From positions 2,748,001-2,812,000 of the forward strand of contig NC_080569.1 in the NCBI RefSeq assembly GCF_030253575.1: 64,000 nt of DNA, read 5' to 3'. Numbering within the stretch: the stretch's first letter is position 1; each line of letters starts with the position of its first letter. A program made the translations under genes and the position numbers. The notes beneath the pieces were generated by a model. That model searched no databases, had not been told where the DNA came from, and worked only from the letters and a program-made list of their open reading frames with translations. This document shows positions 1 through 64,000 of this stretch, piece by piece. The stretch comes from Rhododendron vialii (taxonomy: Eukaryota > Streptophyta > Magnoliopsida > Ericales > Ericaceae).

Positions 1-289
1 CTTTAGGTTTGTCAAAACTTATGCCTTGTTCATTCCAAAAATAAAAGTGGGCCTGAAAGAACCTAGAAAGTAGTTAAACATGACCATCCTGCAGTAGTAA
101 CGGAGAGGATCCCAATTCCTTATTGTACTAGTTTCATAAAGTAGAAGCCCTTATTGTGGGCTCATTCCAAGCTCAGTTGTGTCATGGGTGGAGCAAATCG
201 TTTATTTAAGCAGACCATCTTCGAGAAAAATTAAGTTGAATTAACGTCGGAAAAAACATGATCAAATAATAAAGGTTTTGCAAGTAGAG

Positions 290-430
290 TGGAGTGCAGT
301 TGGTGTCTCCCTTATACTCCCATGCATATGAGAAATGTTCGATTCCCGTAAGCTACCATCCCCCTACCCAAATCGATAGAATAGATTAGGATTAACGAAT
401 GACCAAAAAATAATAATGATACAGGTTTTA
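290..430 (+). repeat. tRNA-derived SINE-like fragment
   Basis: An A-box-like stretch (GTGCAGTTGGTG near 296) is followed about 35 bases later by a good B box (GTTCGATTCCC near 337), and the segment ends in an A-rich tail near 420. This spacing fits a tRNA-derived pol III promoter, but the block does not fold as a complete tRNA by eye. No target duplication was found. Confidence 0.4.
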
Positions 431-910
431 AAGAAGGAAAATGAAACGATGAATGGCTACTAACCATGGGCGGCTGCACTAGGCTTTTAGATGGGGTCAA
501 AAAAATGCACTAAAAATTAATATTTTTTCATACGATCTGATATTATTTTAATATTGTCTACACTAGATCATTTGAAATAACCAGATTAAATGAAAATTTA
601 CTAAAATTTGTAAGTAAGTAGATCATATAGCTCAATAAAATATTATAAGCTATGCCCGATAAGATTTATCCAAAATAAATATCGTTATCGTATATAGTGT
701 TTCGTATGCGAAATATTTGGTTATACATTTTTGTCACCACTGACCTAAACTCCTGCACCCGCCCCTGTTACTAACTGTATGTAAACTCATATTTGATCAA
801 TGCAATGTTTTTCATTGATGATCTGTCTTACAATTTCTACCAAGGGATTAGTGAGCTATTCCTCGATGCAGCTTCCAGCGCCCCAAAACGCGACGTTTTT
901 GGGGCCAAGG

Positions 911-1592
911 GAGGCATCAACGCTTCAGCACTTTTGCTCCTCCGCTCCTACGATTCAATGGTTGTGTGGGCCCTATTTTTGGGTCCCACATGAAGGATTT
1001 GAATTGTTCAATAATTTTAAAATAATAATATTTAGAATGATCTTGTTAAAAAATTTGCTCAATCGGATACTTTTTTGTTTAATCCAATGCAAAACAAAGA
1101 TACAATTATGTGCCCAAAAACCATTGATTTGAACCATAAATATTATAGGGCTTATTGAAAAGAGAACTCAGTAAACAAATTAATTTTATCAGACATCGCC
1201 ATGCATTAAAACAGTTCATAATCTTCCCGTTATAGTACATATTGATATCTGATCAAGATGATTTTGTTATTGAGTGCTTTTCTAAATAAGTCCTGCAATA
1301 TTTGTGGTTCAGATCAAGAGTACTATATATGGCTCATATAATTGTATAACTTTTTTTCTACTTCATTCAGTATATAGGTCCTGAGTTTTGAATGAACAAT
1401 TGAAAGATTGAATTAACTAATTACAAGTATCCGATTGAGCTGATTTTTTACGAGATCACTCCATTTATTAATTATTTTAAAATTATTGGACTGCTCAAAT
1501 CATTTTTGTAAAATCCCAAAAATAGGATTCACACAACCATTGTACCGCACGTAGGAGGGGAGTTGCAAAAGGGCTGAAGCGTTGCTGCCTCA
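911..1592. mobile_element. Foldback-type inverted-repeat DNA element
   Basis: The left arm (about 911-1085) reappears as a reverse complement at about 1420-1592, with roughly three quarters of bases matching by eye. Shared blocks include CAACGCTTCAGC, CAATGGTTGTGTG, CCTATTTTTGGG and CTCAATCGGATACTT. The unique middle is about 330 bp and has no coding capacity. The outer edge lies only 65 bp before the first visible exon of the first diterpene synthase copy, so the element sits in what should be an upstream intron. No clear target duplication was seen. Family is unassigned. Confidence 0.6.
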
Positions 1593-1657
1593 CATCGATG
1601 CGTCTTTCGTAGGAATGTGTAAATTTTACTCTACTAATGTCTAGTCTGTCTTTCTAG

Positions 1658-4600
1658 TCCCCAATGCTTACCCCGTGGATTTATTTGAGCACAATTGGGC
1701 CGTTGATCGGCTTTTACGCCTCGGAATTTCTCGGTATTTCCAAACGGAGATCAAAGAATGTATGGACTACGTCTACTGGTATAATCAAATTTGGCTTAGA
1801 TATATAGTTGAAACGAACTTTATTATTGTAAACTTATAAGTAGAAATTCAGATATTGGACTGAGGAAGGAATTTCTGCGGGGAGAAATTCCAACGTTCAC
1901 GACATAGATGATACAGCCATGGGTTTGAGGCTTTTACGATTACACGGCCACCACGTTTCTGCTGGTAAGTTTAGTGCTTTTGAGTTCTCCAAGAGTACAA
2001 CTTTCCTTTTTCAATTCTTTAAATAGTTTTTGCTCTCAACAAGTTTTATGATTGAAGTTTTGTGTTAAAAAAATAATCCGCACGATCTCACCTGTCTGTT
2101 TTGGCAATCAATGATTCATAACACGAGATTGACCTCCGTAAAATCTTATTCACGGAACTCCATGAGTAAGTTTTTCTCCTTGTAGTAACATAGAAAGGTA
2201 AAACAATTGACATATTCTAAAATTTCCTCCGAAACAAAAACAAGAAATTCCTTTATTGGAGAAGGGGACAAGTTAAAAGATTTTGGGTTCAGATCTTCTC
2301 CATACCCAACATCTCCCACCACATCTCTATACCTGCAAAAATGTGTATGTACCTCGAGAAGAAACTTTTGTGCAATCCTGCGATTGCAGATGCACAGGAA
2401 CATAGATGTGGAGGGTGCTCTATTTGACCTCCCAACACCTCCGTGCCCTTGAGTTTTCATTGCGTATCTTTTTGCCCCCACAATCATAATCAAAATTGTT
2501 TATCTTATAAAATCTGCAAAAATCATGTATGCAAAAATAATTTTAATCAGCTATCGGTAGGCATGTGAACAAGCAACATTTTTTTTTTCCCATTAAAATG
2601 GACGAAAATGTATTATACTAAATCGCGCCACATATTGCAAAGAATGAGATGCAATTTATTCACATGCCTATTGAATTTTAAATTAATTTTGGCTGACACA
2701 TTTTTTTGTTTTGCATCAATGAGATGAACAGTTGGGTTTAGGTTGTTGAAAAGTTAAATTTCCCAAATGAAAATCTTTGTGTCAACAGAATAACTTCTTT
2801 ACGGAGGCCCATTCGTGCGTGTCTAAAATATTTTTGGATGATCCAGATTGAAAATTATTTTTAGCCGGTCAAAATTGAAAAGCAATCTCAATTAATTGCG
2901 CGAATGGACAGGCGAGATTGTGCAGAGCTGTGAAGAAACTTCCGTGAATAAGTTTCTCTCTTGTGTCAACTAGAGACACAAGTTTTTTTTTTTTATACTC
3001 GAAGAGACCCAAGTGATGAGTACATTTGGTTTTGCATTTTCTCGGCAGATGTGTTTCGACATTTTGAGAAGGATGGGGAATTCTTCTGCTATTCAGGGCA
3101 GTCAACTCAGCCAATAACTGGAATGTATAACCTGAATAGGGCTTGTCAACTTCTATTTCCAGGAGAGAAAATTCTCGAGGATGCCAAAAGATTCTCATTC
3201 AAATTCTTGAGAGAGAAACAAGCCAGCAACGAGCTCCTAGATAAATGGATAATAGCCAAGGACTTACCTGGTGAGGTATGGCTGTGATTTTTCAGTTCGT
3301 GATGTGCCAATAGATTGTTTCCAATCCTATCTAATATACATACACGACCTGTTTTCTAGTAGCAAGAGACAATATGATGGGAATGAGCTGTTCTTTGGGT
3401 GAAGAGAGTCGTGTTCAAGGGTTTTCGGTTATGAGATCCAACATAATTTCTTGTACCGCTTTTATCTCTTGTGGACGTATGCAGGATTTGCCTAATTAAT
3501 CACGCGAATTCTTGAGTGCACCTCTTGAGTTTTTACATTTTCCTCTGTTCGTTGTGATTAGGAATTACTTTTGTTTTTTGAATTTCGGCTTTGGTTTGCT
3601 AGCTTCTGCAAAATCCTAACATTATAATGGAATAATAGGTGGGATATGCTCTTGACACGCCATGGTATGCCAGTCTGCCTCGGGTTGAGACAAGGTTCTA
3701 CTTGGACCAATATGGTGGTGCAGATGATGTCTGGATTGGCAAGACCTTGTACAGGTAACTTCTGCTATTGATTTTCGTCGCGCTTCCTGACTGGAGTACA
3801 TAGTACATACGTTAGATTATGGCCGATGAAACGCATGAATGGCTTGTAGAATGAGTTGATCGATGCTGATTTCTCATTTTCCAATAGGATGCATACCATT
3901 AACAACAACAAACTTCTCGAGCTTGCAAGATTGGATTATAAAAACTGCCAAGCCCTGCATCTGCTGGAATGGGACACCATTCAACGGTATAATATTATCC
4001 CTTGTTTTCACAATTTCTGTTTCGTACGTATGTGGAAGATTCTGGTGACCCAAGTTTTTAATGATGTTTTCTACAGATGGTACATAGAATGCCACCTTGG
4101 AGAGGTTGGAACGTGCAAAAAGAACTTACTTTTTGCATATTATTTGGCCACAGCGAGTATATTTGAACCAGAAAAGTCAAAAAAGCGACTAGCATGGACT
4201 AAAACGAAGATCTTCATGGAAGCAATTGTATCTTATTTTGAAAATGAGGGAAGCTCTGCTGAGCACAGGAGAGCATTTCTTCGTGAATTCAGAAAGATTG
4301 GAAGTAATGAAGACCGTGCGAATAATATGTGGTAATTAAGTATATACGAAATCATCTCTGCATTGCTAAAAAGTAGTAGGAGACTATGTAATAGTAGGTA
4401 CGTACTTACGGATACTATGTAGATTGGATCGAACATGGTACTGAGTCATTCAAGAACATGAAATGTTAAAAACATTGGCGCATGTGGATATAAGCTAATC
4501 TTTAGTTTTGTACTTTACAGGCACAAGGAAACAATACTGGGACAAAGATTTGTCCCGATACTGCTAAGAACGATAAATCAACTCTTGGTTGATGCACAAC

Positions 4601-5808
4601 TAACCCACGGTGAAGACATTCGCGACAACTTACATCAGGCTGTAAGTCTTCTATAGATAGCACTACTCCATAACACAGAATTTCTCTCTTTCATTCATTT
4701 CTTGTCTACCTTATCAAATTGGTTCTCATCTGCGCAAAGTTTGAATAATAAATAACATAGCTTTCACCCCCCTCCCTTTTCTATTGCTGGGTAAAGTGGG
4801 AGATGTGGATACTGACATGGCAAGATGAAGGTGACATGCGCAGAAGAGAAGCAGAACTAGTAGTGCGCACGATAAACTTATGCGCCGATTGTAGAGCACC
4901 TGAGCAGCTATCACAACTCTCCCACCCTCGGCACAAGCATCTCTCCGACGTGACCAATGAAGTCTGTTACAAACTCTTGCAATTTCAGAACCAAAAACCA
5001 TCACGCAACAAGGTAAAATTATTAATCAAGTTATAATCGAATATTGGACTTTTTAGTTAGTTCAACAACTACGTATGTGCAACATACTAACATCATATAG
5101 TGGTCGACAGAAACAAGTTAAAATCATACGTTCAAATAGTCTACTTGATTATCATTTCTTTATCCATTCATCAGTCATTGCGTATAAACAAGAAACGAAA
5201 CTAGAATTTGTAACAGACTTCATTGGTCATTGCGTATACGTTCATCAGTCATTGCGTATACGTTCAAATTAGAGGCACCAAATGATCTATTGGTTCCTCA
5301 AAATATCAAAAGAATTCATCAAAATACGCCGTCTCCTACCATTACAATGTTCGATCTGTTTATATTAAAGCTCAAAATTCTAGAACCAAACAATAAAATC
5401 ACAACAAAATACGAAAGTTACTTGAATTTCTAAATATCCTAAGACTTGTACAAAGATAACTAGCCAGGCAATTAATACTAAACTAACTAGTGAAAACATA
5501 AAATTTCTCAAATAGTTGGCCGGGTGCATGCATCAGCAATTGTTTGTTAACTTCGTTGGATTGTTATTACTTTGTTCTGTTTATGTGAGCAGATTCATGA
5601 TAACGACGAGTTCAATACAACCCTCCAGATCGAATCAGACATGCAAGAACTAGTGCAGTTGGTACTTTGTGCTTCCTCGGATGACATCGACCTTGATATC
5701 AAGCAAACCTTTCTTGCAGTAGCGAAGTCTTACTATTACGCTGCCCATTTTACTCCAGCAACTATTGATTTTCACGTTGCCAAAGTACTATTTGAGTCAG
5801 TAATTTGA
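1658..5808 (+). CDS. Class II diterpene synthase (CPS-like), copy 1, 3' nine exons only
   Basis: Exons: 1658-1778, 1852-1964, 3049-3275, 3639-3754, 3888-3986, 4077-4331, 4521-4641, 4797-5012, 5593-5808, all with GT-AG borders and consistent phase. The product belongs to TPS-c, whose members protonate and bicyclise geranylgeranyl diphosphate in plastids. The DxDD acid motif is intact (DIDDTAM, near 1906). No class I DDxxD domain follows, as expected for a monofunctional cyclase. At the position of Arabidopsis CPS His331 it keeps His (FEHNWAVDR), and the dyad Asn is present although the motif reads PNA rather than PNV. The exons for the transit peptide, the gamma domain and the catalytic-His region are not found in positions 1-1657. 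They lie left of the window or are lost, so whether this is a whole gene or a 5'-truncated one cannot be decided. Seven of nine exons have exactly the length of those in copy 2 (7537-15587). Confidence 0.85.
2558..2670. mobile_element. Small MITE-like element in copy 1 intron
   Basis: A 113-bp block is bounded by TAGGCATGTGAA and its reverse complement TTCACATGCCTA. It lies in the 1084-nt intron of copy 1, whose counterpart in copy 2 is only 220 nt, so insertion explains part of the size difference. No convincing target duplication was seen. Confidence 0.4.
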
Positions 5809-5812
5809 TACT

Positions 5813-6088
5813 TGTACGAAAAAATAATAAGGCAACCGCTGCGTGGATTAAGAACTGGGAGTTGCACAGGTAGTTAGATATATATATGCTAGTATTTTGT
5901 GCGTATTGCAATAAAGTATGTGACAGGAAGAGAGAGAGAGAGAGAGAGAGTGTACGAAAAATAATAAGGCAACCGCTGCGTGGATTAAGAACTGGGAGTT
6001 GCACAGGTAGTTAGATATAAATGCTAGTATTTTGTGCGTATTGCAATAAAGTATGTGACAGGAAGAGAGAGAGAGAGAGAGAGAGAGA
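5813..6088. repeat. Tandem duplication of the copy 1 3' UTR (two units of about 138 bp)
   Basis: The block beginning TGTACGAAAAA and containing GCAACCGCTGCGTGGATTAAG recurs almost unchanged at about 5950. Each unit carries an AATAAA hexamer (5910 and 6045) and ends in a GA microsatellite. The first unit starts four bases after the diterpene synthase stop codon, so the duplicated sequence is its 3' UTR. Confidence 0.85.
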
Positions 6089-6813
6089 GTGTACGAGGCG
6101 TTAGCGAGGATCAAACCCAGCGAGGGACTTGTGTGTGAGAGAGAGAGAGAGTAGTGAATTCCTCTCAATGCAGCTTCTGTTTTCTGTATGAGTGTAATAC
6201 AATTTCTATTTGTGTGTTTTCTATATCGTCCACACTCCAACCCATTTGGGTGTGTTTCTTCAATCAAAATGCGTGACGATCAAATTTCAAACGGTTTCCG
6301 ATCAAGATGATTTTTCTACAACATGAATGATTTCGATCGTTGTTGTGGGCCCGTGATGGACCGACAAAATTGCAAACTGGACTAGAGAGAGAAACGGGAG
6401 AGGAGCCTGTTCCGAATATAGGATAACAAGAGAGAGAAGGCGTACTCTCATTATTAAACCTAACCAATAGATAACCAACAGATTCATGAATCTATTCGCT
6501 TGAAAATGATCTGAACAACTAATTCCAAAACATATAGAGAAAAGGGGTTTACATCAGCCATGATTTCTTTATTTTTTGGTATGTAAAAAAATTCATATAT
6601 TAGCAAAAAGTAACGAGAGTTCTGTAATCGATAGGCTGTCCCTAATCAAGAAAGAAATTAAAGTGTCATATTACAGACCCAAAAAAACAAAGAATTAGTC
6701 TAACGCACTTGCCTGACAGATAGGCTGTCCCTAATCACATCAGACATGATTATTTCATCTGAAGACTTGTACGGTTGTACCTCATCGCATCAGCCATTGG
6801 TCTAAGACTTTGA
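6089..6813. other. Intergenic stretch between the two diterpene synthases
   Basis: No gene was seen. It holds more GA repeats (6130-6150) and one copy of a dispersed repeat centred on TCGTTGTTGTGGGCCC (about 6290-6390) that also occurs near 35265-35425 and 57235-57345. Confidence 0.5.
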
Positions 6814-7108
6814 CTAATCATTTTTAAAATCACGTTATTTATTTTCAAATATAGATTTCCTCCTCGTTTCTTTTGCAGTATTCTCTTTGTTATCTGAAGA
6901 GAATATTGCAAAAAAAATGTAGATGGAACCTATATTTGAAGATGTCATCTGAAGATAGTATTGTAAAAGAAATGGAGCTAAAACCTGTATTATATTTGAG
7001 AATAAATGACGTGATTTTAAAAGCGACATCTGAATGGAATATTGCAAAATAAATGGGGATAAAACTTGTATTTGAGGATAAACGACGTGATTTTAAAAGC
7101 TTGATTAT
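6814..7108. mobile_element. Inverted-repeat element with internal tandem repeats
   Basis: The left end (TAATCATTTTTAAAATCACG) matches the reverse complement of the right end (CGTGATTTTAAAAGCTTGATTA). The interior holds about three degenerate 60-80 bp repeats of the type GAATATTGCAAAA...ATATTTGA. There is no coding capacity. Family unassigned. Confidence 0.55.
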
Positions 7109-7228
7109 CGATTTTGCATAAGGATTAAAAGCAAGAAAAATAATTTTAAATAGTTGTTGAATAATAATATTAACTACTAAGTAGTACCGTAATAAAGAAG
7201 ACTTCATGTTAGACATTTCACCTAATTA

Positions 7229-7417
7229 GGCTTTGTTTGGAATTTAGGGAAAAGAAAGGAAAAGAAAGGAAAATTAAAAAAATTTCCCTCCTAATGTTTG
7301 GTTAGAAGGAAAAGAGTAAAGAAAATAAAGATTTTAAGTTCATTGAATAGTAAATTTTCCCTAGTATTTTCCTTCTCTTTTATTTTCTTTTCCTTTCTCT
7401 AAATTCCAAACAGAGCC
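7229..7417. mobile_element. MITE with GGCTCTGTTTGGAATTTAG-type ends
   Basis: The left terminus GGCTTTGTTTGGAATTTAGG and the reverse complement of the right terminus (GGCTCTGTTTGGAATTTAGA) match over more than 30 bp. It is flanked by TTA and TAA. Length (189 bp), ends and the three-base flank suggest a Tourist-like (PIF/Harbinger) MITE, though the two flanks are not identical. It ends about 70 bp before the TATA box of the second diterpene synthase. Confidence 0.7.
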
Positions 7418-7484
7418 TAAGGCTCCCGTGAACAACTTTCCCCTTTTCTGTCTCTCTAAAGTCCTCCCACCTTCCTTGGCTCAC

Positions 7485-7492
7485 TATATATA
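7485..7492 (+). promoter_or_regulatory. TATA box of diterpene synthase copy 2
   Basis: TATATATA lies 45 bp before the ATG at 7537 and is followed by a pyrimidine-rich start region and an A/C-rich leader (AAAACAACATG). This supports 7537 as the true start of the copy 2 mRNA coding region. Confidence 0.65.
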
Positions 7493-7536
7493 GCTTACTC
7501 TCTCAGACCAAAAACAACTAAAAAACACAAAACAAC

Positions 7537-10500
7537 ATGTCTTCTTCTACTGATCAATCCTTCAACCTCATCCTCCAGTTGCGATCGTCATTGACTGCGG
7601 CACAACAACCCTTAAATACTAATTTCTCGGGTACATTCTTTTTTCCTCCCTACATTAATTTTGTGCTTTTAAGCTCCGTTGGTTTGATCTATTTTACGAT
7701 CACTTCCGGTGTTTGGTTATGCAAAAGCAAGCCTTGGAAATGAACTTTCTTGGAAAATCATTTACAGTCATCTATATGTTGTTAGAAAAGTACTCCAATT
7801 GACAAGAAACTTGTTGTCGTTTATGTGTCTAAAGCGATAACATGCTTTTATATAGGTTATTATATACAAGATTTGGTGATTAAGAAACATAAGCAACTTA
7901 ATTAGAAAAATATGCATAATAATTAAGGAAATATAGACTAACTAGGAAACATGAATAATAGGGCCTAGTCTAAATAGAAAACACAATAATAAAACCTACA
8001 GAAAACATGCTAACATAATAGTCCCTAATATTATTTTAACATCTCCCTCAAACTCAAGTATTTTTACCAACTTTAATTTGAAAAAGAAACCAGTAGCCAG
8101 AAGAAACTAGGAAAAATTGAAAAACGAAGAAGCTAAAAGCCAATAAACTAATTAAGAGTGAGATGAGAGAGCGCATGGGCAATATTGAATTTTAGGGGCG
8201 AAATCCGGATGCGTGAGCCAAGTATTTGAGATAAAAGAAGTTGGTTTTTTTATACATGTGTTCGGGCCAGCTTACGGATAATTTTTTTTTTGCTAAGCCT
8301 TACGTATACTTCGGCTAATCCCGTGAGACCATAAATCTATCGTCCACGAGCGGGGCCCCCCTTTAAAGCCGGAGAAAATGCTCTATATTGACAGGCCCAA
8401 AAAAAATTGATAGCATCTGATAGGTTTTGAACCTGAAACATTAGGAGGGAACAAACCCCTAAGTCCCTCCCCCGATTTAAGAATGGTAAAGATACACGTA
8501 CAGTAAAGGCTGTACAGAAGCCGTGCACAGATCACTTTTGTGCCAATCTTGGGTCCCACAAAGATGATCGGAGCCGCTTATGTTGTTTAAAATACTTTGT
8601 TTAGGGTTCCTATAAAAAATCACCTAAATCCGATATCGGGAAGGACGTTTACAAATCATCCAACTTTGCTTCTAATTATACAAAATATTACTTCCTCCGT
8701 TCCTGATTGTTAATAGGCCATTAATTAATATATTTTATTTTGAAATGTTGCACAATGTTTGTTCCTCTTGGAAAGTCAACAATCTAAAACTGGCAATTCT
8801 CAAACTATCCTTGTAAATATCCATCAATGTAACATATCATTCATCAATTTTTTTGGGTAAATCTATCATTCATCAATTATCAATTGATTCCCGTTCAAAT
8901 ATAAAACAAGTTCTTCATGATCTGATTATATATAGTAGAAGTGTTTTTACCTTTTGCTATTTGAATTAATGAAGCATCTGGGGCAATTTTATACCTATGA
9001 GGTGAAATGTTTCGGGAATTATAAAAAGAGAAATGCTACGTGCAAAAAAAATGGACAAATAATTGACCCTTAAAGTGTACTTGAACGATTCAGATGCACT
9101 GCACAGTAAATCTGAGCCGTTCAAATACACTTTAAGGGTCAATTCTTTGTCTATTTTCTTTGTCTCTAGCACTCCTCTTATAAAAATGTCAATGGGGTCA
9201 AATTTAGTAATTATTTTACAATCCATTAGCAATTGTTATTAGGGATAATGGAAAATTGAGTGGGGGTAAAGTGGCCCGGCCTCATTTGACCCATACTGCC
9301 TTCGACCCTATTACATTAAATATACATCAGATTGTAAAGAAGGCACGTGAACTTATTTATTTTACTAATTTTTCATTCTTTTCAGAAGAGAGATAAGGTA
9401 AAGGTGACAATTGATACGATCTACTCTGCTAAAGTTTCTCTTGTGATCAATAATAAGTGTTTTTTATGCATTCTACGATATTCACGCATGTGCAGAGTAC
9501 GGAGATGTCTTCAGACATGACATAGAAGGAGAAAAAGCTCTTGAGGTAGTTTCAACACACCACCCCCCCCTCTCCTCTCTTTTTTTCCCCTTAATTTTTG
9601 AAAAAATGACGGCTAATGACGTGTTTTGATAATTAATATTCGCTAAGGATATTTTTAGTATTAACAAATATTTTTAACATATTCTTAGCGGGTATTAATT
9701 ATTAAAATACGTCATGCACTGTTATTTTTCCTTAATTTTTTTGTGATGACAATATATGCAGAGTTTGACTTTGGGGCCCTGAATTTTATAGGCTCACATA
9801 TAACTGAGGCCTACTTAAAAAAGTTACAGTAAGTTATAACTGAGGCCTACATAAAAGTTAAGTTAAAAAAATTTTAAGGCCCAATTAAAAGTAGACCCGA
9901 GTGGAAAGACCCAAACATGAGATAATTATGAGTGTAAATTCTTTTCATCACTAGTGAAACCCCACCATTTTCACCATCGCACTTAGGCTTCACCAGACCT
10001 TTTTTTGTTGTAATTTGAACCGTTCATTTTTAGGATCTGTAGAGAGTAGTATATCCGCAGAGTTCTAGGAACCAAAAAAATCGATAAATAAGCATGTCTT
10101 TTGATTTTCTGACAGTGTAGATTGAATATAAATTGGCTATGTTGTCTATTGAAAGTGTTGTGGTGGCAAAACTTGATTTTACAATTTTAAGTAGCACATT
10201 TGCAGCTAAAAATGCGAGATGAGTTATATTTAGATTATAGTATTCGGAATTGTTAATGGTACTTAATTTTGGCTATTTATGATCTTTAATTGGTGCATGT
10301 ATATATTGACTTCTTTATGAAGCCTTTTTTATTTCTAACTATTTTCAACTACGCAAACCATATAGAGATTTGAAGGGCCAATTAGAAAGTTCGCTTTAGA
10401 CTCCACAAATATGAGAGTCCGCTCTGGATATATGTATTACGGTATTAAAATACGGTACTTACAGTACTTGATGTGATTCCAAAGGTGAATTCAATGGGCA

Positions 10501-13500
10501 AAATAAAGGAACATGTGAATTCTATACAATCGATGTTGGGGTCTATGAACGATGGAGGTCGTGTGAGCATATCAGCTTATGATACCGCATGGGTAGCTCT
10601 AGTTGAAGATCTCCACGGAAATGGTGGTCCTCAGTTCCCCAAATGCCTTGAATGGATTTCTAATAATCAGCTCCCCGATGGTTCATGGGGTGACGCTTTG
10701 ATATTCAAAGCCAGTGATCGATTAATCAGCACTTTAGCTTGTGTAATTGCACTAAAATCATGGAACATTCATCCGGACAAAACCAAAAAAGGTAAGTAAT
10801 TCAACAGTGCTAAAATACTATATCCTATGTGACCTTTTTCCCTATACTGCACGCGTTCAATTCATGAACTGTTTATCAAATTTGTGACTAACTGGTGTGT
10901 ATGTTTTCGGTCGAAAAAAGGAATGGAATTCGTCAAAGAAAACATACACAAGCTTGAAGATGAGAATGAGGAGAACATGCTGAGTGGCTTTGAAGTAGCA
11001 TTCCCTTCGCTTATAGAAATCGGTCGCAAGTTAGATATCAAAGTCCCAGTTGATCATGTAGTATTACAGGAGATCTATGCCAGGAGAAATCTGAAGCTCG
11101 CAAGGTACGTAGTTTTCGATAGAAGTAATTAATTCTTCCCTAGACATATATTGTTGGCAGTTTTCGAAAGCCCAATTGCAAGCGTATCAATCTATTCGCA
11201 AAGAATTTCACGGAGACCTCATCATCCATTGACTTTTTTCTGGCTCAATCCCTCGCTTGATCTTAAAAGGGGACAAACAGAGACCCCCTCATCTATAAAC
11301 ATAAGCCGATTAGAACCCTTAGCTAAAAGACCATTAAGACATGCTTATTGTTCTTTACTTACAGACATGCTCCTCCACCCCTCTCTCTCCTCATTCCCAT
11401 TTAGTTCAAAAACAGGAAGAAAAATTGAACCTAATTATACAAGGCAACCAATTCAAATTACATTATACCAGGCAGAGCCGTTGCAAAGACAGCGGGGTTG
11501 GTGGTGTTTTTAATGATGAAGATTTGGATACTTGTAAGAAGAGAGTATATGGAATGTCTATTACAGTAATTTTGACCATTTTGGTGATCCTGTTTTGGAA
11601 TACACACAAGTAATATGTGATTATTTGGTTTGTGCAATATATATATATATATATATAGGATACCAAAGGGCATAATGCACAGGGTGCCCACATCACTGCT
11701 CTATAGCCTGGAAGGAATGCAAGACCAAGACCTGGATTGGGAAAAGCTACTTAAGTTTCAGTTTCCAGATGGATCATTCTGCACTTCTCCTTCTTCCACC
11801 GCGTTTGCATTAATGCAGACTAAAGATGAAAAATGCTTGAGATATCTTAGCACAACCGTTGAAACATTCGTCGACGGGGGAGGTAATTAAGTGCTTATAA
11901 CACTTTGCAGTACTACAGGCGATGTGGGCTCACCCGATCGAGCTCGATTAACTTGAATCGACATTGCTAATTAACAACATGATCGAATGATCTTTACCGG
12001 AAAAAAAAAAAACATGATCGAATGATCAACCCAGGACCACCACCTTCACAACACAACACACACACACCCCATACCAGCGAATCTGGTACACAAGGAGCAC
12101 ACATTGCTTTTTATGTCCTTTTATGTGGGTGTTTAACATGCACGTGACATGTTGTCCAAAATGTTGACAAGTATTGTGTAATAAACTTGCTTTAATTTTA
12201 GATTTTACAGCTCTATAGTTATCTAGCCTGTTTTTTTTTAATATTCAGTTCCCAATGTTTACCCCGTGGACATACTTGAGCTCCTTTGGGCTGTTGATAG
12301 GCTCCGACGCCTTGGAATTTCCCGGTATTTCCAGTCAGAGGTTACAGAATGTTTGGATTACGTCTACAGGTATATTTAAAATCAACTAATATATATATAT
12401 ATATATATATATAGTTAAATTACAAAGGATCTTTAGTGCAATGATTTTTTCCATAACTAAGTTAAAATTCAGATATTGGACTGAGCAAGGAGTTTTTTCA
12501 GCAAGCAATTCTACCATTCATGACATAGACGACACAGCCATGGGTTTTAGGCTTTTACGACTACACGGCTACCAAGTTTCTGCTGGTAAGTTTAGTGCTT
12601 GGTTTGGTTTCTCAAAAGTCCTTTTTTCTCAATTTTTTTTAAAAAAAATCTTTAATTAACTTTTCAAGTTTCTCTAGAAAAGGAAGGTTAACTAGTTACA
12701 ACAGAAGATCCAAAATAAGGGAATTTGTAGAGAACTCAAACCAGAGAGGAGTACTTAAGTTATAACTATTGGATTTGCATCTCTCTTTCTTTTCTCGATC
12801 AGCAGATGTGTTTCAGCATTTTGAGAAGGATGGGGAGTTCTTCTGCCTTGCTGGGCAGTCAACTGAGGGAGTAACTCCAATGTATAACCTGTATAGGGCT
12901 TCTCAGATTCTATTTCCAGAAGAAAATATCCTCGAAGATGCCAAGAAATTCACATCCAAGTTCTTGAGAGAGAAACAAGCCAGCAACAAGCTCCTAGATA
13001 AATGGGTAATAGCCAAGGACTTACCCGGTGAGGTACGAATGTGATTTTGATACTTACAGTACTCTGTTTATCAACTACTAGTGTTGTACCCGTTCGATAC
13101 ACAAGGCCTAAAGAAACACCAATGTGATTTTCAACGCTAGTTAAGGGAAAAGGAAATGTGTACAAAAATTTCTTGATCTTATATCAGGTGGGATATGCTC
13201 TGGACGTGCCATGGTATGCCAGCCTACCTCGGGTGGAGACGAGGTTCTACTTGGACCAATATGGTGGTGCAGCTGATGTCTGGATTGGCAAGACCTTGTA
13301 CAGGTAACTTTTGTTATTTTTGTTCACTTGACGCTTGATACGTAGCAGAGATTTTTTCTTTTCCTTTTTTCAATAACAAACTCTTGAAGGCCAAAACCGT
13401 CGTCCACTAACAAGAAGAACAATTAAATCGGAACAAAACATAGTGCCAATTAACGAATTACTAGCCCAAAAGAGGGCATGAAATTTGAAATCATGCTCTG

Positions 13501-15587
13501 AATTGTCATGATTGAATTATGTTTTGTTTCCACATTCTCCAAATAGTATGTTTAGTTGTTTGTACAGAAAACAAATATCACCGAAAGCCTAAGAAATAAT
13601 CGCTGCCAGAATAGTTTGTTCGTTGTCAACCTAAAAATCGCAACTATATATCACTCTGGGGGCTAGTTTGAATTGCTAAATGCAGTTTATAGTATTAACC
13701 ATTTTGCAGTGATTCTGAATTCGATTTTTTGTATCATTCGCCGCCCCAGGCTGCTTAATGTTAGTAGTAACAACTACTTGGAGCTTGCCAAATTAGACTA
13801 CAAGAACTGCCAAGGATTGCATTTGAGAGAATGGAACACCATTCACAAGTATGATATTATACCTAGCTTGCATTCAAAAGTTTGCTCCATTGTTGTAAAT
13901 TTTCTTAAGTTGAGATTTAAGTTACCAATTACTTTTGCCAATCAAAAAAAAAAGTTACCAATTACTTTCTATATAGATGGTACACAGAATGCAACCTTGA
14001 ACAGTTTGGAATGAGCAAAAAAGACATGCTCTTCGGATATTATTTGGCTACAGCAAGTATCTATGAACCAGAAAGGGCAAAAGAGCGACTTGCATGGGCT
14101 CAAACCAGAATATTGATGGAAGCGGTTGTATCTTCTTTTGAAAACGAAGGAACTTGGGAGAGGAGTGCGTTCCTTTGTGAATTTAGAAAGCGTCGTAGTG
14201 ACTACGTGACTAGTAGGTGGTAAGTACACAATCCATTGAATTGCTAGCAGCCTTTTTCACAATATGTACCACTTGAGTTGAACATGGTGAACCATTCAAG
14301 ATAACAAGAGGTTACATGAACGATGGTAGTATAATATTTACTCCATACTTTGTAGGGATGGAAAAATAACGAGGGGACAGGGACAGGGACTTGTCGCGGT
14401 ATTGCTTGGAACCCTCAATCGACTCTTGTCCGATGCGCATGTGGTACAGGATAGGGAAATATTCCACCACCACTTACATCAAACTGTAAGTTACTATATA
14501 GTACTTGTTCTTGAACATGGATCGATCATGTCTTCAATCTCGTCCCATGCTCCTCTTTTGTAGTATTTTTCACCAAAATAAAGGTATAGAACCAACATGA
14601 AAACAACTAGGGCACAAGATTTCATGCCATATCATCGATAACATGCTCTCTCTTTTTTTCTATGTTGTCTTGTGGGTGAAGTGGGAGACGTGGATAATGA
14701 CGTGGCAAGAAGATGGTGACATGCGAGAGGGACAAGCAGAACTTTTAGTCCGTACAATAAATTTGTGTGCCAATTTTGGGGCGCCTGAGAAACTTCCACA
14801 ACTCTCCCATCCTCGGTACAAGCATCTCAACGACATTGCCAATGGAGTTTGTTGCCAACTCCTGCAGTTTCAACACCGGCAACCATCACGCAACAAGGTA
14901 AAATAACCAAGTAATCAAATGAATGGACTCGTTAGTTCTCTGTATCGTTATACGTACATATCATGTATGGCTTAACAAAAACAAGTTAAATCATGCACAC
15001 GAGAAGCGAAGCTTCTTGATTCTCGATGAACATCGGAGAAAAATTTTATTCAATAACTTGTTCATTCACATGGATACATGATTGAGAGCATCAAATACAC
15101 TGTCTTGGATGATTACAATCCTCTGTTTATATGTAAGCTCAAAATTCTAAAACCAAATCAAAATATCAAAATAAAGTTTAATTCTATATATTCTGATTTT
15201 TTTTTTTTTGAACCGCAATAGAAAATTAAGTTAAAAAGTTCTAATTAAGACTACACAAAGAAAACTAGGCACATATAAAATCGCCGAAATATAATACTTA
15301 TTTTATCTTTGGTTGCGTATATTAGCTTCGCTTATTTAGTTGTGATTACTCTACTTTTGTAACGTGAGCAGATTCAGGGCAAGGACAAGTGCAACACAAC
15401 CCTCCGTATCGAATCAGACATGCAAGAACTAGTGCAGTTAGTAGTTTGTGCTTCATCAGATGACATCGACTCTGATATCAAGCAAACTTTTCTTGCAGTT
15501 GCAAAGTCTTACTATTATGCTGCCTATTTTGTTCCTGCAACTATTGATTTTCACATTGCCAAAGTACTACTTGAAAGAATAGTGTGA
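7537..15587 (+). CDS. Class II diterpene synthase (CPS-like), copy 2, complete; unusual active site
   Basis: Exons: 7537-7630, 9496-9545, 10485-10791, 10921-11104, 11659-11882, 12249-12369, 12473-12585, 12806-13032, 13188-13303, 13750-13848, 13977-14219, 14356-14485, 14682-14897, 15372-15587. They sum to 2340 nt, one frame of 779 aa plus stop, close to the roughly 800 aa usual for the family. Order: Ser/Thr-rich plastid transit peptide (exon 1), the [10 protein letters not shown] linker (50-nt exon 2), [10 protein letters not shown], the QLPDGSWGD repeat, the acidic EDENEENM patch, then DIDDTAM, the DxDD general acid (near 12520). There is no DDxxD, so it only makes a bicyclic diphosphate. 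Known family residues: the ent-CPS His of LHS (AtCPS 263) is Tyr here (LLYSLEGM, codon 11702-11704), the partner Asn of PNV is kept, and AtCPS His331 is Leu ([10 protein letters not shown]). The acceptor at 10484 is pyrimidine-poor. An extra exon in the 1.9-kb first intron cannot be excluded. Confidence 0.9.
9028..9177. mobile_element. Mutator-like MITE with 9-bp target duplication
   Basis: This 150-bp element lies in intron 1 of diterpene synthase copy 2. Ends GAGAAATGCTA and (reverse complement) GAGGAGTGCTA are extended by long inverted arms around AATTGACCCTTAAAGTG. It is flanked on both sides by TTATAAAAA (9019-9027 and 9178-9186). A 9-bp duplication is the hallmark of Mutator-type insertion. 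Confidence 0.75.
11639..11656. repeat. (TA)n tract at a splice acceptor
   Basis: About nine TA units run directly into the AG acceptor of the exon at 11659 in diterpene synthase copy 2, replacing the usual pyrimidine tract. Another (TA)n lies at about 12390-12412 in a later intron. Confidence 0.8.
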
Positions 15588-16947
15588 TATTTGTATGAAA
15601 AAAGTATCAATATCTCAAGAGACGTATTGCGAATTCTAATTAATGGGTGTTTTTATCCTAAGCTAATCTAATTGTCATTATATTTGTCTTCTTTAAATTT
15701 TCTTAGATTCCCATCATTTTCTATTTGTCTTCTTTAAAATTTTGTTAGATTTCCATTAATTTTTCTCGTTCATTTTGGCGAAAGGAATTTAAAAAGTAAA
15801 AACTAGTGAGCAAAAACTTAAAAAGTTTACTAAAGACAAAAAAAAAAAAAAAAAAAATCAACAGAAACAATTTTACTATCTTTCTTTTGGTTGAGATTCT
15901 ATACTTTTTCAATTTTTGGTCCGAATTGGTGCTAATTTTTTTCATATAAGCTAGAGATGTCCGGTCCCATTCCTCACAGATCATGTAAATTAAAAACTAA
16001 ACCACGAATCATAGGAATCGAATCAGAAAGTTTTAGATCAAAATTTTTTTGGGGCCACTTCATTGACTTCACTCACACGTGAATGGTGTAAAAGTGTGAA
16101 ATGACTATAGGAGAGACCGTAGGCATAAATTTGAGGTACACGTAAACTGGGCTGAGACACGTTGCCTCACCTTAGAAAAATAAGAAGTTTCATATGAGGT
16201 ACTTTGTTGCCATTTCATAGTACAGTCTGTTCTTTCTTTTTTTTTTATCCAATTTGAAACAAGATATATCTTCAACGATTCGCCATTAACCATCATTATC
16301 GATATCAGAAAGTCTAAGCTCATTGCACATGTCCACCACACGTGTGTGGAGTTCACTCCGGATCTCATAAAAATACAGAAAAATACCATAAATTTTAAAA
16401 TATTTTTTTATGAGATAAAAAATCGAATATCGGTAAGTATTTTTTCTGGATTCGTAACTACTCAGTTTCGCCCTTAGGAATTCAGAAAAAATACTTACCG
16501 GTTTTCGTTGGAGCTGATATTTTACACGAATTCATAAAAAATTACGCGTATTTTCGGTTGCAGACGGGTGGCGGAAGAGACGGTAAACTTACATGGGAAC
16601 GGCGCCGTTTGGCCTCATTCGCCTTTTTCCTTTTCCGTTTTATCGTGCATCTTGGTCGTGCGTTCGAAGATTCGCACTGAGAGTGTTGATGGACCGTTCC
16701 CATTTTAGTGTGGAATACTCCACATCGTTTTCCCTAACAGCTGGTTTTGTCAGTTTTCCACGAAGAATTCTTCGTATTTCCACCAGTGAAGAAAAAACCT
16801 CTTCCTTTGATTCAGCTTACACTCACATCGTTGAAAGGAGGTGTTTTTTTTACTAAACTAAAAGTCGTGGCTATAACTTTTTTATTTTGTCTCTATTCGT
16901 TTTTTTTTTTTTTTTACGTTCATTGGTTTTGCGTCAAATTTTTATGT
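15588..16947. other. Intergenic AT-rich stretch after the diterpene synthases
   Basis: No gene is supported. A block near 15764-15830 (CGTTCATTTTGGCGAAAGGA...AAAAAGTAAAAACT) is a degenerate relative of the arms of the inverted-repeat element at 16948-17352. A perfect 18-base inverted repeat (CGGTAAGTATTTTTTCTG) lies at about 16430-16448 and 16484-16501 and could form a hairpin. Confidence 0.5.
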
Positions 16948-17352
16948 ATTATTGGTTCGTTTTGACGAGAGGATCGAAAAAGTAAAAAGTTAAGACTTTT
17001 ATACAAGTATTTTTGAATATATCCCAAAAAAAGGTACTCCACCTGTTCGGATTTAATTGTCCCTAGTTCTATTCTAACCGGTAAAAAATAGATTATATCT
17101 TTGAATTCGTAATGAATTTCATATCGAATATGAATCTTGTTTGATAGATCTCGATTAGTTCTATAATACAATATTTTCGAAATCACGTAAAACATTATAA
17201 ATTGAAAAATATAATCGATTGAAAAATGACATGAACTCTAAAAAAAACTATTAAATCCGGACGGATGGAGTATATATTTCACAAAAAAAATTGAGCAAAA
17301 GTCAATTGTTTTTACTTTTTCAATCCCTCCCATAAAAACGAATCAATAATAT
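16948..17352. mobile_element. Inverted-repeat element hosting a Stowaway MITE
   Basis: The arm at about 16948-16998 (ATTGGTTCGTTTTGACGAGAGG, then GAAAAAGTAAAAAG) is matched in reverse complement at about 17302-17352 (CCCTCCCATAAAAACGAATC). The Stowaway element at 17035-17272 lies between the arms, so this element was the older target. Confidence 0.5.
17035..17272. mobile_element. Stowaway-type MITE (Tc1/mariner)
   Basis: The left end TACTCCACCTGTTCGGATTTAA and the right end, in reverse complement TACTCCATCCGTCCGGATTTAA, are terminal inverted repeats of the CTCCNTCCG kind typical of Stowaway. TA is at both ends. About 238 bp, AT-rich, non-coding. Confidence 0.75.
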
Positions 17353-17844
17353 ATACTCTGTTTGGTTTAAAATTAACAAACGCAAAAAAATAAATAAATA
17401 AATTGAAGGAGGACAAAAGGAAAAAAAATCGTAATCTACAACTTATAGTTTAAGTTTAGAGGAACGAGATCTAACTCTTGTGTAGTCGAGTGACAGGCAA
17501 GTGATGGACCACGCCGGTACTAATGAATTCAAAAAAAATTACTCCGTACTTTTCAACGTCCTGACTCCTAACATCGAACTTTAATCTGGGAGCAAATCCA
17601 CCGATCAACTGGTTAAACGGTTGGCTGAACATTTCTCGCTGCTCTCTCCTTTCCTTCACTCGCGGTCACAGCCGGCGACCAACATACACGCGCCTCATCA
17701 GCTCACACTGTAGTACGTCATCTCCCCGCCACGTGTCACTCGATACCCCTCCGTCCGTACCCTCGCAATCTGGACTTTACTCTTTACTGAACTGTCTCAG
17801 AACACACCCTCCCTCTCTCTCTCTCTGTCTGTCCTCCACCCGAT

Positions 17845-20800
17845 ATGGATACCCTCCTCCTCGGCTGCCCATCCACGGCCAAACGCCCCTGCTGCTCACT
17901 ACCGTCCGATCCCCTCGTCTTAACCGCGAGCCATAGGGTTTCGATTTCCAGACCGGATCCAATGGACCGGCTACTGGAATCGTTCCTAGGTCTATCCGAT
18001 TCGACGTCGACGCTCTCCCTAGACCTCTCCTTTGACCGCCTGCTCGAGTCCAGGCCTTGTGATTCGGACCAGAACGATATGATCGAGCGGGCGATGAGGT
18101 TGGGATCTGTGCTCCTCGAAGCCGGTAAGAGATCTGCCAGAAAGCGCGCCACTATGCACAACGCCGTCGTTTGGGCCCTGCCTCCTGATCTCACTACCAA
18201 AGTACGTGTGGATTGTTTTTTTTTGTTGTTGTAATTGGAAAGATTTGCGCGTTAGATGTGGTGTTTTGAGTTAATTCAGGATTGGGAAATTTCACTGTAA
18301 TGGGTTGCGTTATGGATTCGTTATAATTTTCAATTTGTGCGCTGCATTGTTGATTAACTTATGACGGGCCGTGAAAACATCTATTCTAATATAGATATAG
18401 AAAGGGAAAATACCAAGTGGTGTGAGCCACAAAAGTAATATCCAACGTTGTCCTAACAAATAAAATTCTGCAACTGCTTTTACTGTAACATGAATTAACT
18501 GTGAGGGCAAAGCAGTAGAATCATTGGAGTCCAACGCCCCATATATTCCAAGTGTGCCCGACCAGTAGTGTTATATCTATTGCATTCCCTTGTCAACTTA
18601 ATGGCTGAGCTCGAGGATTACTGTTATTTGTTGTTGATATTTTCAGGGTTGTATAATTTGTCTGCAAGGTTTTGATTTTGGACGTAATTAATGGAAGTTT
18701 ACAATTATGGATTTTATGAATTTGTCAACTTTTTTTTTTTTTTTTGGGTGAATGATGAAGATGGCAATTAGAATGAAGATGTTTAATTTTACGGTGGCTT
18801 AACCATGCATGCTCATATTACTTGTATGTGCTGTGCAGGTTTTTTCCGTACTTGATACGCAGAGCGTATGCTACGCTGCAGCTACGTGCACATTGTTCCG
18901 TAAGTGTACGATGGATCCTTTGTGCTATGCCAACATTGACTTGACGGCAGAAGTCCCAAGGGTCAATAATGTGGTTGTGTCTACGTTTATTCAACGAGCT
19001 GGAAAAGTTCTTCAGTAAGGGTTTTTTTTTAACTTACGTCTCCTGGCATGTTTCTATGCTATTCTCTTTCTTTTTAAGCTTCATTGTAGTTGCCTGTGTC
19101 ATAAGCGATTGTATTTTTTTTATCATTAAGATTTGCTTGAAATTGTTTGGAATTGATATTGACGAGTTAAAAAGTAGAAGTAGAACTAGACCATCCAAGG
19201 TGGGCTTGAGTTTTGATTGGATATTGGATTATATCCTTTCTTCGAGTTTTGTCCATTTGGCAAAATAGAGAAACCTACCTATTGGCTACTTGTATTGAGA
19301 ACATAACCACCTTATTTGATAAGGCATGGATCTAGTAAGTTATCTTGGTCTGGATATGTATATATAGAGTACATACATATCTAACTATACAGAGATGTGT
19401 ATATATGTATGAATGAAAATATAAAAAGCAGAGATTTTTTCAAGATGAAGGTATGACAAGGTAGCTGGCATACATGCCTTCACAGTTGGATCTCCTTACT
19501 AAAGCAAGCAGAAAGATGCTTGGATTCCTATGCTTTTACTGGTAAGACAAGTTATATGTACCCGCGGCAACTAGGCTTCAACTAAGTAGGAGTGACGCCG
19601 ATCCAAAAAAATAAACACTGAAGTAGGAGTGACCTTGGTCCGGGCTTACTTGGGCCTCAGATGATGAACTTATGCTTGGTTCAGAGACAATCTTACTGAG
19701 GATGGGAAGGAAATGAAAGCTAATTGACTCAATTAAATGACCGTTTGGTTTTAGTGATGCATATGCTCTAAGGGTGGACAGATACACAAGGGGAAATGTG
19801 AAGATGAACTGATTTGTGGCTGGAAGGGGGTGAAAGGTCAAACTCCAAGGAATCTTAATTATAGAAATTATCGTGTTTATTTTTTGTGTCTACGTGTGCC
19901 ACTATCTTTGGTGAGCTATTTTTTAGTTTTCCTCTTGTCTTTCATATTCTTCACACGATGTATCATATTTGTCTTCAGTTCATAGTTCGCTTACAGTTTC
20001 TCCACTTATTGGTGATATCCTTTATTTTAAATTTCCTAAACTCAGGTCTCTCAAGCTAGGTATAGTTCCTGGACCAACTGCATCACCGGGATCCTCTCAA
20101 CCGCTAGTTTATACTATCAGAAATTCTGCGGATGCACCTGGCTTTTCATGGAATGATAAGAGATCAAGACAGGGAAAGGAGTCATCTAGTCTCACAAGGT
20201 CCTGTTTGAGCTCTTTGAGTGGGGACAGTGATGCTCCTGGGTATGCTTTTAAAGAGAATTCAGTATATTTGGTGTTTACTGTTGTAAAACGTGGGGTAGG
20301 ACCATGCCTTATTAAAAGTCCTGAGTTTTAAACACACTGCAATCTATGAAGTCGCATTTTGCTTAACATGATGTGTTTTTTGGGCTTACATAACGTGCCT
20401 GGTTGGGCAATAGGCTCGCTGTATGGGATACCTTGTCAATCCTATATCTACTTCTATCTAGGTATACTCGCAGTCACACTTGCACAAACATTTTTTGTGA
20501 ACCCGGAACCACTACAGAATAGGTGCTCTTGTAGCTAGAGAGAGTGGTTTTAGTGGTATTGACTTTGTTTCTCTATTTGGTAACTGGAAGGGCTCGTTTG
20601 AGGAGGTTGCACCTCTACAATATTGAAAGAATGGATAACGCAGCTCTGTGTGCAGCTTTGTCAGCCTGCCCATCTCTCCTTGATCTAGAGATTGTTGGAC
20701 TGTAAGTAAAATTTTAATCTTTTACTACTTGCTTTAAGTTTTTATCGTACCACGCTCTCACATGGAACTAAACATAGTTCGTATGGCTCTTGGCCATTAA

Positions 20801-23632
20801 TTTTTGCACACATGCCTGGAAAGAAAGGAGCAAGAAAAGAAAAGTTGCACAAGAAAATACTCTTTTACTGCTTTGCAATGTTTGTGAATGGGAGGGTGGG
20901 TGTTGAGGAGGTGAGAGGGACCTCAGGGAGGGGCATTTGTGTTGGGTGCCGCTACGGTGAACAAACATGTGACATAGATATAAATATTGCCGCAGATGAA
21001 GACTGTTTTGCATTTCTTTAAACTTGCTGGATTCAATAGAAGATTCCAATTTCATCTTTTAGGAGTTCAAAATTGCATATGCTCCACTTGGTATCAGTAG
21101 CTTTTCACGTTATAATGAAAGGACACGAGTACTCTTTGTGCCCTTTCAATAGGGGAAATGTTTTTTTCCTCGTGTTTTCATGATGATTTTGTTTGTGATT
21201 TTGTCCTTGTGATTTTGAATAGTTTCCTGTGTATTTCTCCGTGTTAATTTCATGATGAATTTTGTTAAAAGAACGGTTTTTCTTCTCATAGTCACGTTGA
21301 ACTGAGGCAGACATTGGAATCAGTGAGCAAATATTGTCACTTGATAGAGCGGTTGCATTTTGAAGCTTCGAAAGCAGGTTGTTCATTTTCTACCGATGGC
21401 ATTGGCTACTTCATGTCATTCTTGAAAAACCTCTTGCTTAACTTTTCTGTGGTAATTTTCCAGGTAGAGATGATAGTTTGAAATGGCCAACCTGCAATGA
21501 CCTAGTGAAAAACTGTCCTCATATAACTTCCTTAGCACTGAGAGGATTTAAGCTGCATGACAACAAAGTACGCGTTCTTGTCAAGGTGTGTTTCTGGAGA
21601 TGCAAAATTGTGTGTACAATAAAACTTAGTTCTCCATTTTTTTTTAAAAAAATACTCAGAAATTTGGCAATAATGTCCTAATTGATCTTTGCAAATTAAA
21701 AAACTGCCATTTTTGTGAAATTTCTTGGCATAGGTATCAGGTCATTCTCAACCAAGTATTGTGATCTTTCTAGGGTGTAGAGCTGTAAGGTCTGAGCTGT
21801 TTTGATGTTGACTCAGAACCCACAGGTTTTGGAGAACTGTGTCTTGAGTGATGGAAGTAGACCGATATCGATTTTCATGGTGATTAATTTTTATTGGCTG
21901 GGGGTACATGTTAGCAAAACACGTTATCAAGGAAGGCGAAGAATGAATGCAGTAGGCTAGTTCTGTGAAACAAATAACACGTCAGCCTTCTGTTAGATGT
22001 GGATTTATTTTGCATGAATAACATGAGTTTTGCCAAATTTATACTCTATGAAAGACTTCTGTATGTTACTAACTAGGAGACTGTCAGCCATGCAGGCTTG
22101 GGTGTCTGTGATAGTGAAACAAGGAGGGGGAGTTTTATCTAGATTTATTTTTAGTTTGTTGAACATGATTTAGCCATATCAATTGGATTGAATTACAATC
22201 CTAGGAAGCGGCTTAGAAATTGCATTCTGATTCAAACCTGATTGTATCAATCCAGGGTTTCCATAAACTGAAATATCTTGACTTCTCAACCTCCTACTCA
22301 ATCACTGGTGGCTTTCTCAGGTAAGCGTATTTCCTAGTGAACATGACCTTTTACAATTTGTCCTGTTTACCTGTCTGAAATTTTTAGGAGTTTACTTGAA
22401 ATATGCCACCTTCTGTCCTTTAGGAACCTTGGAGGAGATGCCGGCGGAAATCAACTGGAGGTTTTAATTTTACGAGACTGTATGCATCTCAAAGAAGTGG
22501 GTTACAATCTCTACCCTCTCTTTCTGCATGACTCTCTCTCTCTCTCTCTCTCTCTGACACACAAACACGCAATTGTGTCATCGTGCAGGTGGAAGTTGCA
22601 CGGATGTGTACTGCAGTTATTGCAGGAGATTTCAAGATCCTTAGGCATCTTGTGAGTGAAAACAAGTTTTAGCTGCATTCATTCTTATTTGGATTTTGTT
22701 TTCTTGAACTTGTTATGATCCCTGAGCTTTGAGTTTCATGCTGTCTCTCTTGCTGTATTTGTGCTTTTGGTTTTTATGTTTTTTTCTTCAAAAACAAGGT
22801 TTCTAAGCTTTCCTCACTGGATTTCACTGTACCGTCCAAACAGGACATATCGAACAGGGAAGGTCTAGCATCTGAAGGTGATTGGTATCATAGATGTTAT
22901 AGCACAAGGTAGTTGTTCCATATCTTTTACTTTTCCTTTGAATGTCATACTATGTTTTGTAATCTTTAACAAGGTTAAGATGATCTGGTTGCATACAACG
23001 GAAACCACAAATGGCAACGGGGCAGATCAATGCTGGATTTCACTTCCTCTGTCCCCAAACCCAAAAATCTTTTATATCTCTAAACGCCCCAACCCATGGG
23101 AGACTTTTTTGGGCACCGTATCCCACTCCTAGACGCGGATTGGGAATCCTCACAGCTATAGGGCTTCCCCAACTCTCACCCCAATCTTTTCACTTCCTTG
23201 TGTTGTAATAAACTTGTAATCTTTGGTTTTATGGTGCAGTGGCATTCCTGTAAAGCAACTGGAGGAAGAAAGGCCTGGTTTCTACCTTGCGGCTGAGTTC
23301 CCTCATGAAGGAAGGTTGGTTTGATCATTTACCTTTATGAAACTGCTTTGTCAAAGGAACGTGGAAATATTTCTAACCTTTTTGTGGAATTTCTCGACTT
23401 CTTTTGCAGTTTCATCGATATTGAACAAATGGTTGCCAATGAAGCATACAGTGATTTGAGCTCACCTTCACAGCCAAGCAGTCATACATCAGATGGAAGT
23501 GGGACACTGTTCACGAGTTCAACAGAAAGTAGCTACAATAGCGATCAGGGTAGTGGCAATGAGGATGGCCGAGAAGCCAGCTACATAATTTATGAGGAGA
23601 GTTCAGATGAAGTGGACTTTCTGGTTGGCTGA
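17845..23632 (+). CDS. F-box/LRR protein, SKIP17-like
   Basis: Twelve exons: 17845-18201, 18839-19014, 20046-20240, 20591-20701, 21292-21377, 21464-21585, 22256-22320, 22424-22496, 22589-22651, 22799-22908, 23240-23314, 23410-23632. They sum to 1656 nt (551 aa) with no phase conflict. The F-box spans about residues 112-155 (ALPPDLTTKVFSVLDTQSVC...); in SCF E3 ligases this module binds SKP1/ASK. The middle holds leucine-rich repeats (LRRLHLYNIERMDNAALCAAL, LLDLEIVGL, ITSLALRGFKL, LEVLILRDCMHLKEV) that would present the substrate surface. The C-terminus is Ser-rich then acidic (ESSYNSDQGSGNEDG, YEESSDEVDFLVG). The region DLSFDRLLESRPCDSDQ plus RSARKRA is what I remember of Arabidopsis SKIP17 and its neighbour paralogue; the name rests on that memory. 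The leader has a CT-rich tract (17808-17836). The substrate is unknown. Confidence 0.85.
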
Positions 23633-23678
23633 AAGAAGCGCCTAGTAAGCATGAACCAGATTTTCAAGGTCAGTTGCT

Positions 23679-23709
<31 letters not shown>

Positions 23710-25600
23710 ATATATGCCTCAGGCATGTGGTGGATTTCCTTTTGCTGCTTTATTACTTATTTTAGCTTTATAAGCTGACTTTTCTCTTTATATGGAGAAT
23801 TCGCTGCATGATGGCTGAGGCATGATTTATCAAGGGTTGAGAATTCTACACGACACTGAGCAATAGGCTTCTTTGTTTGCTTTCTGTTGGTCTGACATTA
23901 TTTGCCCAACTTCTGTATTCCATTTGCAACTTACTCTTCTGATCTTTGTGGGCCAAAATTCTAGGAAACGAATTCGCCACTAAAAATAGTTTCCGGGAAA
24001 GCAATTTCATATGGCGTGCCCTCTAAAGGCTGCATTAACAAACCTCAGAAAACGACTAGCGGTTCAAGCAACTAGTCTCTGCAGCTCCCGTAGTTCTTCC
24101 TTTATGCTGACTATATGAAAGCATGGCAGAAAAAGAACATATTAAACATTATGCTTTTGGGATTATGTGAAGATGGCTACTCTTGCATTGCATTTTTTCC
24201 TTTTCCCCAGGAACTTTGCAGCCTAGTAGATGCTACATTCTGTATTTTTGTCTGCATCATATTTGTAATTGATGATCTGGTGGTTGTTGGCAGATGATAA
24301 ACAAGATGCTTTAAGGGGCTTTGGCAGGACGGAAAAAAAAAAAAAAAAAACACGGTGTGGTGAATAAAATGGTTGTAGGCAATGGATGTCTGAATATCCT
24401 CTCATGTGGTCATCCCCACCGTTAAGGCAAATGCTTGCTGCTTGCAGACCTTGTAAATGCGGAGACTTGGTAGTGTATTTTTCCCTCCCTTTTCAGTTTT
24501 TAGAGATGAATATCGAGCCTGTAGTTCACTCCGTTAGCCTAGATGGAGACGCGGAGTACCTATGAGAGGGATTATTTTTCATTCACCCTCTCAAGCAGTC
24601 ACCCATGTTTGTTGTCGTTTATACTTAAAAACTTGTGCAACATTTTCGAATAATTGTTGCCACTATATTATGTGTTAGTTATACGAATTTTCCGAGAAGC
24701 CTGGATAAATCTGTATTACTACAAAAAATGGAATTTGAATACTCTCTTTCTTCGCTACCAGCAGCGGTGGCACACCCGCTGGGAAGGATTACATCAAATA
24801 TAAATAAGAGTTCTCAATCAACCTTCTGAAGAAGGGTTCTCATTTATTATTCACTGGTAAAAATACTAAACTAATTGGTTATTCATCTGTTTTTTCCTGA
24901 ATTTTTTCATGTTGGTATATCTTCCCCAATGTTACCTCATTTTGTTTAATCTATGTTCTAATTATCTGCTTTTCGTTTTTTCAAAGCCATTTTTGTTTTT
25001 CTGATGAATAGTAGTAGTGATCACATCTGAGGGGTGTCGGATTCACCAACCCGGGCTACATCTGTCCCTGATCAATATAGTAACTTACGCGCCATAGTTT
25101 TGCCCATGCATTGCGCGTGCCACAGCTTCTTGTGATAATTAAAAAAAGGTGCAATATTCCATTAACTGCATTGCAAGAAATCGATATTGTTTACACCCAG
25201 TTGGTCTCCTTTTCAACGAACTTTTTTCTCCAAATTTAACAAACTAAAGTACAACAAGAGGGTGTAGCCAAGAAATGATGTTTACGTTGGTTCTTCTTTT
25301 TTCTTTTTTCTTTTTTTAATTGGGTTTTTGGAAGTGAGGTTTGCATTATATTAAAGATGGACTAATGGGAGTTTAAGGGAGGTATCAAGTAGGTGGATCT
25401 TCACTTGGAGCGATAGTGGTGGACTCCGGGCTACAGGATATGGAGATGGCTAGTGTCAAGTAATATTTTTAAAGATATGTTAACTAGGAATTTTGATTTC
25501 GTGGTTGTAACTAAGGTGCCTAGGCAGCTTCTGGTGTACGCTCACAAGCTTGTTAAGGTGCCTATAAACATTTTATGTATGTTGTACTTAAACTAAAATA
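23633..25600. other. 3' UTR of the F-box gene and intergenic DNA
   Basis: A GT microsatellite lies at 23685-23709, and a poly(A) run at 24333-24350. The first several hundred bases probably include the 3' UTR or a UTR intron (CAAG/GTCAG near 23670). Beyond about 24600 no gene was seen. Confidence 0.4.
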
Positions 25601-25604
25601 AATG

Positions 25605-26110
25605 GTGACCCGATCTTTTCTTTTCTTTTTTTTGATTCAACAAAATTTTTATTCAAGATATGTCATACGACATTCGACATCTATAAAAGGAACTCATAAC
25701 AACCAAAGGAAAGAATCTAAACCTACACCACCTTGGCTGGAACATGACATATTGCAAAGCACGCCAAACACAGTTGGGGTATAGTGGTAGCCACACAATG
25801 TGAAGGCAGACAAGCTACAACCAGAAACAGAGAACACAAATAAAAACCCTGAAACCCTCGATCGACACAGCCGAAAAGGGGTAAAGTCCCAGAAACGAGG
25901 GATACTAAAACCCCCCCCAAACGGAGGCACGCACACACAAAGAAAAAAAAAACTCAAAACAGGGTTTAAAAGCAAAAGGAAAACGAAAATAAAAGAAAAA
26001 GAACCCTAGCAGAGGAAAATATCGGAGGAATCCGCTGCACAGCAAACCCTAACCGGTGAAGTAGAGGGAATGACGAGCGTTTGCTTTAGAGAGAGAAGGA
26101 AATTATGAAA
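25605..26110 (-). repeat. Retroposed non-LTR (LINE-like) 3' fragment
   Basis: Read on the minus strand, the block begins with a leader-like AGGGTTT-rich, T-rich sequence and ends in ATAAAAATTTTGTTGATTC-type sequence running into an A-rich tail (the T-rich run at 25616-25633 on the plus strand). Such ends are common in plant L1-type LINEs. No reverse transcriptase domain is visible, so it is a short or decayed copy. The assignment is tentative. Confidence 0.35.
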
Positions 26111-26402
26111 GTGAATTTACGTAATGGAACCTTAATGATGACCACATCTTGAGTGTCATTTGTTGTTTCATAAATGTCATAACAGAATGAGTTTCATTTG
26201 TCTTGTAATAGAGGATGTCACTAATATATTGATAACATGTCAGATGACATTGAATGGTAATCCCCATAATATTGCTTTTATTTAGCTTGATGAGATCTTG
26301 TCACTAAATAAGTGTCAATTGCTAAATAAGTGGGTCTTGTAATAAAATAAAAGGAAGGAATCTAAGTCACATGATACATGAATGACGCGTGAAATTCTTC
26401 CC

Positions 26403-27100
26403 TGTAGGGATTCGATTTGTCGGGACCTTGACCGCGATATGGGTTAGGCTCCTCCCTCCGTTGGTCCGTGCTTCCGTCGCTTGACCTGCAACAAGTTACT
26501 AGGGCTGGGAAAGCCCAGTGACCCTCCGACGATCAAGTAGGGGTTCGATTTGTCGGGACCTTGACCGCGATATGGGTTAGGCTCCTCCCTCCGTTGGTCC
26601 GTGCTTCCGCCGCTTGACCTGCAACAAGTCACTAGGGCTGGGAAAGCCCAGTGACCCTCCGACGATCAAGTTAGATTTCAGGGGAGAATGTAGATCTCGG
26701 GTTAGGGAAGAATGACATCCCTCTAAAAAATGAGTATCCTTTTGTATTTATAGACCTAGGTTTGCTTGGCCTCCAAGCTAGTGCGTGAAGAGTACGCTCG
26801 GGTGACATCATAGATGACGCACCGAATAAGGCGGTTACGGAGCACATGGCTAGGTCAACCCTTTGTGAGGATTATTAGAGATGCTGTGTCTCATCAGGGC
26901 TTGCTCGGGAGCCCTTGGTGCTGCGTTTCGGGGGTCGGTATGGAGCCCTCGGTAATATGTTTCCGGGGTCGGTACGGAGCCCTCGGTGGTATGTCTCCGG
27001 GATCGGTACGGAGCCCTCGGTAATATGCTTCCGGGGTCGGTACGGAGCTCGGTGATGTCTTCGGAGTAAGTACGGAGCCCCATTTATTCGGGCCACTACA
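26403..27100. mobile_element. Solo LTR of an LTR retrotransposon, with 5-bp target duplication
   Basis: The 698-bp block starts TGTAG and ends CTACA, and is flanked by TTCCC on both sides (26398-26402 and 27101-27105). A TATA-like TATTTATAGACC lies inside (near 26735). There is no internal coding region, so recombination between two LTRs is the likely origin. Inside are two near-identical 133-bp units (about 26407-26672) and four 33-bp units around GGGTCGGTACGGAGCCCTCGG (about 26930-27065). The intact ends and perfect target duplication suggest a fairly recent insertion. The superfamily cannot be assigned from the LTR alone. Confidence 0.8.
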
Positions 27101-27625
27101 TTCCCAAAATATGGTAAGTTGTTAATTTTGGCAAGAACAATAACTTTTTCCTTAAATTTTGTGTAAATTTAAATTGAAATGGCGAGTCTAGCAAAAAATT
27201 GAAGGAAAATGCAAACTAAACTGTTTTGGATAATAATACTACTAAAAATGTTCATACATTCAAAAAAAGTGCATGAAAAATTCTAAAATCAGCTCAATGG
27301 ATTGATAATAATAAATATATGAATGTGTATTAAATAGTATAAAAATTTCACATAAATACGTTTTTTTTTTTGTCTTATAGTGTACTTATCATTAGTGCAA
27401 TGAATTGACAATAACAAGACCGAAAGTGCATGACCATCCGTCAAAGCATATTGATATTGTGAAGGTTGCATTAAAATTCTAACCCTTTTTTTTTTTTCTC
27501 GTGTGAATGGGCTCAAATCAGCCCGGACCGAAAAATTGAAAACGGGAGCGGGGTCTATAAATCGAAGTTTTTATTACCATGTGACAAAATCCATGTCCGC
27601 GGCGGATTCTCGGCTTTAGCTCGGC
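27101..27625. promoter_or_regulatory. WDR5 upstream region with TATA box
   Basis: TATAAAT at 27556-27562 lies about 65 bp before the WDR5 ATG, after a short GC-rich patch. The rest is AT-rich DNA with T runs (27361-27371, 27487-27499). The solo LTR ends about 500 bp upstream of the start codon, so it lies within promoter distance. Confidence 0.5.
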
Positions 27626-30210
<2,585 letters not shown>

Positions 30211-32366
30211 ATTCAGAAGCAACTGTGCACGGGTAAGTTTCTTCCTATTGGAGTAAGTTTTCAAATTCACTCTTTCTGCCCCCCAAATTTTGATTTTCTC
30301 AAGTATCCGGAGTAGTTGTGGAAGACTTGAATCAGATTTTTAAGAATAGACATAATGCAACTTGTATAGCCTTTGTAGCAAGTTTCAGTCATTCCAGTTG
30401 CTTTTCCTCATCATATCACATCCATCATGGTTGCAATGTGGACACTAGCTAAGAGCATCTCCAAGAGGCCCTTCGAATGGCTTAAGTAGCTAGTAAAGGC
30501 TTTATTTTGGCACTCCAAGAGGCTCTCTTCTCCATTAGCATTTTTGCCTTGGGTTTTTTTCCACTAGCTACTAAAAGTGGATCCCTACTATGTATGAAAT
30601 GCCAATTCTCTCCCTTTTCCCCTACTAGCCAATGCAAGCGGTCCTCCTCTTCAAAAAGTAAAATAGACAAAATAAAGAAAGTACTTTTTTTTTTTGTACT
30701 TTTGACTAGCTAATGTAACTAGTAGTGTTGGAGATACTACCTAGCCATGTTCTTTTTTGGGTGATAGAGTGGGGTACTGTGGCTCAAACCCTTGACGTGG
30801 CAAATGACACCACAAGAGTGCCACCAGAAGGGAAATCAAAGCTTTGGTGCTACCTGGCTATGTTCACAACCACATGAAGTACTTCATACCCTAGTAATAT
30901 GTCAACCCTTGTACAAAGCTAATTTATGGTGCTTCTTTCCCATTCTAGTTGCACCTATTCATAGTATGACTCTTAACTTCAATATTGCCTGTTTTGGTTC
31001 TATAAGATGAAAGTACACCCTTTTATAAGTGGGAGTAGATTTTCAGCCAAGGGAAATTCACTGTCCTCGCTAAACACAAGCCAGCGTTGGATGAGAGGCC
31101 TTTGATGTAGTACTAGTTTTCATACAATTCCAAATTTTATACTGTATTGAGGAATGCAGAAATGCGGCCATTAGAAAGGTTCTTTCCACATTTCATGGGA
31201 AGAAAGCATCCCCTTTTGGTGCTTGATCCATTCAATAATGCATTATTCAAAATATGATGCAGGCTGAACATAATACATGAATGCTAGAGAATATGCAATT
31301 GGATGGAGCTGCAAAGACCAAGCAAGTGTGATACTTCTGTATCATGACCATGAGTTAAAGTCATTACTAGATGAAGGCAGGTTCAATCCTTCAAGAAGAC
31401 CAGGAGACTTTGCTACATTATTTGGGTCTTTTATGTAAAGCAGTGTGTAAATTTTATAAATAGTTCTGATTTCTGATCCTTTTTGTGTAGAGGCTAAAGC
31501 CAACAACATGGCCTTCCTGACTTGGTGGATGCAAGTTCCACAAGTTTTAACACAATATGGGCTTTCTATGTTCTGTCATTTCTTTCTCTTGAAATTCCAG
31601 AGGTTTTGGTGTAATTTTGGGTATAGCAAAGTGCTGTGCTGACTGTGCCCACAATAACTATCCATTTTTGTTAAGGTTTATGGGCAAATCATATATTGTA
31701 TGATAAAATTCCGCTGCGAGCTGAGATTAAAACTTTTGGGAGCGAAATTGCAAATATAAAGCAGGTTTGTTGTTGCCATGTCAAGACTCAAGAATTCAGA
31801 AGTCTTGGGGTGAAATTTTCGATTCCTTGTAGGCACAACAAAGTTAATTAACCCTCTGTGCCTTGCTCTCTTTTTTTCTACGTTCTTTGCAAGAGAATTA
31901 TTGGTTGGAGCAAGCACTGCTCCTAGCATCAAGTGACTCAAGTCTGTCGCCAAAGAGTTCACTAACATATATCGCCTAGTTTTAGTGGAACTGACCATTA
32001 CAATTTGAGAATTGTGTGACAACCCAGGATTCCAAAGAGTGGGACTTTGGAAAAAGATATAGTAATATATATGGAAACTCAACCAGCTACTGTATAGACT
32101 GAGGTTAATTTTTTGAAGCAGGTTAGCTAGCGCGGGTTCTCCATTAGAGAAGTTGGAACAATACACATAATTGTGTTTCAAGTTTATTCGGGCATATGCA
32201 TAGGTACTACAGATGAGTACTCATAAATCATTTCCACATCCCAAATACTCTTCCCGGCTACTATCAGTTTCGTGTGAGGTCAACGCATACGGTTACATAA
32301 ATTGTGTCCTCTACCGAAGCCAAAATTCTCTCGTCCCAACCCCATCTCCACCCCTCCCTGTCAATG
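30211..32366. other. Intergenic region between WDR5 and the plastid membrane protein gene
   Basis: Includes the WDR5 3' UTR and the MITE at 30453-30741. The rest has no supported gene. A 167-codon minus-strand frame at 31678-32181 has no recognisable motif and low-complexity composition. Confidence 0.5.
30453..30741. mobile_element. MITE with GAGCATCTCCAA-type end
   Basis: The left end GAGCATCTCCAAGAGG pairs with the right end GTGTTGGAGATACTAC (reverse complement GTAGTATCTCCAACAC). Subterminal inverted pieces around ACTAGCTA support a foldable element of about 290 bp. GAGCATCTCCA ends are widespread in plant non-autonomous elements. The family is left open. Confidence 0.5.
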
Positions 32367-34729
32367 TCATTGGGTATTTCTCAAACCGAACGTGTCTTCA
32401 ACACCGTCCGTCACTTTCTTTCTCCGCTCTGCAATCATATCCGAATATGCCTGAGAAAAAAGAGAGGAGGAAAAGTTCAAAGGGAGCTTCTATCCTTTCT
32501 CTTGCAGATGTTGCCGTACGTCAGAGTGACCAAACAACCAAAAAGAAATAATCATCCTAGAATATAGGAGAGGCTTATAGCCTTATATGCTAAAAGAAAA
32601 AAAAGAAAAAAAAAAAGGGAGGGAAAAGGTGGTGCATGCGCTATTGGGTGTTTCCCCGTTCCATGTCTTAAGCTACATGGAGAAAAAGAACCAAAACAAG
32701 ATAAATCAGGAAGTAGTACCCCGTGGAATTTCTCAGCAAATTTTGAAAAAAATGAACAAAAAATAACCACAATGCAGGCATAGTCAGCACTTTGCAATAT
32801 TAGGAAAATTTAATCACAAGAGGCAGAGACAACAAAGAGAAAGTTCATACCTTGGGGTAAGAATACAAAAAGATGTACCACCATGCACAAATAAGTGAGA
32901 GAACTATTGCAGTCACTAGTATGGAGTGCAGAATTAGCCAGCTAGAGGCAATCCCTACTACTCCAGTCAGCGTTATTGTCCATGGTTGGCACCTAACAAA
33001 AGAATCAAGTTAAAACTACAACACAAGCACATTGGAAAGACGTAATTTGGTTGTATAATAAACAAAACAAAACAAAATGAAAGTATTTGGTGGTTCTAAT
33101 AAAATTGAACTTACCAAAAATAAATGAAAGAAAGAATTCAGTTCTATTCGATATAAATGACACATTCCAAATCTAGCTTACAGACCTCACTTCTTTGACA
33201 AATGGCGGGTGCTCATTTCTAGTTAAAATTCAGGGAATAAACAGTATGCTTCGGTGGCACCCCTGGGTTACCAATTATTCATTACCCAATCGATGAGGAT
33301 AGGAAACAAAGAATCATCTTAAAGCATCACTTGTCATTCGCTGAGAAGGTAGATAAAATGAGTAAAAAATATGTATTCTTATCAACGGCAGATACAAATC
33401 ATTCCAAGGTCCTGGAAGTAACATTTTCCCACGAACTGCTGAAAGCATGATTACAATTTACAAAAATCGTTGGATACTCGGGCAAAATCAAAACGAAGGG
33501 GCAAGTGAATCAGAAGGTCAGTAATGTGGTCAGTAGTCGAAACAAATTCTCACCGAAGTACAATAGCCACAATTCCTGATGTATACAGAAACCATTCGTC
33601 AATATAGTTATGGTGTAATCATGTTATACTCTATTCCACTCTATTTTCATTTCAAGACCACTCTCCTGAGAAAAACTATCAATGATCACTGCTCGCCTAG
33701 TCTTCCATTAAACTTTTTCCTTCTGATTAAGTGCTTATACAATTTTCTTTCTTTCCTTCAAAATTCTTCAATTACAATGCCCTATATCTGCCCTAAACAA
33801 ATCGAACCTAAAGCCAAAGAGATAATTCGAATAACTGCATTGGACAAGGCTGTGGAGCACATGGCTAATGTTACATACTTCTTTCGTTTGATCTTCTGTA
33901 ATTCTTTTGGTTCATGTCATGTATTTTTTGCTTTATGTTATGTACTGTTTTGACGTAGTTACGAATAGGAATATACCCTAGAGAAGAGAAGTTAAGTATG
34001 TCTATAGTTAGGTACGAATTTCATGGTTAGTTGCCTATCTTGTGGTTCATGGTTAGATTTGTTACACAGTTGTTTGGTTTATCTGTACAGTATTAGTATT
34101 TTGGTTATAGTAAGCAAAATATTTAGTGTTATTTACGAATCATTTCGGTTAGATTATGAAACTAATGATCAAGGTTGTACCATAAGCTTCTCCAATTGGA
34201 TTCCCAAGAGTGGAAATAAGAAACTAAATCTATAATTTAGCAGGAACTAGCACAAATTTCAGTCACACCCCATTTTTCAGTGCACTCCTAAGAACACTTC
34301 AAGAAGTGCACACAAAATGTCCGAAAGAAATTACGAAACCAGAAGGGAAGTGAAGATGGAATTGAACTGACCCAAACAGGGCTTAAAAAGCAACATGGAT
34401 TGCACAGAATTGAGAGAATACCCATGAAGGGAAAAAGCTCACCAGGAGGGCTTGGTGTCCCAAACGGAGTCATACTCTAGAGAGAGATAGTTCATATACC
34501 CATCCATATCATCGACGGCGCCGTTTTCGTCCATGAACGCCGACTCCTTCGGGTCATTCGAATTGCTTCCAAGAACGGCGGTTCTGTTGCGGATAAGGGT
34601 TGTTTGCGGATGGATTGAAGCGGGTTTTGGGCAGAAACTGGGATTGGAATGGAGGGTTTGACGATGAGAGAAATGGGGTCGCAGTGAACGACAGGAGAGA
34701 GAGGGAGTGAGAGCCGATATAGCTATCAT
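32367..34729 (-). CDS. Small plastid-targeted membrane protein (At1g64355 / DUF6737-like)
   Basis: Minus strand, three exons: 34729-34443, 32992-32851, 32450-32367. They total 513 nt (170 aa) with GT-AG borders and matching phase. The N-terminus (about 50 residues, Ser/Leu/Arg-rich, MIAISALTPSLSCRSLRPH) looks like a chloroplast transit peptide. The core has MNYLSLEYDSVWDTKPSWCQPWTITLTG in outline, then a long hydrophobic segment (about residues 103-140) that could be one or two membrane helices, then LYSYPKAYSDMIAERRKKV and a short tail DTFGLRNTQ. VWDxKPxWCQPWTI recalls a conserved cyanobacterial/plastid family I remember as DUF6737 and Arabidopsis At1g64355. The name rests on memory and the biochemical role is unknown. 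The last exon was found only by extending the model through the acceptor at 32451. The 1.45-kb first intron shows nothing. Confidence 0.8.
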
Positions 34730-34825
34730 TTCGGTTTGTGTGTGGGAGAGAGGCCTGTGGCTTCAAACTTGAAAGACCCCTTTTCTTTTCTTTTTTTGTC
34801 CTCATTTTGTCTACTACTATTTTTT

Positions 34826-35060
34826 TACTCACCCGGTCCAAAAAAAAAATGTCAATTTTTAATATTTATGTCAATTTCATTTTTTATATCTTTTAATATG
34901 AATTTTTAAAAATATGCGATATTGATCTTATTTGATAATTTCTTATTAGATATATTATATAATGTTTTCAAACTTATAAAAAATAATATAGATTGAAAAA
35001 TATAAACAAGAAAAATGACACGAATATTAAAGGTTGATATCTTTTTGAAATGAAGTGAAA
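34826..35060. repeat. Possible decayed Stowaway-like MITE
   Basis: ACTCACCCGGTCC near 34826 resembles a Stowaway terminus and is followed by very AT-rich DNA ending near GACACGAATATTAAAGG. The right terminus is not clear, so the call is weak. Confidence 0.25.
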
Positions 35061-35264
35061 GTCATTGATTCTTTCTTTCTTTAGGTTAAATTCCGTTTTC
35101 AGCTTCCATCGAATTTGGTCTCCAGTTTCAGACATTTGAGGGTTGTTCTTGGGCCCACAATAATAATAAAAAATTATTGTGCTAATTTTATTTTGCAAGC
35201 TTAATGCATTTCAAAATCATATCACCCGGTATTCGATCAACTTGATTTTCGACGTGATCAGTGT

Positions 35265-35425
35265 TCTCGACTAGCTCTAAAAGTGAACAACTCAAATCAT
35301 TGTTGTGAGCCCGGTAACACGAGGTTGGTATTCTCGGCGAGCTCTAAAAGTGAACAATATTAATCATTGTTGTGGGCCCGGTTACCGGGTCCACAAATGA
35401 CCGAGATTGGTCCAATCCGGAAGGG
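35265..35425. repeat. Dispersed repeat, two tandem units
   Basis: Two units of about 67 bp share AGCTCTAAAAGTGAACAA and ATCATTGTTGTG(A/G)GCCCGG. Related single copies lie near 6290-6390 and 57235-57345, each with ...TTGTTGTGGGGCC... followed by a purine/pyrimidine block ending near TTGGACTGGAC or TTGGTCCAATCC. Origin unknown. Confidence 0.5.
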
Positions 35426-36022
35426 AGCCGAGTCCCTTCCCTGAGGTTAAATTGTTTTCCAGGTAGTAGTAGTACTAAAATAGTACAAGAAAGCACAAGC
35501 GCCGTATAAGGATTAAAAACAGGAGCGTAGTTGAAGGATTATGTGAACGAATCGAACAATGAATTAGTGAACAATGAATTAGTGGAATCCATATATTTGT
35601 TCAAACGAGCTATAAAACTTGAATTCATATCGTTGATATAGACATACTCAATTCTTGAAACTCATCAATACCACGTTCACGTGTACAGAGTTTATTTGAT
35701 GCAAAAAAATTCATACATTTTCCCATGTACGGGTTATTAGTGGACAAAAATAGAAAGAACCATGACCCAACAAACAAGAAAAGCCTTCTAAAGAAAAACA
35801 AAGTTGGTATCGAGGACAGAATCCTAAACAAAGGCGGTTTAGGATTCCAAGTCGCAGGATCCTTTGGTTCCCATAAAAGATGCATTCTGCCTAGAGCAAT
35901 CAATAACACAACTGCATTAAGAGCCGTTCGTTTGATGCACGTGAGCCCACAAACATCAAACGGCTCCAAAAGCGGTTGCGTCCAGAAGTTGTGTTCTTAG
36001 ACTTCTTGTTCTGCCTGAAGGC

Positions 36023-36028
36023 TATAAA
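36023..36028 (+). promoter_or_regulatory. TATA box, NAC remnant (duplicate I)
   Basis: TATAAA in GGCTATAAAAAC. The same site is preserved upstream of the NAC gene in duplicate II at 38810. Confidence 0.5.
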
Positions 36029-36250
36029 AACAAAACCTCCTCAAAACCTTTTACCAGTTCCTTCTCTCCTCTTATATATCTCTCCAAACCTTTTCATTAT
36101 GTAAGTCTACTATAGTCTTCTTCCTTTTTTTACAGCCGCTATTCACCACCGCGAAAAACCGCATACCACCCTGTTTCCAACTTACTCCAAACCTTCATTA
36201 CAGTGCTCATAGAATTTACAGGGGCTTCTGTGGGACCTGAGACAGAAAGA

Positions 36251-36371
36251 ATGGATTTGGATTACTTTTTGATGCATCAACTAAACAACAAATTTACAAA
36301 CCAGCCAGTTCTAATAAACAGATTAATCATAGCAAACCTCAGTAATCACAATCCTCAAGATTTCTTCCCGG
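36251..36371 (+). pseudogene. NAC gene remnant: first coding exon only
   Basis: This 121-nt exon has the same length, start and donor position as 39049-39169 and encodes nearly the same 40 residues (MDLDYFLMHQLNNKFTNQP..., ending DFFPG). The exons for the DNA-binding core and the WVLCKIY block were removed by the deletion that joins 36395 to 36427. A TATA box and leader remain, so it could still be transcribed but cannot encode a NAC domain. Confidence 0.75.
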
Positions 36372-36424
36372 GTTTGCAAATTACAGCAAGATAGAAACAT
36401 AAAGACAACTGAGGTACCTTTATG

Positions 36425-36590
36425 TAAGGACTTATTGAGGGTGGCCCGAGCACAACGGTAAGGTTGCGCCAGTGTGACCTGGTAGTCACAGGTTCGAGTC
36501 GCAGAAACAACCTCTCCGCTTGCTCTCTCGATTTTGCTCTTGAAATTGAAAACCCACCAAGCTGTTTATCCAATCACCAAAAAATGAAAC
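36425..36590 (+). repeat. tRNA-derived SINE, copy 1
   Basis: GGCCCGAGCACAACGGTAAGG gives an A-box region, and CACAGGTTCGAGTCGCAG contains a B box about 35 bases on. The segment ends in an A-rich stretch (CACCAAAAAATGAAAC). The same SINE begins the homologous block at 43316. Confidence 0.7.
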
Positions 36591-38809
36591 AACAATGCAA
36601 TTTTTCGTATCTTGTTACCCATATTCACACTTTTCATGCAAACCCAATTGTAGACAAAGGATATCCTATATGCAAGCATAAAGATTAAAAATTCTCGGTT
36701 TTCTTGCATTTTACCGATAGAAGGGATGACAACATAAGTAGATTAATTGATGAGATATAATGAAATTCAGTAAAGAAGAAGAAGAAGAAGAACTGACGAT
36801 GGCTGAGAAAGTGGCGATGTCTGAAGCTAGGGCTAGCGTTTTCGAGAAGAGGAACTAGCATCCACTGTTTCTTCCTTTTCTCCGTTGTATCGGTTTGGTT
36901 GGTTGGGGAAGATGACGATTACTCAGAACGACGTCGACCGGTTTTTGTCGAGACCTCGCATCTTCAACAAGGAGGTTCATTCCTCAAAACGGCGTCGCTC
37001 GGATTAAATCGGGACTTCTCATGGTGAAACTGCGAAGTGTGATTTGTAGGGGCTGCAACTTGTATTTGGTAAATTGTGAATTTATGCCGGGTTTATTTAT
37101 CGATCGAAACTGTTCAAGTTGCAGGGCTTGTCTAGAACACTAATCCTGATGAAGATCATGTCAATCGAATGCTTTTTAATGCGTAATCGGATATGATTTA
37201 AGTGGTTTTATTTTTGTTAAAGTAGACTAGGCCACATTGCATCAAAACCGTTGTGTTATGCAACAAATTCTAAACGACGCCGTTACACTTTTTAATCTCA
37301 ACTTCGCATGCGAAGTGTTCTTTGAAACCGCGTATCGATTGTAATTGGTAAATTGTGAACTGTTTCGGGGTTTATTTCTCGATCGAAAAAGTTCAAGTTG
37401 TAGGTCTTGTCAAGTAGATAAATCTTGAATAAGATCATGCTAATCGAATTCTGTTTAGTGAGATGATTTCAGTGAATTTTTTTGTGAGAAAATAGATTTA
37501 GTCACACTGAATCAAACCCATTTCAGAGAATTATGCAAAATTCACTCCGGCGGGGAGAGAGAGAGAGAGAGAATTACGGAAGGAATCTGATAGGAATGGT
37601 CTCAATGCCATAGTAACAGGTCTCTTCAAATCTTCCATTCTCTTCAGCTGATCGATTTTGATTTTGTATTGCTTTCATTGTTCTTTATTTATGGAATTTC
37701 ATTGTCGCCGGAATTATCCGAATCCGTTTATGGTGGTTTTGCACCCATTAATCTGCAACAACCACCATTTCGAAAGAGGGGAGGCTAAAAACGATGTTTC
37801 TATCACTCACGGATCATGAAATTTCTGCTCCATTGCCTTTTTAAATTGAGCCAATTAAGCTTTGTCAAGTATGAGTATTTGATCGGGAATCGTTTACTTT
37901 TTAGAGATCGCTGAGAACATCAACCACGTCAAAAATCACGTTAAGCAGATATCAGTTGATAAAATTTCCAATGCATTAAGATTAAATTGTTTTTTATGGG
38001 AACCGAGGCTAGACCAAAGTGGATGGGAGCCGAGTCCCTTTCTTGAGGTTAAATTGTTTTCCGGGCAGTAGCAGTACAAGAAAGCGCAAGCGCTGTACGG
38101 CTATTAAAAACGGAACGTAGAACATTTTAAAGGATTACGTAAACGAATTGAATAATGAATTATTAACGTTTAATTTTAACGTGCGTCAATAATTTTCTTA
38201 TAACTCACTGCATTTATCAGATCAAAACACTCACATCTCAACTAATGACTGCTAACCAATCACGAGCATTAAGAGTAGTATATTCAAGTTTGATTTGTTT
38301 ACCAAGGGAATCCATTTGATCAAATGAGCCGATAACGAGCTGAGTAAAAAGTAACTTGAATTTGTATGCATCGTTGATATAGAAATACTCAATTCTTGAA
38401 ACTGATCAATACCATGTTCACGCGCAAAGAGTTTAGATTTAATGCAAAACACCCATACATTTTCCCACGTAGGGGTAATTAGTGGACAAAAATAGAAAGA
38501 ACCATGACCCAACAAACAATGAAAGCCTTCTAAAGAAAAAGAAAGTTGGAATCGAGAACAGAATCCTAAACAAAGGCGGTTTAGGATTCCAAGTCGCAGG
38601 ATTCCGCAGATAAAAAAAAAATATCGCAGGATTCCCAGTTCTAATAGATTTCCTTTTGTTCCCATAAAAGATGCATTCTGCCTAGAGCAATCAATAACAC
38701 AACTGCATTAAGAGCCGTTCGATGCACGTGAACCCACAAACATCGAATGGCTCCAAACGCGGTTTTGTCCAGAAGTTGTGTTCTTAGGTTTCTTGTTCTG
38801 CCTAAAGGC

Positions 38810-38815
38810 TATAAA
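38810..38815 (+). promoter_or_regulatory. TATA box of the NAC gene
   Basis: TATAAA in AGGCTATAAAACC, about 240 bp before the chosen ATG. A leader intron is likely in between: GTAAGTCTACTATAG near 38889 to TTTTTTTACAG near 38921. Confidence 0.5.
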
Positions 38816-39048
38816 ACCAAAACCTCTCAAAACCTTTTACCAGTTCTTTCTCTCCTCTCTTATATATCTCTCCAAACCTTTTCATTATGTAAGTCTACTA
38901 TAGTCTTCTTCCTTTTTTTACAGCCGCTATTCACCACCGCGAAAAACCACATACCACCCTGTTTCCAACTTACTCCATAAACTTGTTTCGCAGATCTACA
39001 GTGCTCATAGAATTTACAGGGGCTTCTGTGGGACCTGAGACAGAAAGA

Positions 39049-41224
39049 ATGGATTTGGATTACTTTTTGATGCATCAACTAAACAACAAATTTACAAACC
39101 AGCCAATTCTAATAGACAGATTAATCATAGCAAACCTCAGTAATCACAATCCTCAAGATTTCTTCCCAGGTTTGCAAATTGCAACATGTTCCCCTCAAAC
39201 TTGTTATTCGCAATCTCCATTAGTTTTCCATTATATAAACATATACTTGCATGCATACAATACACGCTAGTCGACAGTGTGCAGAAAACCCGTTTCCCAA
39301 GCATAGGTTTTTTTTTTTTTTTAATCTTTTTCTCAAGCATAGTTAGATGATACTTTTAAGTAGTTCATGGAAAAATTGGTGTAGCATTAGTATTTTATTT
39401 GACCACAAAAACGTTTGCTTTCGAATATAGATTGACTAAATTTGTAGAATAGTCTTACTGATATTTAAGGTTCTCAGTTACGGATGTGAAAAGAATTCAC
39501 CAAGAGAGAACAATGTTCTGCTCTTTTTAGTTAGTTTTTTTTTTCTTCAGTTTTGAAATATTACAAGAATTGGTCTTCATTTGGTTTGGGTTTAAAGAAT
39601 CTGTCAACCTAATAAACAGGACAGGCCGGCGGCCAATTCTTTTAGGCCCCGGCTCAGTTGCACAGAAAGGAGAAACAATTAACTTCCCTGCAAATTTCTT
39701 TATGTTCAGTTATCAAGAAAGTTGTGAGACCCACAACTTCAAGTTTCTCAATGGGCAAAATACATCCTGAAAAAAGGGAGGAATTCAAGTTTTCCTGCAA
39801 AACTGTGCGTTTAAATGTCACATACAGATACATCATGTTTAAATGTCACATACAGATACATCACGGTAACCTAGTTACAAACTTGAAAGGAAAACCTCCC
39901 CTTGGTCTCTCCTCTCTACTTCCAACACTATCTCCTCTTTCCAATGTCTCTACTTTTTCTTGCCCCTTTCACTAGTTGGACTGAAGATTTCTTTTCCAGT
40001 CGAATGGAATTTCAGTTTTGTACTGTACTCGTACCGAATTTAAGGCCCAACCTGATTATACTGAACCCGACTGAATTGTTTCAATACATAACAGTTTTTT
40101 GGCTGACAGTTTTGGTGAGTTTCGGTTCCTAGAACTAGAAGACTGATGTGGTCGGTTTGGTGAGAAATTGTCTCCAAAACCGTCCATTTATCCAGGATAT
40201 CCGGACCTAAGAGGGTATTGTAAGGAGTATAAGGGCACGCGCATCTTGTATATCCAAATGTCTTCTTTACTTAAACAAATCATCGGGTGCCTCAAGTTTA
40301 ATTTGTCTGCGAACTTTTCTTGTGTTATTGACAATTCATTGTATATGCATAAGGAGACTGGCATGGAACAAAGGAATGCTACGTGTTGACACCGAGGCGC
40401 TATTTGTATGGTCTAGTCTTCCGGCCAGATCGTAGAGCAGGAAATGGCTACTGGAAGGGAACAACACCTGGTAATGTGATCTTTGGCAAGGACGGGCTAG
40501 TTGGAGTCAAGAAAAACCTGTGTTTTTATGAAGGTGATCAGAGCCAGCACAGTGGGCTGCAAACAAACTGGAAAATGATCGAATACAGACTGCAGCATCA
40601 TATTTGTTCAATCAAATGTGATCATGAGCATGGAAGGGTAAAGCGACCATTACTAAAGTTCTAGTAAAGCTATATGTGCATGGGAAATTTACATTGACTA
40701 CTGCTTTTAAGTCCTAGCATATACTTCAATTTTAGCAGCGTGCAAACCATGTTGCTGGCTTTGGCTGATTGTTTATGTACTCTGTTGGAGCTTGTCCCAC
40801 ATTGGTTAAATATAACCTCTAAAACTAGTATATGTGCCTGGACGGCCTTTCCACTCATTGCCAATTAGTTTTGAGTCTTAATATGGTATCAGAGCTAGGT
40901 TTTCGGAGGCTTTTGGACAAGACTCTATGTCATTGAATGTTGATGGTTGGTTTCCCCTTTGTTTGTCGTTAATAGTTGATTGTTGTCGTATGTGTTGAAT
41001 TGTTTGCTTACCTCACCACGTGGGGTCGTACGTGCGGGAAAGTGTTGAAGCTTGTCCCACATTGGTTAAATATAACCTCTAAACCTAGTATATGAGTCTG
41101 GGCGTCCTCTCCACTCATTACTCTGTTTTCTCTTTTTCAGGTCGATAACTGGGTTCTTTGTAAAATCTATGAAGATTTTGGACCAGAAGCACTATTTTCA
41201 CAGATGGAAAGAATGAATATTTAG
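39049..41224 (+). CDS. Short NAC-domain protein lacking the activation region
   Basis: Exons 39049-39169, 40354-40637 and 41141-41224 join in phase to a 162-aa protein. NAC proteins are plant-specific transcription factors with a roughly 150-residue DNA-binding/dimerisation domain plus a variable activating tail. Subdomains C to E are clear: KECYVLTPRRYLYG, then RAGNGYWKGT (the DNA-contacting strand), GVKKNLCFYEG, TNWKMIEYRL, and DNWVLCKIYEDFG. Subdomain A is atypical: instead of LPPGFRFHPTDEEL the reading frame gives GASVGPETERMDLDYFLMHQL, and the first ATG lies inside it. The protein ends about 15 residues after the domain, so no activation tail is present. It could act as a dominant-negative partner or be a decaying gene. 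The acceptor at 40353 is pyrimidine-poor but fits phase and alignment. The start is uncertain. Confidence 0.65.
39806..39862. repeat. Short tandem duplication in a NAC intron
   Basis: TTTAAATGTCACATACAGAT plus ACATCA occurs twice, back to back, in intron 1 of the NAC gene. Confidence 0.8.
40783..41118 (+). mobile_element. TRIM (miniature LTR element) in NAC intron 2
   Basis: A direct repeat beginning TGTTG(G/A)AGCTTGTCCCAC occurs at 40783 and 41043, about 76 bp alike. Right after the first copy comes TGGTATCAGAGC (40884-40895), the usual initiator-tRNA-Met primer site. A purine-rich GCGGGAAAG precedes the second copy. TACTC flanks the whole on both sides (40778-40782 and 41119-41123). Total about 336 bp, non-coding: a terminal-repeat retrotransposon in miniature. 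Boundaries are good to a few bases, and the matching target duplication suggests a fairly young insertion. Confidence 0.8.
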
Positions 41225-42529
41225 TAGAACAATCATGTTCCGCAAGGTAACATGGAATTTTTTATTTGAGCCACAAGATTGTTCAGGTTTTGTTCTTCTA
41301 TCTTTGTTAGGTAGGCAGTCCCCGTGCTCATCATTTCGTGTATATTTATGTACAATATTGCATCTCTTGATATCACAGTACCATACCATAAATGTTTCTA
41401 GGAACCTAATTGTTGAGTGTTTGATGATTGTCATGTCGTGAATAAAGTTACTTTTTCAACCAGTTGCATTTGTATCCTAGCAGCTCGAACTCCATTTTCC
41501 ATAGCAAATTCACAGAGGTTCCACCAAGCAACGAGAGTAGATAGGTATATATGAGCAAAAGAGAAAAGGAACAAAACAAAACAATCACCACAAGAGAGTA
41601 AGGAAGAATGATTGCACAGGATATCTAACTCTACCTGTGCTATAATACATGGAATTTATGACACTTTATTAAACCTCTCTAACCTGTAATACAACGACTT
41701 GAGACTATGCTGTGTTCCATTTCTCACCACGGGAAAATAAAATTTGCCTGAAAGTGTCAAATATCATGTTCTCCGTAGCAAGGACTCTGCAACAAATTAA
41801 CAGCAAGTTTTAGAAAACCCTCATGACATTACCGCCCAATAAGAACATCATTTACATAACCCTCAAAACTTGCATGTTTACGGGGCATTCGCTTTGACAA
41901 CATCTTGGAAATCGAAGCTATTTGTGCACTGGTATTGCATGACACTTGTAAAGGACTTAACTTCTTGAAGATAAAGAACTGTGACTTTCCCATTCACTAA
42001 AATTCTTGATGTGGTTACCGTATCCAAATTCAGATGGCACCAAAACGTGTATTCTTTTCATCAAGTGCAGATATCAGACAGCTTTCCTGCCGGTATTAAG
42101 TTAGTTGAGCAAGATTATTTCAAAGTTCTTGCTGTCAAGTAGGCCAAGTACCCAAATGAGCAAACCAAGTTTACATTCTACCAGGTTGTCAATTACTAAG
42201 TTCTTGCGGTATTACATTCTACGGAGTTGTTAATTACCAGAATTAAGTTTTTCTGATCTTCAACAAATCAAATCCTAATATTTCGTTAAACAAACATCAG
42301 CGACTAATTCGCAGTTCAAACAAAATGCATAGAAAAATCCTTGTGCTTTTACAGGCGGACTAGTTATTTTCCAATCACAATTTTGGACAAAGCAAAACCA
42401 TCACATACAAATGGAAAGTTAGGAATCCAAACTACCTCAAAATCAGATGAGTGCATGTAGAAATTTGTTGACTGCAGTTTTTTGAGCTTTCATGAAATTT
42501 GGACCCTCTAGTTATACTCTGCAATTCCT
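41225..42529. other. Spacer downstream of the NAC gene
   Basis: NAC 3' UTR (an AATAAA lies near 41440) and then about 1.1 kb without recognisable genes or repeats. Confidence 0.4.
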
Positions 42530-42816
42530 TCAAGCCATGCACTGCTTCTTTTCTTCACTCTTGGCGGAGAACATCTGCACTTCTAACTGACACTGCATCA
42601 CTAGTTTCTCCCAAATATCTGGTAACCTGTCAGCAAACCTCTTGCGTAAATGGCTCAATGCTTCATCCTATTTTCCTCTGGACAAACAAGCTAGCACTGA
42701 ATTCTTCATTCAGTTCAAAATCAACTGAGAGCATCAAAAAAGCACAAGGGAATGCCACTACTCTTGGAAGAATAGATGCAGAACTGCTTCCGCAGGGGAA
42801 AACACGTCTTTTCTAA
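42530..42816 (-). pseudogene. Unidentified minus-strand coding-like fragment
   Basis: On the minus strand 42667-42530 reads 45 codons to a stop: DEALSHLRKRFADRLPDIW..., ending SAKSEEKKQCMA. It is preceded by an acceptor-like AAAATAG. Just upstream (42816-42672) a different frame reads SSASILPRVVAFPCAFLML and SVDFELNEEFSASLFVQRK. Both look like protein rather than random translation, but the two frames are not joined by an obvious intron, so I read this as a captured or decayed gene end. I do not recognise the family. Confidence 0.35.
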
Positions 42817-43059
42817 TGACAGATTTGGAATTCTAGTTACACAAATCTAAACTGGAAAGTAGAACGGCTTAGGCTGGGAAAAGCTCAACCCTTCTTAGGA
42901 CTGCCTCAGAACTACCAACAGAAAAGCTAAACAAGAGTATTGTGCTTATGTTAGATGTCAAGTATTTTCTGTTGCATATCTCACAGGTTGTAGGTTTGCG
43001 CATAGGTTTATGGATTGAAACGGAAAAATAAAAAATATGCCACATGTTAAGTTTCAGGC

Positions 43060-43239
43060 GTTAACCAATTGGGGCGAGCTCAGTTGGTCAGGACTCTTTC
43101 ATTTTACTAGGAGGTCAGGAGTTCGAGTCTTTCCACGTGGGTCTTCTTCCCTTAGAGGGTTTGTAATGTCCCGGATTTGTACTATGTACTTCATATTTGA
43201 TGTAAATAATCTCTTCTATCGATTGACAAAAAAAAAAAA
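43060..43239 (+). repeat. tRNA-derived SINE with target duplication
   Basis: The A box lies in GCGAGCTCAGTTGGTCAGGA and the B box in AGGAGTTCGAGTCTTTC. The 3' end is CTATCGATTGAC plus poly(A). GTTTCAGGC flanks both ends (43051-43059 and 43240-43248). This is a full-length copy of about 180 bp in the style of the plant Au family. Confidence 0.8.
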
Positions 43240-43315
43240 GTTTCAGGCAGTTGTAGAATCTTCACCTCCACCCCCTCCTAAATTAACAGCAGAAATATGA
43301 CATAATATTTAAAAC

Positions 43316-43470
43316 TAATTGAGGGCGGCCCGAGCACAACGGTAAGCTTATGCCACTGTGACCTGGTGGTCACAGGTTCGAGTCGCAGAAACCACCTCTC
43401 TGCTTGCTCTCTCGATTTTGCTCTTGAAATCAAAAACCCACCAAGCTGTTTATCCAATCACCAAAAAATC
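43316..43470 (+). repeat. tRNA-derived SINE, copy 2 of the 36425 family
   Basis: Same A and B boxes as the element at 36425 (CCCGAGCACAACGGTAAG, CACAGGTTCGAGTCGCAG). It was carried by the segmental duplication rather than by a new insertion, because the flanking 1.4 kb downstream is homologous too. Confidence 0.7.
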
Positions 43471-43818
43471 AAAAAATGAAACAAAAATGCATTTTTTCGT
43501 ATCTTATTACCCATATTCACTCTTCATGCAAACCCAATTGTAGACAAAGGCTATATGCAAGCACAAAGATTAAAAAAATGAGCACCGCATAAATTAAAAA
43601 TTCTCAGTTTTCTTGCATTTTACCGATAGAAGGGATGACAACATAAGTAGATTAATTGATGAGATATAATGAAATTCAGTAAAGAAGAAGAAGAAGAAGT
43701 GACGATGGCTGAGAAAGTGGCGATGTCTGAAGCTAGGGCTAGCGTTTTGGAGAAGAGGAACTAGCATCCATTGTTTCTTCCTTTTCTCCGTTGATATCGG
43801 TTTGGTTGGTTGGGGAAG

Positions 43819-43989
43819 ATGACGATTACTCAGAACGACGTCGACCGGTTTTTGTCGAGACCTCGCATTTTCAACACGGAGTTCATTCCTCAAAACGGCG
43901 TCGCTCGGATTAAATCGGGACTTCTCACGGTGAAACTGCGAAGTGTGATTTGTAGGGAGGGACTGCAACTTGTATTTGGTAAATTGTGA
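43819..43989 (+). CDS. Small ORF of 56 codons in the duplicated block
   Basis: Starts MTITQNDVDRFLSRPRIF and ends LQLVFGKL. The paired block in duplicate I (ATG near 36912) begins with the same 19 residues but diverges by a frame change after about residue 19. It may be the 5' end of a captured gene, since GTAA follows within the frame (TTTGGTAAATTG). No family recognised, and purifying selection cannot be shown here. Confidence 0.25.
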   Translation: MTITQNDVDRFLSRPRIFNTEFIPQNGVARIKSGLLTVKLRSVICREGLQLVFGKL

Positions 43990-44828
43990 AATGCTTTTTC
44001 TTTCCGTAACAGTTTATTTATCAATCGAAACTGTTCAAGTTGGAAGGCTTGTCTAGAACACTAATTCTGAACAAGATCATGTCAATCAAATGCTTTTTAA
44101 TGCGTAATCGGATATGATTTAAGTGGTTTTATTTTTGTTAAAGTAGACTAGGCCACATTGCATCAAAACCGTTGTGTTATGCAACAAATTCTAAACGACG
44201 CCGTTACTCTTTTTAATCTCAACTTCGCATGTTAAGTGTTCTTTGAAACAGCGTACCGATTGTAATTGGTAAATTTTGAACTGATTCGGGGTTTATTTCT
44301 CGATCGAAAATGTTCAAGTTGTAGGTCTTGTCAAGTAGATAAATCTTGAATTAGATCATGCTAATCGAATTCTGTTTAGTGTATAATCAGAGATGATTTG
44401 AGTGAATTTTTTTGTGAGAAAATAGATTTAGTCGCACTGAATCAAACCCATTTCAGAGAATTATGGAATAAATTCACTCCGGCGGAGAGAGAGAGAGAGT
44501 AGGTGGTTGATCGGCAGAGCAGAGGGGAGTTACGGAAAGAATCTGATGGGAATGGTCTCAATGCCATTGTAACAGGTCTCTTCAAATCTTTCATTCTCTT
44601 CAGCTGATCGATTTTGATTTTGTATTGCTTTCATTGTTCTTTATTTATGGGATTTCATTGTTGCCGGAATTTATCCCAATCCGTTTATGGTGGTTTTGCA
44701 CCTATTAATCTGCGACAACCACCATTTTGAAAGAGGGGAGGCTAAAAACGATGTTTCTATCACTCACGGATCATGAAATTTTTGCTCCATTGCCTGTTTA
44801 AATTGAGCCAATTAAGCTTTGTCAAGTA

Positions 44829-47377
44829 TTTTTTTCCCCTTGAGATTTCACGATCGTTACAATGGAAAATGTTGATTTTGTATTGCTTCGTTCTTTTAGT
44901 AGCAAATCCCTTCCGTGAAAACATGCTATGAACTAGATTGCCACCGGCCCGATAAAGATGCAGATGATATATCTCATCTTAGATCTTTTTCGGGATTGAA
45001 TTATGTGCCGAGAAATTGACCATACCACCCACAAACACACAACACGTCAAAAACAATCGAGAAAAGAAACAAAGAATGCAAGACATGGAGGTTTTTTACG
45101 TAGTACCCCAACTATGTAGTTGAGTACATCCAAGGCTCATGCAAGTTTCCACTATGTATCGAATGAAACTTGGTCTCTCTTTTTTCTGGGTTCAAAAGCT
45201 ATTGTTTTTGGCTAAAACATAGAATGTTCTACTTAATGAAAACCCCGCTAAAGGATTCACTTACTTTAGTTAAGTAGTCAGAAAGACTTCCACCTTGTTG
45301 GATGTAGGAGATTTCTATTCTTGGGACCATTAATTTGAGATATTTTGGATAGCTATTTCTCTTTTGGTTTGATTCAAATAGGTTGAAAATGACATGTGTT
45401 GGCTTCACCAAGAAGACTGGAAAATGATGCAGAAATAAGGAAGCACTAGTTTGAAATGTGGACTTCTTGAACCAACAGGGCACTATATGTATCTAATTGC
45501 TCCTTCCTTGCAGGCTCTTGCCTTACCAACTAGAGATAAACAAGGACAAAATACGCAACTTGTGACATATATTGAATAGAAATCTTGTAGGTGAAACTTG
45601 AGGCTTGTGGACTTGGGACACCAAAAGGGAAAGCAAAAGATTGAAGAGGAAACCTCATCAGTTGGTAGGCTTCAAGTGATAAAAGAAGTGTATAAGTTTT
45701 GGCTTGAGATACAAGGTATATAGAGAGAGGGAATTTTAAAGTGTGAAATAGACTAAGGGGTTTTTTTTTAGCTCCTTCTACAATGTCAAAAGGGTACGAC
45801 TATGACATGACACCAACAGAGGAAATTTTTCTGCTGCCACTGCCCTACACGGAAAAATAAAGGGGAGCAGTGTTGTAGAATCCACCCTTGTCTAAGCAAA
45901 GCTACAGTCTACTCATTCAACACCCATCCTTTATAATTTCCTTCCAACCTTTCACCTACCTTGGACCAAATTCACTACTTCTCCTAATGGAATGGCTTCA
46001 ATCCCTCTTCTTCCCCTTGAAGAAGCTTTGGAATCGGCTGCACTTGGCTCCCCAAAAACGTAGTTTCCCAGTCTATGTTTCTCTGTTTTTTTCTTCCATG
46101 AGTTATCATCTCTCTACATCGATGGCCATATACTGACAAGTTGGTTTTACTCGACACAAAATCCTCTTCTGTCTTCTTTCATCTGCTTTGCTTGCCCTAG
46201 CTTGCTGGAAATCTTTTCTTTTTCGACTTTTGGATATCATTTCTTTCATGTGTTTCTCCAAAGGTTTTCTCATAGAGGTCTCCCTGTACTGAGTATTGAA
46301 AATTATAAGCAAAAAGCATCAAAATGGAGCTTCTCAAAAATAAGCTTTTCCATCTTTAAGTTGTTTCTTGCGTATAAGCAGAAAGCAAAAGAAGTTCTAC
46401 ACCAAACAAAAAAGAGGGAATCATTAGTTGCTGCTTGATTTGGTCCATATGTTTTATTCTTGGTGTTGTGATTTCAAATAGTTTCTCCCTTTCATTGCAA
46501 TTTTGAGAAGCACAGGAATCTGTCCTCCTGTCAGGTCAAGTCTTTTAATTTTAGGCCGAATGATAAAGGTAGCATTGTACATGCTCATGAAAGTTTCCCG
46601 CATGATAACTTCCTACTAATAGTCTTCTTCTTCTTCTTTTTTTTCCTTTTTCCAGGTAGGGGAATATATATTCTGTATGAGGATGTGAAATCGTGCTCAT
46701 GTGAAGATGTGCAAGTGCTGTGGTCATTACTGGTGGAGTCAGACACAGCTTTGTTTTCAAAACAATGAAGTCTCTATCACTAGTTCCATGGATATTACCC
46801 TAAGAGAGGAGGGATTAAGGAAAACCTGCATGTACATACATACTTACAGTGCACTCATGGGGAAGCCATTTTTCATGGTCTTGTCTTTCCTCTGATATAT
46901 GAAGCCATATCTTAGTCGTATGGGATTCTCATATTCCAGGTATTTTATTTGAATAACAGGAGGAAGATTCTGATTTCTGTTTACCCCTTTCCAGTTGGTC
47001 TAGAGTCTTGCCTGGTGGAAATTAGGTACCTTATTGATATGCACTTCTTGGAATGCAACCTGTAGAGATTGGTCTATTTATGGTATAGTTCCTGGGTTGT
47101 TTACATTATTTGATTTAGCTGTGTATTCCATATTCAAGAGAAATGTTTCATGCGGAGTTTAAGCCTCTTAGGGGTTTTGGATGTTTTGAATAGAAACTTA
47201 TGGGACTTAAAGGTGTGAGAGATGGATATTTAGAAGGAGAACCACAGATTAGGTTGAGGTTGTGAAAAAATATATACCGTGCATGAAGCTAAGGACTTGT
47301 GCCATAGGGACACTGGGTAGAGCAAGGGCAAAGTTATTACTCTTGAACAAAGGGCTCTGGTGAATCTGGTGATAGCC
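44829..47377. other. Gene-poor stretch
   Basis: No supported gene. Several 60-80 codon frames on both strands have no motif. Low-complexity TTC repeats lie near 46623-46640. Confidence 0.4.
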
Positions 47378-47925
47378 CCAAGGGTTTAGTCCAATTGGCT
47401 GGGGATTCGATTCTTGGGTCAGGCCACAAGAAAGAAATTTTTTGTGAATCCCTTAGTTTCACTGTGGACACTCATAACCATCGAACAAATAAGGGCTCTG
47501 GTGATGGTGTAGGGTATTGGGTACTTAACTAATTTTTCATCTCACTCTACTGTCTCTATCTTGTAATGGAGTACCTTTCAATTCTGTGAATGTGACATAA
47601 CAGAATATAACTAAAATTTGGATATGATGGCTCCATTATTTTGTGAGTTTGTATTTCCGTGACGTAGATGAGATGTTTACAACAGAGATACGGGAGATAC
47701 GTTATTGATTTCTTCTTCTTCTTCTTCTTTAAGAGCAGCTTATGTCCATCTCAACTAATTCCTTTCGCGGTCCGGTGAAAGACAGTTCATCCATGCCAGA
47801 ACTAAGGAATTCACGAGAAATTTTTTTTTGGTGGCCTGACCTCAAAAATCGAACCGTGGTCAATTGTGTGGGGAGCAAACCTACCAACTGGATTAACCAT
47901 TGGGCTACACTAATTGGATTCTAAA
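47378..47925. repeat. Two SINE copies of one family in opposite orientation
   Basis: The plus-strand copy (about 47378-47500) contains GTTTAGTCCAATTGG, GGATTCGATTC and GGTCAGGCCAC. The minus-strand copy (about 47925-47812) contains GGTTAATCCAGTTGGTAGG, ACGGTTCGATTTTTGAGG and GTCAGGCCACC. The first seems to lack bases between its A and B boxes. A TTC microsatellite lies between them (47712-47730). Confidence 0.5.
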
Positions 47926-50900
47926 TTTCTAATTAGTCATGCCAGATTTTTTTTTTAAAAAGGGATTCTAATTAGTCATAGAGTGCAAGCCATAGGCTAG
48001 CATCCATGGACCATTCCAAATATTTTAAACACCGTTACGCGGTGACCACTTCACTGCGAGTAGCTTTGTACGTGGGCATTAGTTATGAGTTGTGATGGAG
48101 AAGTCTCTGGCATGTGAGAAGGTTGGTCTTGTGTCTCTATTGGCACCTCTCCCTGTAGGGTTCAGCATCAGGCCATGTCACATTGTTATAGACACATCAA
48201 ACATCTGTAATGTCAGGATAAAAAAAAAACATATGTAGTGTCAAAATCAGTGTGTGCACCACCTAAGATAAGTATACCAACAAAAAAGTAGTACTATATA
48301 TTCATTGGCTGCAATGTTTGATGGGGGTCGATAGCACGCCCCGAACCCACAAACTCCTAAAACTCAAAAATGTTTGAGTAATACCCCTGTGGCACTGCGA
48401 CTTAATGTTTGATTAACGTTAAAAATAGGTGGCAGTAAAACAGCTTACATTTGCGAAGATCAATTTTCTTAAAAAAAATCCAAAGTTGGGACAAAATCAT
48501 GGTAAATCAATGTGCGATGAAAAGAAGCTTGTATTGTTTTGAGTTTCGAATGAAATTGGCCTGATTGCCTAGCCTGCCTATGTTTTGGTTCATCTAAACT
48601 GATCAAACTATATATGGTATATAAAGGAAGTAAGGTTGAGTTTCGCTAAGATTTTTGGACATTTTCTTGTTGTCCTTATTTAAAAAAAAAAAACATATCG
48701 TGATTCTTAGCTTTGCACATAACTTTTTGATTCGTTTGGCCTAGATGTTAATATTTGGAAATTTACAACCCTAAAAGAACAAAGGACTGTGAAGACTAGA
48801 AATTAGTACTAATAGACTGATGAGGCCCCGCAGGGGCGCAACGTGTTTCACGTTGTGTGATTACATATAATCATTTATTTATCTCTAGCTCCAGTGTATT
48901 TCATTGACTAATTATTGAGTCCATACGAAAACAAAAGAACAGCAAAATATCCCCAAAAGGGGTTGGGCCGTACGTATCTGATTAAGATCAGGTGTGTGGA
49001 TTAATTTTATTAGTATTAAAAAAAAGGCAAGTTGATTACTACATGTTAACGTGAAATTATAGATGAACCATTCATTGGAATTCATGATTATGCTCATACC
49101 AAACAAAAACTAAACTTTTTAAAAAAAATATATATATATATATATATAAGTAGACAAACTAAACTTTGCTAATTCTCATTCAATTGGGCCAAATGTTAAC
49201 TTGTTTTTATGTATCTTGTAAGAGGCTCCAACCAGAGCATCTAAATAATGGGTTAGTTTTGACTCAAATCACATAATTCGCATGCGCGTGCGTGAGTAGG
49301 AGCGGGAGCGTGAAAGGACATTTGAAACACATCAAAAATGACATGCACAAACTAGTAGAATTTGATAGAGCAAGAATTGATAACATGAGAGCAGTGCGAT
49401 AATAAGAACAAAAGCACAAGGCATTTAGGAGAAGGATAATATGACTAAGGTTTTGACACAGAAAAGAGCTCCAACCACCGGCTTTTTGGGAAGTCCAATC
49501 CCACATAGCTTTGGCATGGTGTTTAGATCTGTCAATTTTGACGCCGAGAAAGGGTCATGTAAAATAAGCTTTTTTTGAATTGTACTTGGGAAAACTCTTT
49601 CGGAAAAGAGTTTGTTTTTAATCTGAACCGTTGAAAACACTTTTGGATGGCTACAATGCCGCACTACACACAGCGCACTACAACGTTTCCCAATCCTCTA
49701 GGGACTGTTTGTAGGAACAAAAAACTACTCCTTTGGATCTTTATTTTAGATCACAAGAGCTCCAATTTATTTGTCAAATATGGACTTGAATAATTACTTT
49801 TTCCTCATTCACGCCGCGATTCCTACCAATTCTCTTAGTTTTCTTTCTTTTTAACACAACAAACTAAATTTGTCCGTGAGGTATCACAATTTGGCACGAA
49901 TCAACAAGATAAGGTAACATCACAGATACAGCCTTTTTATTTGCAGATTAAAAAAGCTTTTATTTATTTTTCTTTCATTTTTTTACATGTTAATGTTTCA
50001 GATTGCAGAAAGCGAGACAATATACCAAGAATTGTATCAAGCTTCACGTTTAGACCATATGTTAAGTAAATACAGTTATTGGAGGTCGAAGAAAAATTAA
50101 TTATATTGATAATAGATCTTATTTTGACACCAACACTGGCATTCGAAAGAAATTGACATCTCTACATTTGAAGTCAAAGTTCAATGTGCTCCAAAATGTC
50201 ATTGATGAAGGAAAAACGAGAGTGGCTAAGGTTTTTTTTCTTCTTCGTAATTTTACCATAGTGAACGAACCTACAAATATTAACTTGTGACACAATCAAG
50301 AAGGGCATCTTCTTTTTCTTTTGGTTGGATGTGGAGAAAACCGACCTCATGTATCATGAATGTAATCAAATATTGTACTCTATTTATTTGTTATGATTAT
50401 ATTGATGACTTTTCCTTTTGACTTTTTATTTTTACATTTTCCAAATGTACTAAAATAACTCTATTTAAGATGTTACTTCATCTTAGCAAGAAAGTAGATG
50501 GCATATCCATAAAATTATGTCCTTTCTTTAGCAATATAGAAATGTGAGTGCCTTTTTCTCATCTTTTAGGAAAGTTGTTATTGATCGTATAATAAAAAAA
50601 AATATTGTGGATTGCAAATGAACTTCTCAGTAACTCGAGGCTTGGCTCGTTAATAAGTAAGTCAAGTTCAAGTTTGAGTTTTAAGATGAGCCGAGCTCGA
50701 GTAACGCCTCAATAACTAATAAATGAGCCAAATTCAAATACTTCAAAATTTGATTTGACTCGGCTCGTTTGCAGCCCTTGCAGTTGATGAGTCGATGACA
50801 TGCCAAATGTCCTAATTCTTGATCGGGCTGCCCGTTATACTCGGGTCTCGGGTAGGTGACTTTCCGGACCAACCAATATGGGCCTTCGGGTTTTGCAAAC

Positions 50901-50940
50901 AGTCCAGCGAAAAAGAGAGTCCTGACTCCTGACGATTGAA
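47926..50940. other. Intergenic AT-rich stretch
   Basis: No gene seen. It contains (TA)n at 49127-49148 and, near 50640-50770, a block rich in GAGCCGAGCTCGAG / GACTCGGCTCG that has a larger relative at 55800-56040. Confidence 0.5.
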
Positions 50941-50952
50941 CCTACGGTTTGT

Positions 50953-50999
50953 TGGGCCAGAGCGTATAGGCCCATATATACTCCTCTCTAAAACCCTAA
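50953..50999 (+). promoter_or_regulatory. RPS24 promoter: site II motifs, TATA-like box and telo-box
   Basis: TGGGCC (50953-50958) and GGCCCA (50969-50974) are site II elements. ATATATA follows, and AAACCCTAA (50991-50999) is a telo-box. This combination is established for plant ribosomal protein and other growth-linked genes, where TCP and telo-box-binding factors act. Confidence 0.75.
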
Positions 51000-51185
51000 A
51001 CGCTTAACTTGTTTGGCGCCTCCATTTCCCAGCCTTGCTGAGCAGAGAACGGACGACGGAGGCGCAGGACAGAGAGAAATCGCACACCGGAGTAACCTCT
51101 CTCTCTCCGTTTCTCTCTCTCTCTATATGTATGTATGTATGTATGTAGATATACTTGCGTGTAACCGAAGCTTGTTTGTAGGATA

Positions 51186-53508
51186 ATGGCGGACAGCAAG
51201 GCGGTGACGATCCGGACCAGGAAGTTCATGACCAATCGGCTCCTTGCGAGGAAGCAATTTGTGAGTTTTCTGATTTCTTTCGTTGATTATTCTGTTTGCT
51301 GTTAGTTCACATGTCTCATGTTCTGCTCTTTTTGATTTATTTGGTTCAGATCATTGACGTTCTTCATCCAGGAAGGGCGAATGTCTCCAAGGTTTGATCT
51401 CTCCCTTTTGTATTTCTCTTGAACTTGACATGATTCATACATGTTCGTATTTACTGTTTCTATACAGTGAATCAGTAGATTTAGCTATTGTATTGTTTAT
51501 GTGAATTCGGTTTATGTTATTATAGACGCCAAGTAGTGAACTAGTTTATTCCTTAATGTTGGTGCAATCTGTGTCGAAAATTTTGAACTTATCTTACTGA
51601 AGAGGTGTGGTTTTTTTGTATGTGAAGTTATGCAAGTTTACAAGGAAGGGATGTGATTAGGTTGCAATGTATCTATGTAATGTGTTTCTTAGCTTTGTTT
51701 GCCTTGATTCAACTATTGTTCTGGTTTTGGTTATTGCCCGATCATGCTTTGCCGACCTATGGCGTTGTAAAAAGAAGAAAGTACAAAAGAATAGTAAATG
51801 GAGCTCACCGCAAAAAATAAGAAAGTATAAAAATAGTAAATGGAGCTCACCGCAAAAATACTGTAAATATGAGAAGCCCCCCTTGGATTGGAAAAGATCT
51901 TTTGATATCTGTGATATGCCTACAGCTTCTCTATTTTGTTATAGCTGATCCTTTTTTATTACAATTAGGTTTTAGTTCGTGTGATTTTGAAGGTTTTCCT
52001 TGTTGGTATCCTTTGTTTATCTTAGGCGGAGCTGAAAGAAAAGTTGTCGAGGATGTACGATGTGAAAGATCCAAACTCCATCTTTGTTTTCAAGTTCCGG
52101 ACCCATTTTGGAGGAGGCAAATCTACTGGTTTTGGTTTGATCTATGATTCTGTTGAGAATGCAAAGAAATACGAACCAAAATACAGGCTCATCAGGGTAT
52201 TTTCTCATCTTTTGCTTGCTTGATATGCTTAAGCGTGGGCAACGGATATGTTTTGGGAGTGGTTGTTGTCTTTTTGTTCTGTGCTTGTCTTTGTTTTCCA
52301 TTAAGATGGATCATCAACAGAGTTGCAGAGTGGTGAACACTGTCTCAGCCATCATCGTTCTGCAATTCCTCATTCCTTTTTTGTATTGATGTTGAAATTC
52401 TTTCTTTCTTTTATTTGAACCCGTTACACCAACTATGCCCCAGGAGTTTCCAATACAATACTGATTGGGTTTAGGTTGTTGAGTAACACAATTACAAATG
52501 CCACGGAAGGAAAAAATGATTAAATTTCTTTGCTTAAGATTGTGACTATTTTATTTAGTTTTCATGGAGTTCATAAGATGAATGATATGGAACATACATG
52601 AGAAGAAGAATTCCACTCAGGGCTGCACATTCACCCAGACAGCTAGATGGTTGGAAAACAGGGAAACGTGACAGTTAGAAATGATGATGTTTTTAGTTGC
52701 CTCTAAGATTTTCACTTATTTTGGACATAATTTGCAACTTTTTTTTCTTGTAAAGCTTAGGAGGATAGCTCTCTACTTTCACGTGGTTAGGTAATTTAAG
52801 GCTGGGCTCAATTAGATGTGCTTATTCATTGAGAAGCCACTGAAGTTTTAAGTCTGTAATGGTTAGAAGAAGCAAATGTCAATATTCCGTGTAGTTTTCT
52901 TTCTCCTATAGATGCTTTACTTCTTTTTTCCTGATAAGCACATAGATGCTAACTTTAACAATACGGGCATCATAGCTGTTTTAAGAGATAGCTTCAATTA
53001 TTCAGTGTGCTGTTCAACCTACTATAGAAGCTAACTACAACAACTTGTGATGGCTAGAATCGACAATGAACATTAGGGGCATCATGAACTGTTTTAAGAG
53101 ACAAACCCCATACTTCTGTTCGTCTTTCTTTCAACATGTGCTCCAAAATCTCTCTACCCTGTTGGATGACTCTTAGTGGAATGATATGCAAGCAAGTAGA
53201 ATGGTAGCTTCGCAAAGATTCAAATCAGATTCTAACTGTTAATGCAAATAGGATTATCTAGTCATGCAAAGGTGCCCTGGGGATTAAATGAACTGTAATG
53301 GAATGCAAAGGAAATGAGCATGAGAAATTGCTATTTACACTTTGTCTGTCTCTCTCGAGCGTATTAGTTGACCTATTCATCCTTCGCAGAATGGCCTGGA
53401 CACAAAGGTGGAGAAGTCCCGGAAGCAGATGAAAGAGAGGAAGAACAGGGCGAAGAAGATCCGTGGTGTGAAGAAGGTAAGGGAAACACTGGTCAATGTT
53501 GGCCAACC

Positions 53509-53549
<41 letters not shown>

Positions 53550-53626
53550 TACATCTGCATTCAGTGGTTTCGTAAAATGTGCAGACCAAGGCTGGAGATG
53601 CTGCCAAGGCTGGGAAGAAGAAATGA
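51186..53626 (+). CDS. RPS24: 40S ribosomal protein eS24
   Basis: Five exons, 51186-51260, 51350-51391, 52026-52196, 53390-53476 and 53585-53626, give 138 aa in one frame. The protein starts [20 protein letters not shown], continues [18 protein letters not shown], contains the family block [19 protein letters not shown], and ends with the basic tail typical of plant eS24 ([17 protein letters not shown], ending AGKKK). It is a structural component of the small cytosolic ribosomal subunit and contributes to pre-18S rRNA processing. The leader has ATGT repeats (51126-51146), and GTTTGTAG just before the ATG could be the acceptor of a leader intron. Intron 4 carries a (TC)n run (53510-53544). The promoter has the motif set expected for ribosomal protein genes. 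Confidence 0.96.
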
Positions 53627-53936
53627 GATGTTGCAGATTTCGTTGTTTGTTGCATTCTGTGGAAGCAAAGGAATGTTCTTTATTCGGCAGCTCCATTCTA
53701 CACATTTTTCTGCAGTTATATTTGGAGTATTTTGTCCCCCTTTTTTTTGTCATGCTTCTTAAGTAGTTCCTTTGAACTTTCGGCATGTCCTAATTTTTGT
53801 CAAACAATCTAGTCATCGAAAACTATTTTTCCTGCCAGAATTGAGCTTAATTTTCTGTTTTGCGATTTGCCACCAAAGTCATTGATGCGATGGTAGTTAA
53901 ATTGGAGTTGGTGATTGTAATGTCAGATACGAATTT

Positions 53937-53937
<1 letters not shown>

Positions 53938-53993
<56 letters not shown>
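53938..53993. repeat. (TC)n microsatellite
   Basis: About 26 CT dinucleotides, uninterrupted, downstream of RPS24. Confidence 0.95.
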
Positions 53994-53996
<3 letters not shown>

Positions 53997-53999
53997 CAA

Positions 54000-54153
54000 T
54001 CATCCCCAAAACTTATATCAATACGTCCAAACTACCGGTGCTGTCTTGGTGTTGCCTGAGTGAGTTCCCAGCATAGGAGATTATCCCCACAACTTATATC
54101 AATACGTGCTTGCTGTCTTGGGTGTTGTCTGAGTGAGTTCCCAGCATAGGAGG
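54000..54153. repeat. Tandem duplication of about 75-80 bp
   Basis: Both units share ACTTATATCAATACGT, TGCTGTCTTGG and GAGTGAGTTCCCAGCATAGG. They directly follow the (TC)n tract. Confidence 0.8.
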
Positions 54154-56394
54154 TTTTGAGGGAGATTTTGGAACCAGGGACACCTTTGCAATGGTTTCCT
54201 GCGATTTGTGTTGGGCAAATTGGTAATAAAAATCATCTACTGAAAAAGGTCTTCTCTTGTGCAGCCTCTCTGGCTCTCTTTCAATAGGTTTTTCCTGGTG
54301 TAGCCTCAAACTCTTGATCGAGGTGCCTACACTGGCGGCTGCATTGAATAATGAGTAGCCATTGTAGACAATGTTAGTAGTATTATTGGTAAGGTTCAGT
54401 TTACATGTCAATTATTGGGGAGGATTGAGATGGTTGACAATTTGCCTTTTTAGATTGTCATGAGACTCTCAAACGGATTGATTGGTGAAAGCTATTCTTG
54501 ATTACATGAACAACTGTTAGGTTGTAGTTTTCAGATTCTGTTTCTCAAATTCTTTTTCTACAAACTCAGAACCTCATTTCTTAGATTCTTGGAAATCGTT
54601 CCGCCCGAAAACGAATAAGGTATGAATGCAATAAAGTGATTTTGTTTAAGTCATGGTTTTCTTGGAATATTGTGCAAAAACTAATTACGTAAACTGCAAC
54701 CAAACTGGCATCTCTCTCTTTTTTCCGGCAGGAATCTGATCGCTCAAACTCCATTTATATTTTAACAACTTAGATCATCTACAAGAAAAAGGGAAATCCT
54801 AGTAAAATTCGAAATAAATTGTTCTTGTATAACTCATTGTTAATGATAAGTATTAATCTAACCGTTCAGTAATAGAGATGACCTCATGCACTTGAATTTG
54901 ACAGATGAGATTCTGCTATCTAAAGATTCTGAAATTCCAAACACACTAGTAAACTAATCCTAGTTACAACCACTGGCAATGAAACCTATTTGACTTGCAA
55001 AAACAATGCCAAGCATTATTCCCTCTGCCTGCCGGACAGGAAAGCAGAAAAACCAGGATTACATGAATCATAAATGGTTCCCATAGCAAACAAATAAAAT
55101 CCAAAATACTCCATAATTAAGGATCCCCACCAGAGTGATTTGCACAATTCAACAATTTATGGCAGTAAATCTCATGCATTACCTGTGATATCTCTGTGCA
55201 TTGATTGTAAATTTAGGGCATGGTAGTCCGTATGAGAAACATACCCATTACTAATCCGTACTTATTATCAATCGCATTTTCTTACGAATCACATTCATCA
55301 ATCACTATTATTAAACGGGGCATATGAACTTATGTCAGCTCAATCCACGCTTTTGCAATGAACCAAAAACAATCAACAATTGCATTCTTACCCCACCCCT
55401 ACCCAAAAAAGTAAAAAATAAAGTGATGAAAAGAAGTAATGCCTGATAGAAAAGAAAAGAAGTAATGCCATAGTATGGCATGCTATCACTTTCGCTATTC
55501 AATTTTTTTGCACGTGTTTTATATCACATACTATTTGTCAAGTGAAAAATATCAAGAGTGTATACGGAGATTTCAAAGTATATTTGTTAAAAAATACTGA
55601 GTGGTATGCAACATTTAAAACGGAAAAAAACCGATCGATACACGTGGGCTTAAATAAGTGAAGCGTATCTAATGAGGTGATAATGATAACACCTCGTCTC
55701 TCTTTATGAAGGTACGGGAAAAGAAGTTCGAATTTTATAATGAGTCTGAAAGCTCCCGCGTTTATTGAGATGGTGTTGCAGCTTGTGGGCAGAGGTGCAA
55801 AAGAACCGAACTGCTCGCAGACAGCTCATGGCTCGGCTCGTTAAAGCTCGGATCAGTTTGACTTGTTAAGTAAATGAGCTGAGTTCGACACTCAAAGCTC
55901 GGCTTATTTGTATAGGCTCGGCTCATTAAATAATTTAGTCAGACTCAGATCGTTTAAGACGAGCCAAGCTTGAGTTTTAAGCTCGTTTAGTAAATGAGCC
56001 GAGTACAGACACAATAAAACTCGGCCCGACTCGTTTGCACTTTCTACTTCACTTGTGGGCCTACAATGAATTTCCGAAGATAAAAAGAAAAGAAAAAGAC
56101 AAGGCTTTGGGTGTGAAATATGAATCCCAAGCTTATATTTGGACATCCCAATTAGTAGGAGTAGTATTTTCCAAGACCGAGCAAAGAAAGGAAAAATATT
56201 CAATTTGTGGAGAGAGACAGATTGGAGGGAAATTTTCAGTAGGAATACAAGAAGTAATTCGAAATTACAAACTAAACCCCCAGTAATACTCCCTCGTCCC
56301 TCCGTACAACGAAACGTAAAGGCATAAATCTCACTCCTAGTACAAACAAACAAATACCCCCTTGTCTCTCTCTCTCTCTAAAACCCCCCATTCA
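54154..56394. other. Intergenic region before the PHD/GNAT gene
   Basis: No supported gene. About 55800-56040 is a repeat dense in GGCTCGGCTCGTT, AAGCTCGG and GAGCCGAG segments in both orientations, related to 50640-50770, probably a decayed non-autonomous element. Confidence 0.45.
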
Positions 56395-57620
56395 TCAACC
56401 TCCTCCTCCCTCTCTCTTTCTCAGCAATCGCTTCGCTTCGGTTGCCATTGACTTGTCGGTTTCACGGCGCGTAGATACAGCTCTCCTGCATGTTTACCCA
56501 GGTACATTGATTTAGGTTTTATTCTACGTGTGACGGCGGTAGGATTCCCAATCATATTCTGATTCGGTTTCTGCCTTTTGTACGGTCTCTCCCCCAAATT
56601 CCCTTTTTTTTTTTTTGGCTCTGTTTTTGTTTATATCATTAGATTTTAGTGATTCCCTAGTTTTTCGAATCAAGAATTTGATTTTGTGTATGATGTCAGT
56701 GAGGCTATGAAGCTTGACTGTCGTGTAACATTCTTATTTTGGTCTGTCAGTGTTTTTGTTAGAACCTGACTGAGGGTTTTGAAATTAGGGTTTTTCCGAG
56801 CTATTGGAGGAGTCTAGGGAGGGCTTGAGATCTGCTGCTATTCATTCCAAGTCTGAGAACGGTGTGATGGGCTTATAAAACTCTGAACGTGATTCGGTTG
56901 CCTGTCTCGGTAATCGTTTTGCTTCGGACGCCATTTAGTGGGTTCTACAACGTATAGATACCGCTGCCGTGCACGTATACCCAGGTACATTGGTTTAGGT
57001 TTTACTGTGATGGTGGTTTCGCACTCCCCTCTTCTAGTTTCCTTAGAATCAAGTCCTGTCCAGTTTGGGCCTTTGTGGCTTTTCATTTTGTAGAAATCGT
57101 CAAGTATATTAACCATGCAAAAAATCAACAAATCAACTTGATCAAGCATCGATGCCTATATGAACAAAACAGATTTGTGAAAGAAAAACAGACGGAGAAA
57201 AATTGAGTACTTGAACTGCGAATTTTACTTGGATAAATCATCATCTTTTACGTGGGTAATGTACTCTAGGAGCTTTCCAAATGAATGGTTCTGATCATTG
57301 TTGTGGGGCCAAGGAGGCCCACGAAAGCCCAAATTGGACTGGACTGAACCTAAAGGAAGCTGGAGGGTAGCTTGGTAGTGATTTTGTCTGCTTTTGTACA
57401 GTCGGTCTTGCCATTGTTTCCTCATGCATTTTCTTTGTATCATTTGATTTTCAGATACTCCTGAGCTTGTTTGTTGGCTTTGTGTATAATGTGAGTCTCT
57501 GAAGCTCAATTGTCCTCACAAACTTATTTTGGTTGGAATTTCCCTTGCTTATCTTTGAAGCTGACCGAGGGTTTAGAAATTAGGTTTGTGTGTAAGATGA
57601 GAGAGGGCTTGAGATCCAAT
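56395..57620 (+). repeat. Tandemly duplicated leader region of the PHD/GNAT gene
   Basis: 56425-56540 (CGCTTCGCTTCGG..., ACCCAGGTACATTG) matches 56908-57015. 56690-56845 (TTTGTGTATGATGTCAGTG..., GAGGGCTTGAGATC) matches 57478-57620. Each unit has a leader exon ending in a CCCAG/GTACATTG donor (56501 and 56984), an intron, and the start of the coding exon. Only the second keeps an ATG at the start site; the first reads CTAGGGAGGGCTTGAG. The second unit's intron is about 300 bp longer and contains the dispersed repeat at 57235-57345. Confidence 0.75.
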
Positions 57621-60600
57621 GTTATGGCCGCAAAGCAAGAAAATGTCATTGTGTCTGCAAATGGTAATGTCGATTCAGGCACAAGCAAGGGTGATGAAAT
57701 CACCAGTGGTAGTGAGGGTGACAAAACAAAGAAAGAGCTAGAGTTAGAACCCGTGGATCTATCGCAGCTGGGTCATCTCCCTTGCCCCCGGTGCAACTCG
57801 ATGGACACCAAGTTCCTCTTGTACAGCAACAGCAAACATTCTCCGCCCCGGCACTGCTGCCGTTCCTGCCGGCACTCGTGGACTCAGGGTGGGACCCTGT
57901 ATATTAAAGATTCTTCTATTGGCAGAAACTTTGAGCGTAGGTTTGAACATATGGAGCGAGGAGAAGATACCAATATCTCTTCTGGCGATGCTAATGCACC
58001 GGGGCTTCAAATTGGGAGGGAAAGAAGAAGGTTGGAGAGTTCTGATGAGAAGGACAAATATTTAGAACAGGGCAAGAAGAGGGGACAGCAGCGCCCAACT
58101 CATGGCCAGCGAGAGCCAGATCATGTCCCATGCCTGCTGTGCAACTCCACCAACACAAAGTTCTTGGCCTACAACAACAACAAAGTCTCTCAGCCGCGGT
58201 ACCTCTGCAATTCCTGCTGTAAGACCTGGACTCGTGGTGGGACCATCTACAAAAGGAGAAGGTTGGACGATTCTGAGAGGGAGAAAGCTATCGCAATTTC
58301 AGGTCTAAAAAAAGGTAGTGAGATCAACAATACTGATGGTTATGAGATGGTAGCGCATTTTGTTGCAACTTTGACTGATCCAGAATATGTCAAAGATTCA
58401 TCGTGTGAGATGAAGAGCAATGGGTCTGAGAATGATAAAGTTAATTCAGGTGTAGAAAAAGGCGATGAAGCCAAAAACACTGATGATAACGAGATGGTAG
58501 CACAGGTTGAGGGGAAACAGGAAGAGAAGAAACATAGCAGTCAAGATGCTGATAGTAGTGTGCGTGGTGACAACCATAGAGGTAATCCCGATGCTAATGC
58601 TGTAACATCTGGGCTTGAAGTTGGGATAGGGCGGCAAGGGATGGTAAGAATAGGGATAGGGAATTCTGACGATAATGAGAAAGATTTAGAAACGCGGAAG
58701 AACCGGCGACGGGGGCGGCAGAGCCCGCCTCTTGGAGCACACCCGCAAGAGCCGGATCATCCCCCATGCCTGCGGTGCAACTCCACGAACACCAAGTTCT
58801 TGTACTACAACAACAACAATCACTCTCAGCCTCGGTACATGTGCTATTCCTGCAGTAAGTCCTGGACCCACGGTGGGACCATCAGAGGGAGCAGGGGGAA
58901 GAAGACAGGAACGGTGGAGAGTTCTGATAAGGAGAAAGGTATAGTAGTACGTTCCGGTCCGGAAAAAGGTGCTGATACCAACAACACTGATGGTAATGAG
59001 ATGGTAGGGAAGAGAAATAGGTCTGAGGAATCTGACCAAACCAAGCACAATGAGAAAGCTGATGGTAAGGCCTATGTTGAACACCATACAGGTAAGCCTA
59101 AAATTGGGAGAGGACAAAAGGGGAGGAAAAGGAAAAGGGTGGAGAGTTCTGAACGCAATGGGGATGATGACACACTGATAAAGAAGGTCAAGGAGGTATC
59201 TTGTGGTGGTAAGGCTCAGGTTGTTGGTAGGATTTTGAGGTCAAGGACACTGGCAACAAATGGCGTTGAGAAGACGGTTGGTGTTGGACTTGCTGAAGGT
59301 GTTCTGGGGGTTACAGGGAGGAAAGAAGCTGATGTTTCAGCCAAGAATAGCACTGAAATAGAAAACTATCACAGTGTCCAATTGATTGACAGGCAAAAGA
59401 AGAAGATAAAAGGAAAAGTGCAGGGGAAAAGCGGGCCGCTGAAGGCGAAGCAAAAGTTGGTGGGGTTCAGGGAAAATGGCGATATACTGAAGTCCAAAAG
59501 GGTCTCTAGGGGTTCTAAGTTTCTGGACAATGGAAAGCACAATAGGTTAGCCAGTAAGTTACGTGATTCGGGCCGGAAATTCATTGTGAAACAGTCAAAA
59601 GGGAGCAAGCAAAAGGAAGGGGGAGTTTGCAAAAGAAGTACTGAAAAGCAGTTTTTGAGGGATCGAATAATGGCTATGCTTACGAGTGCAGGCTGGACAA
59701 TTGAGCGTAGGCCCAGGTCCGGCAGAGAGGAGGGCAGAGAGTACTTCGACGCTGTATATGTTAGTCCTGAAGGACGTGGTTTGTGGTCAGTCACCTTGGC
59801 TTATAAAGTTCTTAGAGAACAAGTTGAAAGTGGCGAGGCTGATAGTAGGGCCCTTGCTGCATTTACTCTGATACCACAAGAGGAATTAAGCAAATTATTT
59901 AGGACAACAAAGAAGAAAATGGGACTACAAAAGGGATTGAAGGGAGAAAGAGAGGGTGCAAATAAGAAACACAAAGGAGTTACTCAAAAGAAGAAGTTTA
60001 AAAAGAACAATGCTAAGAGAGGAACAAAACAGAAATCGTCAGACAGTGAACAAGACGTTCCAGCTAATACATCTCAGAGGGGAATGCAAAGATCACATCG
60101 CAGGGAGAGACAAAATGGAAAGAGATATGCTCTGGTGGGTCGTCACTCGAAGAAGGGGTTGGATCCAGACAGTGAAGGCTTTGTACTATATGATGGGAAG
60201 CGCAGTCTTCTTTCGTGGATGATTGACTTGGGAACTGTTCCTCTTAGTGGAAAGGTTAAATATATGAACCATAGAAGGACTCAAGTATTGCTTGAGGGCA
60301 GGATAACCAGAGATGGCATTCATTGTGACTGCTGCAATGAAACCTTTGCTCTCGCGGAATTTGAGTCTCATGCTGGAAGTAAAGTCACACAACCATTTGA
60401 GAATATTTATCTCGAGTCAGGAAGTTCCCTTTTCCAGTGTCTAGTAGACTCGTGGAGCAAACATGATGGGTCTGAATGCGTTCGAGTCCATTCTGTTGAC
60501 GTTAATGGCGATGATCCAAATGATGATACATGCAACAAATGTGGGGATGGTGGGGACTTAATATGTTGTGATGGCTGTCCTTCAACTTTTCATCAAAGTT

Positions 60601-63299
60601 GCTTAAATATACAGGTATTGATGTATTGCCTCATTTTATACGGTTTTATAGTAATGTAAATTATAGGCAGTAATGCAGTATCACTTTGATGCATACTTCG
60701 CATCTTCATTTAGGGCTTATCTAAAAGTTGCGTCTGTGTGTTCTATGCAGTAGCATTCTTAAGCTTATTCATTTGTAGGCAGTCCAATGTGAATAATCCA
60801 AAGCTTTTAGGCGGCAGGCTAAAAAAATATCTAGGGAATGTTTGTCCATGTTACGGAGACAGGTTCTAAATAATTGTTTTCGGCATCCAAATTAAATTAT
60901 TTGTCTAAACTTGTGTTTAGCAGTTGGGTTTCTTTTATGTAATGTTTTTCAAGTGCTTGTTCAGCAAAGTAATGGTTCCGCTGCTGTGCAGATAGAGGAA
61001 TTTTCATTTCGATTAGCATGTATCAAAAATTTTTAGTGCAAGGGTTTTCTATTGGCCAATGCGATAATCATTCTTTCCTTTGCATGGCAGAAGTTTCCTT
61101 CCGGTGACTGGCACTGTGTGTATTGTTCTTGCAAGTTTTGTGGCATGGTTGGGAGTACATGTCAGAGTGGTGATGCAACTGGTTCTGCATTGCTAACGTG
61201 CCGGTTGTGCGAGGAAAAATGTATGTACTACACTTATCACAGTGCTATGATTTTTTGGGATTTTTTCAACTCTGTATTTCACTATTTGATTCCAGGATAT
61301 AGCTAGTTTGTCTTAAATATCAACTATGTTGCCTTTTGTAGACCACCTACTCTGCATTCAGGCAAACGATGCTGTGCATGTTGATTCTGATCGTCCGTCT
61401 TTTTGTGGAGAGAAATGTCAAGAGGTAACTATTGATGAAGTTCTACAGCTTCAGTAATCAGTACTTTTGCTTGATGGAATAAGTAGTAGTTTTAGTTGCT
61501 AATCATTATTTTCGTTTGGGACACTAATTCTGAACTCTTTAATGCTTTACTCCTGTCTCAACATCGAAGTCATTATATGATAATGTTGATGTTTTCTTTT
61601 AGCGGGGATTGTAGTACAGTAAAACTTAGGTGGACTGGTTAAGTTTTAGGAAGGAAAATTGTCAAATTCTCTTGTCCTGATTTACTTCTTATTATGACGG
61701 TAGTGTACAATATTTTAACCTGCATAACAATACACAAAGGGTTTATAACAGTTGGTGACTACTGTGGATATGGCATCACGAAATTTGGTTGTTTGTTCAA
61801 GATTTATTAGATTGATGATTGGTCTTATCTGTTCCCCAAACTGCCTCTTATTTTGTTCCATGTATGTCTATAAAGGAGCTAAATTAATTCCAAAGGAATC
61901 ATTGTTTTGTGTTTCCTCTATCTTGACATTATTACTTTATAGATCTTCTTGGTGCAATTTGTTTATGTAATCGAATTTGGGTGCAACTGTGCAAGTAATC
62001 CAACTTGAAAGTCATCTGTGCTGAAGGAGCACTAATAAGGGTTGCTTGATGTATAACCAAAATAAGTTATGCATCATGCAAATACTTTTAAAATTATTGA
62101 TTACAGCTTAGCCATTGCTACCCTTTTCAAGCATTAACATGCTACTGGACCTCAGTTGAGTTTACATGAGCAGTTTTGGCACCATATGCTAACCACATTA
62201 TTTATCTGGAACTGTGGCATATATTCCTTTTTATATTGCGTTATTTTTCTTGTTCCCTTTTCTTGTTCTGTTGAAAAATTGGTTTTCAATTTGTGTTTCC
62301 TTTTCCTTCTCTTAGGTATTCAATCCCCAGTAATTGCACTTATGCTCTATGACTCCAGTTCTGTATCCGGTGTGTTCTCTATTTACTGGTACTTAATGAA
62401 CATAATACTTGCTCAACAGGTCTTTGAGCGACTTCAGGTGCTTCTTGGGGTCAAAAATCGACTGGAAGAAGGATATTCATGGACTCTTTGTCAACGTTTT
62501 GATGTCAGCCCACAAACATCTGTTCCTTCAAAAGTTGAATGCAACTCCAAGTTAGCTGTTGCATTGTCTATTTTGGACGAGTGTTTTTTGCCAATTGTTG
62601 ACCCGAGAAGTGGAATCAACATGATTCGTAATGTTGTCTATAGTTGTGGGTAAGCACTTTTGACTATGTTTTGGTTGAAAGAGACTGGTTAGTATTGCAG
62701 ATGAACAAATATCAGTTACTAGAGAGTTCCGCATGAGGCACACATGGCTTGCATGTGGGTGGAACTCTATAACTAGACTTATAAAGACAGACACTTGTGA
62801 TTTGTGAATGTTACTAATTTGGTGTTATATTGGAATATATCCATTATTTACCTTGAAATAGTTGTAGTCTGTTGCAAGAGTTTGATTGTCATTGGGAAGG
62901 TTTCTTGTTGCAACTGAATATTGTGCTAACAAAGGAGTTCCAAAACCTGTATCAGTTACCGGTTTATTCCCTTTTTCAAGATGTGGAATTATCTGAAGTT
63001 ATGTACTATCGTAGTGCACCTTAAATAATGGAAATAGACGCGATTAGCATTGTGTATTGTAGCATTGTTTGGACAATATTGGCACGGTCCAATATTGAAA
63101 AGACTTAAAACAGAGGGGAACGCCAAGTGGCCGTCCTGTTTTCTATATTCATACGGATATTAAATAACTTAATACTGATACTATTCTTGTCTGTTTATTG
63201 AATTGGTTCCAGGTCCAATTTTACTCGGCTGAACTACGCTGGTTTCTTCACTGCTATTCTAGAGAGGGGTGATGAAATTATCTCAGCGGCATCCATAAG
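57597..63299 (+). CDS. Triple-Dof, PHD finger, IDM1-like acetyltransferase fusion (3' end beyond window)
   Basis: Visible exons: 57597-60614, 61091-61220, 61342-61424, 62420-62649, 63213-63299, all in phase (about 1180 aa so far). The ATG at 57597 opens [13 protein letters not shown], similar to the EG(V/L)RS starts of IDM1-type proteins. Order: three Dof fingers with exact C-x2-C-x21-C-x2-C spacing (Cys starting at residues 63, 179 and 391; cores [14 protein letters not shown] and GGTIY); a Lys/Arg-rich linker; an [10 protein letters not shown]...[11 protein letters not shown] module (about 682-760); a tify/Jas-like block (about 862-925, [20 protein letters not shown]); a PHD finger (from 979, [17 protein letters not shown]); then the IDM1 signature [10 protein letters not shown] and [17 protein letters not shown], the start of the GNAT fold. 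IDM1 in Arabidopsis acetylates H3 and recruits DNA demethylation against silencing. The Dof part is not in the IDM1 I know. The acetyl-CoA-binding exons are not seen before 64000. Confidence 0.85.
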
Positions 63300-64000
63300 G
63301 TTTTTTTCTGCCTGCATTGTTATCAAATTTGTTGCAGCTAGGATGTTGAGGCATAAATACTGTTTAAATACAAGATTTCAGTTGTCAGAATACGAAGAAA
63401 TTGTTGGCCATGCATTTGAATTGTTGATGAACCTAGAAGGTAAAAATAAGTTTGAGTCACTATTATGGTATGCTCGTAGCGATCAGCGTAGAACAAATGT
63501 CAGTGACAAGGTTTACAGCTCCAACTCTTTTTTAACTTTTGGGGAACTATTTTACGTATCTTCACATTCATTGGCTTTGTTCGAAAATTCTTCTGAATCA
63601 TGCTCTACTTATGTGTTGACACATGTATGGTCTATTCTGATGCTGTGTTGTCCCCGCCTGTTCTTCCAATCAAAAGTCGAATCTGATTGATAGTATATTT
63701 CAGTTAGACTATGGCAAGGCTAGCCATTATTCCATTGACATGTTTAAGAAGATTAGAGGGAATAAGATTTGTTGAAGCTGGATTTGCTGAAGGGTATGAT
63801 TATTTGGAGTTGGAGTTCTTCTGTTTTAGAGATGCTGAAATTTATCTCTACAAATTAGACCAATTGAATTTGTGATGCCTCTGGGAGTAAGTGCTGATTA
63901 TTTGATTATGTTTTTATGTATCCTGTTACTTTCTAGAGACAGTATTTTTTGCATCGGGAAAGTTGCTTACTTCCCATGAGAATGAGCTTTATTGTTCCAA
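63300..64000 (+). other. Probable intron of the PHD/GNAT gene to the window edge
   Basis: The exon ending at 63299 stops at phase 2 in ASIR. In IDM1 proteins the next residues form the acetyl-CoA loop (RRQGMCR-like). Nothing like it is readable up to 64000. A 115-codon frame at 63343-63690 ([19 protein letters not shown]...) matches no GNAT feature. Confidence 0.4.

Follow-up and report, generated by a model that had tools for sequence, protein, structure and literature searches.

The described protein closest in layout to the gene reported here is AcDOF28 of kiwifruit (Actinidia chinensis), a predicted protein of 1818 aa in which a zf-DOF domain is listed together with TDBD, PHD_SF and ArgA domains (PMC11354610). 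AcDOF28 and AcDOF36 both belong to subfamily d and carry two copies of motif 1 each; the sentence of that paper on extra domains names AcDOF28 twice, which leaves the share of AcDOF36 ambiguous. The excerpted passages of PMC11354610 hold no comment on the Dof-PHD combination. Within the open-licence literature searched, it was the sole paper to contain the terms Dof, TDBD and PHD together, and no functional study of a Dof-PHD-GNAT fusion turned up there. Multi-Dof genes are on record too: a tree that covers 82 species and 2124 homologues includes 16 genes with at least two DOF domains, of which Actinidia chinensis has three, Rhododendron delavayi one, Aquilegia coerulea five and two mosses together seven; artefacts were not excluded (PMC10842470). 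These genes resemble the present one in having more than one Dof per protein; the words PHD and fusion are absent from the main text of that paper.

IDM1/ROS4 and the IDM1-like PHD-GNAT proteins have DUF7028, TDBD, PHD and the start of IDM1_C in common with the present gene. To our knowledge, the Arabidopsis members of this family are without Dof fingers. IDM1/ROS4 has been named among the proteins that bind methylated DNA, and a complex has been described in which it is joined by two alpha-crystallin-domain proteins and by MBD7, a methyl-DNA-binding protein (PMC5462541). For the fingers, the nearest known structure is the zinc ribbon of CDF1 (PDB 8xuf), which was the best PDB sequence match of exon 1 (9e-13) by way of finger 1; the string LPCPRCNSM-x-TKF is common to both.

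Results

The gene lies on the + strand of a stretch of 64,000 nt (the window). A frame running from 57495 to 60659 is free of stops over 1054 codons, whereas the runner-up stop-to-stop frame within the window has 233 codons; when the region was shuffled 500 times by a first-order Markov model and read in all six frames, no open frame exceeded 286 codons. A chance ORF is thereby ruled out. The first coding exon of this Dof-IDM1-like gene, with its ATG at 57597 and its donor at 60614, comprises 1006 codons. The sequence-only reading had claimed that three Dof-type fingers and an IDM1-family part stand in one uninterrupted exon of this length, and both the frame and the Pfam matches bear this out (Table 1). 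Because the three fingers and the start of the PHD finger share one open exon, they were not brought together by joining separate gene models, and a merger of two neighbouring genes by annotation is ruled out for the Dof-to-PHD part. For the present gene at least, this bears on the doubt about artefacts expressed for multi-Dof genes in PMC10842470.

Table 1. Features of the Dof-IDM1-like gene in window coordinates
Feature	Position	Strand	Remarks
Exon 1: N-terminus, three Dof fingers, DUF7028, TDBD, first half of PHD	57597..60614	+	donor CAG/gtattg at end
Dof finger 1 (residues 61-104)	57777..57908	+	Pfam alone 1.7e-18, 66.9 bits; GC3 0.77
Linker repeats around fingers, families D2 and D3	58008..59152	+	spacings 147, 507, 624, 258, 225, all multiples of 3
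Dof finger 2 (residues 177-220)	58125..58256	+	Pfam alone 1.6e-16, 60.6 bits; GC3 0.77
Dof finger 3 (residues 389-432)	58761..58892	+	Pfam alone 7.4e-21, 74.5 bits; GC3 0.82
Donor-like site CAG/GTAAGC	59089..59097	+	cut at 59092
DUF7028 ('AGWTI' module)	59607..59822	+	Pfam 1e-9
TDBD, Tify-domain-binding domain	60297..60449	+	Pfam 3.7e-21
First half of PHD finger	60531..60611	+	23.3 bits, just under 24-bit cut-off
Exon 2 (predicted): PHD second half and start of second PHD-like cluster	61091..61220	+	AG/GT borders
Exon 3 (predicted): second PHD-like cluster	61342..61424	+	AG/GT borders; PHD_4 0.001, below cut-off
Exon 4 (predicted): spacer, then IDM1_C start	62420..62649	+	AG/GT borders
Exon 5 (predicted): with end of exon 4, IDM1_C model positions 1-50 of 140	63213..63299	+	9e-16

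The IDM1-family part of the gene contains DUF7028, TDBD and PHD in the same order as in the IDM1-like PHD/GNAT family, which is defined by these three domains in that order. The AGWTI module noted earlier is DUF7028 and lies in the same frame; the block that had been called tify-like is present as well, although it is a Tify-domain-binding domain in nature. The PHD finger had been placed wholly in exon 1. Its first part is indeed there, and the remainder lies in exon 2, so that the end of exon 1 joined to exon 2 gives a complete PHD finger (Pfam 4.6e-11). When exon 1 and the four predicted exons are joined, a single frame is kept for 1182 residues up to 63299. The gene would thus extend beyond its earlier-noted end at 60614 to at least 63299, after which it leaves the window. 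A search of the protein for Dof, PHD and GNAT domains, as had been proposed, recovered the first two in full and, of the GNAT-type domain, the portion that falls within the window, namely IDM1_C positions 1-50 of 140 (58.7 bits against a cut-off of 33). No continuation of IDM1_C was seen by eye in three frames of the last 700 bases of the window, and the catalytic GNAT part would therefore lie outside it. We also rejected the possibility of a pseudogene, since the five exons are without a stop and have AG/GT borders, a statement that applies only to the part inside the window.

We conclude that the fusion is real and that the gene belongs to the IDM1-like PHD/GNAT family; it is unusual and, as far as the window reaches, intact. 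The sequence-only reading knew of no described protein of such layout, a claim that has to be given up, as the Dof-TDBD-PHD-GNAT layout is already on record in the kiwifruit listing. AcDOF28, whose ArgA domain is of the GNAT type, shares Dof, TDBD and PHD with the present gene, of whose GNAT-type domain the window holds the start only. Compared by description only, the two differ in that AcDOF28 has two motif copies in 1818 residues, whereas the present gene has three fingers and 1182 residues up to 63299 (PMC11354610). Most likely, the gene is a further member of the Dof-TDBD-PHD-ArgA type listed in kiwifruit.

One could envision that alternative splicing separates the two parts, for example by giving a Dof-only isoform that ends after 59092. 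The donor-like site at this position, inside the long exon and shortly after the finger array, outscores each of the five inferred donors in a rough hand-set matrix. Its score is equalled by 0.12% of the 1711 GT sites used as background, and a hypothetical splice from 59092 to exon 2 would meet a stop after 503 residues. Judged by its sequence, the site makes alternative products of the gene possible. Nevertheless, the donor matrix was set by hand, the frame through 59092 is open and is followed by a linker repeat copy (59115-59152), and AcDOF28 of kiwifruit has been reported to contain both parts (PMC11354610). We think it extremely unlikely that the Dof and IDM1-like parts are made as separate products.

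All three fingers have the exact C-x2-C-x21-C-x2-C spacing that had been recognized by the sequence-only reading, starting at residues 63, 179 and 391. Another signature that it had assigned to them, SQPRY(L/M)C, is confined to fingers 2 and 3, finger 1 having SPPRHCC instead. Pfam Zn_ribbon_Dof matched the exon 1 protein in three stretches (4.6e-51), and each finger taken singly passed the gathering score of 26.6 bits. Across the fingers, 12 of 12 Cys and three of three Trp residues are kept, and all five key columns (the four Cys and the Trp, picked from knowledge of Dof domains) are among the 22 invariant columns of 42 (hypergeometric 0.031). The net charge of fingers 1, 2 and 3 is +6, +7 and +5 over 44 residues. 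The structure predicted for finger 3, of modest confidence (mean pLDDT 66.4) and with fingers 1 and 2 entering only as alignment rows, had a single PDB match under E 0.001, the Dof domain of CDF1 with DNA (8xuf_C; 6.3e-4, TM 0.59/0.69).

Matches to other families were also seen, namely a PHROGs transposase (4.1e-5, with no stretch passing alone), NCBIfam PaaD (0.012, far short of the cut-off) and Pfam PaaD and SNAPC3 (both below cut-off); we rejected the transposase, PaaD and SNAPC3 assignments and read these matches as the common zinc-ribbon pattern. Scans of contigs, which were seeded with short peptides of the Dof-IDM1-like protein and would miss distant relatives, gave 15 stretches with the protein pattern and 92 with the finger-alignment pattern in the viral set, and 117 and 36, respectively, in the prokaryote genome set; tblastn confirmed none of them.

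The sequence-only reading had further proposed a sequence-specific array, in which the three fingers would jointly read clustered AAAG sites and thus bring the acetyltransferase to chosen loci. This hypothesis is favored by the score of each finger above the Pfam Dof cut-off and by the fold of finger 3, which matches DNA-bound CDF1. The contact residues can be compared with those of CDF2, in which DNA binding is strongly reduced by K166A and by mutation of R170 and is lost altogether with Y171A or W172A (PMC9477738). The W172 position (CDF2 numbering) is Trp in all three fingers, which again speaks for the array; K166, R170 and Y171 are kept in none. In fingers 1, 2 and 3, respectively, K166 is replaced by R, N and Y, R170 by H, K and K, and Y171, the residue whose change to Ala abolishes CDF2 binding, by S, T and S. 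Of the nine changes, three are conservative, namely R for K166 in finger 1 and K for R170 in both finger 2 and finger 3; these three are in keeping with an array, in which several fingers could offset weak single ones. N and Y at the K166 position of fingers 2 and 3 argue against it, as does the stretch after GGT, where unrelated, partly basic residues stand in place of the CDF1 arm MRSVPIGAG, so that no finger has an arm like RSVPIGAG. In fingers 1, 2 and 3, respectively, 24, 22 and 24 of the 41 core residues are identical to CDF1; the C-terminal arm and the contact residues tested in CDF2 differ.

Because K166, R170 and Y171 are replaced and a CDF1-like arm is absent, standard AAAG recognition by the three fingers appears doubtful, although DNA binding of the fingers may survive given that some replacements are conservative. 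It seems more likely that the fingers bind DNA in a changed or relaxed manner, or that they bind proteins. The proposal of a sequence-specific AAAG array is weakened by these comparisons and does not stand as stated; we consider it rather unlikely that the fingers work in this way. Another scenario is that the fingers are protein-interaction modules only, which recruit transcription factors or chromatin partners and have no role on DNA. Dof domains bind other proteins besides DNA, and such a role would agree with the retention of the zinc ligands while the DNA-contact positions change. The fingers are still basic, however, and a function confined to protein interaction is in our opinion quite unlikely.

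The three fingers are not equally related to one another. In an ungapped comparison over 142 nt, the identity to finger 2 is 85% for finger 3 and 67% for finger 1. The linker repeats go with fingers 2 and 3, and there are also copies without a finger (D2 at 58428-58509 and D3 at 59115-59152). Between the finger-2 and finger-3 units, seven of seven alignment gaps are multiples of 3, at least one of them being forced by the codon-aligned unit ends. In our view, fingers 2 and 3 go back to a unit of finger and linker that was duplicated within the gene. The three fingers also have residues in common that set them apart from CDF1, such as the Leu after TKF, and these make a common origin of finger 1 with fingers 2 and 3 probable, even though finger 1 is as near to CDF1 as finger 3 is.

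The fingers also stand out in base composition. Third-position GC is 0.79 in the fingers versus 0.41 elsewhere, in sharp islands that coincide with the three fingers; the value expected from codon usage outside them is 0.38, and among 1005 circular shifts a single one gave a value as high as that observed. These islands would fit a GC-rich Dof segment that was captured by an AT-richer gene, but gene conversion or constraint at synonymous sites would give the same picture. The finger has a lower pS than the linkers (0.23 versus 0.40), a difference short of significance (370 of 5000 permutations).

Another possibility is that the fingers are a mere passenger, a captured Dof segment that was duplicated in a tolerant, low-complexity N-terminal region and is now drifting. 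The dN/dS ratios of the three pairs of fingers (0.48, 0.72 and 0.69) are in line with this. For pN minus pS, the 95% bootstrap interval of fingers 1 and 2 has its end at -0.00, and those of the two remaining pairs include zero. Nor can finger and linker be separated by pN, which is lower in the finger without reaching significance (296 of 5000 permutations). Selection on the fingers is thus weakly shown by these comparisons. On the other hand, a drifting passenger is difficult to reconcile with the retention of every Cys and Trp and with a frame that is open throughout, and multi-Dof genes are found in Actinidia and Rhododendron as well (PMC10842470), an argument that applies if these are the same genes. 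We regard the passenger hypothesis as very unlikely.

The DUF7028 region was modelled alone (mean pLDDT 71.8). In a Foldseek search of the PDB, methyl-CpG-binding domains made up 11 of the best 15 rows, at E 0.4 or worse and with none below 0.001. A sequence search of the PDB with the same stretch returned nothing up to E 1, and Pfam found no MBD in it. DUF7028 may be a methyl-CpG-binding-like module, which we treat as a lead only.

Discussion

The explanation that we prefer, and to which we give about an even chance, is that the gene encodes an IDM1-like chromatin regulator carrying Dof-derived ribbons with altered DNA- or protein-binding. The C-terminal half would most likely do the chromatin work: the PHD finger would read the histone H3 tail, the TDBD would dock partners, and the GNAT domain, the catalytic part of which would lie outside the window, would acetylate histones. 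DUF7028 may add a methyl-CpG-binding-like module. Since the ribbons retain the zinc site and a positive charge, while their set of customary DNA contacts is incomplete, they would most likely serve as a tether, which holds the protein either on partner proteins or on DNA, in the latter case with a specificity that is relaxed or changed.

A bolder version of this proposal is that the protein is an acetyltransferase with two DNA readers of its own, a rewired three-ribbon Dof array and an MBD-like DUF7028, and that it selects loci by both sequence and methylation without separate recruiting factors, as the innovation of one plant lineage. We hold this to be distinctly improbable. The presence of the ribbons as built-in Dof-family fingers would let one ask whether the fusion of reader and enzyme replaces recruiting partners such as MBD7.

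Some other features of the window were observed. Just upstream of the gene, the leader contains a partial tandem duplication (56416-56521 and 56902-57004, 76% identity) and a second matching pair (56751-56792 and 57546-57587, 81%). Further upstream, between 55800 and 56050, degenerate repeats around 'aaatgagc' and 'gctcgg' were seen by eye, possibly from a mobile element. Neither Rfam families at the gathering score nor tRNAs were found in the window. Terpene synthase fragments are present at 2952-3284 (PF01397, 1.1e-11) and 3850-4332 (PF03936, 1.8e-5, just under the cut-off), and the frames 10449-10796 and 13667-14011, without a Pfam match, resemble such fragments by eye; we presume that the regions 2952-4332 and 10449-14011 are possibly two copies of a copalyl-diphosphate-synthase-like gene. 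Finally, a frame at 27623-28318 encodes a WDR5-like beta-propeller (PF25175, 5.8e-85).
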